A stretch of DNA of 64,000 bases from Sciurus carolinensis (Eukaryota > Chordata > Mammalia > Rodentia > Sciuridae): NCBI RefSeq assembly GCF_902686445.1, contig NC_062232.1, forward strand, positions 14,429,105 to 14,493,104, written 5' to 3'. The notes beneath the pieces are model-generated. The model did not search any database and was not told the DNA's origin. It worked only from the letters and a program-made list of their open reading frames with translations. This document shows positions 1 through 64,000 of this stretch, one piece after another; the first letter of the stretch is position 1; each line of letters starts with the position of its first letter. A program made the translations under genes and the position numbers.

Positions 1-10
1 TGATGTCTCA

Positions 11-440
11 CTGGGCAGCTCTCCTCTGAGAAGTTCCCTTCAGTCCAGAACTACCACCTGGGCTGGGCAGCCCTCCTCTGTGACATTCCCAGGGGTCTGG
101 ACCTACTTCCTGGGCCAGGAAGCCTCACCCTGTGATTGAGACTCTCGCTGGGCAGCTCTCCTCTGTGACGTTCCCCGGGGCCCGGAACTACCACCTAGTC
201 TGGGGGGCCTGGCCCTGTGAGGGACTTTCTCTCTGAGCAGCCCTTCTCTACGATGTTCCCTGGGGACTGGACCTACTGCCTGGGCCTGGGACCCTCATTC
301 TGCGCTGAAGCCTCTTGTTCATCCTCTACAATGCTCCTGGTTTTCTGGGTTCATGGCTCCAGTGGGGGAGTCTCACTGGGCAACTCTACTCCATGAAGTT
401 CCCTGCATTCTGGGCCTACTGACCCATCCAGGGAACTTCA
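11..440 (+). repeat. Degenerate GC-rich tandem repeat
   Basis: A motif of the form CTGGGCAGCYCTCCTCTG followed by GACRTTCCC and then by CTGGACCTACYNCCTGGGC recurs at about 11, 63, 148, 233 and 375. The spacings are about 52, 85, 85 and 142 bases, so the array is irregular and partly deleted. The array may start before the window. No coding frame is maintained across the units, and I do not recognise the family. It could be a minisatellite or the internal repeat of an LTR element. Confidence 0.6.
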
Positions 441-620
441 CCCAGTGGGAGAGACTAACCCAGTTGCTCTGAGTTGGTCCCGAGTCTCTCAATACCTCCT
501 CTTCTTGAATCCTGAGTTCTGTTGAAGGGCCTCCAGTCTCCTGTAGGTGTCTCAGGAAGGGAGCCACCCTTCTGATGATGATGGCCATGCCCTCAGGAAT
601 AATTCAAAATGCCTGCACCA

Positions 621-710
621 GCCTTGGCATGGGGGTTGGCATGCCGGATAGCTCAGCAATGGCATCCGACCTCGGCATGGGGGTCAGCAGGCCAGCTAGC
701 TCAGCCCTTC
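621..710 (+). repeat. Two-unit direct repeat, period about 48 bases
   Basis: The phrase GGCATGGGGGT...GCTAGCTCAG-like occurs twice, beginning near 624 and 672, with roughly 80 percent agreement between the two units. It lies just beyond the larger tandem array and may be another part of the same structure. The rest of 441-930 shows nothing recognisable. Confidence 0.5.
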
Positions 711-934
711 TTGCATTCTTGTCATCTACTGTAAGAAGAGTGTGCCCCAAAAGGTTTCTGGCTCTAGAATGAGACACATGTAAAATAGGCCAAAGTGTGA
801 TTTACACACAGCCTTCAGCAAAGCTGCCATAGTTGACCCACCAGCATATGAGTGGGAAAAATGTTTTGGTAATCCACTAAAATTTTGGGGGGTCATTTGT
901 TATGCAGTAGAATCATAGCATTAGATGACTAATA

Positions 935-1130
935 CTGGAGGGTAACTACCACTTACTCAGGGCTCATTCCTTGCCAAGCACTATTTACATTAATTTCTTT
1001 AATAGATGAAAATTCCTTCAGAAGTCTACTAATGCTCCTGTATTTCATGAAACATCAGCTCTGAGGGGGCAAGGACCCACAACTAATTGGTGGCTAAGCC
1101 AGAAAATCAAATTCACACCTACCCATGTTC
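935..1130 (-). repeat. MIR SINE remnant
   Basis: The order of short blocks (accumulation of 'gccaagcactatttacatt', a 'tgaggg..aaggaccca' block, and 'ggtggctaagcca') follows the reverse complement of the MIR core. It is heavily diverged, as expected for an element that predates placental mammals. 1131-1611 holds no recognisable feature. Confidence 0.45.
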
Positions 1131-1611
1131 AAATATGATGACTCTTCCATGACTTTTACCCAACTTCCTGCAGTTTACACCACAGGTAATAGCAACAACA
1201 ACCACATAAAATTTTTTTTTCACTCTTTTATGAAAGGCTTAACAGTTCAATGTACTTTCATGTATCTTCATTCATTAATAAGAAAATGTCCAATTACTAA
1301 TTGGGGCACTTAGTCCTGTTTAGTTCTGCTCTAGCTTGAATCATAACCCATGAGATTTGAAATGACAAGTCTTCAGCTCAGAAAGTATTGTGCTTTAGGA
1401 ACCACAGGAAGGCTTAAAAATAGACTAGAATATTCTGAGGTTATAGGTATGAGAGCAAATGTACCAGATAAAAACCAGTTGAGCCCGTGTTTCGAGTTTT
1501 TCTTGACCAAAGCAGACAGATGCCACAGACACTACTCAGAACCTCAGTCCTGAGAGAAAACCACTGTGAAGACACCATCACTATTGTCACTATTGACAGA
1601 CTAAAGAAGCA

Positions 1612-1792
1612 GTACTTTTCAACTCTGACTGCACACTAAAATCTCTTGGGTGAATTCAAGAAAAAGAAATGTCTGGGCCCTGCTGTCAAATAAATTGAAT
1701 TAAAATTTCAGGGTGTAAAGCTGGGCATCTGTAGTTTTGAAAGCTCCCCAGGTGATTCAAATGATTCAACCAGGGTTGAGCCCCACTAAAAT
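1612..1792 (+). mobile_element. MER5-group hAT-Charlie MITE remnant
   Basis: Both ends resemble the inverted termini of this MITE group. Near the left end is 'gactgcacactaaaatc', near the right end 'ctccccaggtgattcaaatg' and 'ccagggttgagccccact', and between them 'gggccctgctgtcaaataaattgaatt'. The element is non-autonomous and codes for nothing. 1793-2284 holds nothing recognisable. Confidence 0.65.
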
Positions 1793-2284
1793 GAACAAGG
1801 CAATATATTTACTGACATTTAACCTGAAAACCCAGTTCTACTCAATGACCCATACCTTGGCAACGGGTATAAACTCATCTTTTTGTGTCCTTGAACTTCA
1901 GATCCAGTGACTCTGCTATTTTTCCTCCTCTACGACTTCCCTTTATTCCTTTGGGTTTTTATTGCATCCACATTTATTTACTGAAATCCATATTTATTTC
2001 AACTCCTGAAACAGTGTTAGCCAAGAGCTAGTCTATGGAAGTCCATATGGTTTGTAAGGAATTTAGTAAAATTGAGGTGCTATGGTAAGCTACATTAATA
2101 GAAGAAATGTCATTGACTTAACTAGCAAAAATAAATAAATAAAATTAAAATTAATACCAAAGACCATCATTTATATTTCTTTATGGTTCTCACTTCCTAC
2201 AAATATTCCAGAGCACTGACCTTCGGGCTTAATTTACACCTTCAAGTTCCTAAGAATTAGTTTTGATTTGCATAGCCAGTGATC

Positions 2285-2525
2285 TGGCATATTTCCAGAG
2301 TACTTTCCATGTTCTGGGCACAGTTTCTAGTGCTCTATACATGTTAATTTATTTGATCCTTAACCCTATGAGGCAGATAATTATTATTCCCATTTTACAA
2401 ATGAAACCGAGGCACAGGGATATTAAATAAGGTGCCCAAGGTCACTCTTATTAAATGATAAAGCTTGAAATGGAACCCAGGTAGTCTAGTTCCAGAATCT
2501 GGATTTTTAGCCTGTAGAATATACC
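2285..2525 (-). repeat. MIR SINE, antisense
   Basis: The segment 'cctatgaggcagataattattattcccattttacaaatgaaaccgaggcac' followed by 'aaggtgcccaaggtcac' and 'gaacccaggtagtctagttcc' is the reverse complement of the MIR core and its tRNA-related 5' part. This is one of the clearest MIR copies in the window. Confidence 0.85.
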
Positions 2526-2569
2526 ACATCCCCCCAATAGGTAGGGCACCTGTTTAGGTACATTTTAGG

Positions 2570-2980
2570 AGAGGATGTGATCAACGGCCACTCTCATCAC
2601 TGCCGGTGAAAGTGTAAATTGGTACAACTACAAACATTTATTTGGAATATCTACTAAAGCTGGACAACCTAATAATTCCCAGGCATATACTCACCAAAAA
2701 TGTGTACTCATGTTGATGAAAAGATGTGAACTTGAATGTTATGAGCACTACTTTTAACAATACAGAACTGGAAATTACCCAAATGTCCATCAACAAGAAA
2801 ATAAGCCAATAAATTCTGTTGTATTTTAACCACTATGCAGCAATAAGGATGACCAATCTATAATTACATGGAGTAAGAAGGATGAATCTCCCAAATGTAA
2901 TGCTGATGGAGAGAGACCAGGAGAACAGAGGACATGCTGTAGGGTTCTGCTTATGTATAGCACAAAAAGCACCAAAGAAT
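2570..2980 (+). mobile_element. Old L1 fragment (ORF2 end and 3' UTR)
   Basis: The sequence carries the decayed end of L1 ORF2: 'gtaaattggtacaac', 'aattacccaaatgtccatcaacaa', 'attttaaccactatgcagcaataagga', then 'catgctgtagggttctgcttatgtatagca'. Stops are frequent in all frames. It is old L1M-type material. 2981-3840 has no recognisable feature, and the two opposing open frames at 3455-3830 have no family resemblance. Confidence 0.65.
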
Positions 2981-3840
2981 CTCTGCTGTTAAGGGTTCAG
3001 CTGTTGTCACTGGAGAAAGCACTTGGGGCAGGAATGCCACAAAAGTCCTATTTCTTCATTTAGGTTCTGGCTCCAAGCCTGCATTCAGATTTTGAAAATT
3101 CTGTGATCAGAACATTTAGGTTAGATGCACTTTTTTGAGTGTGTACTAACAAAAAGTTTCATAGGGTATTTTCTGTGATCAAATATTATCTAGGATAGAA
3201 GATTTAAGAAATACCTTCAGATAATATATTTTGGGGAAATCACCATTGCAGGCAACAAAGTTTCCAATATAGCTAGTGTTTTCCCTGGTTTCACCTGATG
3301 AGTTAATAATAGTGAAAGAAAACCATGCACTCTGCCAGGTGGATGGGATGGCTCGTTGTACTCACACCCACCTCCAGTCAGGGGCTCAGAGGTGACTAAT
3401 GCCAGTTGTATGAAGATGTATTGAGGAGAAGGCCTCAGAACAAATCATTCTGGCTCACTGACCTTTGCCTCCTCTGGGGCACCAAATCCCAGGGGTGTGG
3501 AGAGCAAGTGAAATCAGGAACTGACTTTCTTTTATAGGAGTCTTCAAGAATGAGGAAATGGAGGTTTGGAGTGAGGGCAACTCAGCATGGCAGTCTACTG
3601 AAAGGCAACCCCTCTTAGGAAGGATTCCATGGAAGCAGGTAGGAGATGCCTGCCTAAGAATTCTTACTACTCCAGCTTCTATGGAATCCAATAACCCACT
3701 CCTTACATATTTCAGAGGTACAGCCCAATCCACAATGCCCCATTTATCCACTTCTGCTTTTGAGAGAGAAGACACTTCACTATCACAAAGGCAATACCTT
3801 GCCAGAGAAAGGGCTAACTTGTTTGCTTAAGAAACACACC

Positions 3841-4057
3841 TATTAGCTGGGAGCTGTGACACACACCTGTAATCCCAGTAGCTCAGGAGGCTGAGGCAGG
3901 AGGATTGTGAGTTCAAAGCCAGCCTCAGCAACTTAGTGAGGCACTAAGCAACTCAGTGAGACCCTGTCTCTAAGTAAAATACACAAAAGGGCCGGGGACA
4001 TGGCTCAGTGGTTAAGTGTCCCTGAGTTCAATTCCTAGTACCCACCACAAAAAAAGA
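3841..4057 (+). mobile_element. B1-ID dimeric SINE (sciurid type)
   Basis: The left half is B1-like (7SL RNA-derived: 'cctgtaatcccagtagctcaggaggctgaggcagga', 'gaccctgtctctaagtaaaatac'). The right half is ID/tRNA-derived ('gccggggacatggctcagtggttaag' and 'gagttcaattcctag', carrying A and B box regions of an RNA polymerase III promoter). It ends in an A-rich tail. Imperfect TSD-like flanks of the form 'aagaaca..cctaYta' occur on both sides. Confidence 0.85.
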
Positions 4058-4208
4058 ACACCTACTAAAACACTCTGATTACTCCAGATGCCTTCAGCCA
4101 AGTTCTTTCAAGTAACTTGCATAAGTAGGGAAGAGCTTTTGAATCCATATAAAAAAATGATAATCAAACAGCTACAAAATTCACTTCTGTATTAGAAAAG
4201 ACAATAGG

Positions 4209-4935
4209 TGTCGCCACCCGTGGCAACAATAGCACAGGTATTTATCAGAGGTGGACTGGAAATAAGCTACTTCTATTTCTGTGCTGCTTCTTGCTTGCTT
4301 GCTTATTCGCTAGCTCATAGAGGAAGAAAAGCTTGCTTGATTTTAGAGGAAGAGAAGCTTTGAGAGAAAGATAGGCTTTGCTTATAGAGAAAGTTTTAGA
4401 GAAAGACAGGCTTCTACACTTATCAGAGATCTATTTCTTCTTAGAGTTCTGCTGCTTCTTCTTAGAGGTGCGTCCTGCATCCTGTGAACTAGGTGCTATC
4501 TATCTGTGATCTACAACCTAGAGGTGTATTCTCAGTTCTCCGCTCTACGATCTGCCTTCTGCCGCTGCCTGCTTCTTACTGCTTGCTGCTTCTTCTTACT
4601 GCTGCTTCTTCTCTCTGCTAGCTGCTTCTCCTTGCCTTCTGCCTACTGCCCGCTTATATTCCCTCCAGGAGGCGGAGGGTGGGGCCATGCCAGTTGAGAT
4701 CAGGCAAGGAGCCAGCTGCCCAATCATGGCAAGGTCAAAACGAGCAGGCCTGAGCAGGAGCACTCGGGAACACATGTGCACACGTTGTGTGCATGGACTC
4801 ACTTGAACATGGCCAATGATAAAACACCTGAATGTCTATGCTAACCGACTTCCTCACCACTGATGTGATCAAAACAACTTCTGGCTGGCTGCCAGGCACC
4901 ATCTTGGCTTAGTCCGCATGGCATAGCCCCCAACA
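4209..4935 (-). mobile_element. Solo LTR, IAP-like ERV2/ERVK
   Basis: On the minus strand the element begins TGTTGGGGGCTATGCC, continues with an AAGCCAAGATGG block and ends GGTGGCGACA, giving TG...CA termini. The start resembles the rodent IAP LTR start. A TATA-like AATATAAG lies near 4650 (minus), followed by a purine-rich GAAGCAG repeat region in the position where IAP R regions are repetitive. Flanks are AATAGG on the left and AATAGC on the right, a 6-base TSD with one mismatch, as expected for ERV2. No internal retroviral region is present, so it arose by LTR-LTR recombination. The open frames at 4506-4802 are inside the LTR and are not genes. Confidence 0.72.
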
Positions 4936-5180
4936 AATAGCTCCTCTCCTTGCCCCAGACCATGAACTAAATTTTCTGGGTAAATAGGAACCATGAAGTC
5001 AGAAACTGTTTTTACTCTCCTCCTCTGTGTATAACACCAAAGTATGGTAATTAAATATGACATAACTTTGGCAAATACTTTTTTCTAAAGTTTTACTGAT
5101 TATTCTTGGGGGGGATTATATTAAAAGGACCTGGGTTGATTTAATTACTGAATTCATTAATCATTTCTTTTCTTTCTTAT

Positions 5181-5258
5181 GCGGGGGAGGGAAGTGATGA
5201 ACCCAGGACCTCATGCATACTAAGTATTTGCTTTACCACTGAGCTACACCCGAAGTCC
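5181..5258 (-). mobile_element. ID SINE monomer
   Basis: The stretch 'gaacccaggacctcatgcatactaagtatttgctttaccactgagctacaccc' is the reverse complement of the ID tRNA-like body, with the B box and A box in the expected order. Confidence 0.8.
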
Positions 5259-5267
5259 ACATAATAT

Positions 5268-5462
5268 TTTTGTGTGTGTGTGTGTGTACTGAAAGTGAAC
5301 CCAAGAGTGCTTTATCATTGAACTGTATCCAGTACTTTTTTTATTTTTTATTTTTGAGACAGGGTTTCACTAAGTTGCCCACGTTGTCCTCAAACTTGTA
5401 ATCCTCCTGCCTCAGTCCACTAAGATAACTAGGATTACAAGTGTGCACCACTGTGCCTGGCC
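5268..5462 (-). mobile_element. B1-ID dimeric SINE
   Basis: Reverse-complement ID half at 5286-5335 (diverged), then reverse-complement B1 half 'gagacagggtttcactaagttgccc...attacaagtgtgcaccactgtgcctggcc'. A (TG)n run at 5270-5288 replaces the usual A-rich tail. Confidence 0.8.
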
Positions 5463-6780
5463 TTCATTTGTTTTCTGAATTTGCTTCCAGGCAGGCTTTC
5501 CAATTTAATTTTAAGTCCCACATTATTTTCAGAATCATATTTATTTCCCCCTTATTCACTCCATCAGCTCTACTGTCCACCTTCCTCCTCCTCCATTATA
5601 AACCTGACATTGAAGTCTTTCTTTTCTAAAAGGATTCAGTGGGACTAAAGCTGAGAATCACAACATGCCTTCAGCGGTGAGAAAATTTTCCAAGATTTCT
5701 CTGTAGATGTGTCTGGATGTTTAAAAATGGCAAAATAACCTCAGCTTTCCCTGGGCTACAGCTTGGGGAGATTGGTCACTACCTCAGCCCAGCTGTTCAG
5801 TAGACTTGAGTTGGATATGGAAATGATTAGCAATTTTCAAGGTTTTTCCAACACCTTATGACAGCAGAGTTGTGGCTCCCAACTTCCCCCGTTACTGAAT
5901 CTTGGTTTTACCAAGGAACCATGGAGGGAGAATGAAGGACCCTCACAAAGCAACATTTCCCATCAGGAGTCTCCCAAACCAGGAGGTCAGTCTGTTGACA
6001 GAACTACTGGGCTGAGGATACCTGTAGCCCTGGTCTTATCAGAGTTGATTTGAGGTGCTTGTCATTTGGGGGCAAAAAGAAGAAGAAAGACACCTGGAGA
6101 AGAGAAGGAAGATGAATGCTTGGCCTGATATCTGCCCTGTGTCTAATCTTATGAAGGTTCTAACACCCTAGAAAGATAGGGGTCAGGGCCCAAGGAGTTC
6201 CATTCATCAAAGGTTATCTGACATGCTGGGCCTCAGATGGGGTCCTGCTACTCTAGGTAGAGTCTGCCACAGACCCCTACATAGTATTGGCACCTTGGGG
6301 TGGCCACTAATGGAGGATGGTAGTTCATTCAAGAGGAACAGGTACCTATCTGGCAACCATTAGGTACTTTGACAACAAAGACAGCTTAGAGGACTGTGAG
6401 CAAGTGCTTTCCTAAAAACCTATAAGACATCAGGGGAGTTTAGAATGGTGGCAATGAGGTAAGAGTCCTCATAATTTGGGTATAAGTGTTAATGTGGTAT
6501 CATTTGCACCCAAAACTGCAAAGATCTGGAAATGTTTTAATTACTCTAGTAAAGGATGTGCTCCCCATTCTCCTTGAAGAGTATACAGATTATCTTTTGA
6601 AGGACAACTTTCATAATGTGCTAAAGTACTCTGTATAAAGAATAGTCAGTAGTCAAAATAGTTTGATAAATATTAGGTTAGATAATATCAAACATGTTTC
6701 TTTACTGAAAAACTTCTCATGATGATATTCTACTGTACACCATCTGCCCTTTGGGATCCAGCCTGAAAGAACAGACTCTC
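5463..6780. other. Unique sequence, nothing recognised
   Basis: No repeat, RNA gene or credible coding frame was found here. Open frames are short and lack any protein signature. Confidence 0.5.
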
Positions 6781-7790
6781 CTTTTTGTTTTTGTTTATAG
6801 AAAATACATTTTGTGTTTACAGATAACAAAATGCATAGATGTTATGTGTACAGTTCAGTGACTTTTTATTTTTTTATCTTTTAATTAATTAATTAATTTA
6901 TTTATTTTGCAGTTCTGGGGATTGAACTCTTGGGCACTCCACCACTGAACTACATCCTCAAATCTTTTTTCATTTTGAGACCAGGTCTCACTAAGTTGTC
7001 CAGGCTGGTCTTGAACTTATGGGCCTCCTACCTGAGATTACAGGCATGGGTCACCGTGCCTGGCCAGTTCAGTGATTTTGACAAATGTATGCAGCTGTGT
7101 AACCACAACCCCAATCACAATATAGAGTATTACCAATTTCACACACAGTTCCTGGGTTGCCCTGTCCAGACAATTCCTCCCCTGACTTGAGATAACAAGT
7201 GGCCTGATTTCTCTCACCCTAGGTCAGTTTCACCTGTTTTAGAATTTCAAATAAATGAAATTATACAGTATATGTTCTAGTATCTGACTTTTTAAACTCA
7301 AGACTACATACTTAGGAATTTATTTATGTTGTATGTACTGGTTATCTATTCTTTTTTATTGCTGAGGAGTATTCCATGGTATAAATATATGGCAGTTAGT
7401 TTATCCAAATTTACCTGTTTATAGACATTTGGGTTACTTTCAGTTTGGGCTATATGAATAAAACCATCAGAAGCACTCCCATCATTGTATTTTTGTCAAC
7501 ATAAGCTTTCATCTTTTTGGGCAGGCAATTAAGGGTGGAATGGCTGGGTCATTTTATAAGACACTTAACAACAGTTCTCCAAAGTGGTTGTACCATTTTG
7601 TATCCCTACTAGCAACATACAAGATTGTCATTTGCTTCATATCCTTGTTGACAAGTCAGTCTTTTCAAATGTACATCATTCTAGTGGGTGTGAAGTAGTA
7701 TCTCATTGTGGCTTTATTTTTTATTTTCCTGATAACTAATGATGTTCGGCACCTTTTCATGCACTTATTCTTTTCTTTTTTATTTCTTGT
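6781..7790 (-). mobile_element. Old L1 fragment, antisense, split by a SINE
   Basis: The sequence matches the reverse complement of the end of an old L1: 'gtgtacagttcagtgactttt', 'gtaaccacaaccccaatcacaatatagag', 'gctgaggagtattccatggtataaatatatgg', 'gacatttgggttactttcag', and 'ctagtgggtgtgaagtagtatctcattgtgg'. It is decayed. A SINE at 6866-7064 interrupts it, so the L1 is the older of the two. 7791-8476 shows no recognisable feature. Confidence 0.75.
6866..7064 (-). mobile_element. B1-ID dimeric SINE with TSD
   Basis: An ID half ('gttctggggattgaactcttgggcactccaccactgaactacatcc') is followed by a B1 half ending 'attacaggcatgggtcaccgtgcctggc', both reverse complement. The flanks CAGTTCAGTGACTTT (6851-6865) and CAGTTCAGTGATTTT (7065-7079) form a 15-base TSD with one mismatch. 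Confidence 0.88.
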
Positions 7791-8491
7791 ATGAAATCCC
7801 TGAACAGTGTCTGTATAAAACATTGTCTTTGGGCAAAGGGAGATAAGAGACATGATGAACTTGGAGCTGTCTCCTGAAGCTCCTATTCAGAAGTGACACA
7901 CATTATTTCTTTCTACATGTCATTGGATAAAGCAAGTTACATGGCCACTCCCAAGTTCCACAGGGCAGGAAAGTATGATCCTCTCATGAGGAGGGTCATT
8001 GGAGTATTTGGCAAATAGGAATATGATTGAGTTTAGTCTGCAAGAAAGACATTCTGGTGGCATTGTTCCCCCCTTGACATCATTATGTAATGCCTTTTAC
8101 TCTCCCATTTACTTTTTGTAAAAAATGTCTAATAAATACCAAATAAGATTATCCAATCTGCTTACACATGTATGAGTGGCCCTGCACCCTCTTTGGGTTT
8201 TCTACGTGTGGGTGTACTCACTTCAAGAAAAACTGAGGGTAGCTTAACTGATGTGGGACGCGGGAATCCAGGAATGACAGGATGAGATTCTAGGTGCTCC
8301 TTCCTTCTGCCAGCTCTATAAAACAGTTTTAAAAAATCTCCCCTCACCATTAGGAAGGCAGAGTCAGAGTTAAGACTTTGCTTATGTCTTAGAGAAACCG
8401 GTCCATGCTGACTTCTGGGCAAACTAGCCTGAGCAAGTTGGCTTTTACAACTGCTGCTCCTATTAGATGACTTTACCTGCCTTTTTATTTT

Positions 8492-8548
8492 TTTTATTTT
8501 TATTTTTTTGCTAGGCGAGTGCTCTCCAAGAGGAGCTATTTCTTTGGC
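8492..8548 (-). mobile_element. Truncated ID SINE
   Basis: A T-rich tail is followed by 'gctaggcgagtgctctccaagaggagcta', part of a reverse-complement ID. The flanks CTGCCTTTTTATTTT at about 8477-8491 and 8549-8563 form a TSD. The ID body is cut short, so this is a 5'-truncated copy. Confidence 0.6.
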
Positions 8549-8579
8549 TCTGCCTTTTTATTTTCATGGGGAGCTAGAA

Positions 8580-8723
8580 ATGCACCTTTCAATCATTTAT
8601 GAATCTGTCATTTATTGCAGTTTTATTTGAATGGCAAATTATTGGAAATAGCATCAGTGCCCAAGCATGAGAAAATGGTGGTGTAAACTATGGCACAGGC
8701 ACACAATGGAGTACAGTTATGAT
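8580..8723 (+). mobile_element. Old L1 3' region, left part
   Basis: 'aaattattggaaatagcatcagtgcccaagcatgagaaaatggtggtgtaaactatggcacaggcacacaatggagtac' is the decayed end of L1 ORF2 in sense. It continues at 10459 after the young L1 inserted at 8739. Confidence 0.65.
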
Positions 8724-8738
8724 AAAGAAAGCAAAAGA

Positions 8739-10070
8739 AAAGAAAACCTCAGAAGATGGAAAGATCTCCCATGTTCTTGGATAGGAAGAATTAATATTGT
8801 CAAAATGGCCATACTACCAAAAGTGCTATACAGATTCAATGCAATTCCAATTAAAATCCCAATGATGTACCTTACAGAAATAGAGCAAGCAATTATGAAA
8901 TTCATCTGGAAGAATAAAAAACCCAGAATAGCTAAAGCAATCCTTGGCAGAAAGAGTGAAGCAGGGGGTATCGCAACACCAGATCTTCAACTCTACTACA
9001 AAGCAATAGTAACAAAAATGGCATGGTATTGGTACCAAAATAGAAAGGTAGATCAATGGTACAGAATAGAGGACACGGACACAAACCCAAATAAATACAA
9101 TTTTCTCATACTAGACAAAGGGGCCAAAAACATGCAATGGAGAAAAGATAGCCTCTTCAACAAATGGTGCTGGGAGAATTGGAAATCCATATGCAACAGA
9201 ATGAAACTAAACCCATATCTCTCACCATGCACGAAACTAAACTCAAAATGGATTAAGGACCTCGGAATCAGACCAGAGACCTTGCATCTTATAGAAGAAA
9301 AAGTAGGTCCAGAGCTTCAACATGTCGGCTTAGGACCAGACTTCCTCAACAGGACTCCCATAGCACAAGAAATAAAAGCAAGAATCAATAACTGGGATAG
9401 ATTCAAACTAAAAAGCTTTCTCTCAGCAAAGGAAACTATCAGCAATACGAAGAAAGAGCCTACAGAGTGGGAGAAAATCTTTGCCAATCATACTTCAGAT
9501 AGAGCACTAATCTCCAGAATCTATAAAGAACTCAAAAAACTCTACACCAAGAATGCAAATAATCCAATCGACAAATGGGTTAAGGAAATGAATAGACACT
9601 TCACAGAAGAAGATCTACAAGCAATCAACAAACATATGGAAAAATGTTCAACATCTCTAGTAATAAGAGAAATGCAAATCAAAACCACCCTAAGATTCCA
9701 TCTCACCCCAATTAGAATGGCGATTATCAATAATACAAGCAACAACAGGTGTTGGCGAGGATGTGGGGAGAAAGGTACACTCATACATTGCTGGTGGGGC
9801 TGCAAATTAGTGCAGCCACTCTGGAAAGCAGTGTGGAGACTCCTTAGAAAACTTGGAATGGAACCACCATTTGACCCAGCTATCCCACTCCTCGGCCTAT
9901 ACCCAAAGGACTTAAAATCAGCATATTACAGAGATACAGTCACATCAATGTTCATAGCTGCTCAGTTCACAATAGCCAGATTGTGGAACCAACCTAGATG
10001 CCCTTCAATTGATGAATGGATAAAGAAACTGTGGTATATATATATACAATGGAATATTACTCAGCCATAA
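8739..10070 (+). pseudogene. L1 ORF2 C-terminal remnant
   Basis: About 440 codons of the C-terminal part of L1 ORF2p remain open. Recognisable blocks are '[20 protein letters not shown]', '[20 protein letters not shown]', '[12 protein letters not shown]', '[15 protein letters not shown]' and '[16 protein letters not shown]'. The catalytic reverse-transcriptase part is absent. The upstream open stretch 8667-8738 belongs to the flank and is not L1. Near 10035-10050 a (TA)n run shifts the frame; the last ORF2 codons continue in another frame to about 10188. The protein could not act in retrotransposition. Confidence 0.9.
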
Positions 10071-10443
10071 AGAATGATAAAATTATGGCCTTTGCAGGCA
10101 AATGGATGAAATTGGAGAATATCATGCTAAGTGAGATAAGCCAATCTCAAAAAACCAAAGGACGAATGATATCGCTAATAAGTGGATGATGACACATAAT
10201 GGGGGGTGGGAGGGGTTAGTGTTAGGGTTAGAGTTAGGGTTAGGGAGGGGGGGCAAGAATGGAGGAAGGAAGGACTGTATAGAGGGAAAAGAGGGGTGGG
10301 AGAGGTGGGGGGGAGGGAAAAAATAACAGAATGAATCAAACAGCATTACCCTATGTAAATTTATGATTACACAAATGGTGTGCCTTTACGCCATGTACAA
10401 ATAGAGAAACAACATGTATCCCATTTGTTTACAATAAAAAAAA
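8739..10443 (+). mobile_element. Young 5'-truncated L1 with TSD
   Basis: This copy carries the last third of ORF2, a 3' UTR and a poly(A) tail. It inserted into an older L1 and is bounded by a perfect 15-base TSD, AAAGAAAGCAAAAGA, at 8724-8738 and 10444-10458. The 3' UTR (10196-10330) is strongly G-rich on the plus strand and contains TTAGGG-like units at 10216-10245. The tail follows 'ttgtttacaataaaaaaaaaaa'. The endonuclease, most of the reverse transcriptase and ORF1 are missing, so it cannot move by itself. Confidence 0.93.
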
Positions 10444-10458
10444 AAAGAAAGCAAAAGA

Positions 10459-10830
10459 CCTCTACAAACTGATATGGAATGATTTCTGACAGCTATTATT
10501 GAAAAGAAAGCAAAGAAAAAAGCATAAATATGTCACCTCTCTTATCTTTGTGTAAGGAAGAAGGGAAGCAAGAAAAATGCAGATTTCTGCTATTTTTACA
10601 AAAGGAAACACTAGATACACTAGAAAACTTTGGAGTTGGCATCCTATGGGGGAGGGGAGGGCATGGAAGGGGTATGGAAGGGAGTAATACTTCTCTAAGT
10701 ATAGCTTTTGGTATAGTTTTAACTTGTGAAAGTGCATTAATACTCTTCACTTATAAAAATATAATTAAATTGATAAGAATGGGAAGAAAGTGAAAACCTA
10801 AAATGAAAACAAATTAAAACAAATGAGCCT
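10459..10830 (+). mobile_element. Old L1 3' region, right part
   Basis: 'cctctacaaactgatatggaatgatttctgacagctattattgaaaagaaagc' and the later 'gtatagttttaacttgtgaaagtgcatta' continue the old L1 interrupted at 8723. The G-rich bit at 10649-10680 is part of its usual 3' end. 10831-11460 holds no further element except an AT/GT-rich simple sequence at 11205-11290. Confidence 0.6.
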
Positions 10831-11204
10831 AACTGTACATAAAATAAGCATCATAATCACATAGCAGGGGGAGAAAAAGAGGAAAGAAAGCACTAATCCT
10901 AGTAACTAAAGAATACAGTATTTGACTATAAACCCTCAGCGATGGACAGGGTAAGGTGGGAGGTGGAAGGAAAACTGAAATAAATTCCAAATTTGCTTTG
11001 AAGTTGTCTATTGTAGGATGAGTGAAACAATGCTGAACTATTTAGATATACTACAGGGCTGAACAAGTGAGTAAAATGTGTTAATGTCATTGAGAGCCAG
11101 CATTCTCAATGTGGAAGAAAGGATATAAAAATACAAAATGGAAGAAGGTAAAAAATAGTCATGTGGAGATAAACTGGAATTACAGGTTTTAGTGCAAACT
11201 TGAG

Positions 11205-11290
11205 ATATCTCAAATATGTATACATAGGTGTGTATGCAATTTTATGTACACATGTATATATGTATGTACATGTGTGTAGTAATGTTTATA
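11205..11290. repeat. Low-complexity (AT/GT)n tract
   Basis: Alternating purine-pyrimidine sequence made of ATGTATAC, TGTGTATG and ACATGTATATATG units. It has no coding value. Confidence 0.7.
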
Positions 11291-11459
11291 TCTTCATGCA
11301 TATATCTCTTAATTCTTTCCAATGAAGAGGCCAACAAGCAAAGACATCCCACTAAAATGGGCACATCTAGCACTGAGATCTTGATATCTAATACCATTCA
11401 TACAAGAGGATCCTGTATATATTGTTATACCAGAAAGTAAGGACATGCTCAAAAAAATG

Positions 11460-12620
11460 ATGAGAACCTGTCACAAAGATACGGGAACTGCTTAAAGGAG
11501 TTCCTAAAAAATAAAATAAAATAAAAAAAAGGAGTTCCTGCTGGTCAAACCTGGGACAATTTGAGCACGTACATAATTAAGCACAACAATGAATTATAAA
11601 CCAATGGAAAAAAACAGATAAATTCATGAATCCATACTGCTTAGATAGATAGATGATAGACAGATGGCTAACTGGGGCAGAGGGAAAATCTCCTGCCAAT
11701 TAGTTGAACATCAAGAACCAACAGGTCAATGTGGATGAGGTATTGGAGTTGGGAAAAAATAATCATTTTGTACCCTTCATGATAAAGATTGGCTCTAGCA
11801 AGAATCATCAACAAATTATAAATCCAGGAAAGTATTTTGATGAAAAGCAGGATATTTGCATGAACTTAAAGTGTCTCCATATAGACTGTATATTAGATGC
11901 AAGGGGGGTAGGGATCCAGGAATATTATAGTGGAGATATTGAGTAATTAAAATTGATCTCACCGATGAGGGTCAGGTAAACATCATGTACCTCCAGATGT
12001 GATACATTAGGAAAGGTATACTATCTATTCAGTTTTCTGGCAAAGAATGCATAATCCAAATCAAATCAGGAGAAAGCAAGGCAAACAAAAATGGAAAATA
12101 TTCTGTAATAATAAGTAAAGTTGGGGGATTGGTTGGGGGACATTTTCAAAAAAAAGCAATATTTTCAAAGACAAAGAAAAACTGTGGAAATATTCTAGAT
12201 TAATGGAAGCTAAAGCAACTTAAGAACTACAGATGATACCTGACCCTAGACCATAACCTGACCCTAGACTGTATCCTTCCCTGGAGGAATGTGAATGGCA
12301 TTATTGAGGTCAACTGCCAAAATTGGAATACAAAAGATAGTTAAATTTCAATGTTAAATGTACTGGGATTGCAAGTTGAACTGTGGTTGTGTAAGAAAAT
12401 ATCTCCAACAAGAGCAAAAGGTCATGATGTATATATAGGTAACTTACCCTTAAAAGGTTCAGAAAAAAAAATTATACAGATAATGAGTTGGAGATACAGA
12501 TAGAGTAAATGCTAAGACAAATGGGGTAATAGATGAAAAATAGAAAGGGCATAAAGGTATTATTTTTGCGACTTTTCTGTAAGTCTAAAGGTATTCCCAA
12601 ATAAATAAGTTCTCTTAAAA
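11460..12620 (+). mobile_element. Old L1 (L1ME-like) 3' UTR
   Basis: Blocks such as 'gtatccttccctggaggaatgtgaatggcattattgaggtcaactgccaaaattggaatac', 'aatgttaaatgtactgggattgcaagttgaactgtggttgtgtaagaaaat' and 'aacttacccttaaaaggttcag' follow the 3' UTR of old L1ME-type elements. An AAAATA-rich run at 11507-11530 and an (AGAT)n patch at 11642-11665 are embedded. Confidence 0.6.
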
Positions 12621-13555
12621 GTTTACTAGTTTGAAACTTGATACTGAAACTCTTTGTCCTAGTCATGTGCCCTGGGCTTAATCCTAGAACTCAGAGTTAA
12701 AGCTGAGGATCTGACCCTTCTCACGGAAGTCACAAACAAGGGGGTTCTGGAAAGGAACATGTGCCCAGCCTGTCCAACCATGAAAGATGTTTCAGTAAAC
12801 CAGTCATTAAATGCAGTGGAGCACAGTGTTCTGAGGAACTTCGTATGGAAAGTTTTGTACCAGAAAGCACTGAGCAGGATGGATGATCAGAAGGAGCTTT
12901 ACTTGGAAGGAGGGGGACCTGCAGAAGGAAGTGCCAGTTCTGGGAATCAGGCCTCCTTCAATTGTGCCTCCTTCTTTTAGAATGTAGGCCCAGAAGAAAT
13001 GTCCGCAGAACATCCATGGCCCCTGTCAACATCTTCGTTTCTTTCCTGGGTGTCCAGGAGCCTAGTATGAGTCAGTCAGAGGGGAGCAAGCAAGCAAGGT
13101 AAGAACCGCTCATAGGAGGGTTCCTATGGTATGATTCGTGATGCCTGGAGTCTCCCACATAATCATTATTAGGCACAAATAACCTTTGTCCTGAATATAA
13201 ACACTGCTGACTTTGATCCCCTGGAAGCCTGAAGTTGTAAATATCACTAGTTGCCAAGTCAGATATGCATCTATAGTGGACATATTTTATGCACTGCCAC
13301 AGATTCTCTGGGCCTCCATGGTCTTCTGGCCTTTTTATTTCCAGTTGCCCTCCTAAAGACCCTCTCAATGAGCTTCTGCTGCCTGCCATACCCCCTGGAG
13401 TTTCTGGCACCTCCCACCATTTCCAGACTTGAACAAATCCCTCCACAGGGCGTGCCTGAGGCTTTGTTTCCAGTGCACCCAGAATAACAGAATGTGGAAA
13501 ATCTTTGGGAATTTTGTCTCCCAGACCAAACAGTGGAGTTATCATAGGGCTCCTT
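12621..13555. other. Unique sequence with unsupported open frames
   Basis: Open frames exist on both strands (plus 12759-12980, minus 13072-13656), but none shows a known domain, and the longest begins inside the L2 repeat that follows. I see no gene here. Confidence 0.45.
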
Positions 13556-13870
13556 TCTTTTCCTCCAACTCCCAAAGCACACTCCAAGCTTTTGCATGTG
13601 CTGTTTATCTGGAACATTCTCCTCTCATACCTGCATAGCTTACTCTCTTGGATCATTGTCCAAATGTTAACCTACTCACTGAGGTCTTCCCTGCTCTCTC
13701 AACTTAAAATCGCACACACTCCCCTCTATACTCTCTCAATCTCATTTATTTTTCTCTGTTTCCAAATTATATCTTTATCACTTTCTAAGAGTGATTTATG
13801 TATTAATTTGGTAAGCTCCATAAATGCGGAGACATTCAATAAATATTCATAAGTCAAATGGAAAAGTGGA
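13556..13870 (+). mobile_element. L2 LINE 3' end
   Basis: The order 'ccaagcttttgcatgtgctgtttatctggaacattctcctctcatacctgc', 'actgaggtcttccctg' and 'aagctccataaatgcggagacattcaataaatattc' is that of the L2 ORF end and 3' tail. Confidence 0.75.
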
Positions 13871-13918
13871 TGAATGGATAGACAGATGGATAAATGGATG
13901 GGTAGATGAAGTAGTGGG
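13856..13918 (+). repeat. (GGAT)n-like simple repeat
   Basis: Imperfect tetranucleotide repeat GGATGAATGGATAGACAGATGGATAAATGGATGGG directly after the L2 tail, a common place for such runs. Confidence 0.75.
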
Positions 13919-14054
13919 TGATGAGGAGCTTCATGGCTCAGGACCTCTGTAAGCATGGCACAAAAAGTACTTGATTGGGAGTCAGGTTCTCCGGGTATGG
14001 AACTGGTTTGATGTAAATACCATGTGTGACCTTGGGTAAGGAGAATCATTTACA

Positions 14055-14240
14055 TTCAAACTGAACTTTAGCTCATATTTTCTCCTTAGATCCTGAAAAT
14101 AATTCTGTAGGATGGGTAAGTCTTATCTTTGTTTTATAGATGAAGAAACTGAGGCTTAGAAAAGTTAGGTGACTTCATTGGGATCACACACACAATTTCA
14201 GAGAAATATCACGTGAGGGCCAGAGGCCCACTGACCCATT
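14055..14240 (-). repeat. MIR SINE, antisense
   Basis: 'ctgtaggatgggtaagtcttatctttgttttatagatgaagaaactgaggcttagaaaagttaggtgac' is the reverse complement of the MIR core. 14241-15448 has no recognisable element. Confidence 0.8.
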
Positions 14241-15448
14241 TTAGGCTTAAACTATGATTAGATATATAAATGAAAGAGGGCATCCTATGCCAGGGGAGTG
14301 TTGCAGGAAATGACTTCAATGGTAATTTGGCTAAATAGTATCAAGTATCTCATTACCATGTTAATAATAATTAAACAGGTGTCAGGAAAATAAGTACAAT
14401 ATTGCTAAGTTTAAATGATTTTTACAAGGCAGAAATGAATTTATTCTGTCTCAATATTTCAAATGTACTCTATGTAATGTGATGTATTTCACAAATAATA
14501 TAGGTTCTCTTTCTGTCAAGTTCATTGTCTTTGAAAGCTGGCACCATCAACTGCCAAGTGCAGAGAGAAGAGTCAGCTAGTCAATAAACAACATTGAACT
14601 TATTTTATTCAATAATTTACTTATCCTAGAATTCAATCAATGCTTTTTAAATGCCTTTGATGATGACAAAGAGGTTTGAGAATCTGCTAGGGTCTCTGTA
14701 CTGAGACTAGGTTGGGGGACATTTTGTGGATATAGACATGTGGGTAGACAGAAGTAAAAGCAGCAGCCACCAGGGACCTAGCACCACCTCTTCCTCAAAA
14801 TACCAGAGTTGGAAAACAATAGATGTGCAGGAGGCTTTGCATTATCAAAACTCTCTAGATCCAATGCAGTCAAAACCCAAGCTCCCCACTTCAAAGGTCT
14901 TTGGACAGGGTTAATCAAGATGTAGGAAATCCTTCACAAAGAGCACCCAAAACCTTTAATAGTTTGTCAGCAGATTATTTCTTCCTTTTACTCTTGCCAA
15001 GTTAATGGGAGAAGAGTTTGGAGCCAAAAGTAAGATTGGGGGTGTGCAAATTTCCAAAATTCTTCTGTGAAAGACACACTCCTTACTTGCTAGTTTATCC
15101 TCCATTAGATAGGTGGGAAAAACACTTATGGAGAAACCCAGAAACAGACAAAACATAAAAATAAGTATAAATAAAACGGAGCCATGCCAAGACCTGATAT
15201 TTTTCAACCTTAAATTTCAGATGTGGCTGCCAGTTGAGGAGTCAGGGGTTTTAAGAGAAGCTGGTTAGTGTCATCTCTGGAGGACTTCCTTTGGGAACAT
15301 TTTTAGAAACCACAGCATGGGTGCCTTCATGGTTGTCCCATGGAAACACCGACCCAGGACTCTGTACTCAGAAAGTCACTGTCTAGGGTCTGATGTGCTA
15401 GTGTTGTTATGTTGAAATTCTTAATATTTTTATCCTAAAATTTGTGGG

Positions 15449-15563
15449 TTTTTTCTTGAGATAGTCTTCCTGTGTTGCCTAGGCTGACCTGGAACTCCTG
15501 GACTCAAGCAATCCTCAGTTTCCCAAGTAGCTGGGACTATAGGTGTATGTCACTGTGCGTGGC
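15449..15563 (-). mobile_element. B1 SINE monomer
   Basis: 'cttgagatagtcttcctgtgttgcctaggctgacctggaactcctggactcaagcaatcc...agctgggactataggtgtatgtcactgtgcgtggctg' is a reverse-complement B1 without an ID half. Confidence 0.8.
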
Positions 15564-15573
15564 TGAATTTGTG

Positions 15574-15774
15574 AGTTTCTTTCTTTTTTCCATTTTGTTT
15601 GGGTACTGGAATGTGAATCCAGGGCACTACAGTCCCAGTCCTTTTATTTTTTATTTTTGAGACAGTTTCTGAGGGTCTCGCTAAACTGTTCAGGCTGGCC
15701 TTGAACTTGTGATTCTTCTGTCTCAGCCTCCTGAGTTGCTGTGGGATTACAGGTATTTACCACCATACCCAGCA
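15574..15774 (-). mobile_element. B1-ID dimeric SINE
   Basis: A diverged reverse-complement ID half (15601-15640) is followed by a B1 half ending 'attacaggtatttaccaccatacccagca'. Flanks TGAATTTGTG (15564-15573) and TGAATTTATG (15775-15784) look like a 10-base TSD with one mismatch. It inserted at the edge of the preceding B1. Confidence 0.82.
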
Positions 15775-15784
15775 TGAATTTATG

Positions 15785-17112
15785 TTTTGTAAGGGAAGTT
15801 CTATGGAACAACAGAGCATGGGGTTTGGGTTTTATAGCCTGAACCACCTTGACTCCACCTCTTTCCCCAAATGGATTCTTGACCATCCCTTCTTCTCCAC
15901 CTGCTGGAGCCCTAACCCTGCCTATCTCCTCCTCTCTGCCCTGTGACCACTGCCATGATCTACCTGGGCACTGGGGGAAAGAGTGAAGTGGTATGGGGAG
16001 GGCAGAGTAGGGAGCTACAGAGATAGACTCATGTTCTACCTGGCATAAGGACCAAAAATGTCAGAGGTCAGGGTTGCATTTGCCCTATGGAGTATCTGGT
16101 AGGACATGGTCACAACTGTCCCTGCCCTGGGTTGGCAGGACCATGGTGTATTCTGTGGGCATCTTGGTAGGTGTAATTCTATAGCCCACCCCAATGTAGG
16201 TATGGAAGTTGTAATCCTTTGAGGGCTGGCTATCTGCCATGGTTGTGGTGGCAGGCCATGGGAAGAGGAAATTGACTTCCCCCCTGGAGCCAGGACACTG
16301 ATTTTTGATCCAGTGGTAGGAGGAACCTGGCAGGCAGTGGAAAATGAGCACCCCATCACCTGATGGGACCCTTCTGGGTACCTGTGAAGGTTTAATATTA
16401 CACAAAATAGAAACTAAAAAAATACAATAACAGAGAGAAACACTTTGTAATTTAAAACATTTTATATTTTAGTACATTTAACAGCGTTCTTTTCCTGATT
16501 TTTGAAGAAAGGAGTCCCCATTTTCATTTGGCACTAGGACTCACAAAGCATGAGGGTCTCCATCAAGTGGACTATAGAATATATCTTCAATAGTTACAAC
16601 TAAAGAAAAGGGAATCATATCCACTATCTTGCCTTGAGCTATCTTGGGGAGTGAGACAGCCCCCATTGGTCTATATAACTACCCAGGAAGCAAATAGTGG
16701 CTTATTTTATTCCTCCCTTCTTACATATTTTGCTCTTGTGTCTATTGACCATGGACCCACATGTTGCTGCCCACTATAAGGTCTGGGAGCAAAGATTTAG
16801 AGTTGTACTTGCTACTGGTCCTGATCTTAAAACTTGAAAGTCTAAAATTCATCATTTTGCATTTAAACCATGTGGGGCCCTCTCCAGCCTCCTCTGGCCC
16901 TCCTGCCTTTAAGCATGTATGGGTCATGCTTGCCTGCCTTCCAAACCATCTGGGACACATTCAGGCACAGGCAAGACTTTCTTGTTTCAAATGATTTTTG
17001 CCTCACAGGTGGGCACCTGAAGGATAGAAATGTTTGTGGGATTCTCCCAAATAGTAATGTTTGGTGGAGGCAGAAGGGAAAAGCAACATGTTTGTAAGAT
17101 CATATGCAGTTA
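15785..17112. other. Unique sequence with one possible exon-like open stretch
   Basis: No repeat is recognised. On the minus strand two overlapping frames stay open across 16036-16405, and the interval is preceded in that sense by 'accttcacag' (near 16383), which looks like a splice acceptor. The peptide in one frame includes 'YNFHTYIGVGYRITPTKMPT'. I cannot assign it to a family, so it is not called a gene. Confidence 0.3.
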
Positions 17113-17117
17113 CTACC

Positions 17118-17535
17118 TGTTATAGTTTGGATGTGAGGTGTCCCCCAAAAGCTCACATGTGAGACAATGCAAGAAGGTTCAGAGGAGAAATGGGTTGTAA
17201 GAATCTTAACCCAATCAGTGAATTAATCCCTGGTGGGATTAATTTAAGTGACAGGGTGTGGCTGAAGGAGGTGGGAATTGGGGCGTGGTGATGGGGTATA
17301 TATTTTGTATCTGGAGAGTGGGGTCTCTCTCCCTCTCTGCTTCCTGATGATGCAAGCCGCTCCCCTCTGCCACACTCTTCCACCATGATGTTCAGCCTCA
17401 GCTCAAGCCCCGAGGAATGGAGCTGGCCTTCTATGGACTAAGACCTCAGAAACCGTGAACCCTCAAACTTTTCTTCCTCTACAATTGTTCTGGTCAGATC
17501 TTTTAGTCACAGCAGCGAAAAGTCTGATTAAAACA
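17118..17535 (+). mobile_element. Solo LTR, MaLR-like (ERVL group)
   Basis: The element begins TGTTATAGTTTGGATGTGAGGTG, includes the conserved 'ccaatcagtgaattaatccc', a TATA-like 'gggtatatattttgta', 'cttccaccatgatg' and ends 'gtctgattaaaaca'. It has TG...CA ends and a perfect 5-base TSD CTACC (17113-17117 and 17536-17540), as expected for ERVL/MaLR insertions. There is no internal region. The minus frame 17153-17386 lies within the LTR. 17541-18384 holds nothing recognised. Confidence 0.85.
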
Positions 17536-18384
17536 CTACCTCTTTTTTTCTTCAAGTGTTAAAATGGGAGCCTAGCAATTAATGCAATAATTAATCAAAA
17601 TACACACTCCAATGGACAAACCTGAACAAAACCTGATGAAGTCAGGCAGTGAGAGAAAAAAAAAAAAGTTTTCTGTTTTGAGGGAGTTAGAAGCATTTCC
17701 CATTCCAAATTTAAAAAGCAAAATGAATTAAAATAAACTCCAAATGAACTCCAGGCTCAAAATTCATGAGTAGCTCAGAAATGAACTGTTGGGTTATCTC
17801 AACTGTGCTGAACATTTTCTTCAGTTACTCCCATCAATGGTTGAGCTCATCAGTTTTGGAAGGCATCCTAGTATGTCTCATTAGCTGTTTGAAACTGTTG
17901 ATGTCAGAACACATCACTCTTACTTTTTCAACGAGAATAAATGGATTCAATGTCCACTCTAACAGTGTTATAATCTATGGTCCAGGAAGAAGTTGGTCCT
18001 GGATGGTCGCCTGGTTGCATCTGACGCCATCCACAGCTGCCAGTGCCTAGCCATCAGCATGCATTATAAGGGAGACAACAAAAGCCCACCAATTATACAT
18101 CTGGAGTGCTTGCTAAGTTTAGAGGCATCCATTAGGGGACTCTTGTTCTTAGCAAAATGGAAGTTTATTATTTAGAAATTCTGTTTTGAATTATTAATTT
18201 ATGTAGAAATAAGAAATGCTTGGGTTTTTAAACTAGATCTGCTTTGGTCTACAAAGCCATTCTGCCTATTTTAAGATGAGGAAAGGCTATCTGTTTATCC
18301 AGAAGAGAATTGACTAGTTGTTGAGTACCTTGTAAAGTAGCAAATGATGGGCCATTTTAAATGAGTTTGGTTTAGTTAAGTCTG

Positions 18385-18540
18385 TGGACTATTCAATATC
18401 ATTATCCCCATTTTACAGAACAGAAAACTATCATTTAACCATTTAGGGGTTAAGTAACCTACCCAGACTCTCACAGTCATTAAAGAACAGAGACATGGCT
18501 TTACAACATCTGCAGACTCCTAAACCAAGGCTCTGGGTTT
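18385..18540 (-). repeat. MIR SINE, antisense
   Basis: 'attatccccattttacagaacagaaaactatcatttaacca...ggttaagtaacctacccagactctcacagtcat' corresponds to the reverse complement of the MIR core. 18541-19300 is unassigned. Confidence 0.7.
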
Positions 18541-19479
18541 TGAAGAAAAAGGGGAAAGGTCATGTAAAAATTATCACTCTCTATGCTCTATGTCAAGTGG
18601 TAAAATTTAAAAAATAACCACTGGACCAATCCTCCTGCAGCATTTCTAAACCCTTCATAATCTACTTGTTTAGTAGGACACACACACCATACATAGTTTT
18701 ATACATATGCACATACAAACTAGTCCTTGAATATTCACCAGCCTAGTCAGCAGTCACCTCCATTCTAGAATCCTTCAAGTTCAGAACCAGGTTAAAAGGA
18801 AGGTCAACTGAATAAGTGCTCTAAGCACCAACCTCCAAAGGCAATGATGTCCCCATGGAAATCAGAAATATGCTACCATCTAATTCAGATCTCCTTTATG
18901 TAATCACCAAAATCTAAATTGGTCCTACTCCAACCAAGTACACAGCAGTAAATGAAAAAATTCTGTTGGTGTCAGTTCTACTTCTCCACTAAATAACTGC
19001 TGCATTCATGATGAAAGGCTATCATCAAAAACACCCTAAATGATTAGTCTGCCAGGAACTCCAATATGCAATATGTTCAGACCTGTTTGGGCTCTGGGCC
19101 CTTGACTGGGTGATATACCCCACTTGTGATATCTAAGTACTGGAATCTCAAGCACTATGCCCAGTCTATTCATTTACACTGTCCATTTACTGTCTCGTGT
19201 GTGGTCCAATGTGTGAAGTCCAGTGTTTTTCTCTGTGCTTGAACTTTCCCTCTGATTCAGTTTGGAGCAGATCTTGATTGTTCTGCTGACCTTCCATACC
19301 CACCCAAGTTGCCTTTATATGCTAGATTTTGATTTTGGCTTGGGGTAAACTACTTTTTTCTTCTTGTTACATGGCCAACAGGCATGCCTATGAGTACATC
19401 AAACTGGATCTGGCCTGACCTAGCTTTTGACCACATGGGACAAGCAGCCTTCTCTGAGAATCTTCTTAGGATGCTGCTG

Positions 19480-19612
19480 CTTGTTACTTGCTTAACACCT
19501 GTTCTGTCCTCTAATGCATGCTCCTTATTCACTACCAGCCCCAACACGAGGCATAGTACCTGATGTGTAGGTGGTGGTCAATAAATATTTATTGAATAAA
19601 TGGATGGATTAA
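19480..19612 (+). mobile_element. L2 3' end
   Basis: 'cctctaatgcatgctccttattcac...gaggcatagtacctgatgtgtaggtggtggtcaataaatatttattgaataaatgg' follows the 3' tail of L2. Confidence 0.65.
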
Positions 19613-19689
19613 TAATTACTTGCTTAGTAGTTATGTGGCACAATGTAAAGATTTTATACATATTAAATTAATTCAATTGTTTGAACTTT

Positions 19690-19792
19690 CCTTTCCCCCA
19701 CTGTATTATATGTTTCTTGAGGACAGATTATGCTTGTCTCTTGTACAATGTGTGACAATAAATACATATTGATTACATGACAACACCTATAG
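19690..19792 (+). mobile_element. Second L2-like 3' end
   Basis: 'ctgtattatatgtttcttgaggacagattatgcttgtctcttgtacaatgtgtgacaataaatacatattg' repeats the order of L2 tail blocks seen just upstream. It may be an independent copy. Confidence 0.5.
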
Positions 19793-20138
19793 TTTTAATG
19801 GTTGAAGTCATATTTCCGAATCTATATCTTTAGATTAGAAGCAACATGAGGACTCATACTTCTTAAATAGGGCAGGGGGTAAGTCCCATATTTGAAAATT
19901 CTCATATTTAAATAGGATGCATCATGGTCAAATTATTTCAATTTGATTCTCTTGCATGAACATTTCTACTGCTGTTGAGTTTTATGCTCTTTTCTTTCCT
20001 TTTATTGAACTCTCTCTATTTTGACTATGTCCTTTGTTTTGGGTTAGACTTACTTTGAAAAAATGTAAAATAAAGAGCATCCTCAGAAAGTACTTCAGCA
20101 GTCAGTTGCAAGTCATGTGGACCCTGGGACTTCAAAAG

Positions 20139-20532
20139 ATGCTGGGTGTTTTTGTGATAGAGGAGGAAAAGTTTATTTGGAGTTCTCAGTCCTTAGATGG
20201 CCAACTCCATTGCTCTGTGCCTGATGTGAAGCAGAACATTATGGTGGGAGGGCATGGATGAGGAAAGCAGCTCAGGACGTGGCAAACAGGAAGCAGAGAG
20301 AGAACTCTGCTCACCAGGACAAAATATAAACTCCAAAGGCATGCCCCCTGTGTCCTACCTCCTCCAGTCACAACCTACCCGCCTACAGATATCATTTACT
20401 TAATCCACATTGTGGATTAATCATCCATGCATTAGGGTAAGGCTCTCATAACCCAATTATTTCTCCTCCAAATCTTCTTGCATTGTCTAACACATGAGCT
20501 TTTGGGGAAACACCTCATATCTAAACCATAAC
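20139..20532 (-). mobile_element. MaLR-like LTR, antisense
   Basis: Read on the minus strand it starts TGTTATGGTTTAGATATGAGGTG and includes 'acaatgcaagaagatttggaggagaaata', matching the solo LTR at 17118 in its 5' part. The middle and 3' parts are diverged or come from a different subfamily. The far end near 20139 is uncertain, and I found no clear TSD. 20533-21060 is unassigned. Confidence 0.7.
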
Positions 20533-21060
20533 ACTGTTTTCCCCCCATTTTGCTTTCATGATTGTTATATATACTTTCTAGGCCTCATTAATCAGGAAAA
20601 TCTTTATTCTTAGAGAAATTTCTTTGTGGGTCACACACACTGTGCTTCATCACAGGTCAGGTATGTTCCAAATGTGTAAAAAATGTAACATTTTAGGTAG
20701 ATGGCTCAATGAAAAACCATTTTGCTTCCTTCCAACAGGTTTTACTAGAATATTCAAATACTATTTTATTCAGTTGAAGTCAAGTGTATGACTTCAACTT
20801 ACCACCCCAAAAGTATGACTTCAGAGAGAATATGAGGTTGTTGAGTTGCTTCATAGTCACTACTTTGAGACACTGAAAGGTAAAAATTTGAAATCAAGGC
20901 CTATGGTCTTGAAAGATCCACTGGAACTTACTCTTCACTTTTCCTTGAAAAGAAAGTTTTCAAAGGGTGTTAACATCTTATCAGACAGCAGTTGCATAGT
21001 TCTTGCTAAAAAACAAAACTCCTGAGCTTTTCAAAAAGATGGTCTTATTTTAAAAAATCA

Positions 21061-21600
21061 TAAATATTCCAATTATTTATTGCTGCATAACAAATTACCC
21101 CAAAATATAGGAACTTAACAACCATTTAATTTTACTCACCATTTTGTTGGTCAGGAATTTAGGAAAGACTCAGATGAACAGATGTCACTGGGGTGATTGC
21201 AATCACATGTCTTCTATAACTATTATGGTCATCATAATCTCTGGCAAGTTGGGCATCCCCACAATGACTTGCTGACAAATCTGGCAGTTGATCCTGTTCA
21301 TCAGCTGGGGCTGTCCACTGGAGCACCAATATTCGGCCTTTCCATGTGGCCTGGGCTTTTCACAGTCAGGTGGCTTCATCCCAATAGGGAAGCATCTGGA
21401 TAACAAGTGTTCAAATAGAGCTAGGCAGAAGTTACAAGACTTGTTCTGGCAGGTCTTAGAAGTCTGGTGGAATCACTTCTGTAACATTCTATTGGTTCCA
21501 AGTAAAACCAGTGCAGATTCAAGATGGTGGAAGGGGAGAATTAGATGCTACTAATTTATGGAAGGAGTGTCAAAGAATTTGCAGCCATCTTTTAAAACTA
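21061..21600 (-). mobile_element. Ancient mammalian interspersed repeat
   Basis: 'ccaattatttattgctgcataacaaattaccccaaaatataggaacttaacaac' is the hallmark of a common old placental repeat. Later blocks ('ggtcaggaatttagg', 'gaggcagaagttacaag'-like, 'attggttcc', 'caagatggtgg') appear in the expected order. I do not name the family. The open frames in this interval are shadows of the repeat. Confidence 0.5.
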
Positions 21601-24600
21601 CCACAGCAAGGTTATCAAAGGACACATGAATGATTGAGTGAGTGAGGGAGTGAATGAATGATACCTGGAAGACCTGTCCTAAAACATTCCTGCTTTTTAA
21701 ACAAAATTGCATTTCTTCTGTAGTGTTCTTAATCCAAAATTAAGATGGTGATTTTATCATGAGAAAGGTTCTACTTACATTAACTTTTTGGCATAAGATA
21801 AAGGAAAGAAAGAAAAGGAATATAATGAGAGGCAGAGCTGGCATCTACCCATCTGGCAAGTATTCTACTCCTAAAATATCTCTTCTTTCACCTATTTGCA
21901 TGCCTGAAATCCCTCCAAAAAAGACTTTTCCTTCTATTCAGTCTTGAGGAATTTCTGCATTTGGAAGTTATTTGGTGATACAGATGCCACTTATTGAAAG
22001 ATAATATATTAGTCTTTTTACATGTCAGCCTCTGGTAGGAAAGAGTCAGGGTGAGGGGAGATTGGAAATATTGGGTAGTGGGAGACAGGGAAGGTACTAG
22101 AACTTTTCCATCTTCAATGGCTGAAAACAAGGGCCTCCTTACCCAGGAATGTGATATAGGACAATGTAATATAGGACAAGTTAGAGGTGGGAAGACAAAA
22201 TTTAATGGGTGGCTCAAAGATTCTAAAGGTTAATTTCATGTTTCAAAATTCCCATAATGTGTTTGGTATGGTGCATAGACAGGTTATCAGTAGAGTTTAT
22301 CCTGAGCTACCAGGAAAACTGATAAAGAGAAGGGAGGAAGAAATCTAGACCACTTCCTATGTATCAGTCAGTGTGCAACAACCCTTCTCCAGGATACTAG
22401 TATAGTATCATTCTCCAGATGAGGGGAAGAGCCACAATGTGGAAGGACCCTGGGGCTCTGCATAACTACATAGGAGACTGTTCTAGCAGAAGCACTAACA
22501 TTTTGACTGTGATGTGAGTGGGGAATAAACTTGCTGAATATTCAAAATTTATTTGTCAGAAAATCAATGCTAATTAATATAGCCTTAGTTAATTCTGCCT
22601 GCCCACCAAATCACATAGACAATATATCCCCATGGGTAGTGGCTCTTATTGGGCGCAGTCATTCTTTAGTTGTGTGGCGGGAGGAACAGGGAGAGGAGGA
22701 GAGGTGCAGAAGAATCTCTTAGGAAAAGTATATGTATGATTTTAAAGTTTCTCACAGTCCAGACCCCACCTCCTCTCATTACCGCTCTCCCCATCCCAGG
22801 TAACATATGCCCTACCAATCTCTGGAGTCATGAAATATTGCATTTGAGGTTTTACAGCTGGACCACCACATGATTAGAGATGTGCAATTAGGAAAGTGAA
22901 CCTGGCAGTGGGATTTTGGAGGTACTGGGTGGCACAGGAGCGAGGTAGAGGAGTAGTGAGTTGAAACAGGAGAAAAGTTGAGAGGATTGCAGGCAGTGTT
23001 GGAGCACCAGGTACGGGGAGGTGTAGATGCAGTAAGGATCAGGTAATACTCATAGGAAGACACAGGATATCTGAGGAAAGAGAGGAGCTTATTTTTTGAA
23101 CTTTGGGTACTGCGAAAAGGGTAGTGCAATAAATTTAAAAGAGGTGTCAGCCTTAATCAATATGTTGGTTATACCATATACAGGAATGATTAGGGACAAA
23201 GAGTTTACAAATCAATTGGCTGAAGAGAATGCAACACTCAGCCTCTGCAATAGCTAGAAGGAGGTGTTTAATCCTTTCCATTTAAAAAACTACAAAAAGC
23301 TGTTCTCTTCCCTCTGGAGGGGTCCGGATGGACAGGATCCAAGATGAGCTACAAGACCCCCATCTGATTTCCAAGGGGCTTGCCCATGACTTGACCAAAT
23401 CTGGATTTCAAGTGCTTTCCACACAATAGCCTCTTCCTTACCTAGGCCCCTGAGCAACTGACCAGTCCTCTGATGTTCATCTTCCAGAAGTCTCCCTCAC
23501 AAGACTGAAAGCGGAGGAGGCTGTGGCTCCTCCATCCTTGAAACACAGCCAAGAGTTTTCTCCAAAGAAACTTCACAAATCCCCTCCCCTCTCCATGTCC
23601 TGACCTCTTTTGACGCCCTTGTTCCCACAGAGGGTCCCAGAGTCATGGAAGCCAATCCTAAACACTTCTCCAATAGTTTCTGCCTGTGACAGTTTGCCTC
23701 TTGCTCACTTGGATGTCTGTATCTGGTGTTCACACCTCAGCTAGCACGGAGGCAGAAAACGCTTCATTCTAACCGACTGTTACATAGATGATACTGTGGT
23801 ATTAATAGACAAAATTCACATTTCTTGCATTCAAGAAAAAAACCTTAGTCACCTTTTTACCAAGTTCAATGTTATTTAAGGTTTTTGCTTCTTCAGCTTA
23901 ATCCTATCAATATGCTGACAGTCAGTATAATTTTCCTCTGATTCTTGGCAATTTTTAAACCAGAGATCACATTTCATTGTGTAACTGAAACAGCAATTTC
24001 CAAGGCATCCCTGAGATTTAAGCACAGTGATTTACATTTTTCTATTTTTTACTCTAACCAAATTAATCTACATAAAGGAGAAATCCACTAGGAACCAAAT
24101 TTTGAGGAACAAAAGTAATTTTCATGTGGCCTCTGAACCACCTCTAGTGACAAAACTATTTGCATAGACTCATTTACCAGTGAAATATTTAATATAAGTT
24201 GTAGCATGTTCACAAAAGTCATGCTTAAAGAACTGTTTTAATTTAGAGGGAAGAATGTTTAACTCTGGGGATTTATTTCTTGGTGGTTTTTATATATTCC
24301 ACCTTTAAAAAGAGAACATATATTACTTTGATAATCAGAATATACTATCTACATATGTGTATTTTACATACAACACACATTTAAAAGTAAGAGAATGGGA
24401 TAGAAGATTCAAATGGTCTTTGAGATGCTATCCAATAAGAAATATGATGTTAAATGCTTACTTTTAAGTTTTCTAGCAGCCACATTTAAAAAGTGATAAA
24501 CTTAACAATAATATATTTTATTTAACCTTTTAATATATTTTATTTAACATTTAATGTATTTTATTGATATATTTTATAATATAATATATTCAATTTAACA

Positions 24601-25371
24601 TTTATTTAATGTGTCCAAAATATTATCATTTTAACATGCAATCAATATAAATTATAACGAAATATTTGGCATTCCTTTTTTCATACTGACTCAAATCTGA
24701 TGTGTATATTATGGCACATTTTGATTCAGACTAGACACATTTCAAGTTCTCAAGAGCCTCAGTGATAATCGTAGATGAATACTAAAGATATTCTTATTAG
24801 GTTTTATTAATTGAACATGGATTTGTTCTTATGTACTTGATCAAAATTCTAGAAGATACATAATTTTGCAGAAATACTCAAGTTGAGTATTCTTGTATTC
24901 ATCACCCTATAGAAGTTATATTTATAAACAGAACCTCCCATTCCCTTTAATTATTTGTTAAGTCCCAAAGCAGTATCCAGATTAGCAATAAATTGCATCT
25001 CAAAAGCATGAGTAAATCCCAGTGGAGAACAAATTGGTTCACATCATCTTCGGAAGTATGGAGACCAGTGCTCTCCAATATTTATTGGTACTTATCTTTT
25101 GAAGTAACACCTTCAAATCAATAGTTCTTTTCTATTTTTAATGCCCTTCTGCCATTAATCCATTCTTATGTCCATTTTTCTTGCTCAAGTAAGATTTGTG
25201 CAGAGATCTGAGTGTTTCTCTAGGGTTTTTGACCCCTCTGGGAGCAGATTGTATTTCATTTGGAGTCTAAGTCATGTCAGGATTTAAAGGTTGGCAATGT
25301 ACCTCAGTTTTAGATAAAAGAGTTTAATTCTCAGGCCTGGTGCATGAAATAATAAAACTTGAGCTGTATAT
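21601..25371. other. Long unique stretch, nothing recognised
   Basis: About 3.8 kb without a repeat or gene that I can identify. There is a very AT-rich patch at 24480-24680 with repeated TATTTTATTTAAC. A (GAGT)n-like run lies near 21633-21660. None of the open frames shows a protein signature. Confidence 0.45.
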
Positions 25372-25573
25372 ATCTTTTTTTTTTTAATAGTGGGGATTAA
25401 ACTCAGGGGCACTGAGCCACATTCACAGCCCTATTTTGTATTCTATTTAGAGACAGGGTCTTGCTGAGTTCCTTAGAGCCTCCCTTTTGCTGAGGCCAGC
25501 TTTGAATTTATGATCCTCCTACTTGAGCCTCCTGAGCTGCTAGAATTAAAGGTGCATGCCACCATGCCCAGCA
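25372..25573 (-). mobile_element. B1-ID dimeric SINE
   Basis: Reverse-complement ID half ('tagtggggattaaactcaggggcactgagccacattcacagccc') followed by a B1 half ending 'aattaaaggtgcatgccaccatgcccagca'. ATATCTTTTTTTTT-like sequence flanks both ends, a probable TSD. Confidence 0.82.
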
Positions 25574-25690
25574 TATCTTTTTTTTTTATTGTGGTCAAAA
25601 ACACATAACATTGTTTGTCATCTTAATCATTTTAAGTGTACAGTTCAGCAGTGCTAAGGATATTCACATCATCACACATTCTTATGTGTC
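25574..25690 (-). mobile_element. Old L1 3' UTR fragment, antisense
   Basis: 'attgtggtcaaaaacacataacattgtttgtcatcttaatcattttaagtgtacagttcagcagtgctaaggatattcacat' is a widespread old-L1 block in reverse complement. 25691-27170 holds only small scraps of the same kind (for example 26560-26590). Confidence 0.6.
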
Positions 25691-27170
25691 TTTGTGTAAT
25701 TTTTAAATGCACCTTAGAGAAACAAGTAGCTTCTCACCCTGTGTGGACAAGACCATTGTCAAACCTCAGAGGTTGTTGTATCTGGAATTTAGAATTACAT
25801 CATGCACCCATAAAGAACCAGGGAGGCATTAACTCCATTTGACACCATGCGTAATTGAGGCAGAGAAGCCATCCTGTCATCACTATGAAGTCACAGGATA
25901 TATCGTTGTGTTTTCTACATTATTACTTGAGTTTCACAACACTGTGCAAGGGTCAGCATGGTCATCTGGGCTCCTAATGCTTCTCATATGACACTGGCAG
26001 CTTGTACCTCCTTGCTTTTAACCATCAGTAGATGTAAAACTCATCTGATGGTGACAAAGTCAAAATATATACACCTACTTCCAAAATCTCATATCATTCA
26101 GTTAAACCAAATGTTAGTACCACCTGTTCAGAGAGATGAGATAAATGTTTCTTAGGCGTTGTTGTGTAGAAACTAGAATCTTATTGGGCACCTGTTAAAC
26201 AATATTGAATGGTGACTCTCCTAAAAATGATTTTCACTGCCAGAAAACTTGCTGGCTAGCGAAGTAATTGTTGGTCCTGATTTTGACATGCCAGTGATCA
26301 AGCAATTCATATTAAAACTATATGAAATTTAGACTTCAACTATTGATCTCAATTTAGCAATCTCATAAGATTGTTTCTTAGTTTTCTAAAGATACTTTAT
26401 TTTTCCTCAACTTTTTGTTTTGAAAAATGTTAACCCTAACAGGGAAGTTGCTCAATTAGTATGATGAGGTCTTGCACAGCTTGTACATACAGCTACCAAA
26501 TTGTTAACATTTCACCACATTTGCTTTCTCTCTCCCACTAGAGATACATATTTTTTGAATTGAGGTAAAATTTACATAACATAAAATTAACAGTTTCTTC
26601 ATCTACAAAATGATCAGGCTGGATTCAAACCCTAAGACCCGTTGTAATGAACACTGTCTGATTCAATTCCCCAGACAAACCAGCTTTTCTGAAATCTGTT
26701 ATTCCAAAGAGCTACTTCCCCTCTAGGGTTTATTACAGCAAAATTGATATTGATGAACCACTGGGGGTATGACCCTAAAGGTTACAAACTGCAGCTTGGA
26801 TGAGTGTACAATTCAGTGGGTGCTAAGAGAAATGAGCATGTGACAACAGGGATATTCATAACCAGAAGACCAAACTTGAAGAGAGAGAATATTCAACATT
26901 GAACCACGCACATACCCTGCAGGGAAACTGGTAAAAATGCCAACAAGAAATATCAGCCTGCCCCCACTCTTCATGAGTCACTGTCCTCTTTGATTTGATC
27001 AGTCATCTGTAGGTCCAATGACTACAGAACACTTCTGGAAAGCAAGTAGCAATTTAAGATGAAAGGAATTCTAGCTAGTACACCAGCCAGAACATTCTCT
27101 CTTGAACTTATTTTTAGAGTTGCATTTACTTTTATTTGTGTCAACATTTATTATCAAACCTTTTGTCCCC

Positions 27171-27285
27171 CTTTGCACATGTTTTAATTGGTGCATTATA
27201 GTTATACATAATGATGGGATTCATTGTAACATATTTGTACATGCATAAAATATACCAATATAATTTGGCCAATATCACTGCCAAA
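27171..27285 (-). mobile_element. L1 3' UTR fragment (rodent type)
   Basis: 'ttttaattggtgcattatagttatacataatgatgggattcattgtaacatatttgtacatgcataaaatataccaatataatttggcc' is the reverse complement of an L1 3' end that I recognise as frequent in squirrel genomes. Confidence 0.55.
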
Positions 27286-27512
27286 TACTTCCCCCATTAT
27301 GAAAATTTCAAAATAGCAAAATTGAAAAAATTTTACAACTAATATCTGTACGCCCACCTCCTAGATTCTACCATCAACATTTTACTATATTTAGCTATCC
27401 TTCTATTCATCTATTGAGCCATCTTATTTTTTAAAAGAATTTCAAAGTTAAAGACATCAGCATGCACAACATTAACTAGAGTTTAATATTTGCTTGCTAA
27501 GTTTTCCTTTGT
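27286..27512 (-). mobile_element. Old L1, left part, host of a younger L1
   Basis: 'cacctcctagattctaccatcaacattttactatatt', 'aatttcaaagttaaagacatcagcatgcacaacattaactagagtttaatatttg' is an old L1 3' region. Its continuation appears at 29786-29900 ('ttgcatacaatgaaacacaaatcttaaagtgtacattcattgagttttgacaagtgcatacc'), on the far side of the younger L1. Confidence 0.7.
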
Positions 27513-27522
27513 AAAACTTGCA

Positions 27523-28089
27523 GTTTTTAGAGGGAATCCTTTTAGTTTTTCTCCATTAAGAATGAGGTTGGCCATGGACTTAGCGTAAATAACCTTTACA
27601 ATGTTGAGGTATGTTCCTACTACTCCTATTTTTTCTAGTGTTTTGAGCATGAAGGGGTGCTGTATTTTATCAAACACTTTCTCAGCATCTATTGAAATAA
27701 TCATATGATTCTTTGCTTTAAGTTTACTGATGTGATGAATTACATTTATTGATTTCCAGATGTTGAACCAACCTTGCATCCCTGGGATAAACCCCACTTG
27801 ATCATGGTGCACTATCTTTTTAATATATTTTTGCATGCAATTTTCCAGTATTTTGTTAAGGATTTTTGCATTTACGTTTAGGGATATTGGTCTAAAGTTT
27901 TCTTTCCATGATGAGTCTTAGTCTGGTTTTGGTATCAGAGTGATACTAGCCTCATAGAATGAGTTTGGAAGAGTTCCCTCCTTTTCTATTTTCTGGAATA
28001 CCTTGAAGAGTATTGGTATTAGTTCGTCTTTAAAGGTCTTGTAGAATTTGACTGAGAATCCTGGTCCTGGGCTTTTCTTGGTTGGTAGG

Positions 28090-28123
<34 letters not shown>

Positions 28124-28928
28124 AGTGCTGGGGATTGAACCCAGGGCCTTGTGCATGCAAGGCAAGCACTCTACCGACTGAGCTATCTCCCCAGCCCGGT
28201 TGGTAGGTTTTTGATGGCTTCTTCTATTTCAGTGCTTGAAATTGATTGATATGTTTAAATTGTGTACATCTTCCTGATTCAGTTTGGGAGGTTCATGTCT
28301 CTAAAAATTTGTCAATGGCTCTAATTCTCCAATTAGAATGGCTATCATCAAGAGCACAAATAATAATAGATGTTGGCGTGGATGTGGGGGAAAAAGCACA
28401 CTTTTACATTGCTGGTGTCAATGTCTTCAATATTTTCTATTTTGTTGGAGTATAGATTTTCAAAGTAGCTTCTAATTATGTTATGTATTTCAATGGTGTC
28501 TGTCAAGATCTTTCCTTTTTCATCATGAATTCTAGTAATTTGAGTTTTCTTTCTCCTTCTCTTTGTTAGTGTGGTTAAGGGTTTATCAATTTTGTTTACT
28601 TTTTCAAAGAACCAACTTTTTGTTTTGTCAATTTTTTGAATTGTTTCTCTTGTTTCAATTTCATTGATTTCAGCTCTGATTTTAATTATTTCCCAACTTC
28701 TACTATTTTTGGTGTTGAACTGTTCTTCTTTTTCTAGGGCTTTGAGATATAACATTAGGTCATTTAGTTGTTGACTTTTTTTATTTTTTTAATGTATGAG
28801 CTCAATTGAATGAACTTTCCTCTTAGTACTGCTTTCAGAGTGGCCCAGAGATTTCAATATGTTGTGTCATTGTTCTCATTTACCTCTAAGAATTTTTTAA
28901 TTTCTTCTCTGATGTGGGCCAAGGAACT
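27523..28928 (-). pseudogene. L1 ORF2 reverse-transcriptase remnant (inverted part)
   Basis: Minus-strand frames 28755-28417 and 28169-27483 encode the linker and N-terminal reverse-transcriptase region of L1 ORF2p ('KSWFFEKVNKIDKPL', 'IHNIIRSYFENLY', '[19 protein letters not shown]'). The frame is interrupted by the 86-base patch, an ID SINE and small lesions. The FADD active-site block is not present in the retained part. No function is possible. Confidence 0.8.
28091..28197 (-). mobile_element. ID SINE with TSD, inside L1
   Basis: A run of about 29 T is followed by 'tgcagtgctggggattgaacccagggccttgtgcatgcaaggcaagcactctaccgactgagctatctccccagccc', an almost consensus ID in reverse complement. 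The TSD GGTTGGTAGGT is at 28080-28090 and 28198-28208. Low divergence and a long homopolymer show that it is young. Confidence 0.93.
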
Positions 28929-29785
28929 GGACACTTTATAGAAGAAGACACACAGGTGATTATAAATATATGAAAAAGTGTTCAACATCTCTAGTAATTA
29001 GAGAAATGCAAATTAAAACAGCTCTAAGATTTCATCTTACTCCAATTAGAATGGCTATCATCAAGAACACAAACAATAGATGTTGGCGTGGATATGGGGG
29101 AAAAGGCACACTTTTACATTGCTGGTGGAATTGCAAATTGGTGCAGCCACTCTGGAAAGCAGTGTGGAGAATCCTCAGAAAACTTGGAATGGACCCACCT
29201 TTTGACCCAGTTATCCCATTCCTTGGTTTATAACCAAAGGACTTAAAATCAGCATACTACAGTAATGTAGCCACATCAATGTTTATAGCAGTGCAATAGC
29301 AGTCACAATAGCTAGATTGTGGAACCAACCTAGATGCCCTTCAACAGAGGAATGGAAAAAGAAACTGTGGTATATATATACAATGGAATATTACTCAGTC
29401 ATGAAAAAGAATAATATTATGGCATTTGCAGGTAAATGGATGGAGTTGGAGAATATCATGCTAAGAGAAATAAGCCAATCCCCAAAAAACAAAGGCCAAA
29501 TGTTTTCCCTGACAAGTGAATGATGATATATAATGGGGGTGGGAGGGGGGAGTGAGAGAAGAATGGAGGAACTTTAGACTATGTAGAAGGAAATGAGAGG
29601 GAGGGGAGATATGAAAAATCATGGAATGAGACAGACTTCATTACCCTATGAACATGCATGATTACACAAATGGTATGAATCTACATTGTGTACAACCATA
29701 GAAACGAAATTATGTACCCCATTTGTGTACAATAAATCAAAATGCAGTCTGTAAAAAATAAAAAAATTTAAAAATAATTAAAGAA
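28928..29785 (+). pseudogene. L1 ORF2 C-terminal end and 3' UTR (sense part)
   Basis: Open pieces at 28970-29233 and 29317-29523 carry '[20 protein letters not shown]', '[20 protein letters not shown]' and '[20 protein letters not shown]', the C-terminal part of ORF2p. They are separated by a stop and frame change. The G-rich 3' UTR is at 29530-29620, and the tail begins after 'gtgtacaataaatcaaaatg'. Confidence 0.85.
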
Positions 29786-29900
29786 AAAACTTGCATACAA
29801 TGAAACACAAATCTTAAAGTGTACATTCATTGAGTTTTGACAAGTGCATACCTATGGGTAATCCAAACTCCTATCAAGATAGTGGAAATTGCATTTGTTT
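29786..29900 (-). mobile_element. Old L1, right part
   Basis: Continuation of the old L1 at 27286-27512, separated by the younger L1. 29901-31100 is AT-rich and holds nothing that I recognise. Confidence 0.6.
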
Positions 29901-31099
29901 TTTAACTTAATTTTTTATATAAGTACATTGTGTCAAAAAATAAAATAGTGAACTTGACTAGTCTTAAAATGAAAGATCGTAGTCACCTGCCACTTCTTCC
30001 CAATCCCATTTTCTGCTTTCCCAAGGTTACACTTTCAAATTTTTACATGCTTCTTCTGGTAACTAAAAATATATATTTGTTAGAATGTTATCATTGCTAT
30101 TTCTTAAGTTTTCTATTTTAGTATTATCTATTGGTTACTTACTATGGAAAAATAGGATTAAGCTATCTCAAATTCCCTAAGTATATCCTTTTTCCTTCCT
30201 CTATTCCCCAAATATTTATAACATAGCTTTCTGTTCAATTAAGATTCAAGTGTCTACATTATTTTAACTATATAAATATTATTCATAGAAGACAGGAGAT
30301 ATTGATTCCATTTATGTATCCTAACTTTGGTTTTTCCTAGTTACTAATCACTTGTTTTTAATTTGCTTTTTAAAAATATCACTGACCAATTCATCTCTAA
30401 ACTTTCTAAGAAAACTTTAAAATTCCTTTCAATGTGGTTTAAGCCAATAATGCATCAGTTCCATTTCCTCTTGGAGGCATCACTTCAATTCATGTTATTC
30501 ATGACCTAGGCCTGCAGCAGGGCTCCCCTTCGACTCTCTCCTATGAAGTATTCCCTATTTCTGAATCCTATGTCTTCCTCATGTTTTTTTCCTTTGTTTT
30601 GCTGAAACACATCCTGTCGTAGTTTTTTTGAACTAGAAAACTTTGGGAGGCAAACTTCACAAGATCTTGATTACGTAGATGTTTATTCTACCATGATATT
30701 CTATTGATCATTTGTGTAGCTATGGTCTTCTAGGTTGAACATCACTTTCAGAAATTTGAAGATGATGTCTTCCTGTGATCTAGCTTTCAGGCCATTTTGT
30801 TTACCAACACTTCATACATACTTTTGGAATATTCTCTGTATCTTAGTGCCCTGAAATTTTATGTTTATAGTTCTTGGCATACCCATTCAATCTAGAAACT
30901 CACATCCTTTATTCCTGGGTGATGTGCTTATTTTATGTCTTTGATAATTTCCTCTGACAGTATATTTTCTCTCTTCTCTCTTTCTGTAACTCTTAGTTGA
31001 CTATTTGACTTCTGACTTGAGTCTCCAATTTTATCTCTTTTGTTTTTTTATCCCATGAATGTGTTTTATTAAATGCTGAATAGAATAAAAGTGATCTTT

Positions 31100-32208
31100 G
31101 TAAAACATGGGCAAGTCAAAAGAATAACAATGCAAACAGTACCAACATCAACTTTAACAAGAACGTCATCAGTGACTTTTAAGCCACCATATTACCTTTC
31201 CATCCCAACTTAGAGGTTAACCCTACCCTGAATTTTATGTTTACACTTTGTATGTTTGCACTTTTCTTTGTAGTTTTGTAACATATTTCTGTATCTCTGA
31301 AGAGCATATTGTTTTTTAATGCTTTTCAATTTTATGTGTGATTTCTGAGACTTGCTTTTTTTCATTTATACTGAATGCCTGGGATTCATCTATGCTGTCA
31401 TATGAAACAGTAGTTGGTTAATTTCCATTGTGTTTATGCATAAGCCATAGTTTATTGATGAACATTTGGGCTTTTCCCATTTCTTTTTTACTATTGTAAA
31501 CATTGCTTCTATGAATATCCGTCAATAAAGCTCCTACTTCTAGCATACATACTTAGGAAAGAGATTGCTAAATCAGAAGGTGAGTGCATCTTTGACTTTA
31601 CTAGTAGTTATAGCAACTTACATTCCCACTGTCAGTATAGAAGACTTCCTATTGCTTCACATCCTTGCCAAAAATTTCATCCTCATCTCAATTACTGTTA
31701 ATTGGGGGCATGTGAAGTCAGATCATATTATAGCTTCAGTTTGTATTCTCTAATTACAAATGAGTCATCATCATCTCATGTTTGTTGAAAAAAATTATAA
31801 AATTTAGATTTCTTCTGTTCAAGTCTTATGCCCACTTTTTAAAAAATCAGGTCGTCTTTCCTCATATTTACATCCAGAGTTAATTATATATTCTGAAGTT
31901 CATCTTTTTTTCTATTGCTTACGTTGTAAATATTTTTTCCCAGTTTGCGCTTGTCTTTTTGTGTTATTTAAAGGTGACTTTTATTGAACAAAGGATCTTA
32001 ATCTTAATGTAGTTTTGGTTTCATTTAAGAAATTCCACTCCAGAAGACTGAGGCAGGGAGATCACAGAGTTCAAAGTCAGCCTCAGCAAAAGTAAGGTGC
32101 TAAGCAACCCAGTGAGACTCTGTCTCTAAGTAAAATACAAAATAGGGCTGGGGATGTGGCTCAGTGGTCCAGTGCCCCTGAGTTCAATCCCTGGTACCCG
32201 CCTCAAAA

Positions 32209-32244
<36 letters not shown>

Positions 32245-32420
32245 TTCCACTCTATTCAAAAGTCATACAGATATACATTATCTCCTAAAAGTTTTTGTGT
32301 ATTGCCTTTTGTATTTGAATCTTTAAACAATCTAGAATTTATTTTTATTTTTTCCTATATGGAAAACTATCTGGATTTAGTATGTTTTCTTTGTGGAAAA
32401 ACTTAATTGATAATTAAATT
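31100..32420 (-). mobile_element. Old L1 fragment, antisense, split by a SINE
   Basis: 'ctgtcatatgaaacagtagttggttaatttccattgtgtttatgcataagccatagtttattgatgaacatttgggcttttccc', 'ttgcttctatgaatatccgtcaataaagc' and 'cattcccactgtcagtatag' are reverse-complement old-L1 blocks. 32253-32420 continues after the SINE ('tgtattgccttttgtatttgaatctttaaacaatc'). Confidence 0.6.
32041..32239 (+). mobile_element. B1-ID dimeric SINE with TSD
   Basis: Partial B1 half (5'-truncated) and a full ID half ('gggctggggatgtggctcagtggtccagtgcccctgagttcaatccctggtacc') with a long A tail that grades into (GAAAA)n. The TSD AGAAATTCCACTC is at 32028-32040 and 32240-32252. It lies within an old L1. Confidence 0.92.
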
Positions 32421-32569
32421 GGTTTAATGATTATAACAATATTATTTCTTTTTTAATCAAATTTGATAAATCACGTATTTCTAGGGTTTTGTCCTTTTCA
32501 CCTTAAAATAATTAACAGTATTCTTTTACCTTTGAAAACTTCGTAGGATCTGTGGTTACATTCCTGATT

Positions 32570-32760
32570 TTTTTTTTTGTACCAGGGATTAAACCCAGGG
32601 GCATTTAACCACTGAGTCACATCCCCAGCCGCTTTTGTATTTTTTATTTTGCTTGGGGCCTCGCTAAGTTTCTGAGGCTAACTTTGAACTCACAATCTTC
32701 CTGGTTCAGCCTCCAGGGCCACTAGGATTACTAGTGCACACCACACCACCACACCTAGCT
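32570..32760 (-). mobile_element. B1-ID dimeric SINE
   Basis: 'taccagggattaaacccaggggcatttaaccactgagtcacatccccagcc' (ID) then 'gggcctcgctaagtttctgaggctaactttgaactcacaatcttcctgg' (B1), all reverse complement. Confidence 0.85.
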
Positions 32761-32784
32761 TCATTCTTGGCATTTTTCTTCTTT

Positions 32785-32995
32785 ATCATTCATCTTGTTT
32801 TATGTTTGTCCAATTTATTAGTTTTTTCAAATAACTAAATTTTGGTTTGTTCAAAACTTCCTGTTTTATGTTTTTCATTTCATTATTTTTGCTATTATGT
32901 TTATTATTTTTTTTCTCTTGGTTTCTTTGGCTTTTTTTTTTCTTCACTATTTAAGTTGGATACTTAGCTCCTTATTTTACAAATGAGTTTTGCTA
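32785..32995 (-). mobile_element. Old L1 ORF2 fragment, antisense
   Basis: 'gtccaatttattagttttttcaaataactaaattttggtttg...tttctcttggtttctttggc...agttggatacttagctcc' is decayed ORF2 linker sequence in reverse complement. It abuts sense L1 sequence on the right, so the pair could be an old 5'-inverted L1. Confidence 0.5.
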
Positions 32996-32999
32996 AGTA

Positions 33000-34345
33000 A
33001 TCAAGGAACTAATAATTCTAATCATGTACAAACTATTCTGGACTATGTACATAGAAAAAACATTCACCAACCTATTTTTTGAGGTTAGCTTAACCTTCAT
33101 ACTTAAACTTGAAGGAGAGAATATAACCAATTATAAGCCTCATTCACTTACAAAAATGTAGGTGCAGAAATACTAAACAAAATCTAGCAATATATAAAAA
33201 TGATAAAATGACCAAGATGAGCTTTTCTCAGCAATACAGGGTTTAACTTATTAGAGAATCAATAAATAAAATTGTTCTTAGTACCAAAATAAATTAGAAG
33301 AAAAGGCATATGGTAATCTCTATTAATGCAGAAAAACATTTGATAAGGACTTCACACATTAATTATAAAAATTCTTAGCAAGTTAAGAACAGAAGGGAAT
33401 TTTCTTTGCCCGATAAAGAGTATTTGCAGAAATGCACAGCAAATATCATAATTAATGGCAAAACATTGAAATTACCTGACCCCTTAAAATCAGGAACACC
33501 AAAAAGGAGCTGCTATAGCCACTTCTTTTCAATGCTCTCTACAGGCTGGGCGAGGTGGTACATGTCTATAATCCCCGCAGCCCAGGAGCCTGAGTCAGGA
33601 AGATCGCAAGTTCAAAGCCAGCCCTAGCAATTTATCAAGGCTCTAAAGCAACTCAGCAAGACCCTGTCTCTAAATAAAATACAAAAAAAAAAGCGGGCGG
33701 GGGGGGGCGTCGCTGGGGATGTGCCTTAGTGGTTAAGTGCCCCTGGGTTCAATCCCTGGTACCAAAAAATAAGTAAAAAATTTTAAAAAGTACACTCAAT
33801 ATTGTTTTACATATCCTAAACAGTGATATAAGAGAGGGAAATGAAGGGTATAAGAATTTGAAAGAAAAAAACCAAAAATTTCTCATTCACAGGTAATGTT
33901 CTGATCTGCATGAAAAACTCAAAAAAATCTAGTAGGTTTGCAGTATAAAAACAAGTTACAAAAACCAATTGCATTTAAATACAATAGCAATCAACAGAAA
34001 ATGTAAAACAATTATCATTCCTAAAAGCATAACATACTATAAAATAAACATGATGAAGAACATATCAGACTTTTGATGAGAAAGTAAAATATTTAGCATT
34101 ATAAATAAGCACGGGAAATCCAAATAATATTTATGAGGAAGCAAATTCTATATTGTAAACATATTGATACATAGATCTATGCAATTCCAATGGAAATCTC
34201 AAGAAGTTCTTTTTTTTGTGAAACTTGAAAAGCCGGCTAAAATATTTGTTGATGATCAGAGAAGCAAAAATAACCAAGACATTTTCAATAAAGGAGAACT
34301 AAGAGCAATTTTTTTTTTCATTTTACTATTAGCAAGAACTATTTG
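33000..34345 (+). mobile_element. Old L1 ORF2 fragment, sense, split by a SINE
   Basis: Decayed reverse-transcriptase region: the frame at 33406-33540 reads 'CTANIIINGKTLKLPDPLKS', aligned with the ORF2p segment that includes ANIILNGE in younger copies. Sense continuation to 'atctatgcaattccaatggaaatctcaagaa' at about 34200. Many stops. Confidence 0.6.
33543..33772 (+). mobile_element. B1-ID dimeric SINE
   Basis: Full B1 half ('gctgggcgaggtggtacatgtctataatccccgcagcccaggagcctgagtcagga') and full ID half, separated by an A run and a G-rich stretch (33697-33710). This is one of the most complete dimers in the window. Confidence 0.9.
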
Positions 34346-34703
34346 AAACATGTAGTATAGACAGCGTGTATACACCAGTGGAAGAATAGAGAATCTAGAA
34401 GACAAGTCTCATGGAGGAAGAAACACTCCAAGAACCTTTTTGCCTTCCCAGTACTGTCATATGGGCAAGAAATATATTTCCACTGTGTTTCAGTCATTTT
34501 ATATTTTTGCATCTATTTTTTTGGAGTAGTTAGCCTATTCTAATCCAACATCTATTGCTTTAGTTGGTGAAATTTGATATGCAAAAACAACATCAATATA
34601 ACAATAATGCAGTAATAAAAATTTTAAAGTAACATCAATATTTTAATTAAGATATTTACTTTCCTGTTGAAAAATACAAGAACTTTAGAGTGCTTTGATT
34701 TTT

Positions 34704-34840
34704 TTAGAAATATTTTTTCATTGTAGATGGACACAATACCGTTATTTTATTTATTTATTTTTAAGCGGTGCTGAGGATCAAACCCAGTGCCTCCCATGTA
34801 CTAGGCAACTGCTCTACCACTGAGCCACAACCTCAGCCCC
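34704..34840 (-). mobile_element. ID-derived SINE with a unique 3' tail, TSD
   Basis: Reverse complement: ID body ('gcggtgctgaggatcaaacccagtgcctcccatgtactaggcaactgctctaccactgagccacaacctcagcccc') preceded by 'cattgtagatggacacaataccgttattttatttattt', the reverse of the 3' tail also seen at 40140-40165. The TSD AGAGTGCTTTGATTTTT is at 34687-34703 and 34841-34857 and encloses body plus tail, so the tail is part of the element. Confidence 0.92.
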
Positions 34841-34857
34841 AGAGTGCTTTGATTTTT

Positions 34858-36192
34858 AATCATCACCTGCCTCACTTATACACCACTGCTACTGGATATT
34901 ATTTTTTCAACTTTTTATTATTGCTTTTGTACTCAATGTTGCAGATTACCTACATATTTACTACTTTATTTGTTCATTTTCTCTTCTTATATCTCCAATC
35001 TTCCATCTGAGATCATATCTTTGCTGTTCACAGTACATTTAGTATAAACCTGTTTATGGGGAACTCTGTTGATGCCAAATTCTCAACATTGGAAATTTAT
35101 CAATTTTGCCTGCAATCTTCTTGTTGGGGCAGGGAAGTAATTAGCCATCTTAAAATTCACCGAAAATCAGATGCAACCAAATCAGGATAAAGTGAGACCT
35201 TTATGAATATACTTCTAGGAACAAAGTTCCTGTTAGCAAAGTGAAGTGGAGGCTTGTCCAAGAACTCTTTGCTTTTTCCTCAACACAAGGCAGGCATCAG
35301 GTGGGGAGGAGACAAGACTATACCCCTCAAATCACTCCATGACAGGCCTGGAGCCTCATGTCGCTGAGAGCAAGATTGTCCTGTGCTAAATCAGGTGGCC
35401 CAGTCACTGGAGAGTGGGGAAGGATTGTCCATGACATAGGTGTGGTCAGACTCCATTGTGCTTCACCTGGAATGGAAGAACTGGAATTTGCCACCAAGCC
35501 CTATGGGGCTTCAGCATTGCATGACTTTGGTTTCTCTCATTCACCTGCTCAGGGGCCAGACTTCTAGGCAATTAGCTAATAAGAGCTAGTGAGTGAAGTC
35601 TAGAGATGAGATTCAGATTGTCATAATCTCCTAGATCTGGCCTCTTGCCTTGTCAATTTATGCTGTTGCTGCCACCTAGCTTTAACCAGCTATCATCCGA
35701 ACACACAGTCCTGTTGTCCTGAAAAAAGCTGATTATGGCAGCGAGAAGCAATAGAAGTATTGAGACCACAAAAGAATGTAAAAAATGTCCCCTTTTCCTA
35801 GTCTCTTCAGTCTGATTTGCCTCCATTTTTTAAAATCACATATAATAATTTCCACACCAAGATCAGATCACTAGCTGAGTTCTTAAAAGAAAAGTGGAGG
35901 GAAGGAAGGCCTACCCAGACCAATCCTGTTCTGAAATAATTTCTTTATCCATCTGAGGCTTCCATGTTCTTGATGAAAGCTATGAGTTTTGTTTCACCTC
36001 CCTAAAAGACTGTTTTGCAAATGGGGGTGAACCCACATCTTACCTGGGGTATGTGTTAAAATTATAGATTATGTAAATTTTAGTGTTCAAACTGAATTCT
36101 TATATCTGGGGCAGTCTTAGCCAATAAAAGTATCATGCAAGTCACATGTGTGATCTTAAATGTTCTACTCATCACATTAAAAACAAAGAAGA
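34858..36192. other. Unassigned sequence
   Basis: No family is recognised. 35100-35720 has a GC content above its surroundings and could be an old LTR, but I see neither paired ends nor a TSD. The plus frame 35358-35567 has no protein signature. Confidence 0.35.
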
Positions 36193-36292
36193 GGGCTGGG
36201 CATGTGATTCAGTGGTAGACTACTTGCCTAACACGCACTAGGCCCTATGTTCCATCCCTAGCAAACACAGAAGAAAGAGAGAAACAGATGAA
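36193..36292 (+). mobile_element. ID SINE monomer
   Basis: 'gggctgggcatgtgattcagtggtagactacttgcctaacacgcactaggccctatgttccatccctagc' with an A-rich tail. Confidence 0.83.
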
Positions 36293-36500
36293 AATAATTT
36301 TAATACTATATATTATTTAAATAAAATGCTTGTTTTTATTTTAATAATAGATTTTATTTCAATATATTAATTTTAATGAAATAGTTATTTATTTGAAATA
36401 AAGCAATATGTTTTGCTTACACATACCAAACACCATTTCAGTGTATGAGCAATAGAAAATTTTACTAATGAGGTGTCTTAAAATTCTCTCTGTATTTTAT

Positions 36501-36710
36501 TTTATTTACTTTGTGTTTCAGTTTATTTTTTTAGTACTAGGGATTGAACTCAGGAGTGCTTTACCACTGAGTCACATCCCCAGCCCTTTATTTTTTTACT
36601 TCAAGTCAGGGTCTCGCTAAGTTACTGAGCCTGGGGCTCAAACTTGTGATCTTCCTGCCTCAGCCTCCATAGTAGCTGGGATTACAGGTGTGTGCCACTG
36701 CACTGGGTTT
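36501..36710 (-). mobile_element. B1-ID dimeric SINE with TSD
   Basis: ID half 'agtactagggattgaactcaggagtgctttaccactgagtcacatccccagccc' and B1 half ending 'attacaggtgtgtgccactgcactggg', reverse complement. The TSD TCTCTGTATTTTAT is at 36487-36500 and 36711-36724. Confidence 0.92.
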
Positions 36711-37227
36711 TCTCTGTATTTTATACCTATGGCACCTCTCAGTTCTAACTAGCCCCATTTAAAGTGCTTATTAGGCCCATATGGCTAGTGGGTACTGTTC
36801 TGAACAGTACAGCTCTTGGGGGTGGCCTTAAAGATCTGTAGGGTTAAAAGCATCCCAGGTACTTCTTACCAAGTAAGTTTGGAAAATGCTGTTTTAGGAA
36901 GTGGTAGACATAAACAATGAGCTTTTGGGCCAATCTGATAACCTCATAGATACATATGTATCATTGGGATGGAAGGGGCCTTATAGGTCACAATTACTTT
37001 CTCAGATGAGAAAATGAAAGTAACTCATTTTCCAAGGTTATGTGGTCTGCTAGAACTAGAATTCAAGTGTCCAGATGTTCCATTTTATTATTTCCACTGC
37101 CTTTGTGTGTATTCTTCAGACAGTCTGAATTTTCGGGGGGAACCCACCAAATTTTTGTCTTTTCAATCTGGTGTACCTATCCCCTGTCTCAATCCACTCT
37201 TGATTTTGAGGAAATAAAACAGTAAAC

Positions 37228-37410
37228 ACAAAAAAACTACCACTTACTGAGTGCCTACTATGTTCCAGATACTACACAGTATGCTATATATGTTAGGTTT
37301 AAATCCTTACAATGAATCTATAAGTATAATGCCCATGTTCAAGTTCACAAACAGTTAAGTGTCAGGGAGGGGGTTTGAGCCAGGTCTGGTTCCTAGGCCA
37401 TGTCCTTCTC
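37228..37410 (-). repeat. MIR SINE, antisense
   Basis: 'ccacttactgagtgcctactatgttccagatactacacagtatgctatatatg' followed by 'gtcagggagggggtttgagccaggtctggttcc' matches the reverse complement of MIR. A weaker MIR-like stretch lies at 36930-37080. 37411-38289 is unassigned. Confidence 0.75.
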
Positions 37411-38289
37411 AGACTGCAATTCATATAGACAGAATGTTCTGCTGAGGCAAGAGCTAGACATTCTGAGACTGTACCAGAGGTGGCATAAAGCTCTTCTACT
37501 GTTGTGTGAGCCTGTCATGCTGCCATAGCCCTTCCTGGTACTTGGGAGTATTTCTCCACTACAGCCCACCTCTTCAGAAGGGCTGCCAATCCCCCTCAGC
37601 CCACTTCTGTGGAAAATGGTCTTTTGGTTCTCCCAGCTATCATAAAAAGAATGGAAAAAGTTGTCCTGCCTGTCACCTCTACCCTGGCCACATCATTCTT
37701 CACTCCAGAGTCTGAAGCTCTGGTGGTAGGATTCCCAGTTTCTTAGTTCAAACTGTACCTGGAGAAGAGTCCTCACACACAGATCTGCCATTAACTGAAT
37801 TTTCAAAGTACATCAGCTGGAGGAACATGGTGAGGTTGCCACAGCTTTGTATTTGCAAATATCTAGGAGACCTTTCAAGTGTTTGGGGTTGGTATATTCT
37901 AGACCCTAGTCATTAGTTTGAAATTGAACCAGTATTTTCGGGAAAATGAAACTGTTGTGTTCTGATTCATTTACACAACTCAGAAAAATGTGTATGTGTT
38001 GGGAGGGGTGCTGGTAAAAGTCTTAAAATGGGTATATGTGTTCAGAATAAGCAAGAAACTTAGAGCAAATATAGGTTTTTTTCCCCTTTACTTAGACCCC
38101 AATGTAGCACAGCACAAAGGGGTAAAATCAAGTTAAAATCTGCAGTGATCATGGAAGTTAGCTTTGGACGGGTAAGGAAGTCAAGAAAAGGGTGCAAAGG
38201 GGTGAGTAGCAAAAGTGGTGGCACCTCAGACCTCTGCCTTTAGGACTGGGTGAATGGACTGACAACAGGGACAGACTCCAGGACAGAAC

Positions 38290-38600
38290 ACCAGTGACAG
38301 CCTCATCCAGGAGTTTGTTAGACATGCAAATTCTTAGGCCTTACCCAAGACTTGGGGTTGGGTGATCTTTGGTGCAACCAGCCCTGCAGGTGATTCTGAT
38401 ACATGATTTCAAACAGGAGTTTTCAACTCATAGTACATTAGGCTTGCACCATGGGGCCTTTTGGGGAAAAAAACAAAAACAAAACAGTACCTGGCCCCAT
38501 CTCTGAGACATTCTTATTTAATTGGTCAGGAGTGGGGTTTAGGCATGTGTACCTTCAAAAGGTTCCCCAGGTGATCTCGATGTGCAGCCAAGGCACTGGT
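38290..38600 (+). mobile_element. MER5-group MITE remnants (two adjoining)
   Basis: 38295-38400 contains 'gttagacatgcaaattcttaggcc' and 'caggtgattctgatac'. 38415-38600 contains 'gagttttcaactcatagtacattaggc', 'tggccccatctctgagacattcttatttaattgg' and 'aaggttccccaggtgatctcgatgtgcagcc'. Both are hAT-Charlie-derived and non-autonomous. Confidence 0.65.
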
Positions 38601-39084
38601 TCCATCAAGAGTGTGAGCACAGGTCTGCTTTCTCTGTGACCTCAGCCACTTCACATATCTGTGCCTCTGATCTTTCTTCTCTCAAGAAGCATTGGGAAGC
38701 CTGATCTTGGGGCATCTTTCAGCTCTAATGAGCTTGGGGACACCAGCTGGAGGTGACCCTAGTGCTTCCTCCTAAATCTCTGGTTAGTGCTGGTAACTGA
38801 GGAGCTACACCCCAAAGGGACCTGGTCTGAAGCAATCCCCTACTCAGCATCTGGGAATGAAAGGGCTGACAGTCTGGCTGCTGAGAACTGACATCTCCAA
38901 TGAATCGATATGACCTGTTGAGCTTGCAGAGATGACCATCTGGAAAGCCCCTGTCTGTTATCATCCCGAACGATAAATTAGTGGGAAGAATTTCTCCTTA
39001 TTTTCATAAAGCTGCTGACAGGCCACTTAGGAAAGGTTTTCCAAAAATGTCTTATTATTGCTGGGGAAAGCTTTTCCTTATCAT

Positions 39085-39238
39085 TCAGAATGTGGTCCAT
39101 GGATGGGCGGCATCAGCATTGCCTGGAGCTTGCTAGAAATGCAGAATTTTGGGGCTCCACACTGGCTCTGTACGTCAACATCTGTATTTCCTCAGGATCC
39201 TTGTGATTCATGTGTCTGTTAAAAGTTTGAAGACTTCT
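39085..39238 (+). mobile_element. MER5A-like MITE
   Basis: 'aatgtggtccatggatgggcggcatcagcattgcctggagcttgctagaaatgcagaattttggggctcc' and the matching end 'gttaaaagtttgaagac' define a compact MER5A-type element. 38601-39084 is unassigned. Confidence 0.75.
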
Positions 39239-39244
39239 TGGATT

Positions 39245-39600
39245 GGAATGTAGTTTTTCCAAAATTCACATATTGAAACCCTAACCCCCATACACACTGT
39301 ATTTAAACACAGGGCCTTTCAGAAGACAATTAAGGTTAAATGCAGTCCTGTGGGTGGGCTAATCCAATATGACTGGGATTCTTCGCATAAGAGGGATGCA
39401 GGTGCACAGAGAAAAGTTTGAGAACAGGGAGAAGACAGATGGCCATCTGCAAGCCAAGGAGAGAAGCAGTAAGAGAAACCAGCCCTGTGAACATCTTGAT
39501 CTTGACTTCTAGATTTCAGAACTGTAAGAAAATGTTTCCATTGTTTAATCCACCCAGTCTATAGTATGTGATGGCAGCTCTTGCAAACTTGTACAGAGTC
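39245..39600 (+). mobile_element. Ancient MaLR (MLT1-like) LTR
   Basis: 'ttaaggttaaatgcagtcctgtgggtgggctaatccaatatgactgggattcttcgcataag', 'ggccatctgcaagccaaggagagaagc', 'catcttgatcttgacttctagatttcagaactgtaag' and 'tgtttaatccacccagtctatagtat' are the successive landmarks of MLT1-type LTRs. It is much older than the LTR at 17118. 39601-40002 is unassigned. Confidence 0.8.
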
Positions 39601-40039
39601 TCTGCTAGAATCTAAACTCTCTTTGAGAGGAAGTGATTTTAGGGTGTTCTGTTCATCTTTTTAAAGAAATGGTATGAAATGCTGAGGCATATCCTTTTTT
39701 TCCAAATAAAGCCTTCAAGAACTCTGGAAAACTGCATACAATTTCTAGTACTTGTTTTCTGTATGCTAACCTCTGCCACACATTTTGCTGTGTGATTAGC
39801 ATTGTTTTTATCTTAAAAAAGACTCCGCAGTCTCAAAAATGATTTTTACAAATAGGGTTAGTGCCTTCCTGAGAGGAATTAGAACTGTTTGTTCACCAAA
39901 TGCCAGATTATCTGGAATTACACAGAAGTACAAAACACAGCACATAAAAGCAACAGAGATTAACGCAGCTGGCACCCACTCAGCTTAAATGTGCTCTTTA
40001 AAAGGTAGGTTAGCCCCCCCATCCCCCACACCACACCCC

Positions 40040-40177
40040 ACCCCACCCCGGCTGAAGTTGTAGCTCAGTGGTAGATCGCTTGCCTGGCATGTGTGAGGCA
40101 CTGGGTTCGATTCTCAGCACTGCATATAAATAGATAAAATAAAGGTCCATCAACAACTAAAACACACACACACCCAG
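40040..40177 (+). mobile_element. ID-derived SINE with a unique 3' tail, TSD
   Basis: ID body 'ggctgaagttgtagctcagtggtagatcgcttgcctggcatgtgtgaggcactgggttcgattctcagcac' followed by the tail 'atagataaaataaaggtccatcaacaactaaaacacacac'. The TSD AGGTAGGTTAGCCCCC is at about 40003-40018 and 40178-40193. A C-rich (ACCCC)n run precedes the body. Confidence 0.88.
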
Positions 40178-40194
40178 AGGTAGGTTAGCCCCCA

Positions 40195-40520
40195 CCAACC
40201 CAGGAGTATATCCCATTCATACAACAGAATAGCCTGCAGCTGTGGAAAAAAAAGAGCCTGCTCTATATGTCTTAAATGGAGCACCCTGTTAGACATAAGA
40301 AGAGGAAAAGATGCCCTTTGTGTAAAAAGGAGAGATATATGAACTTATGTATCCTTGAGTATGCATAGAATATTCTGGAAGGATAAATGAGAATGGTTAC
40401 TTCTGAGGATAGAACATAGTTTAAGAAGGAAGAATTACTTTTCATCATATATCCTTGTGACCTGTTTGCATATGTTACTTTGGATATGCTTATGTTTTTA
40501 ATCTAATTGGGGTTAGGTTA
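40195..40520 (+). mobile_element. Old L1 3' end
   Basis: 'cccattcatacaacagaatagcctgcagctgtgg', 'tgtgtaaaaaggagagatatatgaac', 'agaatattctggaaggataaatgagaatggttacttctgaggatag' is the decayed L1 ORF2 end and 3' UTR in sense. Confidence 0.6.
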
Positions 40521-40838
40521 TATGAAAATAATAATAGTAATACTTATGTGAAAAATAATGATAAAAACTTGAAAGATTAGTCCAGAACTTGGGGCAAAAC
40601 AGTGCCTAGTTTCCCTCTGAAACAAAAGGAAAAAAGACTCTTGTACTCCAGCTCATTCTCTGTGGCACCTTCCTTGCCTGATGACACCCAGCCCACAAAG
40701 CCATAATTAGTTGCCACAATAACACCTGGTTCTACATCTTGTGAGAAGCTTTTTCTCCTTTCCATTCAATTACTTCGACCAATATTTTTTTAAATGTCCA
40801 TAGGAATTAAGAGCACCATGATTAGAATCATTAAAAAA

Positions 40839-40956
40839 TCGAGTGCATGCCTGTAATCCCAGCAATTTAAAAAGCTGAGACAGGAGGATAGCAAGTTTGA
40901 GGATTACTTTGGCAACTTAGTGAGACCCTACCTGGGATCAAAAAAAAAAAGAAGAA
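40839..40956 (+). mobile_element. B1 SINE monomer
   Basis: 'gcatgcctgtaatcccagcaatttaaaaagctgagacaggaggatagcaagtttgagg...acttagtgagaccctacctgggatc' plus an A tail. There is no ID half. Confidence 0.8.
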
Positions 40957-41267
40957 AATTTAAAGTTAACCCCTCATCCACCCAATAGCTCTTCCCTGAC
41001 CCCTAGACTGAGAAATGATTAAATTCTGTTCCTGTTTTCCCTCTCCATGAAATCAGCATGTTTAAGCATTTTGTTTTCCAGAGAGTTGTAACAAACCCTA
41101 ATGAGGTGATGAGGTTCACAGGGCAGACTCTAGCTGAGGGAAGGCCCATACCTATACATAACATAGGGCCCTAATCTTGGAAATAAGCATCCATTAAAAA
41201 ACCCTCCAAAGCACCTGAAATAGCAGTTGTCACCAAGTTCTATGTCAACACTCTGGAGTTTGTTTAA

Positions 41268-41450
41268 GTCAGTGGTCTTCAAACTTAAGCTTGCATCAGA
41301 ATCCCCCTGAGGACTTGTAAAAACACAGATGGCTGGCCCCACCTTCAGAATTTCCAATTCAGTAAGTCTGGGGCAGTGCCTAAGAATCTTCATTAATACC
41401 AAGTTCTCAGATAAGGCTGCTGGTCTTGGTCTGGGGTCACACTTAAAGAG
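41268..41450 (-). mobile_element. MER5A-like MITE, antisense
   Basis: 'cagtggtcttcaaacttaagcttgcatcagaatccccctgaggacttgtaaaaacacag' and 'tttccaattcagtaagtctggggcagtgcctaagaatc' match MER5A in reverse complement. The minus frame 41130-41402 lies over this repeat and is not a gene. Confidence 0.75.
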
Positions 41451-41999
41451 TCCAAGAATTCCAAGGAATTAGCCTCAGGCACTGACCTTCTCTAAAAATT
41501 TACTCTTTCAAATGTATACACTCTTAAAATCATTATAAAAATTGAGCATATTGGAGGAAATTTGCTTTAAAAATGAAAAGCCAGGAAACAACTATATCAG
41601 ACACAATGCCAACATCCAGACCCAGCCATACAACATTTTATTGGTTCTGTAATTCCTAATAAACCTAATTATCCAAGTCCCTAGGGTACTGCAGATTAGA
41701 AGCTGCTATCTAGAATGTCATGGGAGTTAAGGGGGAAATTAAAAACGTGCCCTAAATGGCCTTGCTAAATGGCAGCTGAGTGTAAATGCAAGGAGAGGAA
41801 ACTGTGAGCAAACACTGAACTATTTTACCATGTGACAAAATTGAGCCTGTTCTTTACCTAGACCTCATCATGCACAGGGCATTATGGGACCTCTAAAGAG
41901 GGAATCCACCTCAGCAAATGGGCATGGCAGAGAAGATTGAGTACTTTCAGAAAGAAGGGATCTGAACCTCTAATGCATTCTAGACGAGAGTTGGCACTG

Positions 42000-42480
42000 A
42001 AATGGCAAAGAGAAGGGGAAAAGGTATTCCAAGTTCAGGGATCAGCAGGAACAAAGGCCCAGAGGCTGCTGCAGGTCCATACACAGAGCTATACTTCCAT
42101 CAGAGCATCAACAGAGAGGTAAGGAAGATCAGAGATGTAAGACACAGTTGGAGGCTGTGTCAAAGAGGGCTTCTTGGGCTCTCTTCCCGAGCTTGGACTT
42201 TATCCAGCAAATGATGGGAAGTCATTGAATGAATTTTAAACAATATGACACATTTTAAACAGACCATTGTGAGTGTGAGGAGGGATAGTGTGGCTTTTCT
42301 GGCAGTCCAGGACAAAGTGATGGTGAGCTCTGGCGATGGGGGTGGTAGTAGGGATAGAAGCAATGAGGAGGAGAATTCAGGAAATATTCAGGAGACAAAA
42401 TCTGCAAGACTTGAGAACTGACTGAGGTAGGCAGGTGAGAAGAAGATGGAGCCTTGTATGCTGGCTGTCTTAGAGGCTAT
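42000..42480 (+). repeat. Ancient mammalian repeat, family not named
   Basis: 'aggtattccaagttcagggatcagcaggaacaaaggcccagaggctgctgcag', 'tggactttatccagcaaatgatgggaagtcattgaatgaattttaaacaatatgacac' and 'ttggaggctgtg' appear in the order of a common old interspersed repeat. 41451-41999 is unassigned. Confidence 0.4.
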
Positions 42481-42541
42481 GTTGTTGATGGCACCTTCAC
42501 CTGAGGGAGAAGAGAATGGAAGCCAAAGCTTGTTTAGAGGG

Positions 42542-42920
42542 TACATTAGCTTTTCTTTGCTGTGACAAACTGCCTGAGAAGCACAACTTAAAGGAGGAAA
42601 GATTTATTTGGGCATGTGGTTTCAAAAGTCTCAGACTATGGTTGACTGACTCCATTGCTCTGGGCTTGAGATGAGGCAGAACATCATGGAGAAAAGGCAT
42701 GGTGGAGGAAAGCTGCTCACCTCGTGGTAGCCAGAAAGCAGAGAGGGAGGAGGGGGCTGTGGACAAGCTATAGTCCCCAAAGGTATGCCTCCAAGGATCC
42801 AATCCTTCAACAAGGTCCTACCTCCTACAGCTTCCACCACCTTCCAAAAATGCCACTAGCTGAGGACCAAGCCTTCAACACATGAGCCTTTAGGGAACGT
42901 TCCAGATTTAAACTATAACA
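42542..42920 (-). mobile_element. MaLR-like solo LTR, antisense, TSD
   Basis: On the minus strand it begins TGTTATAGTTTAAATCTGGAA and includes 'gctcatgtgttgaaggcttggtcctcagctagtggc'. The 5-base TSD GAGGG is at 42537-42541 and 42921-42925. The far terminus (TGTA before the TSD, minus sense) has lost the usual CA. No internal region. 42926-43792 is unassigned apart from an A/G-rich run at 43579-43618. Confidence 0.78.
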
Positions 42921-43792
42921 GAGGGGAAGATGCATTCAAGGTGAGTCATGATAAACTGGAGGTTTATCATTCTACTGGATAAAATGATTTTCCATATTCT
43001 CTATTGGGATATCTTCTCAGCCAATATATATCACACTTCAGGATGATTTCATTTTTTACAAAACAAAGTTAAAATGAAAGATTTGGGCACTCAAAGGAAC
43101 TACAAATTTCAAATTCCACAAAAACTTCAAACTTCAAATTTCCACAAAATCATGGGATGTGAATTTCCTCAATGAGAAATTGCTGTGATGTGAATATGCC
43201 TTTGCATGGAGTGAATTACATTAGTCAGGAGCTTGTCCATCAGGAGTTTATAAGAGTCTTTGGGGACTGGGATCTTGTTTATTTTATGCATTTGAATTAC
43301 TACAAAAGTGTTTTGGAAAAGTTTTGGCCTTAAGCTCAGCTTTTCAGTGACTTGCCCAGGGCAGAGGTGAATGTAATCATCTTCTTAGAACACAAGTGGA
43401 TTTCCTAGAAAAACAGCGGCAGGGAACACCATGACCAGTATTGCCTCATGCTCTTGGGACCATCTATTCACCACCCAGGTCACTTGAGAGAAGAAACCAA
43501 AATCCATGTCCAGAAAGTGAAGAGGGATAGAAGGGTAAAATTACCAGTGCCTTGAACTGCTGGTTGCTGGTCAGATCACTTAAAAAAAAAAAAAAGAAAA
43601 GAAAAGAAAGAAAGAAAATGGGGCTTACAAAGTTATAGTTGCAATATTATGGGATATGGAGGGTCTAAAAGAGCATGTAAGCATCCTTGTTCTTGTTACA
43701 TTTGACAACCTTCAGTGAGGTTTTGAAGAGCCAATCTACCTGTTAAAGGATTTCCTTAAAGTGAGCCTTGTCCCTTTAAAATGGGAGGGGAT

Positions 43793-43960
43793 TGTATGTA
43801 CATTGGAATCATTTGGGGAGCTATAGAAAGGTCTAGTCCCTGGACCTAATCCCTGGAGAGGCTGATGCTATTGATCTGGGTGTAGCCTGGGCATCAAGAT
43901 TTTTTAAATCTCCTCTGGTGCTTTTAATGTACAGCCAGGATAGAGAAGCAATGCCTTCAG
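43793..43960 (+). mobile_element. MER5-group MITE remnant
   Basis: 'gtatgtacattggaatcatttggggagctatagaaagg...gtagcctgggcatcaagattttttaaatctcctctggtgcttttaatgtacagccaggatagag' has the paired ends of this MITE group. Confidence 0.7.
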
Positions 43961-44311
43961 GTCATGCTGCTGACACTTACACATTTGTTTCACAGTAGAA
44001 AAAAGAGTTTAAATGTCCATTTGGCAGAATGTACCTAACTGAATTTTCAAGTTGTAAAAATATTCAAGTTAGAACAAAAGAAGGAAAAAAAAGACAAAGC
44101 TCCCATTTTTGCTCAAAGATTCACAGCTGTGCTGAGCCCATTAGATGATGACAGCTAGGCCACTGGCTACCAGCAAGAATGTCAAGTTTGCAGAATGTAT
44201 ACCAAGTACTGAGCACATGTAAATTTCAGTGCTTTCTCTCATTAATGGAGCTGAAATGAATTAAGTTTCAAAAAGTAAGATTCCATATAGTCGTCACCAG
44301 CACAGATTGGG

Positions 44312-44510
44312 AATTTACTGTGCTTGGCACTATTCCAAATGCTTTACATTTGATAATTTCTGTATTCCCCACATAATCCCATTTCACGGATGAGGAAGTA
44401 GAGGCACAGAGAGATCAGAAAGTTGTCCAAGGTCAAACTAGGAAGAACTGAGATTTGAAGTCAGAATCCTAGAACCTGCACTTTTAACCCACCACACTGT
44501 ACCTTTACCT
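44312..44510 (-). repeat. MIR SINE, antisense
   Basis: 'tttactgtgcttggcactattccaaatgctttacatttg', 'cccatttcacggatgaggaagtagaggcacagagagatcagaaagttgtccaaggtcaaac' and 'gatttgaagtcagaatcc' follow MIR in reverse complement over almost its full length. Confidence 0.88.
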
Positions 44511-44715
44511 TTACAGCAGAGACTCTAAAGGAGAAGTGGGAGGGAGAAGGTAATTTGATGCCTGCATCTTGAGACTTAAGCAGGCACCCTGTGGGCACAG
44601 CTGGAGTCACAGGGATAAGCCAGACCTCTGCCTCCAGGAGCTAATAGGCTTGTAAGAAGGAATGAGGCAAAGCCACAAAGAACACCAGCAAGAATTAGAA
44701 TAGGATAAGTGCCAA

Positions 44716-44823
44716 GGGCTTGGGGTGTGGCTCAGTGGTAGAACCCTTCGTAGCATGTGTGAGGCCCTGGCTTTAAGCCCAGCATCACGCCCCCTCCCTA
44801 AAAAAAAAAAAAATAAAAAAAAA
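44716..44823 (+). mobile_element. ID SINE monomer
   Basis: 'ggcttggggtgtggctcagtggtagaacccttcgtagcatgtgtgaggccctggctttaagcccagcatc' and an A tail. 44824-45456 has no recognised element. Confidence 0.83.
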
Positions 44824-45460
44824 CTGAAAGAAAGAAAAATGCTGTAAGAGAAGCACAGGTGGAGGGAGCCTGGGGCCTAGTTTATGGGGCACAGCTGAAT
44901 CACTGGGTGGGGCCCTCTCCCCTCACTACAAGACACCCAGCTGCTCTCATACACACAGTGAGCTGAGCTCTGGAGGGGCTCCCAGGTGGGAAAAACAGTC
45001 AACCCCCATCTCCCAGCTCTGAATTTCCCCCTCCTTTGCAGTTTTGTCATGTTAATACCTGTTGCTGCCCCTCCTCCAGCCCCTTGTGTACCCTTACCTC
45101 TTTCTCCCTTTAGAATTCCAGTCAAACATGGAGAAAAACCTCCTCTTCCTTTGCGGCTTTTGGCAAGTTGGGGCATGCTGTCACTTTCAAGAACTCTGAT
45201 AAGGAAGAATAAAGGGAAGATAGTATGTTTAAATTATATTATGTGAGTATGGCGACAGTCAAATTTCCAAGTACCAGTTTTCTGATCCCATATCCGAATA
45301 GAAGAAACTATATGGGCCACAAAAATTTCTTTATTCTAATAACTTACTCTGGACCAAAGGGCTAGCATAGTCTTGTATGTGCCATCTCTAAGCTTCTCTC
45401 CCTTATGACTTCCCTATTTGAGGTGCAATAGCAATTATTAACTCACATCCTCTGTCCTTC

Positions 45461-46002
45461 TGAAGCCAGAATTGGGGACAGGCAGTTAATGTAGAAATAG
45501 GAAATCGGGTCAGATCAAGAAAATGGAGGCCATAAAGTCATCTGCCTCTGGAAGTTGGAGACTGCCATGGGAGAATGGAATGTCAAGGACCTGCAGAACC
45601 CATTGATAACCAAATTTACCTGCCCTTGTCAGAGACTACAGGCAGGAAGGTGCTGATTAATGCCCCCTGGGCCCTTGCCTGTCTGAATCACCTTGACCCT
45701 CCCCCTGCCCCATCCGCTTTTCACTTTTTACATCTCACCTGCAAAACCAGGCCTAATCCGGTAGGCAGGAAGGGAAGAGATAAGGGGGAAAGAATGGGAG
45801 AATAAAACCCATAAAAAGGACGAGATTTGCTCATCCCATGGATTCCGCCTTTGGGTCCCCTTCTTCCACCGGGAGAAGTCTGCTTTTACTTTTCTTTAAT
45901 AAACCTGCATTTTCCACTCTACATTTGCCTCGGCGTGCTTCTCCGGCGTTATACTTCAACACCTGAGGAAGCAGGACTCGTCACCGGTAAAGAGCGGTAT
46001 CA
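45461..46002 (+). mobile_element. Solo LTR of the same ERV family as the provirus
   Basis: 542 bases, starting TGAAGCCAGAATTGGGG and ending AGCGGTATCA. It aligns over its whole length with the provirus LTRs but carries roughly two dozen substitutions and an extra 8 or so bases near 45740, so it belongs to an older insertion. A TATA-like CATAAAAAG lies at 45810-45818 and the AATAAA poly(A) signal at 45898-45903. The 4-base TSD CTTC is at 45457-45460 and 46003-46006. The matching TSD shows that it is a genuine separate insertion that lost its interior by LTR-LTR recombination. The plus frames at 45575-46042 are LTR shadows. Confidence 0.95.
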
Positions 46003-46007
46003 CTTCT

Positions 46008-46024
46008 ACCTACCTACCTACCTA
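46008..46024 (+). repeat. (CTAC)n simple repeat
   Basis: Four CTAC units directly beyond the TSD of the solo LTR. Confidence 0.7.
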
Positions 46025-46189
46025 CCCATTCATCCAACATAAATTTATTTGTGACAGTCACTGTGGTAAAAATTATATGGTCAATATCTTTCTGTGCCCC
46101 TCACCACCAGGAACAAGTCTGGTTCCACCTCAATGTGTTAGCGCGTCAATGATTATTCTCAATTCTTCACTCCTTTTTCTGCCGATGAC

Positions 46190-46540
46190 CTTACAGTGCT
46201 TTCCAGTAGAATAGAGCAATTGACTTTGAACTTGGCCATGTGATTTGCTTTGATCAAGGAAATGTTAGAGTAAGTGACATACTGAAGGCTTTCAATGTTC
46301 TAGATGTTTGGACAAATGTGTGCCCATTTGTCCTTCATGAGAAGAATATACCCTGCTCTCACAATGAGGAAATATGGGAGTAGATATGACTCAATCTACA
46401 ATTCAGAGGCAAGTTCTGCTGATTCAGGTCAAGCCCAGAAAAAGTATGACCAATCTGCAATGGTTTTTGTAGCTAACCATTGAAAATTGGGAGTTGCTTG
46501 TTCTAGAGAATTTGTGCTAATAGCTGACTAACATATCCAG
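46190..46540 (+). mobile_element. Ancient mammalian LTR-like repeat
   Basis: 'gagcaattgactttgaacttggccatgtgatttgctttgatcaaggaaatgttagagtaagtgac' is a block I recognise from a widespread old placental repeat with MaLR-like features. Its limits are uncertain. 46541-46960 is unassigned. Confidence 0.42.
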
Positions 46541-46989
46541 ATAAGCACTAGACCAACCAAGCAAAAGAACCCCTCCATATCTCCCCACACCATTTTTTTT
46601 CTTTTTAGCAGCTAAAATTCTAAACTTTTAAGTGTGCATGTCCTAATCCCAGATCTTCGTCTCTGCTCTGTCTTTCAGTTTGAGAGCTATCCAAATGAAA
46701 GAACTGTGGCAATCAATAGCACTAATGGATGGCCAACCTCAGTGTCAGCTATTTGCTGACTGCCAAGAGTATTTCTTTATCCCTTTGGGGGCAAACAGCC
46801 TTACTGAAGTTCATTTAACACAAAGACCAAAATACACATATAATAATTAGAAGCCATACTGAATGGTACTACTAAGGCCCATTGGTCATGAAGAACACAA
46901 ATTTTGTACTTAATTCACCATAAGATCAGGAAACCTTGGAAAAGGTTTGGGTAGGACAGTGACATGATGAATAGTGACATGTGGTTGAA

Positions 46990-47070
46990 GTACTCAGTAG
47001 AGGGATTGAAAAAGTGAGTTTTGGACTCAGAGAGACCTGGATACCTACCCAACACTTGTCATTTACCAGC
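46990..47070 (+). repeat. MIR SINE, left half, target of the provirus
   Basis: 'ttggactcagagagacctggatacctacccaacacttgtcatttaccagctagg' corresponds to the tRNA-related half of MIR. Its other half ('taatttagggatggcttctaaatacctcctgagtttcagtttcatctgtaaactaggg') lies at 55721-55865, on the far side of the provirus. The provirus therefore inserted within one MIR copy. Confidence 0.7.
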
Positions 47071-47074
47071 TAGG

Positions 47075-47610
47075 TGATACCGCTGTTTACCGGTGACGAG
47101 TCCTGCTTCCTCAGGTGTTGAAGTATAACGCCGGAGAAGCACGCCGAGGCAAATGTAGAGTGGAAAATGCAGCTTTATTAAAGAAAAGGAAAAGCAGACT
47201 TCTCCCGGGTGGAAGAAGGGGACCCAAAGGCGGAATCCGTGGGATGAGCAAATCTCGTTCTTTTTATGGGTTTCATTCTCCCATTCTTTCCCCTTATCTC
47301 TTCCCTTCCTGCCTGCGGGATTAGGCCTGGTTTTGAAATGTAAAAAGCGAAAAGCGGATGGGGCAGAGGGAGGGTCAAGGTGTCTCAGACAGGCAAGGGC
47401 CCAGGGGGCATTGATTAGCACCTTCTTGCCTGCAGTCTCTGGCAAGGGCAGGTGAATTTGGTTATCAATGGGTTCTGCAGGTCCTTGACATTCCATTCTC
47501 CCATTGCAGTCTCCAACTTCCAGAGGTAGATGACTTGATGGCCTCTATTTTCTTGATCTGACCTGATTTCCTGTTTCTACACTAACTGCCTGTCCCCAAT
47601 TCTGGCTTCA
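47075..47610 (-). repeat. Provirus 3' LTR
   Basis: 536 bases with TG...CA ends. It differs from the 5' LTR by one substitution (T against C near 47568) and one extra T in the T run at 47261-47265. A TATA-like CATAAAAAG (minus) is at about 47260-47268 and AATAAA (minus) at 47174-47179. The AATAAA in this copy would end the viral transcript. The plus and minus frames inside it are not genes. Confidence 0.97.
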
Positions 47611-47623
47611 TTCCCCCCTAATC
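47611..47623 (-). promoter_or_regulatory. Polypurine tract
   Basis: Read on the minus strand, GATTAGGGGGGAA directly precedes the TG of the 3' LTR. A purine run at this place is the primer for plus-strand viral DNA synthesis. Confidence 0.9.
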
Positions 47624-47721
47624 TTAGGAACTCCATGCTGCTGGGGAAGGGGGTCGATGACCGCTCTGACTTCTTCGAGCTGAAAGTGGACGGCGAGGGG
47701 CAAGCAGCTTGGAGTTCCTTT

Positions 47722-47997
47722 TTATAAATCGGGTCGATCGAGGGGTCCATGGTAAAAGTCTGGTTGAAGAGTGATAGGTTGGAGGGTCATTTGAGAGATG
47801 GGTGGTCTATAAGAGAAACAAGAAGTTATGAGTACCGGGATAAGATTAATGCAACAGTAAATGCCACAACATAGGAACACACCAATGAGTATGATGATGA
47901 TTATAGAGACTAATAATGTTTTCCACCAGGAGGTACCAGAGAACCAGGAACTAAGAATTTGTTCCCATGATGAGTCTGGAGAGGACATGGCCTCTGA
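47722..47997 (-). pseudogene. env, membrane-anchor part (out of frame)
   Basis: This frame carries the C-terminal part of the transmembrane subunit. It contains 'SWEQILSSWFSG', a tryptophan pair, a strongly hydrophobic span of about 20 residues rich in isoleucine ('TLLVSIIIIILIGVFLCC'), a cysteine cluster 'CCGIYCC' that could be palmitoylated, and a cytoplasmic tail of about 35 residues ending at the stop at 47722. It is in a different phase from the upstream env frame. The methionine at 47988 is internal and not a natural start. No signal peptide precedes it, so it is unlikely to be made from this copy. Confidence 0.85.
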
Positions 47998-49136
47998 GAA
48001 TGTAAATCTTTAAGGATGTTAGTTACATTGTTAGAGTCTTCAGGGATGTAAACACAGCATTCAGTTCTAACAATAGCACAAGTACTGCCTTGGGCTGCAG
48101 TGAGGATGTCTAAAGCCATCCGGTTTTGTAAGACAGCTTTCCTCATGAGTGTCACTTCTGTATTAAGGAGAGAAATGCTTTCTCCAACATCATGGAGGGC
48201 GGTTTGGGTATAATTGTTTAGGGTCTCCACATGCCACATTACACTTTCTAAACCAATTTGTGGGATAAACATTGAAGCTAAATGATCATACCAACGAAAA
48301 ACAGATCGTCCCCATCTATGTTTGAGATTGGGGAGATTTGCTGGCTGTTCTATACTTGGGGTCCATCTCCCTTGCATCCAGGGGTACCCAATAGTACATC
48401 TTCCTATCCAGCCTGGGGGAAACCAGGGCCATAAGTTAGTTCCACATATCCATTGTGTCCCATTGGGTGCTGGCCAGCTAATTTCAGGCCTAGAGAGCCA
48501 ATTAGTTCCAAACCAATCATTGGCTTGTAAAATTACAATTTGTTGGCATTGTGACTCTGGGGTCCATCCTAATTCTCGAGTACTATTAGGCCATATATCA
48601 TAAGTATGGTTATGTTGTTCCCAACAGATTGGGGCCTTTTGGTTTAGATGCCCAATGGTGGGTGTAAGCCATAAATTTCCATCCCAAACCTGATAATAAC
48701 CGTCTTTGTATCTGTGACATATTGGTGGCGGTGGTGGAGAGTTAGAAGTGAATGGGCCCGCATGTGACTTAACAGCCGTAGAAATGTGAACATTGGTCTG
48801 CTCTAAAGTGAAAGCCTTTTTATGACCTGGTAGTGATAGAGTTTCATTGATAGGCCATAAGCTAACATTGGCACGAGTAGCAGTTTGTAAGGAGGATTTT
48901 TCCTTCTTTTGTTCTAATATTAAGGACTGTAAATTTGTCCAGTCATTTCCCTGTAAAGGAGATACCCACCAAGGTAGTCCAGAGGTGCTGGAAAGGGGTA
49001 ATAGTCCACATATCCAGCAATTATCTTTTTGTAATTTAGTGGCATATTGCTGGGCCCAATTTAGGAAAGAATTAGTTTCAGTGGATCTGCCTACAATAAT
49101 AAAGAAAGAGAGGAGGAAAAGTTTACATATCACCAT
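47910..49136 (-). pseudogene. env: env, surface and ectodomain part, frameshifted
   Basis: An open frame of 408 codons. It starts with a hydrophobic leader (residues 3-16), has the CXXC motif CWIC at 40-43, at least seven N-glycosylation sequons, a tryptophan-rich surface subunit, the immunosuppressive-type segment 'LQNRMALDILTAAQG', and CX6CC at 353-361. After about residue 381 (near 47992-48000) the frame shifts, adds 27 unrelated residues and stops at 47910, before the membrane anchor. The predicted product is therefore a soluble ectodomain. I see no RX(K/R)R furin site between surface and transmembrane parts and no clear fusion peptide after 'LKHRWGRSVFRWYD'. It overlaps the end of pol by 14 bases. 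Captured envelopes are known in the squirrel clade (syncytin-Mar1), but I cannot say how this one is related. Confidence 0.9.
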
Positions 49137-50750
49137 TGTCTCTGCGGAAGAGATATTTTAGGTCCTCTATCGGAGTGCAGGAGTATCGCTCCTCAGTTCC
49201 TTGGGAGGAAGTTTCTTTGGGAGTCGACTCAGGATGACAGGCTTTAACTCGAGAGTGGTGAATCCAGTTCTCTTGTCCCAGCACTTTTACTGCAGAGGGG
49301 GTAGATAAGATTACAGGAAAAGGTCCTTTCCAAATAGGGTCTAAATTTGGAGAACTTGAAGGTATGGTTTTTATCATGACTAGATCTCCAGGCTCATACA
49401 GAGGTGGAGAAGTGATTGGCTCAGATGCAGGGTATTTACAGATCTCAGTTTGAAATTTGGCCAACTTTGTGATATGAGCCACTAAATCTGCAGTTTCCTG
49501 ATCTTTAAGGATATCATTTCTTAGGAATGGTCTTCCATATAGGAGCTCAAATGGGCTGAGCCCTAATGTTTTGGGGGTATTCCTGATTCTGAGTAGGGCT
49601 AGAGGAAGCATTTTAGGCCATGGGTAGTGAGTTTCTTGAGTGAGTTTTCTTAGGTGCCTTTTTAGGATGTCATTAGTTTTTTCTACCTTTCCTGAGGACT
49701 GGGGCCTCCATGCACAATGGAGATGGTACTTTATGCCTAAGGCTTTGGATATTCCCTGAGTGACAGCAGCCTTGAAAGCAGCTCCATTATCACTTTGGAG
49801 GCTGCGGGGCAGACCAAATCGAGGAATTATTTCCTGTAATAAGGCTTTGACTACTTCTCCTGCCTGTTCAGTTCTGGAGGGATAGGCCTCAGTCCACCCT
49901 GTAAATGTATCTACCATAACCAATAAATATTGAAATCCATTACTTTTTGGCATGTGAGTAAAATCAAGTTGCCAGTCTTCTCCAGGGAATTGTCCTGTTC
50001 TTTGTAGCCTTGGGGGCTTTTTGGTAGAGTTAAGGGGGTTATTCCTTTGGCACGTTTCACAGGCTTTGACTATTTGTTGGATTGTTTTTGAAATATGCTT
50101 CCCTTCAAATATCTCTTGAGTTAATTTGAGAGTGTTTTCTTCTCCCAGATGGAAGGATTGATGTAGGGTGTGTAAAATCTTCCACTGGGAGTTAGCAGGT
50201 AAGTAGAGTTTGTTATCTTCCATTTGAATCCACCCAGAGGGCAAGAGGTTACCTCCTCTAGATAAAGCCTGCTGTGTTTCCTCCTGGGTGTATTGGGGCC
50301 TTATCTCTGGGGGAGGGCCTGTCCATATCAAAGGGGCTGAAGTCGCTATTTGTTGCAAAGTTCCCTTAGCAGCCTCTTTGGCTTGCTGATCTGCTCGTCT
50401 ATTGCCTTCTGCTATTTCATCTATTCCTTTTTGATGTCCAGGGCAGTGGATTACTGCTACCTCTTTGGGTAAATGGACAGCTTCTAATAGTTTTAAGATC
50501 TGTTTATAGTTTTTTATAGCTGTTCCTTCAGTTGTTTGAAATCCTCTTTCTTTCCAAATTGCTGCATGTGCATGCAGGATTAGGTAGGCATATTTAGAGT
50601 CAGTATAAATATTAATTCTCTGTTGTTTCCCTAGTTCCAGGGCTCTTGTTAGGGCTATTAATTCTGCAAGTTGTGCGCTTGTGCCTGGGGGCAAAGATTG
50701 CGCTTCTAAAGTGTCATGTAAAGTCACCACAGCATATCCAGCTTTGCGTT
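49123..50750 (-). pseudogene. pol: pol, RNase H C-terminal part and integrase
   Basis: An open frame of 535 codons from 50730, continuing upstream in phase to the frameshift near 50740-50755. It starts within RNase H (E in 'AELIALTRAL', D44 in 'YTDSKYAY'). Integrase has the zinc-binding H190, H194, C224, C227, and the catalytic triad D256 ('LDFTHM'), D314 ('SDNGAAF') and E350 ('GKVEKTND') with 35 residues between the last two, as in retroviruses. The C-terminal GPF-type motif 'IWKGPFPVIL' is present. Integrase itself looks undamaged. The product would normally be cut from Gag-Pol by the viral protease. The internal methionine at 50730 is not a natural start. Confidence 0.93.
49137..49156 (-). 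promoter_or_regulatory. Candidate env splice acceptor
   Basis: On the minus strand, ATCTCTTCCGCAG ends at 49142, five bases before the env ATG (49136-49134). The short pyrimidine run plus CAG suits a 3' splice site, and a splice here from the donor at 55149 would place env as the first start codon in the subgenomic RNA. Confidence 0.6.
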
Positions 50751-52622
50751 CTCCTGTTCCACAAAGGAACTTCCATCAGTGAACATGGTGAGGTCTGGAT
50801 TAGACAGGGGAAGGTTTTGAAGGTCTTCTCGGGCTGAGTAATTCATGGCTAGGACCTGTTGGCAGTCATGTTCAGGACTTTCCTCTAATGTTTCTGGTAG
50901 GAAAGTAGCTGGATTTAAAGTCGAACAAGTCCTTATTTGAGTTATGGGTCCTTCCAGAAGTAAAGCCTGATATTTTAGAAGGCGACTATCTGAAAGCCAT
51001 AGTCCTCCTTTTGAGTTTAAAATTCCTGAGAGATCATGGGAAGTGTAGACAATAAGTTCTCTTCCCAGGGTGATTTTGATTGCCTCAGGGACTAGTAGAG
51101 CTACAGCTGCAATTACTCGTAAACAGTGGGGCCATCCCCGAGATACCATATCAAGTTCCTTGCTGAGATAGGCTACTGGTTGTTGAATAGGCCCATTCTT
51201 TTGGGTTACCACTCCTAGGGCTATTCCTCCTCTTTCAGTGACAAACAGGTTAAATTTCTCTTCAGTAGGTAAACTAAGAGCAGGGGCTTGGAGTAAGGCC
51301 CTTTTTAATGTCTCAAAGGCTTTAATATGTTCTGGTTCCCATATTAGGTTGGTTGTTCCTTGTTGCAAAGTTTCTTTTATAAGACTGTAAAGAGGCTTAG
51401 CTAATTCTCCATACCCAGGAATCCAAAGTCTGCAGTATCCAGTTATTCCTAGGAAGCCTCTGAGTTGCCTTAGGGTCTGAGGCAGAGGATATTGTCCTAT
51501 GGGAGCTATTCTTTCCTGTCCTAATTTGCGGACTTCTTGGGATAGTTGTAATCCTAAATATTGGACCTGTTGCTGACATAATTGAGCTTTCTTTTTTGAG
51601 ACTTTATAACCCTGATTGGCTAAGAAGTTTAAGAGTTCTGTAGTAGCTTTTTGACATTCCTCCTGGGTGGAGGCGCATAACAGGATGTCATCCACATATT
51701 GGAGAACAATTGCAGTTGTCTTATCTTTGAATTCTGCTAAGTCCTTAGCTAGAGTTTGTCCAAATAGGTGGGGGCTATCTCTAAATCCTTGGGGGAGTAC
51801 TGACCAGGTTAGTTGAGATCCACTATCTGGTTCCTCAAAGGCAAACAGATACTGAGACTGAGAATCCAGAGGTATGCAAAAGAAGGCATCTTTTAAATCT
51901 AACACAGTAAACCAAGCGGCAGTTGCTGGAATCTCAGATAGCAGAGTATATGGATTAGGAACTACTGGGTGGAGGGGAACAACTGCTTCATTAATTATTC
52001 TGAGGTCTTGGACTAAACGCCATTCCCCATTTGATTTTTGAACTCCCAAAATTGGTGTATTGCATGGGCTGTTACAAGGTACTAAAAGTTTCTGCTGTTT
52101 GAGGTTCTGGATGATTTTTAATAAGCCCTTTTTTGCTTCTGGGCGTAGCGGGTATTGTCTCTGATGTGGAAAGACAGAGGGATCCTTTAAGACTATTTTA
52201 ACTGGGATTGCTCTTTTTGCCCGTCCAATCTTGCCTTCAGTGGCCCATACCTCAGGGTTTATATCACATTCTAGTAGAGGTAAACATAATGATCCTTGTG
52301 GTCCCAAATTCATTGTAATGGAAGTCTGAAGTTTTGAAAGTAAATCCCTTCCCAATAGAGGGGTAGGGCATTCTGGCACTATCAGGAATGCATGAGAAAA
52401 CATCATCCCATCCCACTCACAGCTCAGTGGGGGAGTAAACTTTCTGGTAATAGGCCGTCCAGACACCCCTTGCACCGTTATAGTAATAGAGGAGAGAGGT
52501 CCAGGATAAGAGGTGAGCACTGAAAAACTAGCGCCAGTATCTAAGAGGAAGTTGACCTCTTGACTCCCTACGGAGAAGCATACCCGGGGCTCATGCGTAG
52601 TGATAGGAGTTACGGGAGCCAT
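50724..52622 (-). pseudogene. pol: pol, protease, reverse transcriptase and RNase H N-terminal part
   Basis: 632 codons in the same phase as gag. The protease active site 'LLDTGASFSVL' is at about 26-36. Reverse transcriptase has 'LDLKDAFF' (catalytic D242), 'LPQGFRDSPHLF' and the YVDD box at 309-312. RNase H starts with the 'FTDGSS' block (D616). Then a 1-base-type frameshift near 50740-50755 puts the rest of RNase H and integrase in another phase; this frame stops at 50724. All reverse-transcriptase landmarks are intact. Expression is expected only as Gag-Pol through suppression of the UGA at 52644-52646. Confidence 0.93.
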
Positions 52623-52646
52623 TAGAATTGGCCCCGGGCCCCGTCA
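52615..52646 (-). promoter_or_regulatory. gag-pol UGA stop with readthrough context
   Basis: The gag stop is UGA followed directly by CGGGGCCCGGGGCC and, in the same phase, by seven sense codons and the first Met of the pro-pol frame. The C after the stop weakens termination in known readthrough contexts. The following GC-rich block contains GGGGCCC and GGGGCC and could form a stem. Gammaretroviruses use stop suppression for Gag-Pol, most familiarly at UAG. Confidence 0.75.
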
Positions 52647-54086
52647 GGCCTGTGTGGAAGAGTCTGGCCTCAAGGACCTACGCCCCTGAGGACAGTCACT
52701 TTTCCAATGGTTGCCTTGACACTTGGGGCAGGGCTTTGGTGGTGGCCGTTTGGCTTGGGGACATTCCTGTCTGAAATGTCCCTCCTTTCCACAACGGAAA
52801 CAAATCCCTTTTGTGGCCTGAGGTACATTCCGTTTTCTTTCTTCATCACCCGGGAAGCTAACTCCTCTTAGGGCTAAGACCAGCGCTTCAGTTTTTCTTC
52901 TGTCTCTACACTCTTTTTCCTTCTTTTCCTCTAAATCTCGATTATAAAAAACGGAAGTTGCAAGTCGGAGGATATCATCTAAGGATTGATCAGGGCCATA
53001 TGCCAATTTTTGTAATTTCCTCCGAATGTCTGGGGCCGACTGAATGATAAATTTGTCCTTTAAAAGTAAATGGCCCTCTGTGGATTCAGGATCCACGGTG
53101 GTGTGTTTTCTCATTGCCTCCCTGAGTTTCTCCATGAAAATAGCCGGGCTTTCTTCGGGACCTTGTGTAATTTCAGAAACCTTAGAATAGTTAATAGGCT
53201 TCTGTTTGATTCTCCTAAGGGCCTCAAGGACTAACATCTGGAAGTGTCTGATCTTCCAAGCATCCTGTTCATCGTTTGGGTCCCAGTCGGGGTCATTTCT
53301 TGGAACTGCCTGTGCTCCCGATGGATAGTTGGGTTTAGATCTAGTTTGGGCTCCTGGGGCATGAGCAAGGTGTAGGTCATCCCCAAATTGTTCAGCTGCT
53401 TTCAGGGTGGCTTCCTTCTCATTGGAGGTTAAAGTCTGGTTAAGTAAGAGGATAATATCTTTCCAGGTAAGGTCAAACACCTGGCATAGGTTTTGAAACA
53501 CCTCAATATATTTATCTGGATCTTCTGAAAATTTCCCTAGGTCTGTTTTTATCTGTCTTAGGTCTTGGAGGGAGAAGGGGTTGTATACTTTAATTGGTCC
53601 AAATTCTCCTCCCGGCATCTCCTGGAGAGGTAGTACATTTGATCTGTCCATTGGGGCAGATGGAGAAGGACCAGGGTATGGAGGACAGGAGGCCTGCTGA
53701 TGGACTTTAGCAGAAAATTCCTTTCCCTCAGTAGGTGACTCTTTAAGGCTTTCTTCCTTTAGAGTAGTGGTTCTGGCTGAATCTATTTTACATTGTTGGC
53801 ATAATTTGGGGTCTTCCCTTAGAATAAAGAAGATCTGAACATAAGGTACCTCACACCATTTTCCTTCCCTTTTGCAAAATCTATCAAGCTGTAAAATGGT
53901 ATTAAAATTTGTACTTCCCTCTGGCGGCCAAGATTCTCCATCAGAGAGTTTGTATTGAGGCCAGGCCTGGTGGCAGAAGAAAATGAGGCGCTTTTTCTCG
54001 AGTGTCTGTGGGTCAAATTTGTCCCAGTTTTTCAGTATGCAGGCTAGTGGTGAACCTGGCAATACTGTTGAGAGTGAAGCTCCCAT
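52644..54086 (-). CDS. gag: Gag polyprotein, intact
   Basis: 480 codons with no break. The start MGAS supplies Gly2 for N-myristoylation of the matrix protein. The late-domain motif PSAP is at 142-145, in a proline-rich segment ('CPPYPGPSPSAP'). Capsid follows, with a major homology region around 308-330 ('QGPEESPAIFMEKLREAM'). Nucleocapsid has two zinc knuckles: C429-C432-H437-C442 is canonical CX2CX4HX4C; C453-C456-H460-C465 has only three residues before the histidine. Two knuckles are typical of several class I ERV lineages and differ from the single knuckle of murine leukaemia virus. The start is chosen by the myristoylation signal. Gag alone could in principle be made and form particles. 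Confidence 0.95.
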   Translation of the reverse strand: MGASLSTVLPGSPLACILKNWDKFDPQTLEKKRLIFFCHQAWPQYKLSDGESWPPEGSTNFNTILQLDRFCKREGKWCEVPYVQIFFILREDPKLCQQCKIDSARTTTLKEESLKESPTEGKEFSAKVHQQASCPPYPGPSPSAPMDRSNVLPLQEMPGGEFGPIKVYNPFSLQDLRQIKTDLGKFSEDPDKYIEVFQNLCQVFDLTWKDIILLLNQTLTSNEKEATLKAAEQFGDDLHLAHAPGAQTRSKPNYPSGAQAVPRNDPDWDPNDEQDAWKIRHFQMLVLEALRRIKQKPINYSKVSEITQGPEESPAIFMEKLREAMRKHTTVDPESTEGHLLLKDKFIIQSAPDIRRKLQKLAYGPDQSLDDILRLATSVFYNRDLEEKKEKECRDRRKTEALVLALRGVSFPGDEERKRNVPQATKGICFRCGKEGHFRQECPQAKRPPPKPCPKCQGNHWKSDCPQGRRSLRPDSSTQA

Positions 54087-55143
54087 CTAAGTGGAAGAAA
54101 AGAAAAATAGACCTCAGGCGCCCGCGCCAGAGACTATGTGCAGGGACGTCTCCCTAAGTTTGAGCTTCAATCCGGTCCAGAAAACCCGTCTCTCACTACC
54201 TGGCTTTGCCAAAGTATTTCTGGCCTCCTTTGGCAAAGTGCTGGGGCTCTAGTTTGCCCTGTGCTAGAGACCCTTGGAGGATTCAGACTTAAGGGCATTA
54301 CTGCTTTCCTCCCTGCCACTATAAATTCCTACAACAAAAGAAGAATTGTACATCTTCTTGCCTATTTTGTAGACTAAAGGGATCTCCAAAGGGTGAGGGG
54401 GACACCTATTGATTGTTAGACATATAATACCCTGTTCTCTGAGGGATTCAAGGGAGGGGTTGAATTAAAGTATACATCCTCCTTGCAGCTTAGAACACAC
54501 TGAGCACCTTTAAGCACAGGAAAACTTTAAACAAACTAACAAAGGCTAAATATGCAAACAAAGATAACCTGAGTACTTTCCTATTGATTTTCCTATGATC
54601 CTACTATCTGAATGTTTAATGTCTGATCGGCGAGCGAAGGGAAAACATCCAGGAGGGAATGGATGTGTGCGGTGTGCTGCGCGGCCCATACGGAGGCAAA
54701 TGTAATTGGCGCTTTCCCTCGGTGCCATTTGTCTACTGATCACCTTGGATACCCCTTAGGGCGGTCGGGAGGGGGAGTCCAGAGAAGGAACCTTTGGGAT
54801 CCACCCGAGAGTAGCCCGGGCCGAGAACCCCGCAGTTGCTCCAACCTTTCCTCCGCCTCCACGCATCCTGGGCAGATCAGGACTAGGGACACTGTGTACT
54901 CACGGCAATTGCGCTCCGGGCCTGGACAGAAAAGTAGGAAACGGCTTCAGCAGAGCCCCAACGTGCCTGCAGAGCAGGGGATTGGAAACTTGCCTGAGCC
55001 GAGAAACCTCTCACCCGAGTCTTAAGAATGGCGGCTGCACTAGTTGCATTTAAGTAGCCGACGGGTGCCCATTTTGCCCTCCAGAAAGAAAGAGACAGAA
55101 AGATGCACCTCGGACAGATTGGGGTGCGTGAAGAGAAAAGCTC
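54087..55143 (-). other. Provirus leader (5' UTR, packaging region)
   Basis: About 1.06 kb between the splice donor and the gag ATG. No long minus-strand frame in phase with gag was noticed, so a glyco-Gag-like extension is not supported. The GC-rich part at 54740-55020 may hold RNA structure used for dimerisation or packaging. Plus-strand frames (54138-54377, 54663-55025) are antisense shadows. Confidence 0.7.
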
Positions 55144-55152
55144 ACTTACCTC
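55144..55152 (-). promoter_or_regulatory. Splice donor next to the PBS
   Basis: GAG|GTAAGT on the minus strand is a perfect match to the 5' splice-site consensus. It lies 8 bases from the PBS. It is the obvious donor for the spliced env RNA. Confidence 0.85.
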
Positions 55153-55159
55153 GGCGTAG

Positions 55160-55177
55160 ATCTCGGTGGAACCTCCA
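55160..55177 (-). promoter_or_regulatory. Primer-binding site for tRNA-Gln
   Basis: On the minus strand TGGAGGTTCCACCGAGAT, four bases (GATT) after the 5' LTR. All 18 bases are complementary to the 3' end of mammalian tRNA-Gln (ATCTCGGTGGAACCTCCA including CCA). Most class I viruses use tRNA-Pro or other tRNAs; glutamine priming is a less common class. Confidence 0.93.
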
Positions 55178-55181
55178 AATC

Positions 55182-55716
55182 TGATACCGCTGTTTACCGG
55201 TGACGAGTCCTGCTTCCTCAGGTGTTGAAGTATAACGCCGGAGAAGCACGCCGAGGCAAATGTAGAGTGGAAAATGCAGCTTTATTAAAGAAAAGGAAAA
55301 GCAGACTTCTCCCGGGTGGAAGAAGGGGACCCAAAGGCGGAATCCGTGGGATGAGCAAATCTCGTTCTTTTATGGGTTTCATTCTCCCATTCTTTCCCCT
55401 TATCTCTTCCCTTCCTGCCTGCGGGATTAGGCCTGGTTTTGAAATGTAAAAAGCGAAAAGCGGATGGGGCAGAGGGAGGGTCAAGGTGTCTCAGACAGGC
55501 AAGGGCCCAGGGGGCATTGATTAGCACCTTCTTGCCTGCAGTCTCTGGCAAGGGCAGGTGAATTTGGTTATCAATGGGTTCTGCAGGTCCTTGACATTCC
55601 ATTCTCCCATTGCAGTCTCCAACTTCCAGAGGTAGATGACTTGATGGCCTCTATTTTCTTGATCTGACCCGATTTCCTGTTTCTACACTAACTGCCTGTC
55701 CCCAATTCTGGCTTCA
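55182..55716 (-). repeat. Provirus 5' LTR
   Basis: 535 bases, TG...CA. U3 covers the right part. The TATA-like CATAAAAG (minus) is at 55367-55374, and AATAAA (minus) at 55281-55286, about 85 bases downstream, which suits the R region of a gammaretrovirus LTR. It drives transcription toward lower coordinates. It is nearly identical to the 3' LTR. Confidence 0.97.
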
Positions 55717-55720
55717 TAGG

Positions 55721-55865
55721 TAATTTAGGGATGGCTTCTAAATACCTCCTGAGTTTCAGTTTCATCTGTAAACTAGGGATGGCATGCAAAGATTAAATGT
55801 GCTTTAAGTACCTAGTATATATTCCTGGCATATAGTAGAGACTTAGTACATGGTAGTGTTTGGTA
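55721..55865 (+). repeat. MIR SINE, right half
   Basis: 'ctgagtttcagtttcatctgtaaactagggatgg...gattaaatgtgctttaagtacctagtatatattcctggcatatagtagag' is MIR in sense and continues the half at 46990-47070 that was split by the provirus. Confidence 0.78.
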
Positions 55866-55924
55866 ATGCAATTCAGGAAGATAATTCTACAGCAGCATGA
55901 GAGAATAGTTAGTAGGGAAAAGTG

Positions 55925-56165
55925 AAGCTAAAATAGCATACTTACTGATAGCTAACTTTGTGTTAAACACTGTTTTGAGTACATGAAGTCCCACAACAAC
56001 CCTCCAAGGGATGTTCTATTATTCCCATGATATAGGGGAGGAATTCAAGTACAGGATGGTTAAGTAACTTTTTCAAGATTATACAGCTGATGAGCTGTAG
56101 ATGAAGAATTTGAGCACAGCAGTCTGGCTCTAGAACCCTCAGCCTTAATCACCATGTATTGTAGC
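55925..56165 (-). repeat. MIR SINE, antisense
   Basis: 'aacaaccctccaagggatgttctattattcccatgatataggggaggaattcaagtacaggatggttaagtaac' and 'tttgagcacagcagtctggctctagaacc' are MIR in reverse complement. 56166-57785 has no recognised element or gene. Confidence 0.8.
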
Positions 56166-57802
56166 CTCTAATCAGGGAGGCCTTTTAGAAAGGTAGATGG
56201 GGAGATCCTGTGAGCCAATAGGCACACCTGGACTAATGTAGCACCCAAGGGCATGCAGAGGAGGAAACTACTAAAAAGCAGAGATGCAGAGAGACAGCCC
56301 AGCAAGCAGACTTGGTAACCAACTGGAAATCAGTGGGTATTAGAACAAGAGGAAGAGCTTACTGTACTACATATGATTTTTGTGAATCATGAAAGATAAA
56401 TTCTTAATTGGTTTTATAGTCTAAGAAATTATACCACTACCCAAGAAGTTATCATGAGGTATTTAAGAAATTTGAAACATCTTTACAGTGGATGGAGAGT
56501 CAACAAGATCTTGGACTGCTGTTATTGAATGATTAGAGAAGATAAATGAATTTCACTTGAACTTTTTTCCAACCCAGAGATTCCACTTCTTTTATATGAT
56601 GCCAAAGTCATCTACATTAGATGGGTCTCTGTGTCCAAGTGTTAAGTAAATGAAAATGATCAATCCGTACATCCAATTCTGATACTGATTGTCTGCCCAT
56701 AAGTCAATTACAACTCTCTATACCTCCCAACGAACAACTCCCTTATATACCTCCCTGCCCCACCAACTCTTCTTTCCTTTGGTGAGCTCACTAAACTCTC
56801 CTTATATGATAGATTTCAATTGCTTTACCTTCCAATTGCTATTACATGTATGTGTTAAACAATGAAAAACATGTTTCTATAATTTTCTATCTGCAAAAAA
56901 TTGTTTCAGTGTCAGGGGTTGGGATGGAACATAGCATGATTTTTTCCACTGAAATTAAGGGAAATTTTTTATTTAATGACTTTCACTTGGCAGCAGGGTT
57001 TTTAAGGACAAATGGAAGTCTGGTATATTTTGGCCAGGTAGTGGGAATTTGATATGTATTTGGTGAATGAAGGGATACCTGCACTGCTGAAAATCACAGG
57101 AGCAAGTAGTGTCAAGAGGGAAGAAGTGATACTTTGTAAGAAGAGAATGCATAAATTACATATCCTTTTCTTTACACTCTCACTTCAGTCTCTTAGCTAC
57201 CTGGACGTTGTTTTCTCATTTGATTGTGAGATCTTGAGATAATTATCATTGAATTTTCCTTTTCCATCGAACTTCCCTTTCACAATATTAGAATGATTAA
57301 TGTCCCTGCAGATCCTACTAGGCTACCTTCCCTCATGAACCAGGCCAGTGCTTAAGACTAGACATAATCCAGATTGGATTATACTCAGTTTTTGCCTGTC
57401 TTAAAATATAGATGTTGCTTTAGAAGGGTAGAAAGTGAATCCATTGGAAGTCATTATTGCGTTGCACTAATTAGTGCCCTGAGGGGTAGGCTGCTACTGT
57501 CACACTTGCCAGAGTTGCAGCTCAGCCTGGAGCAATGCATGTGGTTGAAAAGAGGCCCTTGAGAAGACTGGAGAGTCCATAAGTAGATAATGGATTCCTA
57601 AACCTGGGGGGTGGATCAATGGGGGGTCCACCAAAACAGATCAACATGCTAAAGACAAACAACTGATTTCATTAGTTTCACTCAAATTGGCCCTTATTAT
57701 AGCATTGAATGTGGTTTACATTGTGTTATCAGTTGGCCAAAGATTGAGCACAAAGTTATAGAGAATTTGTTATCACAGCACCATTTGTGGTGACATAATT
57801 TT

Positions 57803-58130
57803 GTTTGTTTAATCCTATTTGTTATACATGACAGCAGAATGCATTTTGATTCATTGTACACGAATGGAATACAACTTTTCATTACTCTGGTTGTACATGA
57901 CGTAGAGTCACACCATTCGTGCAATTATGCATGTACATAGGGTGATGGTGTCCATATCATTCCACTGTCTTTCTCACCTCCTGCCCCCTCCTCTCCCCTC
58001 CCCTCATTCCCCCCTGCCCAATCCAAACTTCCTCCATTCCTCCCTTACATCCCCCCACCTCCACCCCCGTTATACATCAGCATTCGCTTGTCAGAGAAAA
58101 CATTTGGCCTTCGGTTTTGGGGATTGGCTT
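57803..58130 (-). mobile_element. Short L1 3' end with TSD
   Basis: Only an L1 3' UTR and the last ORF2 bases, reverse complement ('cattttgattcattgtacacgaatggaatacaacttttcattactctggttgtacatg' and the C-rich 57965-58070). Flanks TGTGGTGACATAATTTT (57786-57802) and TGTGGTGATGTAATTTG (58131-58147) form a TSD with a few mismatches. 58148-58614 is unassigned. Confidence 0.8.
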
Positions 58131-58649
58131 TGTGGTGATGTAATTTGAATTCTTTCACTGCCTTTGTACTTAGAAGTATAGTGTTGGATATTTTCTGTGG
58201 CAGACACCATTGGCTGCTTGCCCAAGAGCCTAGGCATCCACTATCACCCTAACAAATAGAACCCTGATTTTTGCTCAGATATCAGATAATTATGTGTTCA
58301 AGAAAGTTTGGGACACTGCCCTGCTGCCCCACAGGATGGATATTGAGAAGTCAAAGGCAATCAGAGCAATTCTTCTTGCTGGTGATCGGTTGGGGAAAGA
58401 ACTTGTGACACACTGTTCCAGTCAATGAGACATGAGAGGAAATCTTTTGGAAAAGGGTTTTATTTACTCAAAGAGACAGATTAAGAAACTGGCCTTTCCA
58501 TCTTTGTCTATGACTAGATGGAAATGTGATAGTAGGAACTACTACCTCCATGTTGCAGCCATGAGGGAACAAACACGCAGACCAATGCCAACATGCCAAG
58601 GATTGAAGAGGAGGCAGAAACTAGATTCTTTTTTTTTTGTTTGTTTTTT

Positions 58650-59762
58650 TGTTTAACTTTAATTTCCCTTTTTATTTTTATTTATTTTTTTAAATTTATT
58701 TTTATTGTAAACAAAATGGGATACATGTTGTTTCTCTGTTTGTACATGGAGTAAAGGCATACCATTTGTGTAATCATACATTTAGATAGAGTAATGTTGT
58801 TTGATTCATTCTGTTATTTATTCCCTCCCCCCACCCCTTCCACCCCTCTTTTCCCTCTATACAATCCCTCCTTCCTCCATTTTTGCCCCCCTCCCACCCC
58901 CCCATTATATGTCATCATCTACTTATCAGTGAGATCATTCTTCCTTTGGTTTTTTGAGATTGGCTTATCTCACTTAGCATGATATTCTCCAATTTCATCC
59001 ATTTGCCTGCAAATGCCATAATTTTATTCTGCTTTATGGCTGAGTAATATTCCATTGTATTTTTATACCACAGTTTCTTTATCCATTCATAAATTGAAGG
59101 ACATCTAGGCTGGTTCCACAATCTGGCTATTGTGAGTTGAGCAGCAATGAACATTGATGTGCCTGTATCTCTGTAGTATGCTGATTTTAAGTCCTTTGGG
59201 TATAGGCCAAGGAGTGGGATAGCTGGGTCAAATGGTGGTTCCATTCCAAGTTTTCTAAGGAACCTCCACACTGCTTTCCAGAGTGGCTGCACTAATTTGC
59301 AATCCCACCAGCAATGTATGAGTGTACCTTTGTCCCCACATCCTGACCAACAACTATTGTTGCTTGTATTCTTGATTATCACCATTCTAATTGTGGTGAG
59401 ATGAAATCTTAGGGTAGTTTTGATTTGCATTTCTCTTATTACTAGAGTAGTTGAACATTTTTCATATATCTGTTGCTTGTAGATCTTCTTCTGTGAAGTG
59501 TCTGTTCATTTCCTTAGCCCATTTGTTGATTGGATTATTTGTATTCTTGGTGTAGAGTTTTTTTTTGAGTTCTTTATATATTCTGGAAATCAGTGCTCTA
59601 TCTGAAGTATGAGGGGCAAAGGTTTTATCCCACTCTGTAGGCTCTCTCTTCACATTGCTGATAGTTTCCTTCACTGAGAGAAAGCTTTTTAGTTTGAATC
59701 TATCCCAGTTATTGATTCTTGCTTTTATTTCTTGTGCTATGAGAGTCCTGTTAAGGAAGTCT
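58650..59762 (-). pseudogene. L1 ORF2 C-terminal end and 3' UTR
   Basis: Minus-strand frames 59770-59462 and 59430-58915 carry '[20 protein letters not shown]', '[16 protein letters not shown]', '[20 protein letters not shown]' and '[19 protein letters not shown]'. One frame change lies between them near 59450. The 3' UTR (58910-58690) is C-rich on the plus strand. Confidence 0.9.
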
Positions 59763-60304
59763 ATGGCCATACTACCAAAAGTTCTATACAGATTTAATGC
59801 AATTCCAATTAAAATCCCAATTGATGTACCTCACAGAAATAGAGCAAGCAATCATGAAATTCATCTGGAAGAATAAGAAACCCAGAATAGCTAAAACAAT
59901 CCTTAGCAGGAAGAGCGAAGCAGGGGATATCACAATACCAGAACTTCAACTCTACTACAAAGCAATAGTAACAAAAACAGCATGGTATTGGCACCAAAAT
60001 AGACAGGTAGATCAATGGTACAGAATAGAGGACATGGACACAAACCCAAATAAATACAATTTTCTCATACTAGACAAAGGGGTCAAAAATATGCAATGGA
60101 GAAAAGATAGCCTCTTCAACAAATGGTGCTGGGAAAACTGGAAATCCATATGCAACAGAATGAAACTAAACCCCTATCTCTCACCCTGCACAAAACTCAA
60201 CTCAAAATGGATCAAGGACCTCAGAATCAGACCAGAGACCCTTCATCTTATAGAAGAAAATGTAGGTCCAAATCTTCAACATGTCGGCTTAGGATCAGAC
60301 TTCC
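59763..60304 (+). pseudogene. L1 ORF2 segment, inverted part
   Basis: Plus-strand frames beginning '[20 protein letters not shown]' and then '[20 protein letters not shown]' to 'LQHVGLGSDF' at about 60303. In an unrearranged L1 the next residues are those with which the minus-strand part at 59770 begins, so both parts come from one RNA. Confidence 0.9.
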
Positions 60305-60740
60305 CTTTCTTATTAATGAGAAGGTTCTGTGGTTTCAAGTCTCAATGCGACACCATTCTTCTGTGGCAATAAATTAATCCATGTAGAATTTGGTATAGAA
60401 ACATCAGATACTCAAGGACCAGAGTCAAAGATTTGTCTGTGTAAACGATGTCTTGTAAGGTTACTATGTTTGCATGTTTTAAATCCTTTAAGAGTGAAAC
60501 TTCTCTTTTAGCTGTACTGGGTGTGCCTTCTTTGTGTTCCAAACAGAATTTCCACCAAATTCTCTGTCAGTTTACTTTTTTCTTTATAAACTCTTGCATA
60601 TGTACCCTCCATTGAGATCCATCTATGTTTATGATTTCTGAGACAAACACCTGTCGGTGACTGGACTTCATCAGATGACTTCCAGAAGATTGGTCACTCT
60701 CAACATCTGATCCCATTTTTAGATATTTGTGATCAATATC
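60304..60740 (-). pseudogene. CDK17: PCTAIRE kinase processed fragment (CDK17-like)
   Basis: Minus-strand sequence encodes pieces of a PCTAIRE-type cyclin-dependent kinase. It has 'LKMGSDVESDQSSGS', then in another frame 'SDEVQSPTGVCLRN', then 'SKLTENLVE', then '[20 protein letters not shown]', '[12 protein letters not shown]', '[17 protein letters not shown]' and 'DLKPQNLLI'. The order is that of the protein from its N-terminal region to the catalytic loop, without introns, so it came from mRNA. Two internal stretches are missing (about 55-60 codons before the glycine loop and about 21 codons after EYL), and there are frameshifts and a stop in the HRD region. CDK17 fits better than CDK16 ('DIVYTDKS', 'FLYQIL', 'CHRR'). 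CDK18 is not excluded. No function is expected. Confidence 0.85.
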
Positions 60741-60838
60741 TCCTTGGGGATGGCCAGATCTGCAGTCAAAGAGATCACAGTGCCAGCCTCCGACTCCATG
60801 TCCCCGTTGAACAGAGCCTGGTCCTGCTCTGCACCGCT
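60740..60838 (-). pseudogene. BRAF: BRAF exon 1-like fragment
   Basis: Minus-strand translation gives 'GAEQDQALFNGDMESEAG' and then 'TADLAIPKE'. From memory, the N-terminus of BRAF contains the same QALFNGDME core, an EAG block and an AIPEE end. The match at DNA level is also strong and starts near the TSD with AGCGGTG. It ends with AAGGAG, which corresponds to the last codons of BRAF exon 1. What follows is CDK17-like sequence instead of BRAF exon 2. Confidence 0.75.
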
Positions 60839-60969
60839 CAGAAACTAGGTTCTTGACAATCTCATTAAACTGTTGAATGAACAATCCCTAGAACTTCCTT
60901 CCTCCGAAATTATTACATGAGATGATAAGTGATCTTCCTGTTTAAGCCTCTGCCATTCAAGGCACAGTA

Positions 60970-61120
60970 TGCTTTCTGTAGCATCTGCGTGCCTGGGAAC
61001 TTTTTAGAAATTCAGGATTTCAGCCTGTCCCCGACCTACTGAATCAGAATCTGCATTTTGGCAAGAGCTCCAGGTTGTTCCTACCCACATTAAAGTCTGG
61101 ATAATTCTGGTTTAAGCTGT
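60970..61120 (+). mobile_element. MER5A-like MITE
   Basis: 'gtagcatctgcgtgcctgggaactttttagaaattcaggatttcagcctgtccccgacctactgaatcagaatctgcattttggcaagagctccagg' is a clear MER5A core. 61121-61957 has no recognised element. Confidence 0.75.
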
Positions 61121-61957
61121 TTCTACTTAGGTTTTCTGGTTTTGGCAACTAGAAAGCAAACTGATACACTGTCTTACAAACTGATGGCAAAGATCTTGTT
61201 TTCATATTACCACCAAGAAAAGGATGCAAGGAGAAGACAATAGTGTTTCTACTTATGCAATTCTTTGGGACCTATGAGAATAGTTCCCTGGCTCTTTGTA
61301 CTGCTTTATTTCCAAATCAAGAGGAAATAACCTATAATCACATAGTGAGTGTACTTTTTTTGGCTTTAGTAGTGAAAACAGTTATTAACAGTTCTTAAGC
61401 TCACTAAAACTGCAAGCTGTACATATTTCTCTTGAGTAGACATTTTCAGGTAAGCAAGAAATAGAAAATGAGGTACCAATAAAGGTGGGGAGCTCTAAAC
61501 TCTTTACTTGGTTTAAATCAGGAAGATATCTCAGATTTCCTCATAAATCTAGTTACTCAAGAGTAATTGTGGTACCCATCCAGATTGCAAACATGTTAAT
61601 GACACAAAATGAAAATAATACTGTGTTGTCATGAAGAACAGGATTCTCTTACAGCATTGTTATTCCTGAAAAGACAACTCGAGTTTCTTGAGGTTGCCCA
61701 AATGAGGTGATTTCGTAAGTCATTCTGTGTTTACACTGAGTTTAAGCAACCATTCTAAGAGGTCACTAAGTATGATTACTTAATGATCTATCAGTAGATT
61801 CTTAACCAAACCAAGTTCAACAAACAAAAAAATTCTGGTGCTTTTTTTTTTTCCTTAAAGAAAGCTTCACTGTTTTGTTTTGATTCTCTTTTGACAAAAC
61901 TATTGAGAAATCTTTTATATTGTTTTTATCATACGTACCAATCATTAAGATTATTTC

Positions 61958-62192
61958 AAGCCAGGTGCAGTGGCACACACCTATAATCCTAGCTATTGAG
62001 AGATCGAGGAAGGAGGATTGCAAGTTTGAGACCAGACTTGGCAACTTAGCAAGACCCTGTCTCAAAATAAAAAATTGAAAGGGCTGGGCATGTGGCTCAG
62101 TGGTAAAGCACCTGCCTAGCATATGTGAGGCCCTGGGTACAATCCCTAGCATGCATGCACACACACATATACACACACACATACACACAAAG
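61958..62192 (+). mobile_element. B1-ID dimeric SINE
   Basis: B1 half 'aagccaggtgcagtggcacacacctataatcctagctattgag...aagaccctgtctc' and ID half 'gggctgggcatgtggctcagtggtaaagcacctgcctagcatatgtgaggccctgggtacaatccctagc', with a (CA)n run in place of the tail. The minus frame 61817-62227 reads through the SINE and is not a gene. Confidence 0.88.
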
Positions 62193-62299
62193 TATTTCGT
62201 TGCCAGTCTGCATTTCTGAAATCTCAATCATATTTGCGATAAACAGGTGAGGAAAAATTATGCTAAGGGATTAAAGGTTAAGCCAATGTAGTTAAAATT

Positions 62300-63830
62300 T
62301 TTTTTATTTGTCCTTTTAGATATACATGACAGTAGAGTATATTTTGACATATTATGCATATATGGATATAGCTTATTCTAATTAGGGTCCCATTCTTCTG
62401 GTTGTACCTGATATGGAGTTATACTAGTCATGTATTCATATATGAACCTAGAAATTTATGTCACATTCATTCTACTGTCTTTCCTATTCCCTTCCCTCCT
62501 TCATTCCCCTTTGTCTAATCCAATAAATTTCTATTCTTCCCTGTCCCCCTACCATTATTGTGTGTTAGCATCTGCATGTCAGAGAGAACATTCAGCCTTT
62601 GTTTTTTTTTTTGGAATTGGCTTATTTCACTTAGCATGATAGTCTCCAGTTCTATCCACTTACCAGCAAATGTCATAATTCTGTTCTTCTTTACCACTGA
62701 GTAATATTTCATTGTGTATATATACCATATTTTCTTTATCCATTCATCTGTTGAAGGGCACCTATATTGGTTCAATAGCTTAGCTACTGTGAATTGAGCT
62801 GCTATAAACATGATGTGGTCATGTCACTGAAGTATGCTGATTTTAAGTCCTTTGGGTATATACCAAGGAGTGGGATAACTGGGTCAAATGGTGGTTCCAT
62901 TCCAAGTTTTCTGAGGAATCTCCATACTGCTTTCCAAGTTGGTTGCACCAACTTGCAGTCCACCAGCAATGTATGAGTGAACCTTTTTCCTCACATCCTT
63001 GTCAACACTTATTATTGCTTGTATTCTTGATAATTGCCATTCTGACTGGAGTGAGATAAAATCTTAGAGTAGTTTTGATTTGCATTTTTCTAATTTTAGA
63101 GATGATGAATGTTTTTTCATATGTTTGTGGATCAAATGTATTTCTTGTTCTGTGAATACAAAAATGTATTTCTTGTTTCTTTTCTTGTTCAGTTCCTTAG
63201 TCCATTTATTGATTGGGTTATTTGGTTTTTTGGTGTTAAGTTTTTTGAGTTCTTTATGTATCCTGGAGATTAATGCTTTATCTGAGGTGTGGGTAGCAAA
63301 GATTTTTCTCTCGTTCTGTAGGCTCTCTCTTCACATTCTTGAATGTTTCCTTTGCTGTGAAGAAACTTTTTAGTTTGATACCACCCCACTTAGTGATTAT
63401 TACTTCTTACACTTTAGGGGTCTTGTTGAGGAAGTCAGTTCCTAAGCTGACATGATGGAGAATTGGGTCTACTCTTAGGCCCAGGGTCTCTGGTCTAATG
63501 CCTAGGTCCTTGATCCACTTTGAGTTGAGTTTTGTGTAGAGTGATAGAGGTTTAATTTCATTTTGCTACATATGGTTATTCAATTTTCCCAGCACCTTTT
63601 GTTGAATAGGTTATCTTTTCTTCAGTGTATGTTTATAGCACTTTTGTCTAGTATGAGATAACTACATTTATATGGGTTTGTCTCTGTATCTTCTATTATA
63701 TTCTATTAGTCTACATGTCTATTTTGGTATCAATACCATGCTGTTTTTGTTACTATTGTTCTGTAGTATAGTTTAAGGCCTGGTATTGTGATGCTTCCTG
63801 CTTCACTTTTCTTGCTAAGGATTGCTTTAA
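62300..63830 (-). mobile_element. L1 3' half, antisense
   Basis: Contiguous reverse-complement L1 from the 3' UTR (from 62300; C-rich at 62470-62560) through ORF2 blocks ('cattgtgtatatataccatattttctttatccattcatctgttgaagggcacc', 'ccactttgagttgagttttgtgtagagtgatagagg', 'ggtatcaataccatgctgtttttgttac'). Frames are broken (for example minus 62811-62515 only). It is older than the copy at 8739. The 5' limit is near 63830. 63831-64000 is AT-rich and unassigned. Confidence 0.88.
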
Positions 63831-64000
63831 ACCAATGTGTTATTTAGGGATAATTCTATTTAAAATTTTAACAAAATAAATAAATTCACACTAATTTTTT
63901 TTTTTAATTTAAGGTATTTAGTTCACAACTTTCATTGGCATTTTACCTTATGGAATCACTATATTTATAGGATCATGGGAAGAAAAAATGGAGATATACT

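Follow-up and report, generated by a model that had tools for sequence, protein, structure and literature searches.

The window analysed here (the whole stretch of 64,000 nucleotides of Sciurus carolinensis, contig NC_062232.1, positions 14,429,105 to 14,493,104) contains a segment which, judging from sequence comparison, is very probably a processed retrocopy. Its source would be a BRAF-CDK17 fusion gene with a nested L1, present in several copies and giving rise to alternatively spliced RNAs. A preliminary description had proposed a one-off accident, in which two mRNAs and a twin-primed L1 were joined by template switching during a single insertion. This reading is replaced by a repeat family that keeps a record of the splicing of its parent gene. 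The proposal of one retrotransposition event at the window site still stands, as BRAF exon 1, CDK17 and the inverted L1 lie within one TSD.

The whole element is encoded by the minus strand, with its 5' end at 60838 and the end of its poly(A) at 58631. It is bracketed by 16-base repeats with one mismatch, CAGAAACTAGGTTCTT on its 5' side (60839..60854, plus strand) and CAGAAACTAGATTCTT on its 3' side (58615..58630, plus strand). Their assignment as the TSD, already made in the preliminary description, is confirmed by the repeat match, the comparison of copies and a control in which none of 20000 random 16-mers from the window, draws near the two repeats being skipped, had a counterpart with one mismatch or fewer in the 46-base zone next to the poly(A). 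The poly(A) tail described next to one repeat was likewise read from the sequence, as T on the plus strand, at about 58631..58653.

The 5' part of the element is exon A (60740..60838, minus strand), a 5'-truncated BRAF exon 1 ending in ..GAG at the position of the exon 1 splice donor. This end is common to the copies, and the source exon is followed by a GT donor. The suspected BRAF-like head is real: 34 residues translated from 60838 down to 60737 match human B-raf (PDB chains) with an E value of 5e-4. Among the matches listed with E values of 10 or less, 10 out of 11 are B-raf, and a chance match is thus ruled out. The matched residues are presumably those of human exon 1. Next come exon B1 (60607..60739, minus strand; IVHENLK..RISME), which is found in other copies and lies in the parent-type gene on contig C53 between ..aaacag and gtaac, and the CDK17 kinase exons C1, C2 and C3 (60303..60606, minus strand; GTYATVYK.. 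to ..INEKG). The latter were assigned by protein match and by the copies, and the acceptor and donor of C1 and the acceptor of C3 were read in C53. Exon B2 (57 nt) is skipped, so that the window form is A-B1-C. The kinase body is that of a PCTAIRE kinase, with CDK16 as its best PDB match (E 7e-29). CDK17, the parent named in the preliminary description, is nevertheless the correct one. On the C53 parent locus it scored 426 bits against 303 for CDK16 in a comparison with the human proteins, and CDK16 was rejected.

The remainder is mostly L1. An inverted half (59760..60299, plus strand), which we take to be L1 ORF2, is antisense to the element, and an L1 3' end with an A-rich tail (58671..59759, minus strand) is in sense. 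Both are also present in the copies and in C53. The two opposed parts meet at one breakpoint, as had been described, with 60299-59760 antisense and 59759 to about 58671 sense. Past the L1 tail, the bases AAGGGAAATTAAAGTTA (58654..58670, minus strand) match the C53 sequence exactly and adjoin the true poly(A). The four-part anatomy first proposed is therefore correct in that all four parts are real, but these last 17 bases belong to a CDK17 exon and not to L1. Just outside the element, a second stretch at 58000-58130 weakly resembles an L1 3' end (69% over 132 columns).

The element belongs to a dispersed family. A search of the squirrel's own genome with window positions 60300-60860 gave 72 matches among the best 40 of 469 candidate places. 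Statements on copies rest on 20 of them, fetched with their flanks from those 40 places, and on the window, 21 in total. BRAF exon 1, CDK17 and the two L1 parts are present in every one of the 20 fetched copies. With at most three mismatches allowed, a 29-base pattern spanning the join of CDK17 and L1 was found at 49 places in the genome, and its reversed control at none. Forty-one of these places are on contigs C1-C30 and eight on smaller contigs. Three of the latter lie on C53 beside intron-containing exons, and 46 of the 49 are outside C53. The 49 places are a lower bound because eight of the 40 places of the element search (L012 among them) escape the pattern; the two lists united give 57 places. 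Beyond the fetched copies, these places are known from the matches. The count includes some later duplicates of one insertion, as demonstrated for L022 and L023; close pairs on C13 and C17 are candidates for the same.

Comparison of the flanks showed that L022 and L023 are one insertion later duplicated, and that the other fetched copies are separate insertions. L021 and L026 required closer attention, since their flanks are 81-90% alike and their insertion point is the same. A single duplicated insertion was rejected in this case, and the two are counted separately, because the flanks are L1-like (by eye) and the splice forms differ. They may reflect a reused target site within two L1 copies. 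A TSD of at least 8 nt was found in 17 of the 21 copies, including the window, and none in L013, L015, L016 and L019. Small gaps aside, the window and 18 of the 20 other copies keep the inversion point. L025 has lost it through an internal deletion. In L013 the BRAF, CDK17 and L1 parts are followed by extra L1 in other orientations, and this copy was excluded from the alignment, the divergence counts and the tree. The other 20 copies differ from the column majority by 2.2-7.3% at non-CpG columns.

As is typical of splice forms, the copies vary by entire cassettes, and 11 exon combinations are present among the 21. The blocks are the cassettes X1 (42 nt), X2 (103 nt), X3 (246 nt) and X4 (78 nt), the CDK17 blocks B1 (133 nt), B2 (57 nt) and C (304 nt, equal to C1+C2+C3), and the inverted (540 nt) and 3' (about 1.1 kb) parts of L1. 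The form A-B1-C is shared by the window and L009-L013 (6/21), and A-B1-B2-C by L015-L019 (5/21). L022 and L023 have the form A-X3-B1-B2-C with a B2 that is 11 nt shorter. Each of the remaining forms is represented by one copy: A-X1-B1-C (L014), A-X1-B2-C (L024), A-X2-B1-B2-C (L020), A-B1-B2-C2-C3 (L021), A-B1-X4-B2-C (L025), A-X4-B2-C (L027), A-X3-C with the internal intron of X3 retained (L026), and A-B1-B2-C with 12 nt of X4 after B1 (L028). The shorter X4 of L028 is explained by the further AG sites within this cassette. Two further forms occur in the partly fetched L036 (A-X2-B1-C3) and L040 (A-X3-X2 and on).

The copies form two groups by their 5' ends, defined as the point where homology begins. 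Twelve of the 21 copies begin upstream of the BRAF start codon, ten of them within 39 bases, L019 at -61 and L015 at -252. The other nine begin 21-30 bases into the BRAF coding part. These inner starts follow a GGC-rich run and might mark either a second start site or a point where reverse transcription stopped. The upstream part of L015 aligns with the C53 gene at 82% identity over 385 columns, a count that includes exon A. The upstream region is called the BRAF promoter here because it adjoins exon 1 and is CpG-rich; its likeness to native BRAF is our assumption.

The same exons are found in order and with introns in the gene on C53. On the minus strand, from 1282.7 to 1211.9 kb (about 71 kb), it carries A (1282661-1282535, as aligned, followed by a GT donor), X1 (1280475-1280434), X3 (1237599-1237178), X2 (1231185-1231085), B1 (1224028-1223896), X4+B2 (1216914-1216780), C1 (1215770-1215664) and C3 with the L1 (from 1213652). 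Its exons are bounded by AG acceptors and GT donors at the edges used by the copies. The acceptors of X1, X2, X3, X4 and B1 were read in C53. One base differs between C53 and the copy beside the X2 acceptor, and one among the last bases of A. The introns measure about 1.0-43 kb, and the same exons are contiguous in the copies. Exon C2 was sought in this gene and not found, and the gene as it stands is therefore not the direct parent of the copies that bear C2. Further CDK17 exons are present around the cassettes, coding for residues 39-82 between X2 and B1 and, downstream of the L1, for residues 333-373, 375-405 and 410-453, some with stops. The C53 gene is therefore an intron-containing CDK17 duplicate and not a retrocopy. 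Between X1 and X3, hits spaced by about 459 bases and CpG-rich windows (L047:8177-9315) point to a GC-rich tandem repeat.

The C53 gene also accounts for the L1. Its exon C3 runs ..AAAAGGGAAG straight into the inverted L1 part, and AGAAGGGAAATTAAAGTTAGCAGATTTTGG, which follows the L1 tail, corresponds to the CDK17 exon that encodes ELKLADFG, a stretch of the CDK17 protein. The L1 is thus already 5'-inverted in this gene, where it separates the KG codons of a CDK17 exon from those for ELK. AAGGGAA stands on both of its sides and is plausibly the TSD of the old L1 insertion. The twin priming previously attributed to the window insertion is contradicted, as the inversion was inherited from this older L1. 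Formation of the inversion at the window site was rejected for the same reason, and because 18 of the 20 other copies have it too. Copies end in AAGGGAAATTAAAGTTA followed by poly(A), exactly in the window, L021 and L025 and with one change in L012 and L026. In 13 of the 21 copies CDK17 bases after the L1 tail were recognised within four edits, in several only up to GGGAAATT before the poly(A). Of the eight copies that failed this four-edit test, three retain shorter remnants as judged by eye (L011, L018 and L020), and five show no CDK17 bases past the L1 tail (L009, L013, L019, L022 and L023).

The parent-type gene appears to exist in several copies. A search with the cassette sequences gave clusters, many on small contigs (best 40 of 172 candidates). 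A pattern across the intron/B1 acceptor was found at 19 places in the genome, its reversed form at none. An L1 join lies within 100 kb of three of the 19 (all on C53), and the other 16 are without one; one of the 19, in the C53 gene, was read as sequence. Part of the gene order is repeated at C53 482.7-539 kb (plus strand), C53 1746-1772 kb (minus strand), C232 (minus strand) and C72 (plus strand), according to hit positions rather than end-to-end sequence. Among the best 40 of 101 candidates for the 1.5 kb around exon A, at least 18 places, query included, span at least 1440 of 1501 bases at 75% identity or more. The native BRAF gene may be among them. L015 and L024 group with the C53 gene in a tree built from this gene and 20 copies (L013 being left out), and they share its exon 1 end, ATCATCCAGG or ATCATTCAGG. 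Different gene copies therefore seem to be the parents of different retrocopies. The intron-containing copies of the gene with BRAF-type exon 1 and CDK17 are mostly on small contigs (C53:1205001-1285000, equal to L041-L048; C232, C72 and C59), and five of the 19 sites with the B1 acceptor are on C59. On C15 (4949431-5221475), a stretch of 272 kb contains the BRAF exon 1 region five times, in both orientations.

The history of the family may be reconstructed as follows. From the layout of C53, a DNA duplication would have set the BRAF promoter region and exon 1 upstream of an intron-containing CDK17 copy. A 5'-inverted L1 then inserted in sense into a CDK17 exon at the KG/ELK codon boundary, as C53 shows, and would have supplied the 3' end of the fusion gene. 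According to the structure of the copies, RNA would have been transcribed from the BRAF-type promoter, exon 1 being spliced to varying sets of cassettes and CDK17 exons, and would have read through the L1 to be polyadenylated just past it. The L1 machinery would finally have copied such RNAs into new sites. The copies show TSDs, poly(A) tails and a loss of introns relative to the C53 parent, features that characterise processed retrocopies mobilised by L1. From sequence, we infer an origin from native BRAF and CDK17 by duplication, transcription from the BRAF-type promoter, germline expression and L1 proteins acting in trans. A more far-reaching possibility, which we put forward tentatively, is that the amplified fusion gene is the master of a new composite retrotransposon family. 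Formed by a BRAF promoter, CDK17 exons in varying splice combinations and the 3' end of a captured L1, its RNA might be mobilised by L1 much more efficiently than ordinary mRNAs are. This would have happened repeatedly, with several gene copies as sources, and might continue at present.

Template switching, by which a single insertion event would have joined two mRNAs and a twin-primed L1, can practically be dismissed. One TSD does enclose all four parts. However, the same joins recur at dozens of other sites, and a genomic gene holds the parts in order, BRAF exon 1 and the CDK17 exons being joined at the splice edges of this one intron-containing gene. No template switch is needed for the L1 either, because the RNA would have read through the exon-nested L1 and been cleaved a few bases beyond it. 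The splice edges at the BRAF/CDK17 join would equally be expected had separate BRAF and CDK17 RNAs been trans-spliced and then retrotransposed, and trans-splicing is discussed for human L1-mRNA chimeras (PMC13174262). Such an origin is very unlikely here; on C53 a single strand carries exon A, the cassettes and the CDK17 exons in collinear order, and cis-splicing is therefore enough.

Spread from copy to copy deserves more weight, and is still improbable. The family would then be a self-sustaining non-autonomous retrotransposon with the BRAF 5' end as internal promoter, comparable to SVA_F1, and the gene would be its founder only. L015, which starts some 250 bases ahead of the start codon, includes sequence that precedes exon A in the parent, and the recurrence of A-B1-C in six and of A-B1-B2-C in five of the 21 copies is consistent with copying of copies. 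Exon-derived internal promoter activity has moreover been reported for SVA_F1, as far as the consulted part of PMC6139936 goes. On the other hand, X1-X4 lie between other exons in C53 and vary by copy, so that repeated splicing of an intron-containing RNA is needed. Little promoter would travel with the copies, given the nine that start inside the BRAF coding part and the 11 of the other 12 that start at most 61 bases upstream of the ATG. The tree, with 20 copies and a single parent-type gene, does not discriminate between copy-to-copy and gene-to-copy descent. Repeated retrocopying of spliced RNAs from the fusion gene is preferred.

The principle is already known from SVA_F1, pt_SVA_D6 and chimeras of L1 with host first exons, according to the parts of the literature consulted (PMC6139936, PMC12593883, PMC13174262). 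In the human SVA_F1 (MAST2 exon 1; 84 copies) and the chimpanzee pt_SVA_D6 (STK40 exon 1; 94 copies), the first exon of a serine-threonine kinase was likewise spliced to a mobile-element body which then spread (PMC6139936, in part). As in SVA_F1, the host exon 1 ends at its splice donor and is joined at an acceptor. In place of the SVA domains (hexamer, Alu-like, VNTR, SINE-R), the 21 copies consist of BRAF, CDK17, cassette and L1 blocks, small gaps aside, as judged by blocks rather than by alignment to SVA. One splice event on an existing SVA is thought to have founded SVA_F1 (PMC12593883, in part), whereas the squirrel family has a duplicated multi-exon fusion gene as source, a middle of CDK17 exons and a nested L1 as 3' end, and its 21 copies represent 11 splice forms. 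RAP1GDS1-L1PA2, with four insertions in the human reference (Law and Burns 2026), and similar chimeras resemble it in that a host promoter and first exons were spliced to an intronic L1 and inserted several times (PMC13174262, in part). Their L1s are mostly nearly full length in the text consulted (PMC13174262), whereas the squirrel family contains only about 1.6 kb of L1 and has 46 join places outside C53. Processed pseudogenes share the intronless copy, the poly(A) and the TSD. In contrast to them, the squirrel parent is a chimeric gene in several copies, and its 3' end is itself an L1.

A literature search, made mostly outside subscription papers, found no description of a BRAF-CDK17-L1 family, and a term search of the main text of PMC13174262 gave no occurrence of squirrel, BRAF, sciur, marmot, CDK17 or Ictidomys. 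The squirrel family stands apart by its source, a duplicated multi-exon fusion gene, by its many splice forms and by a 3' end that is a nested L1. On the preferred reading, a fusion gene that arose by DNA duplication can become a source of mobile elements when one of its exons receives an L1. Each dispersed copy is the fossil of an individual spliced RNA, so that genomic DNA preserves a record of how the splicing of one gene changed with time. The family is a further case, after MAST2 and STK40 and this time without SVA, of a GC-rich kinase first exon fronting an L1-type retroposed composite. Hence, it becomes testable whether GC-rich kinase first exons favour germline mobilisation. The amplification of the gene with BRAF-type exon 1 and CDK17 merits study in its own right, e.g., with regard to sex linkage and testis expression.
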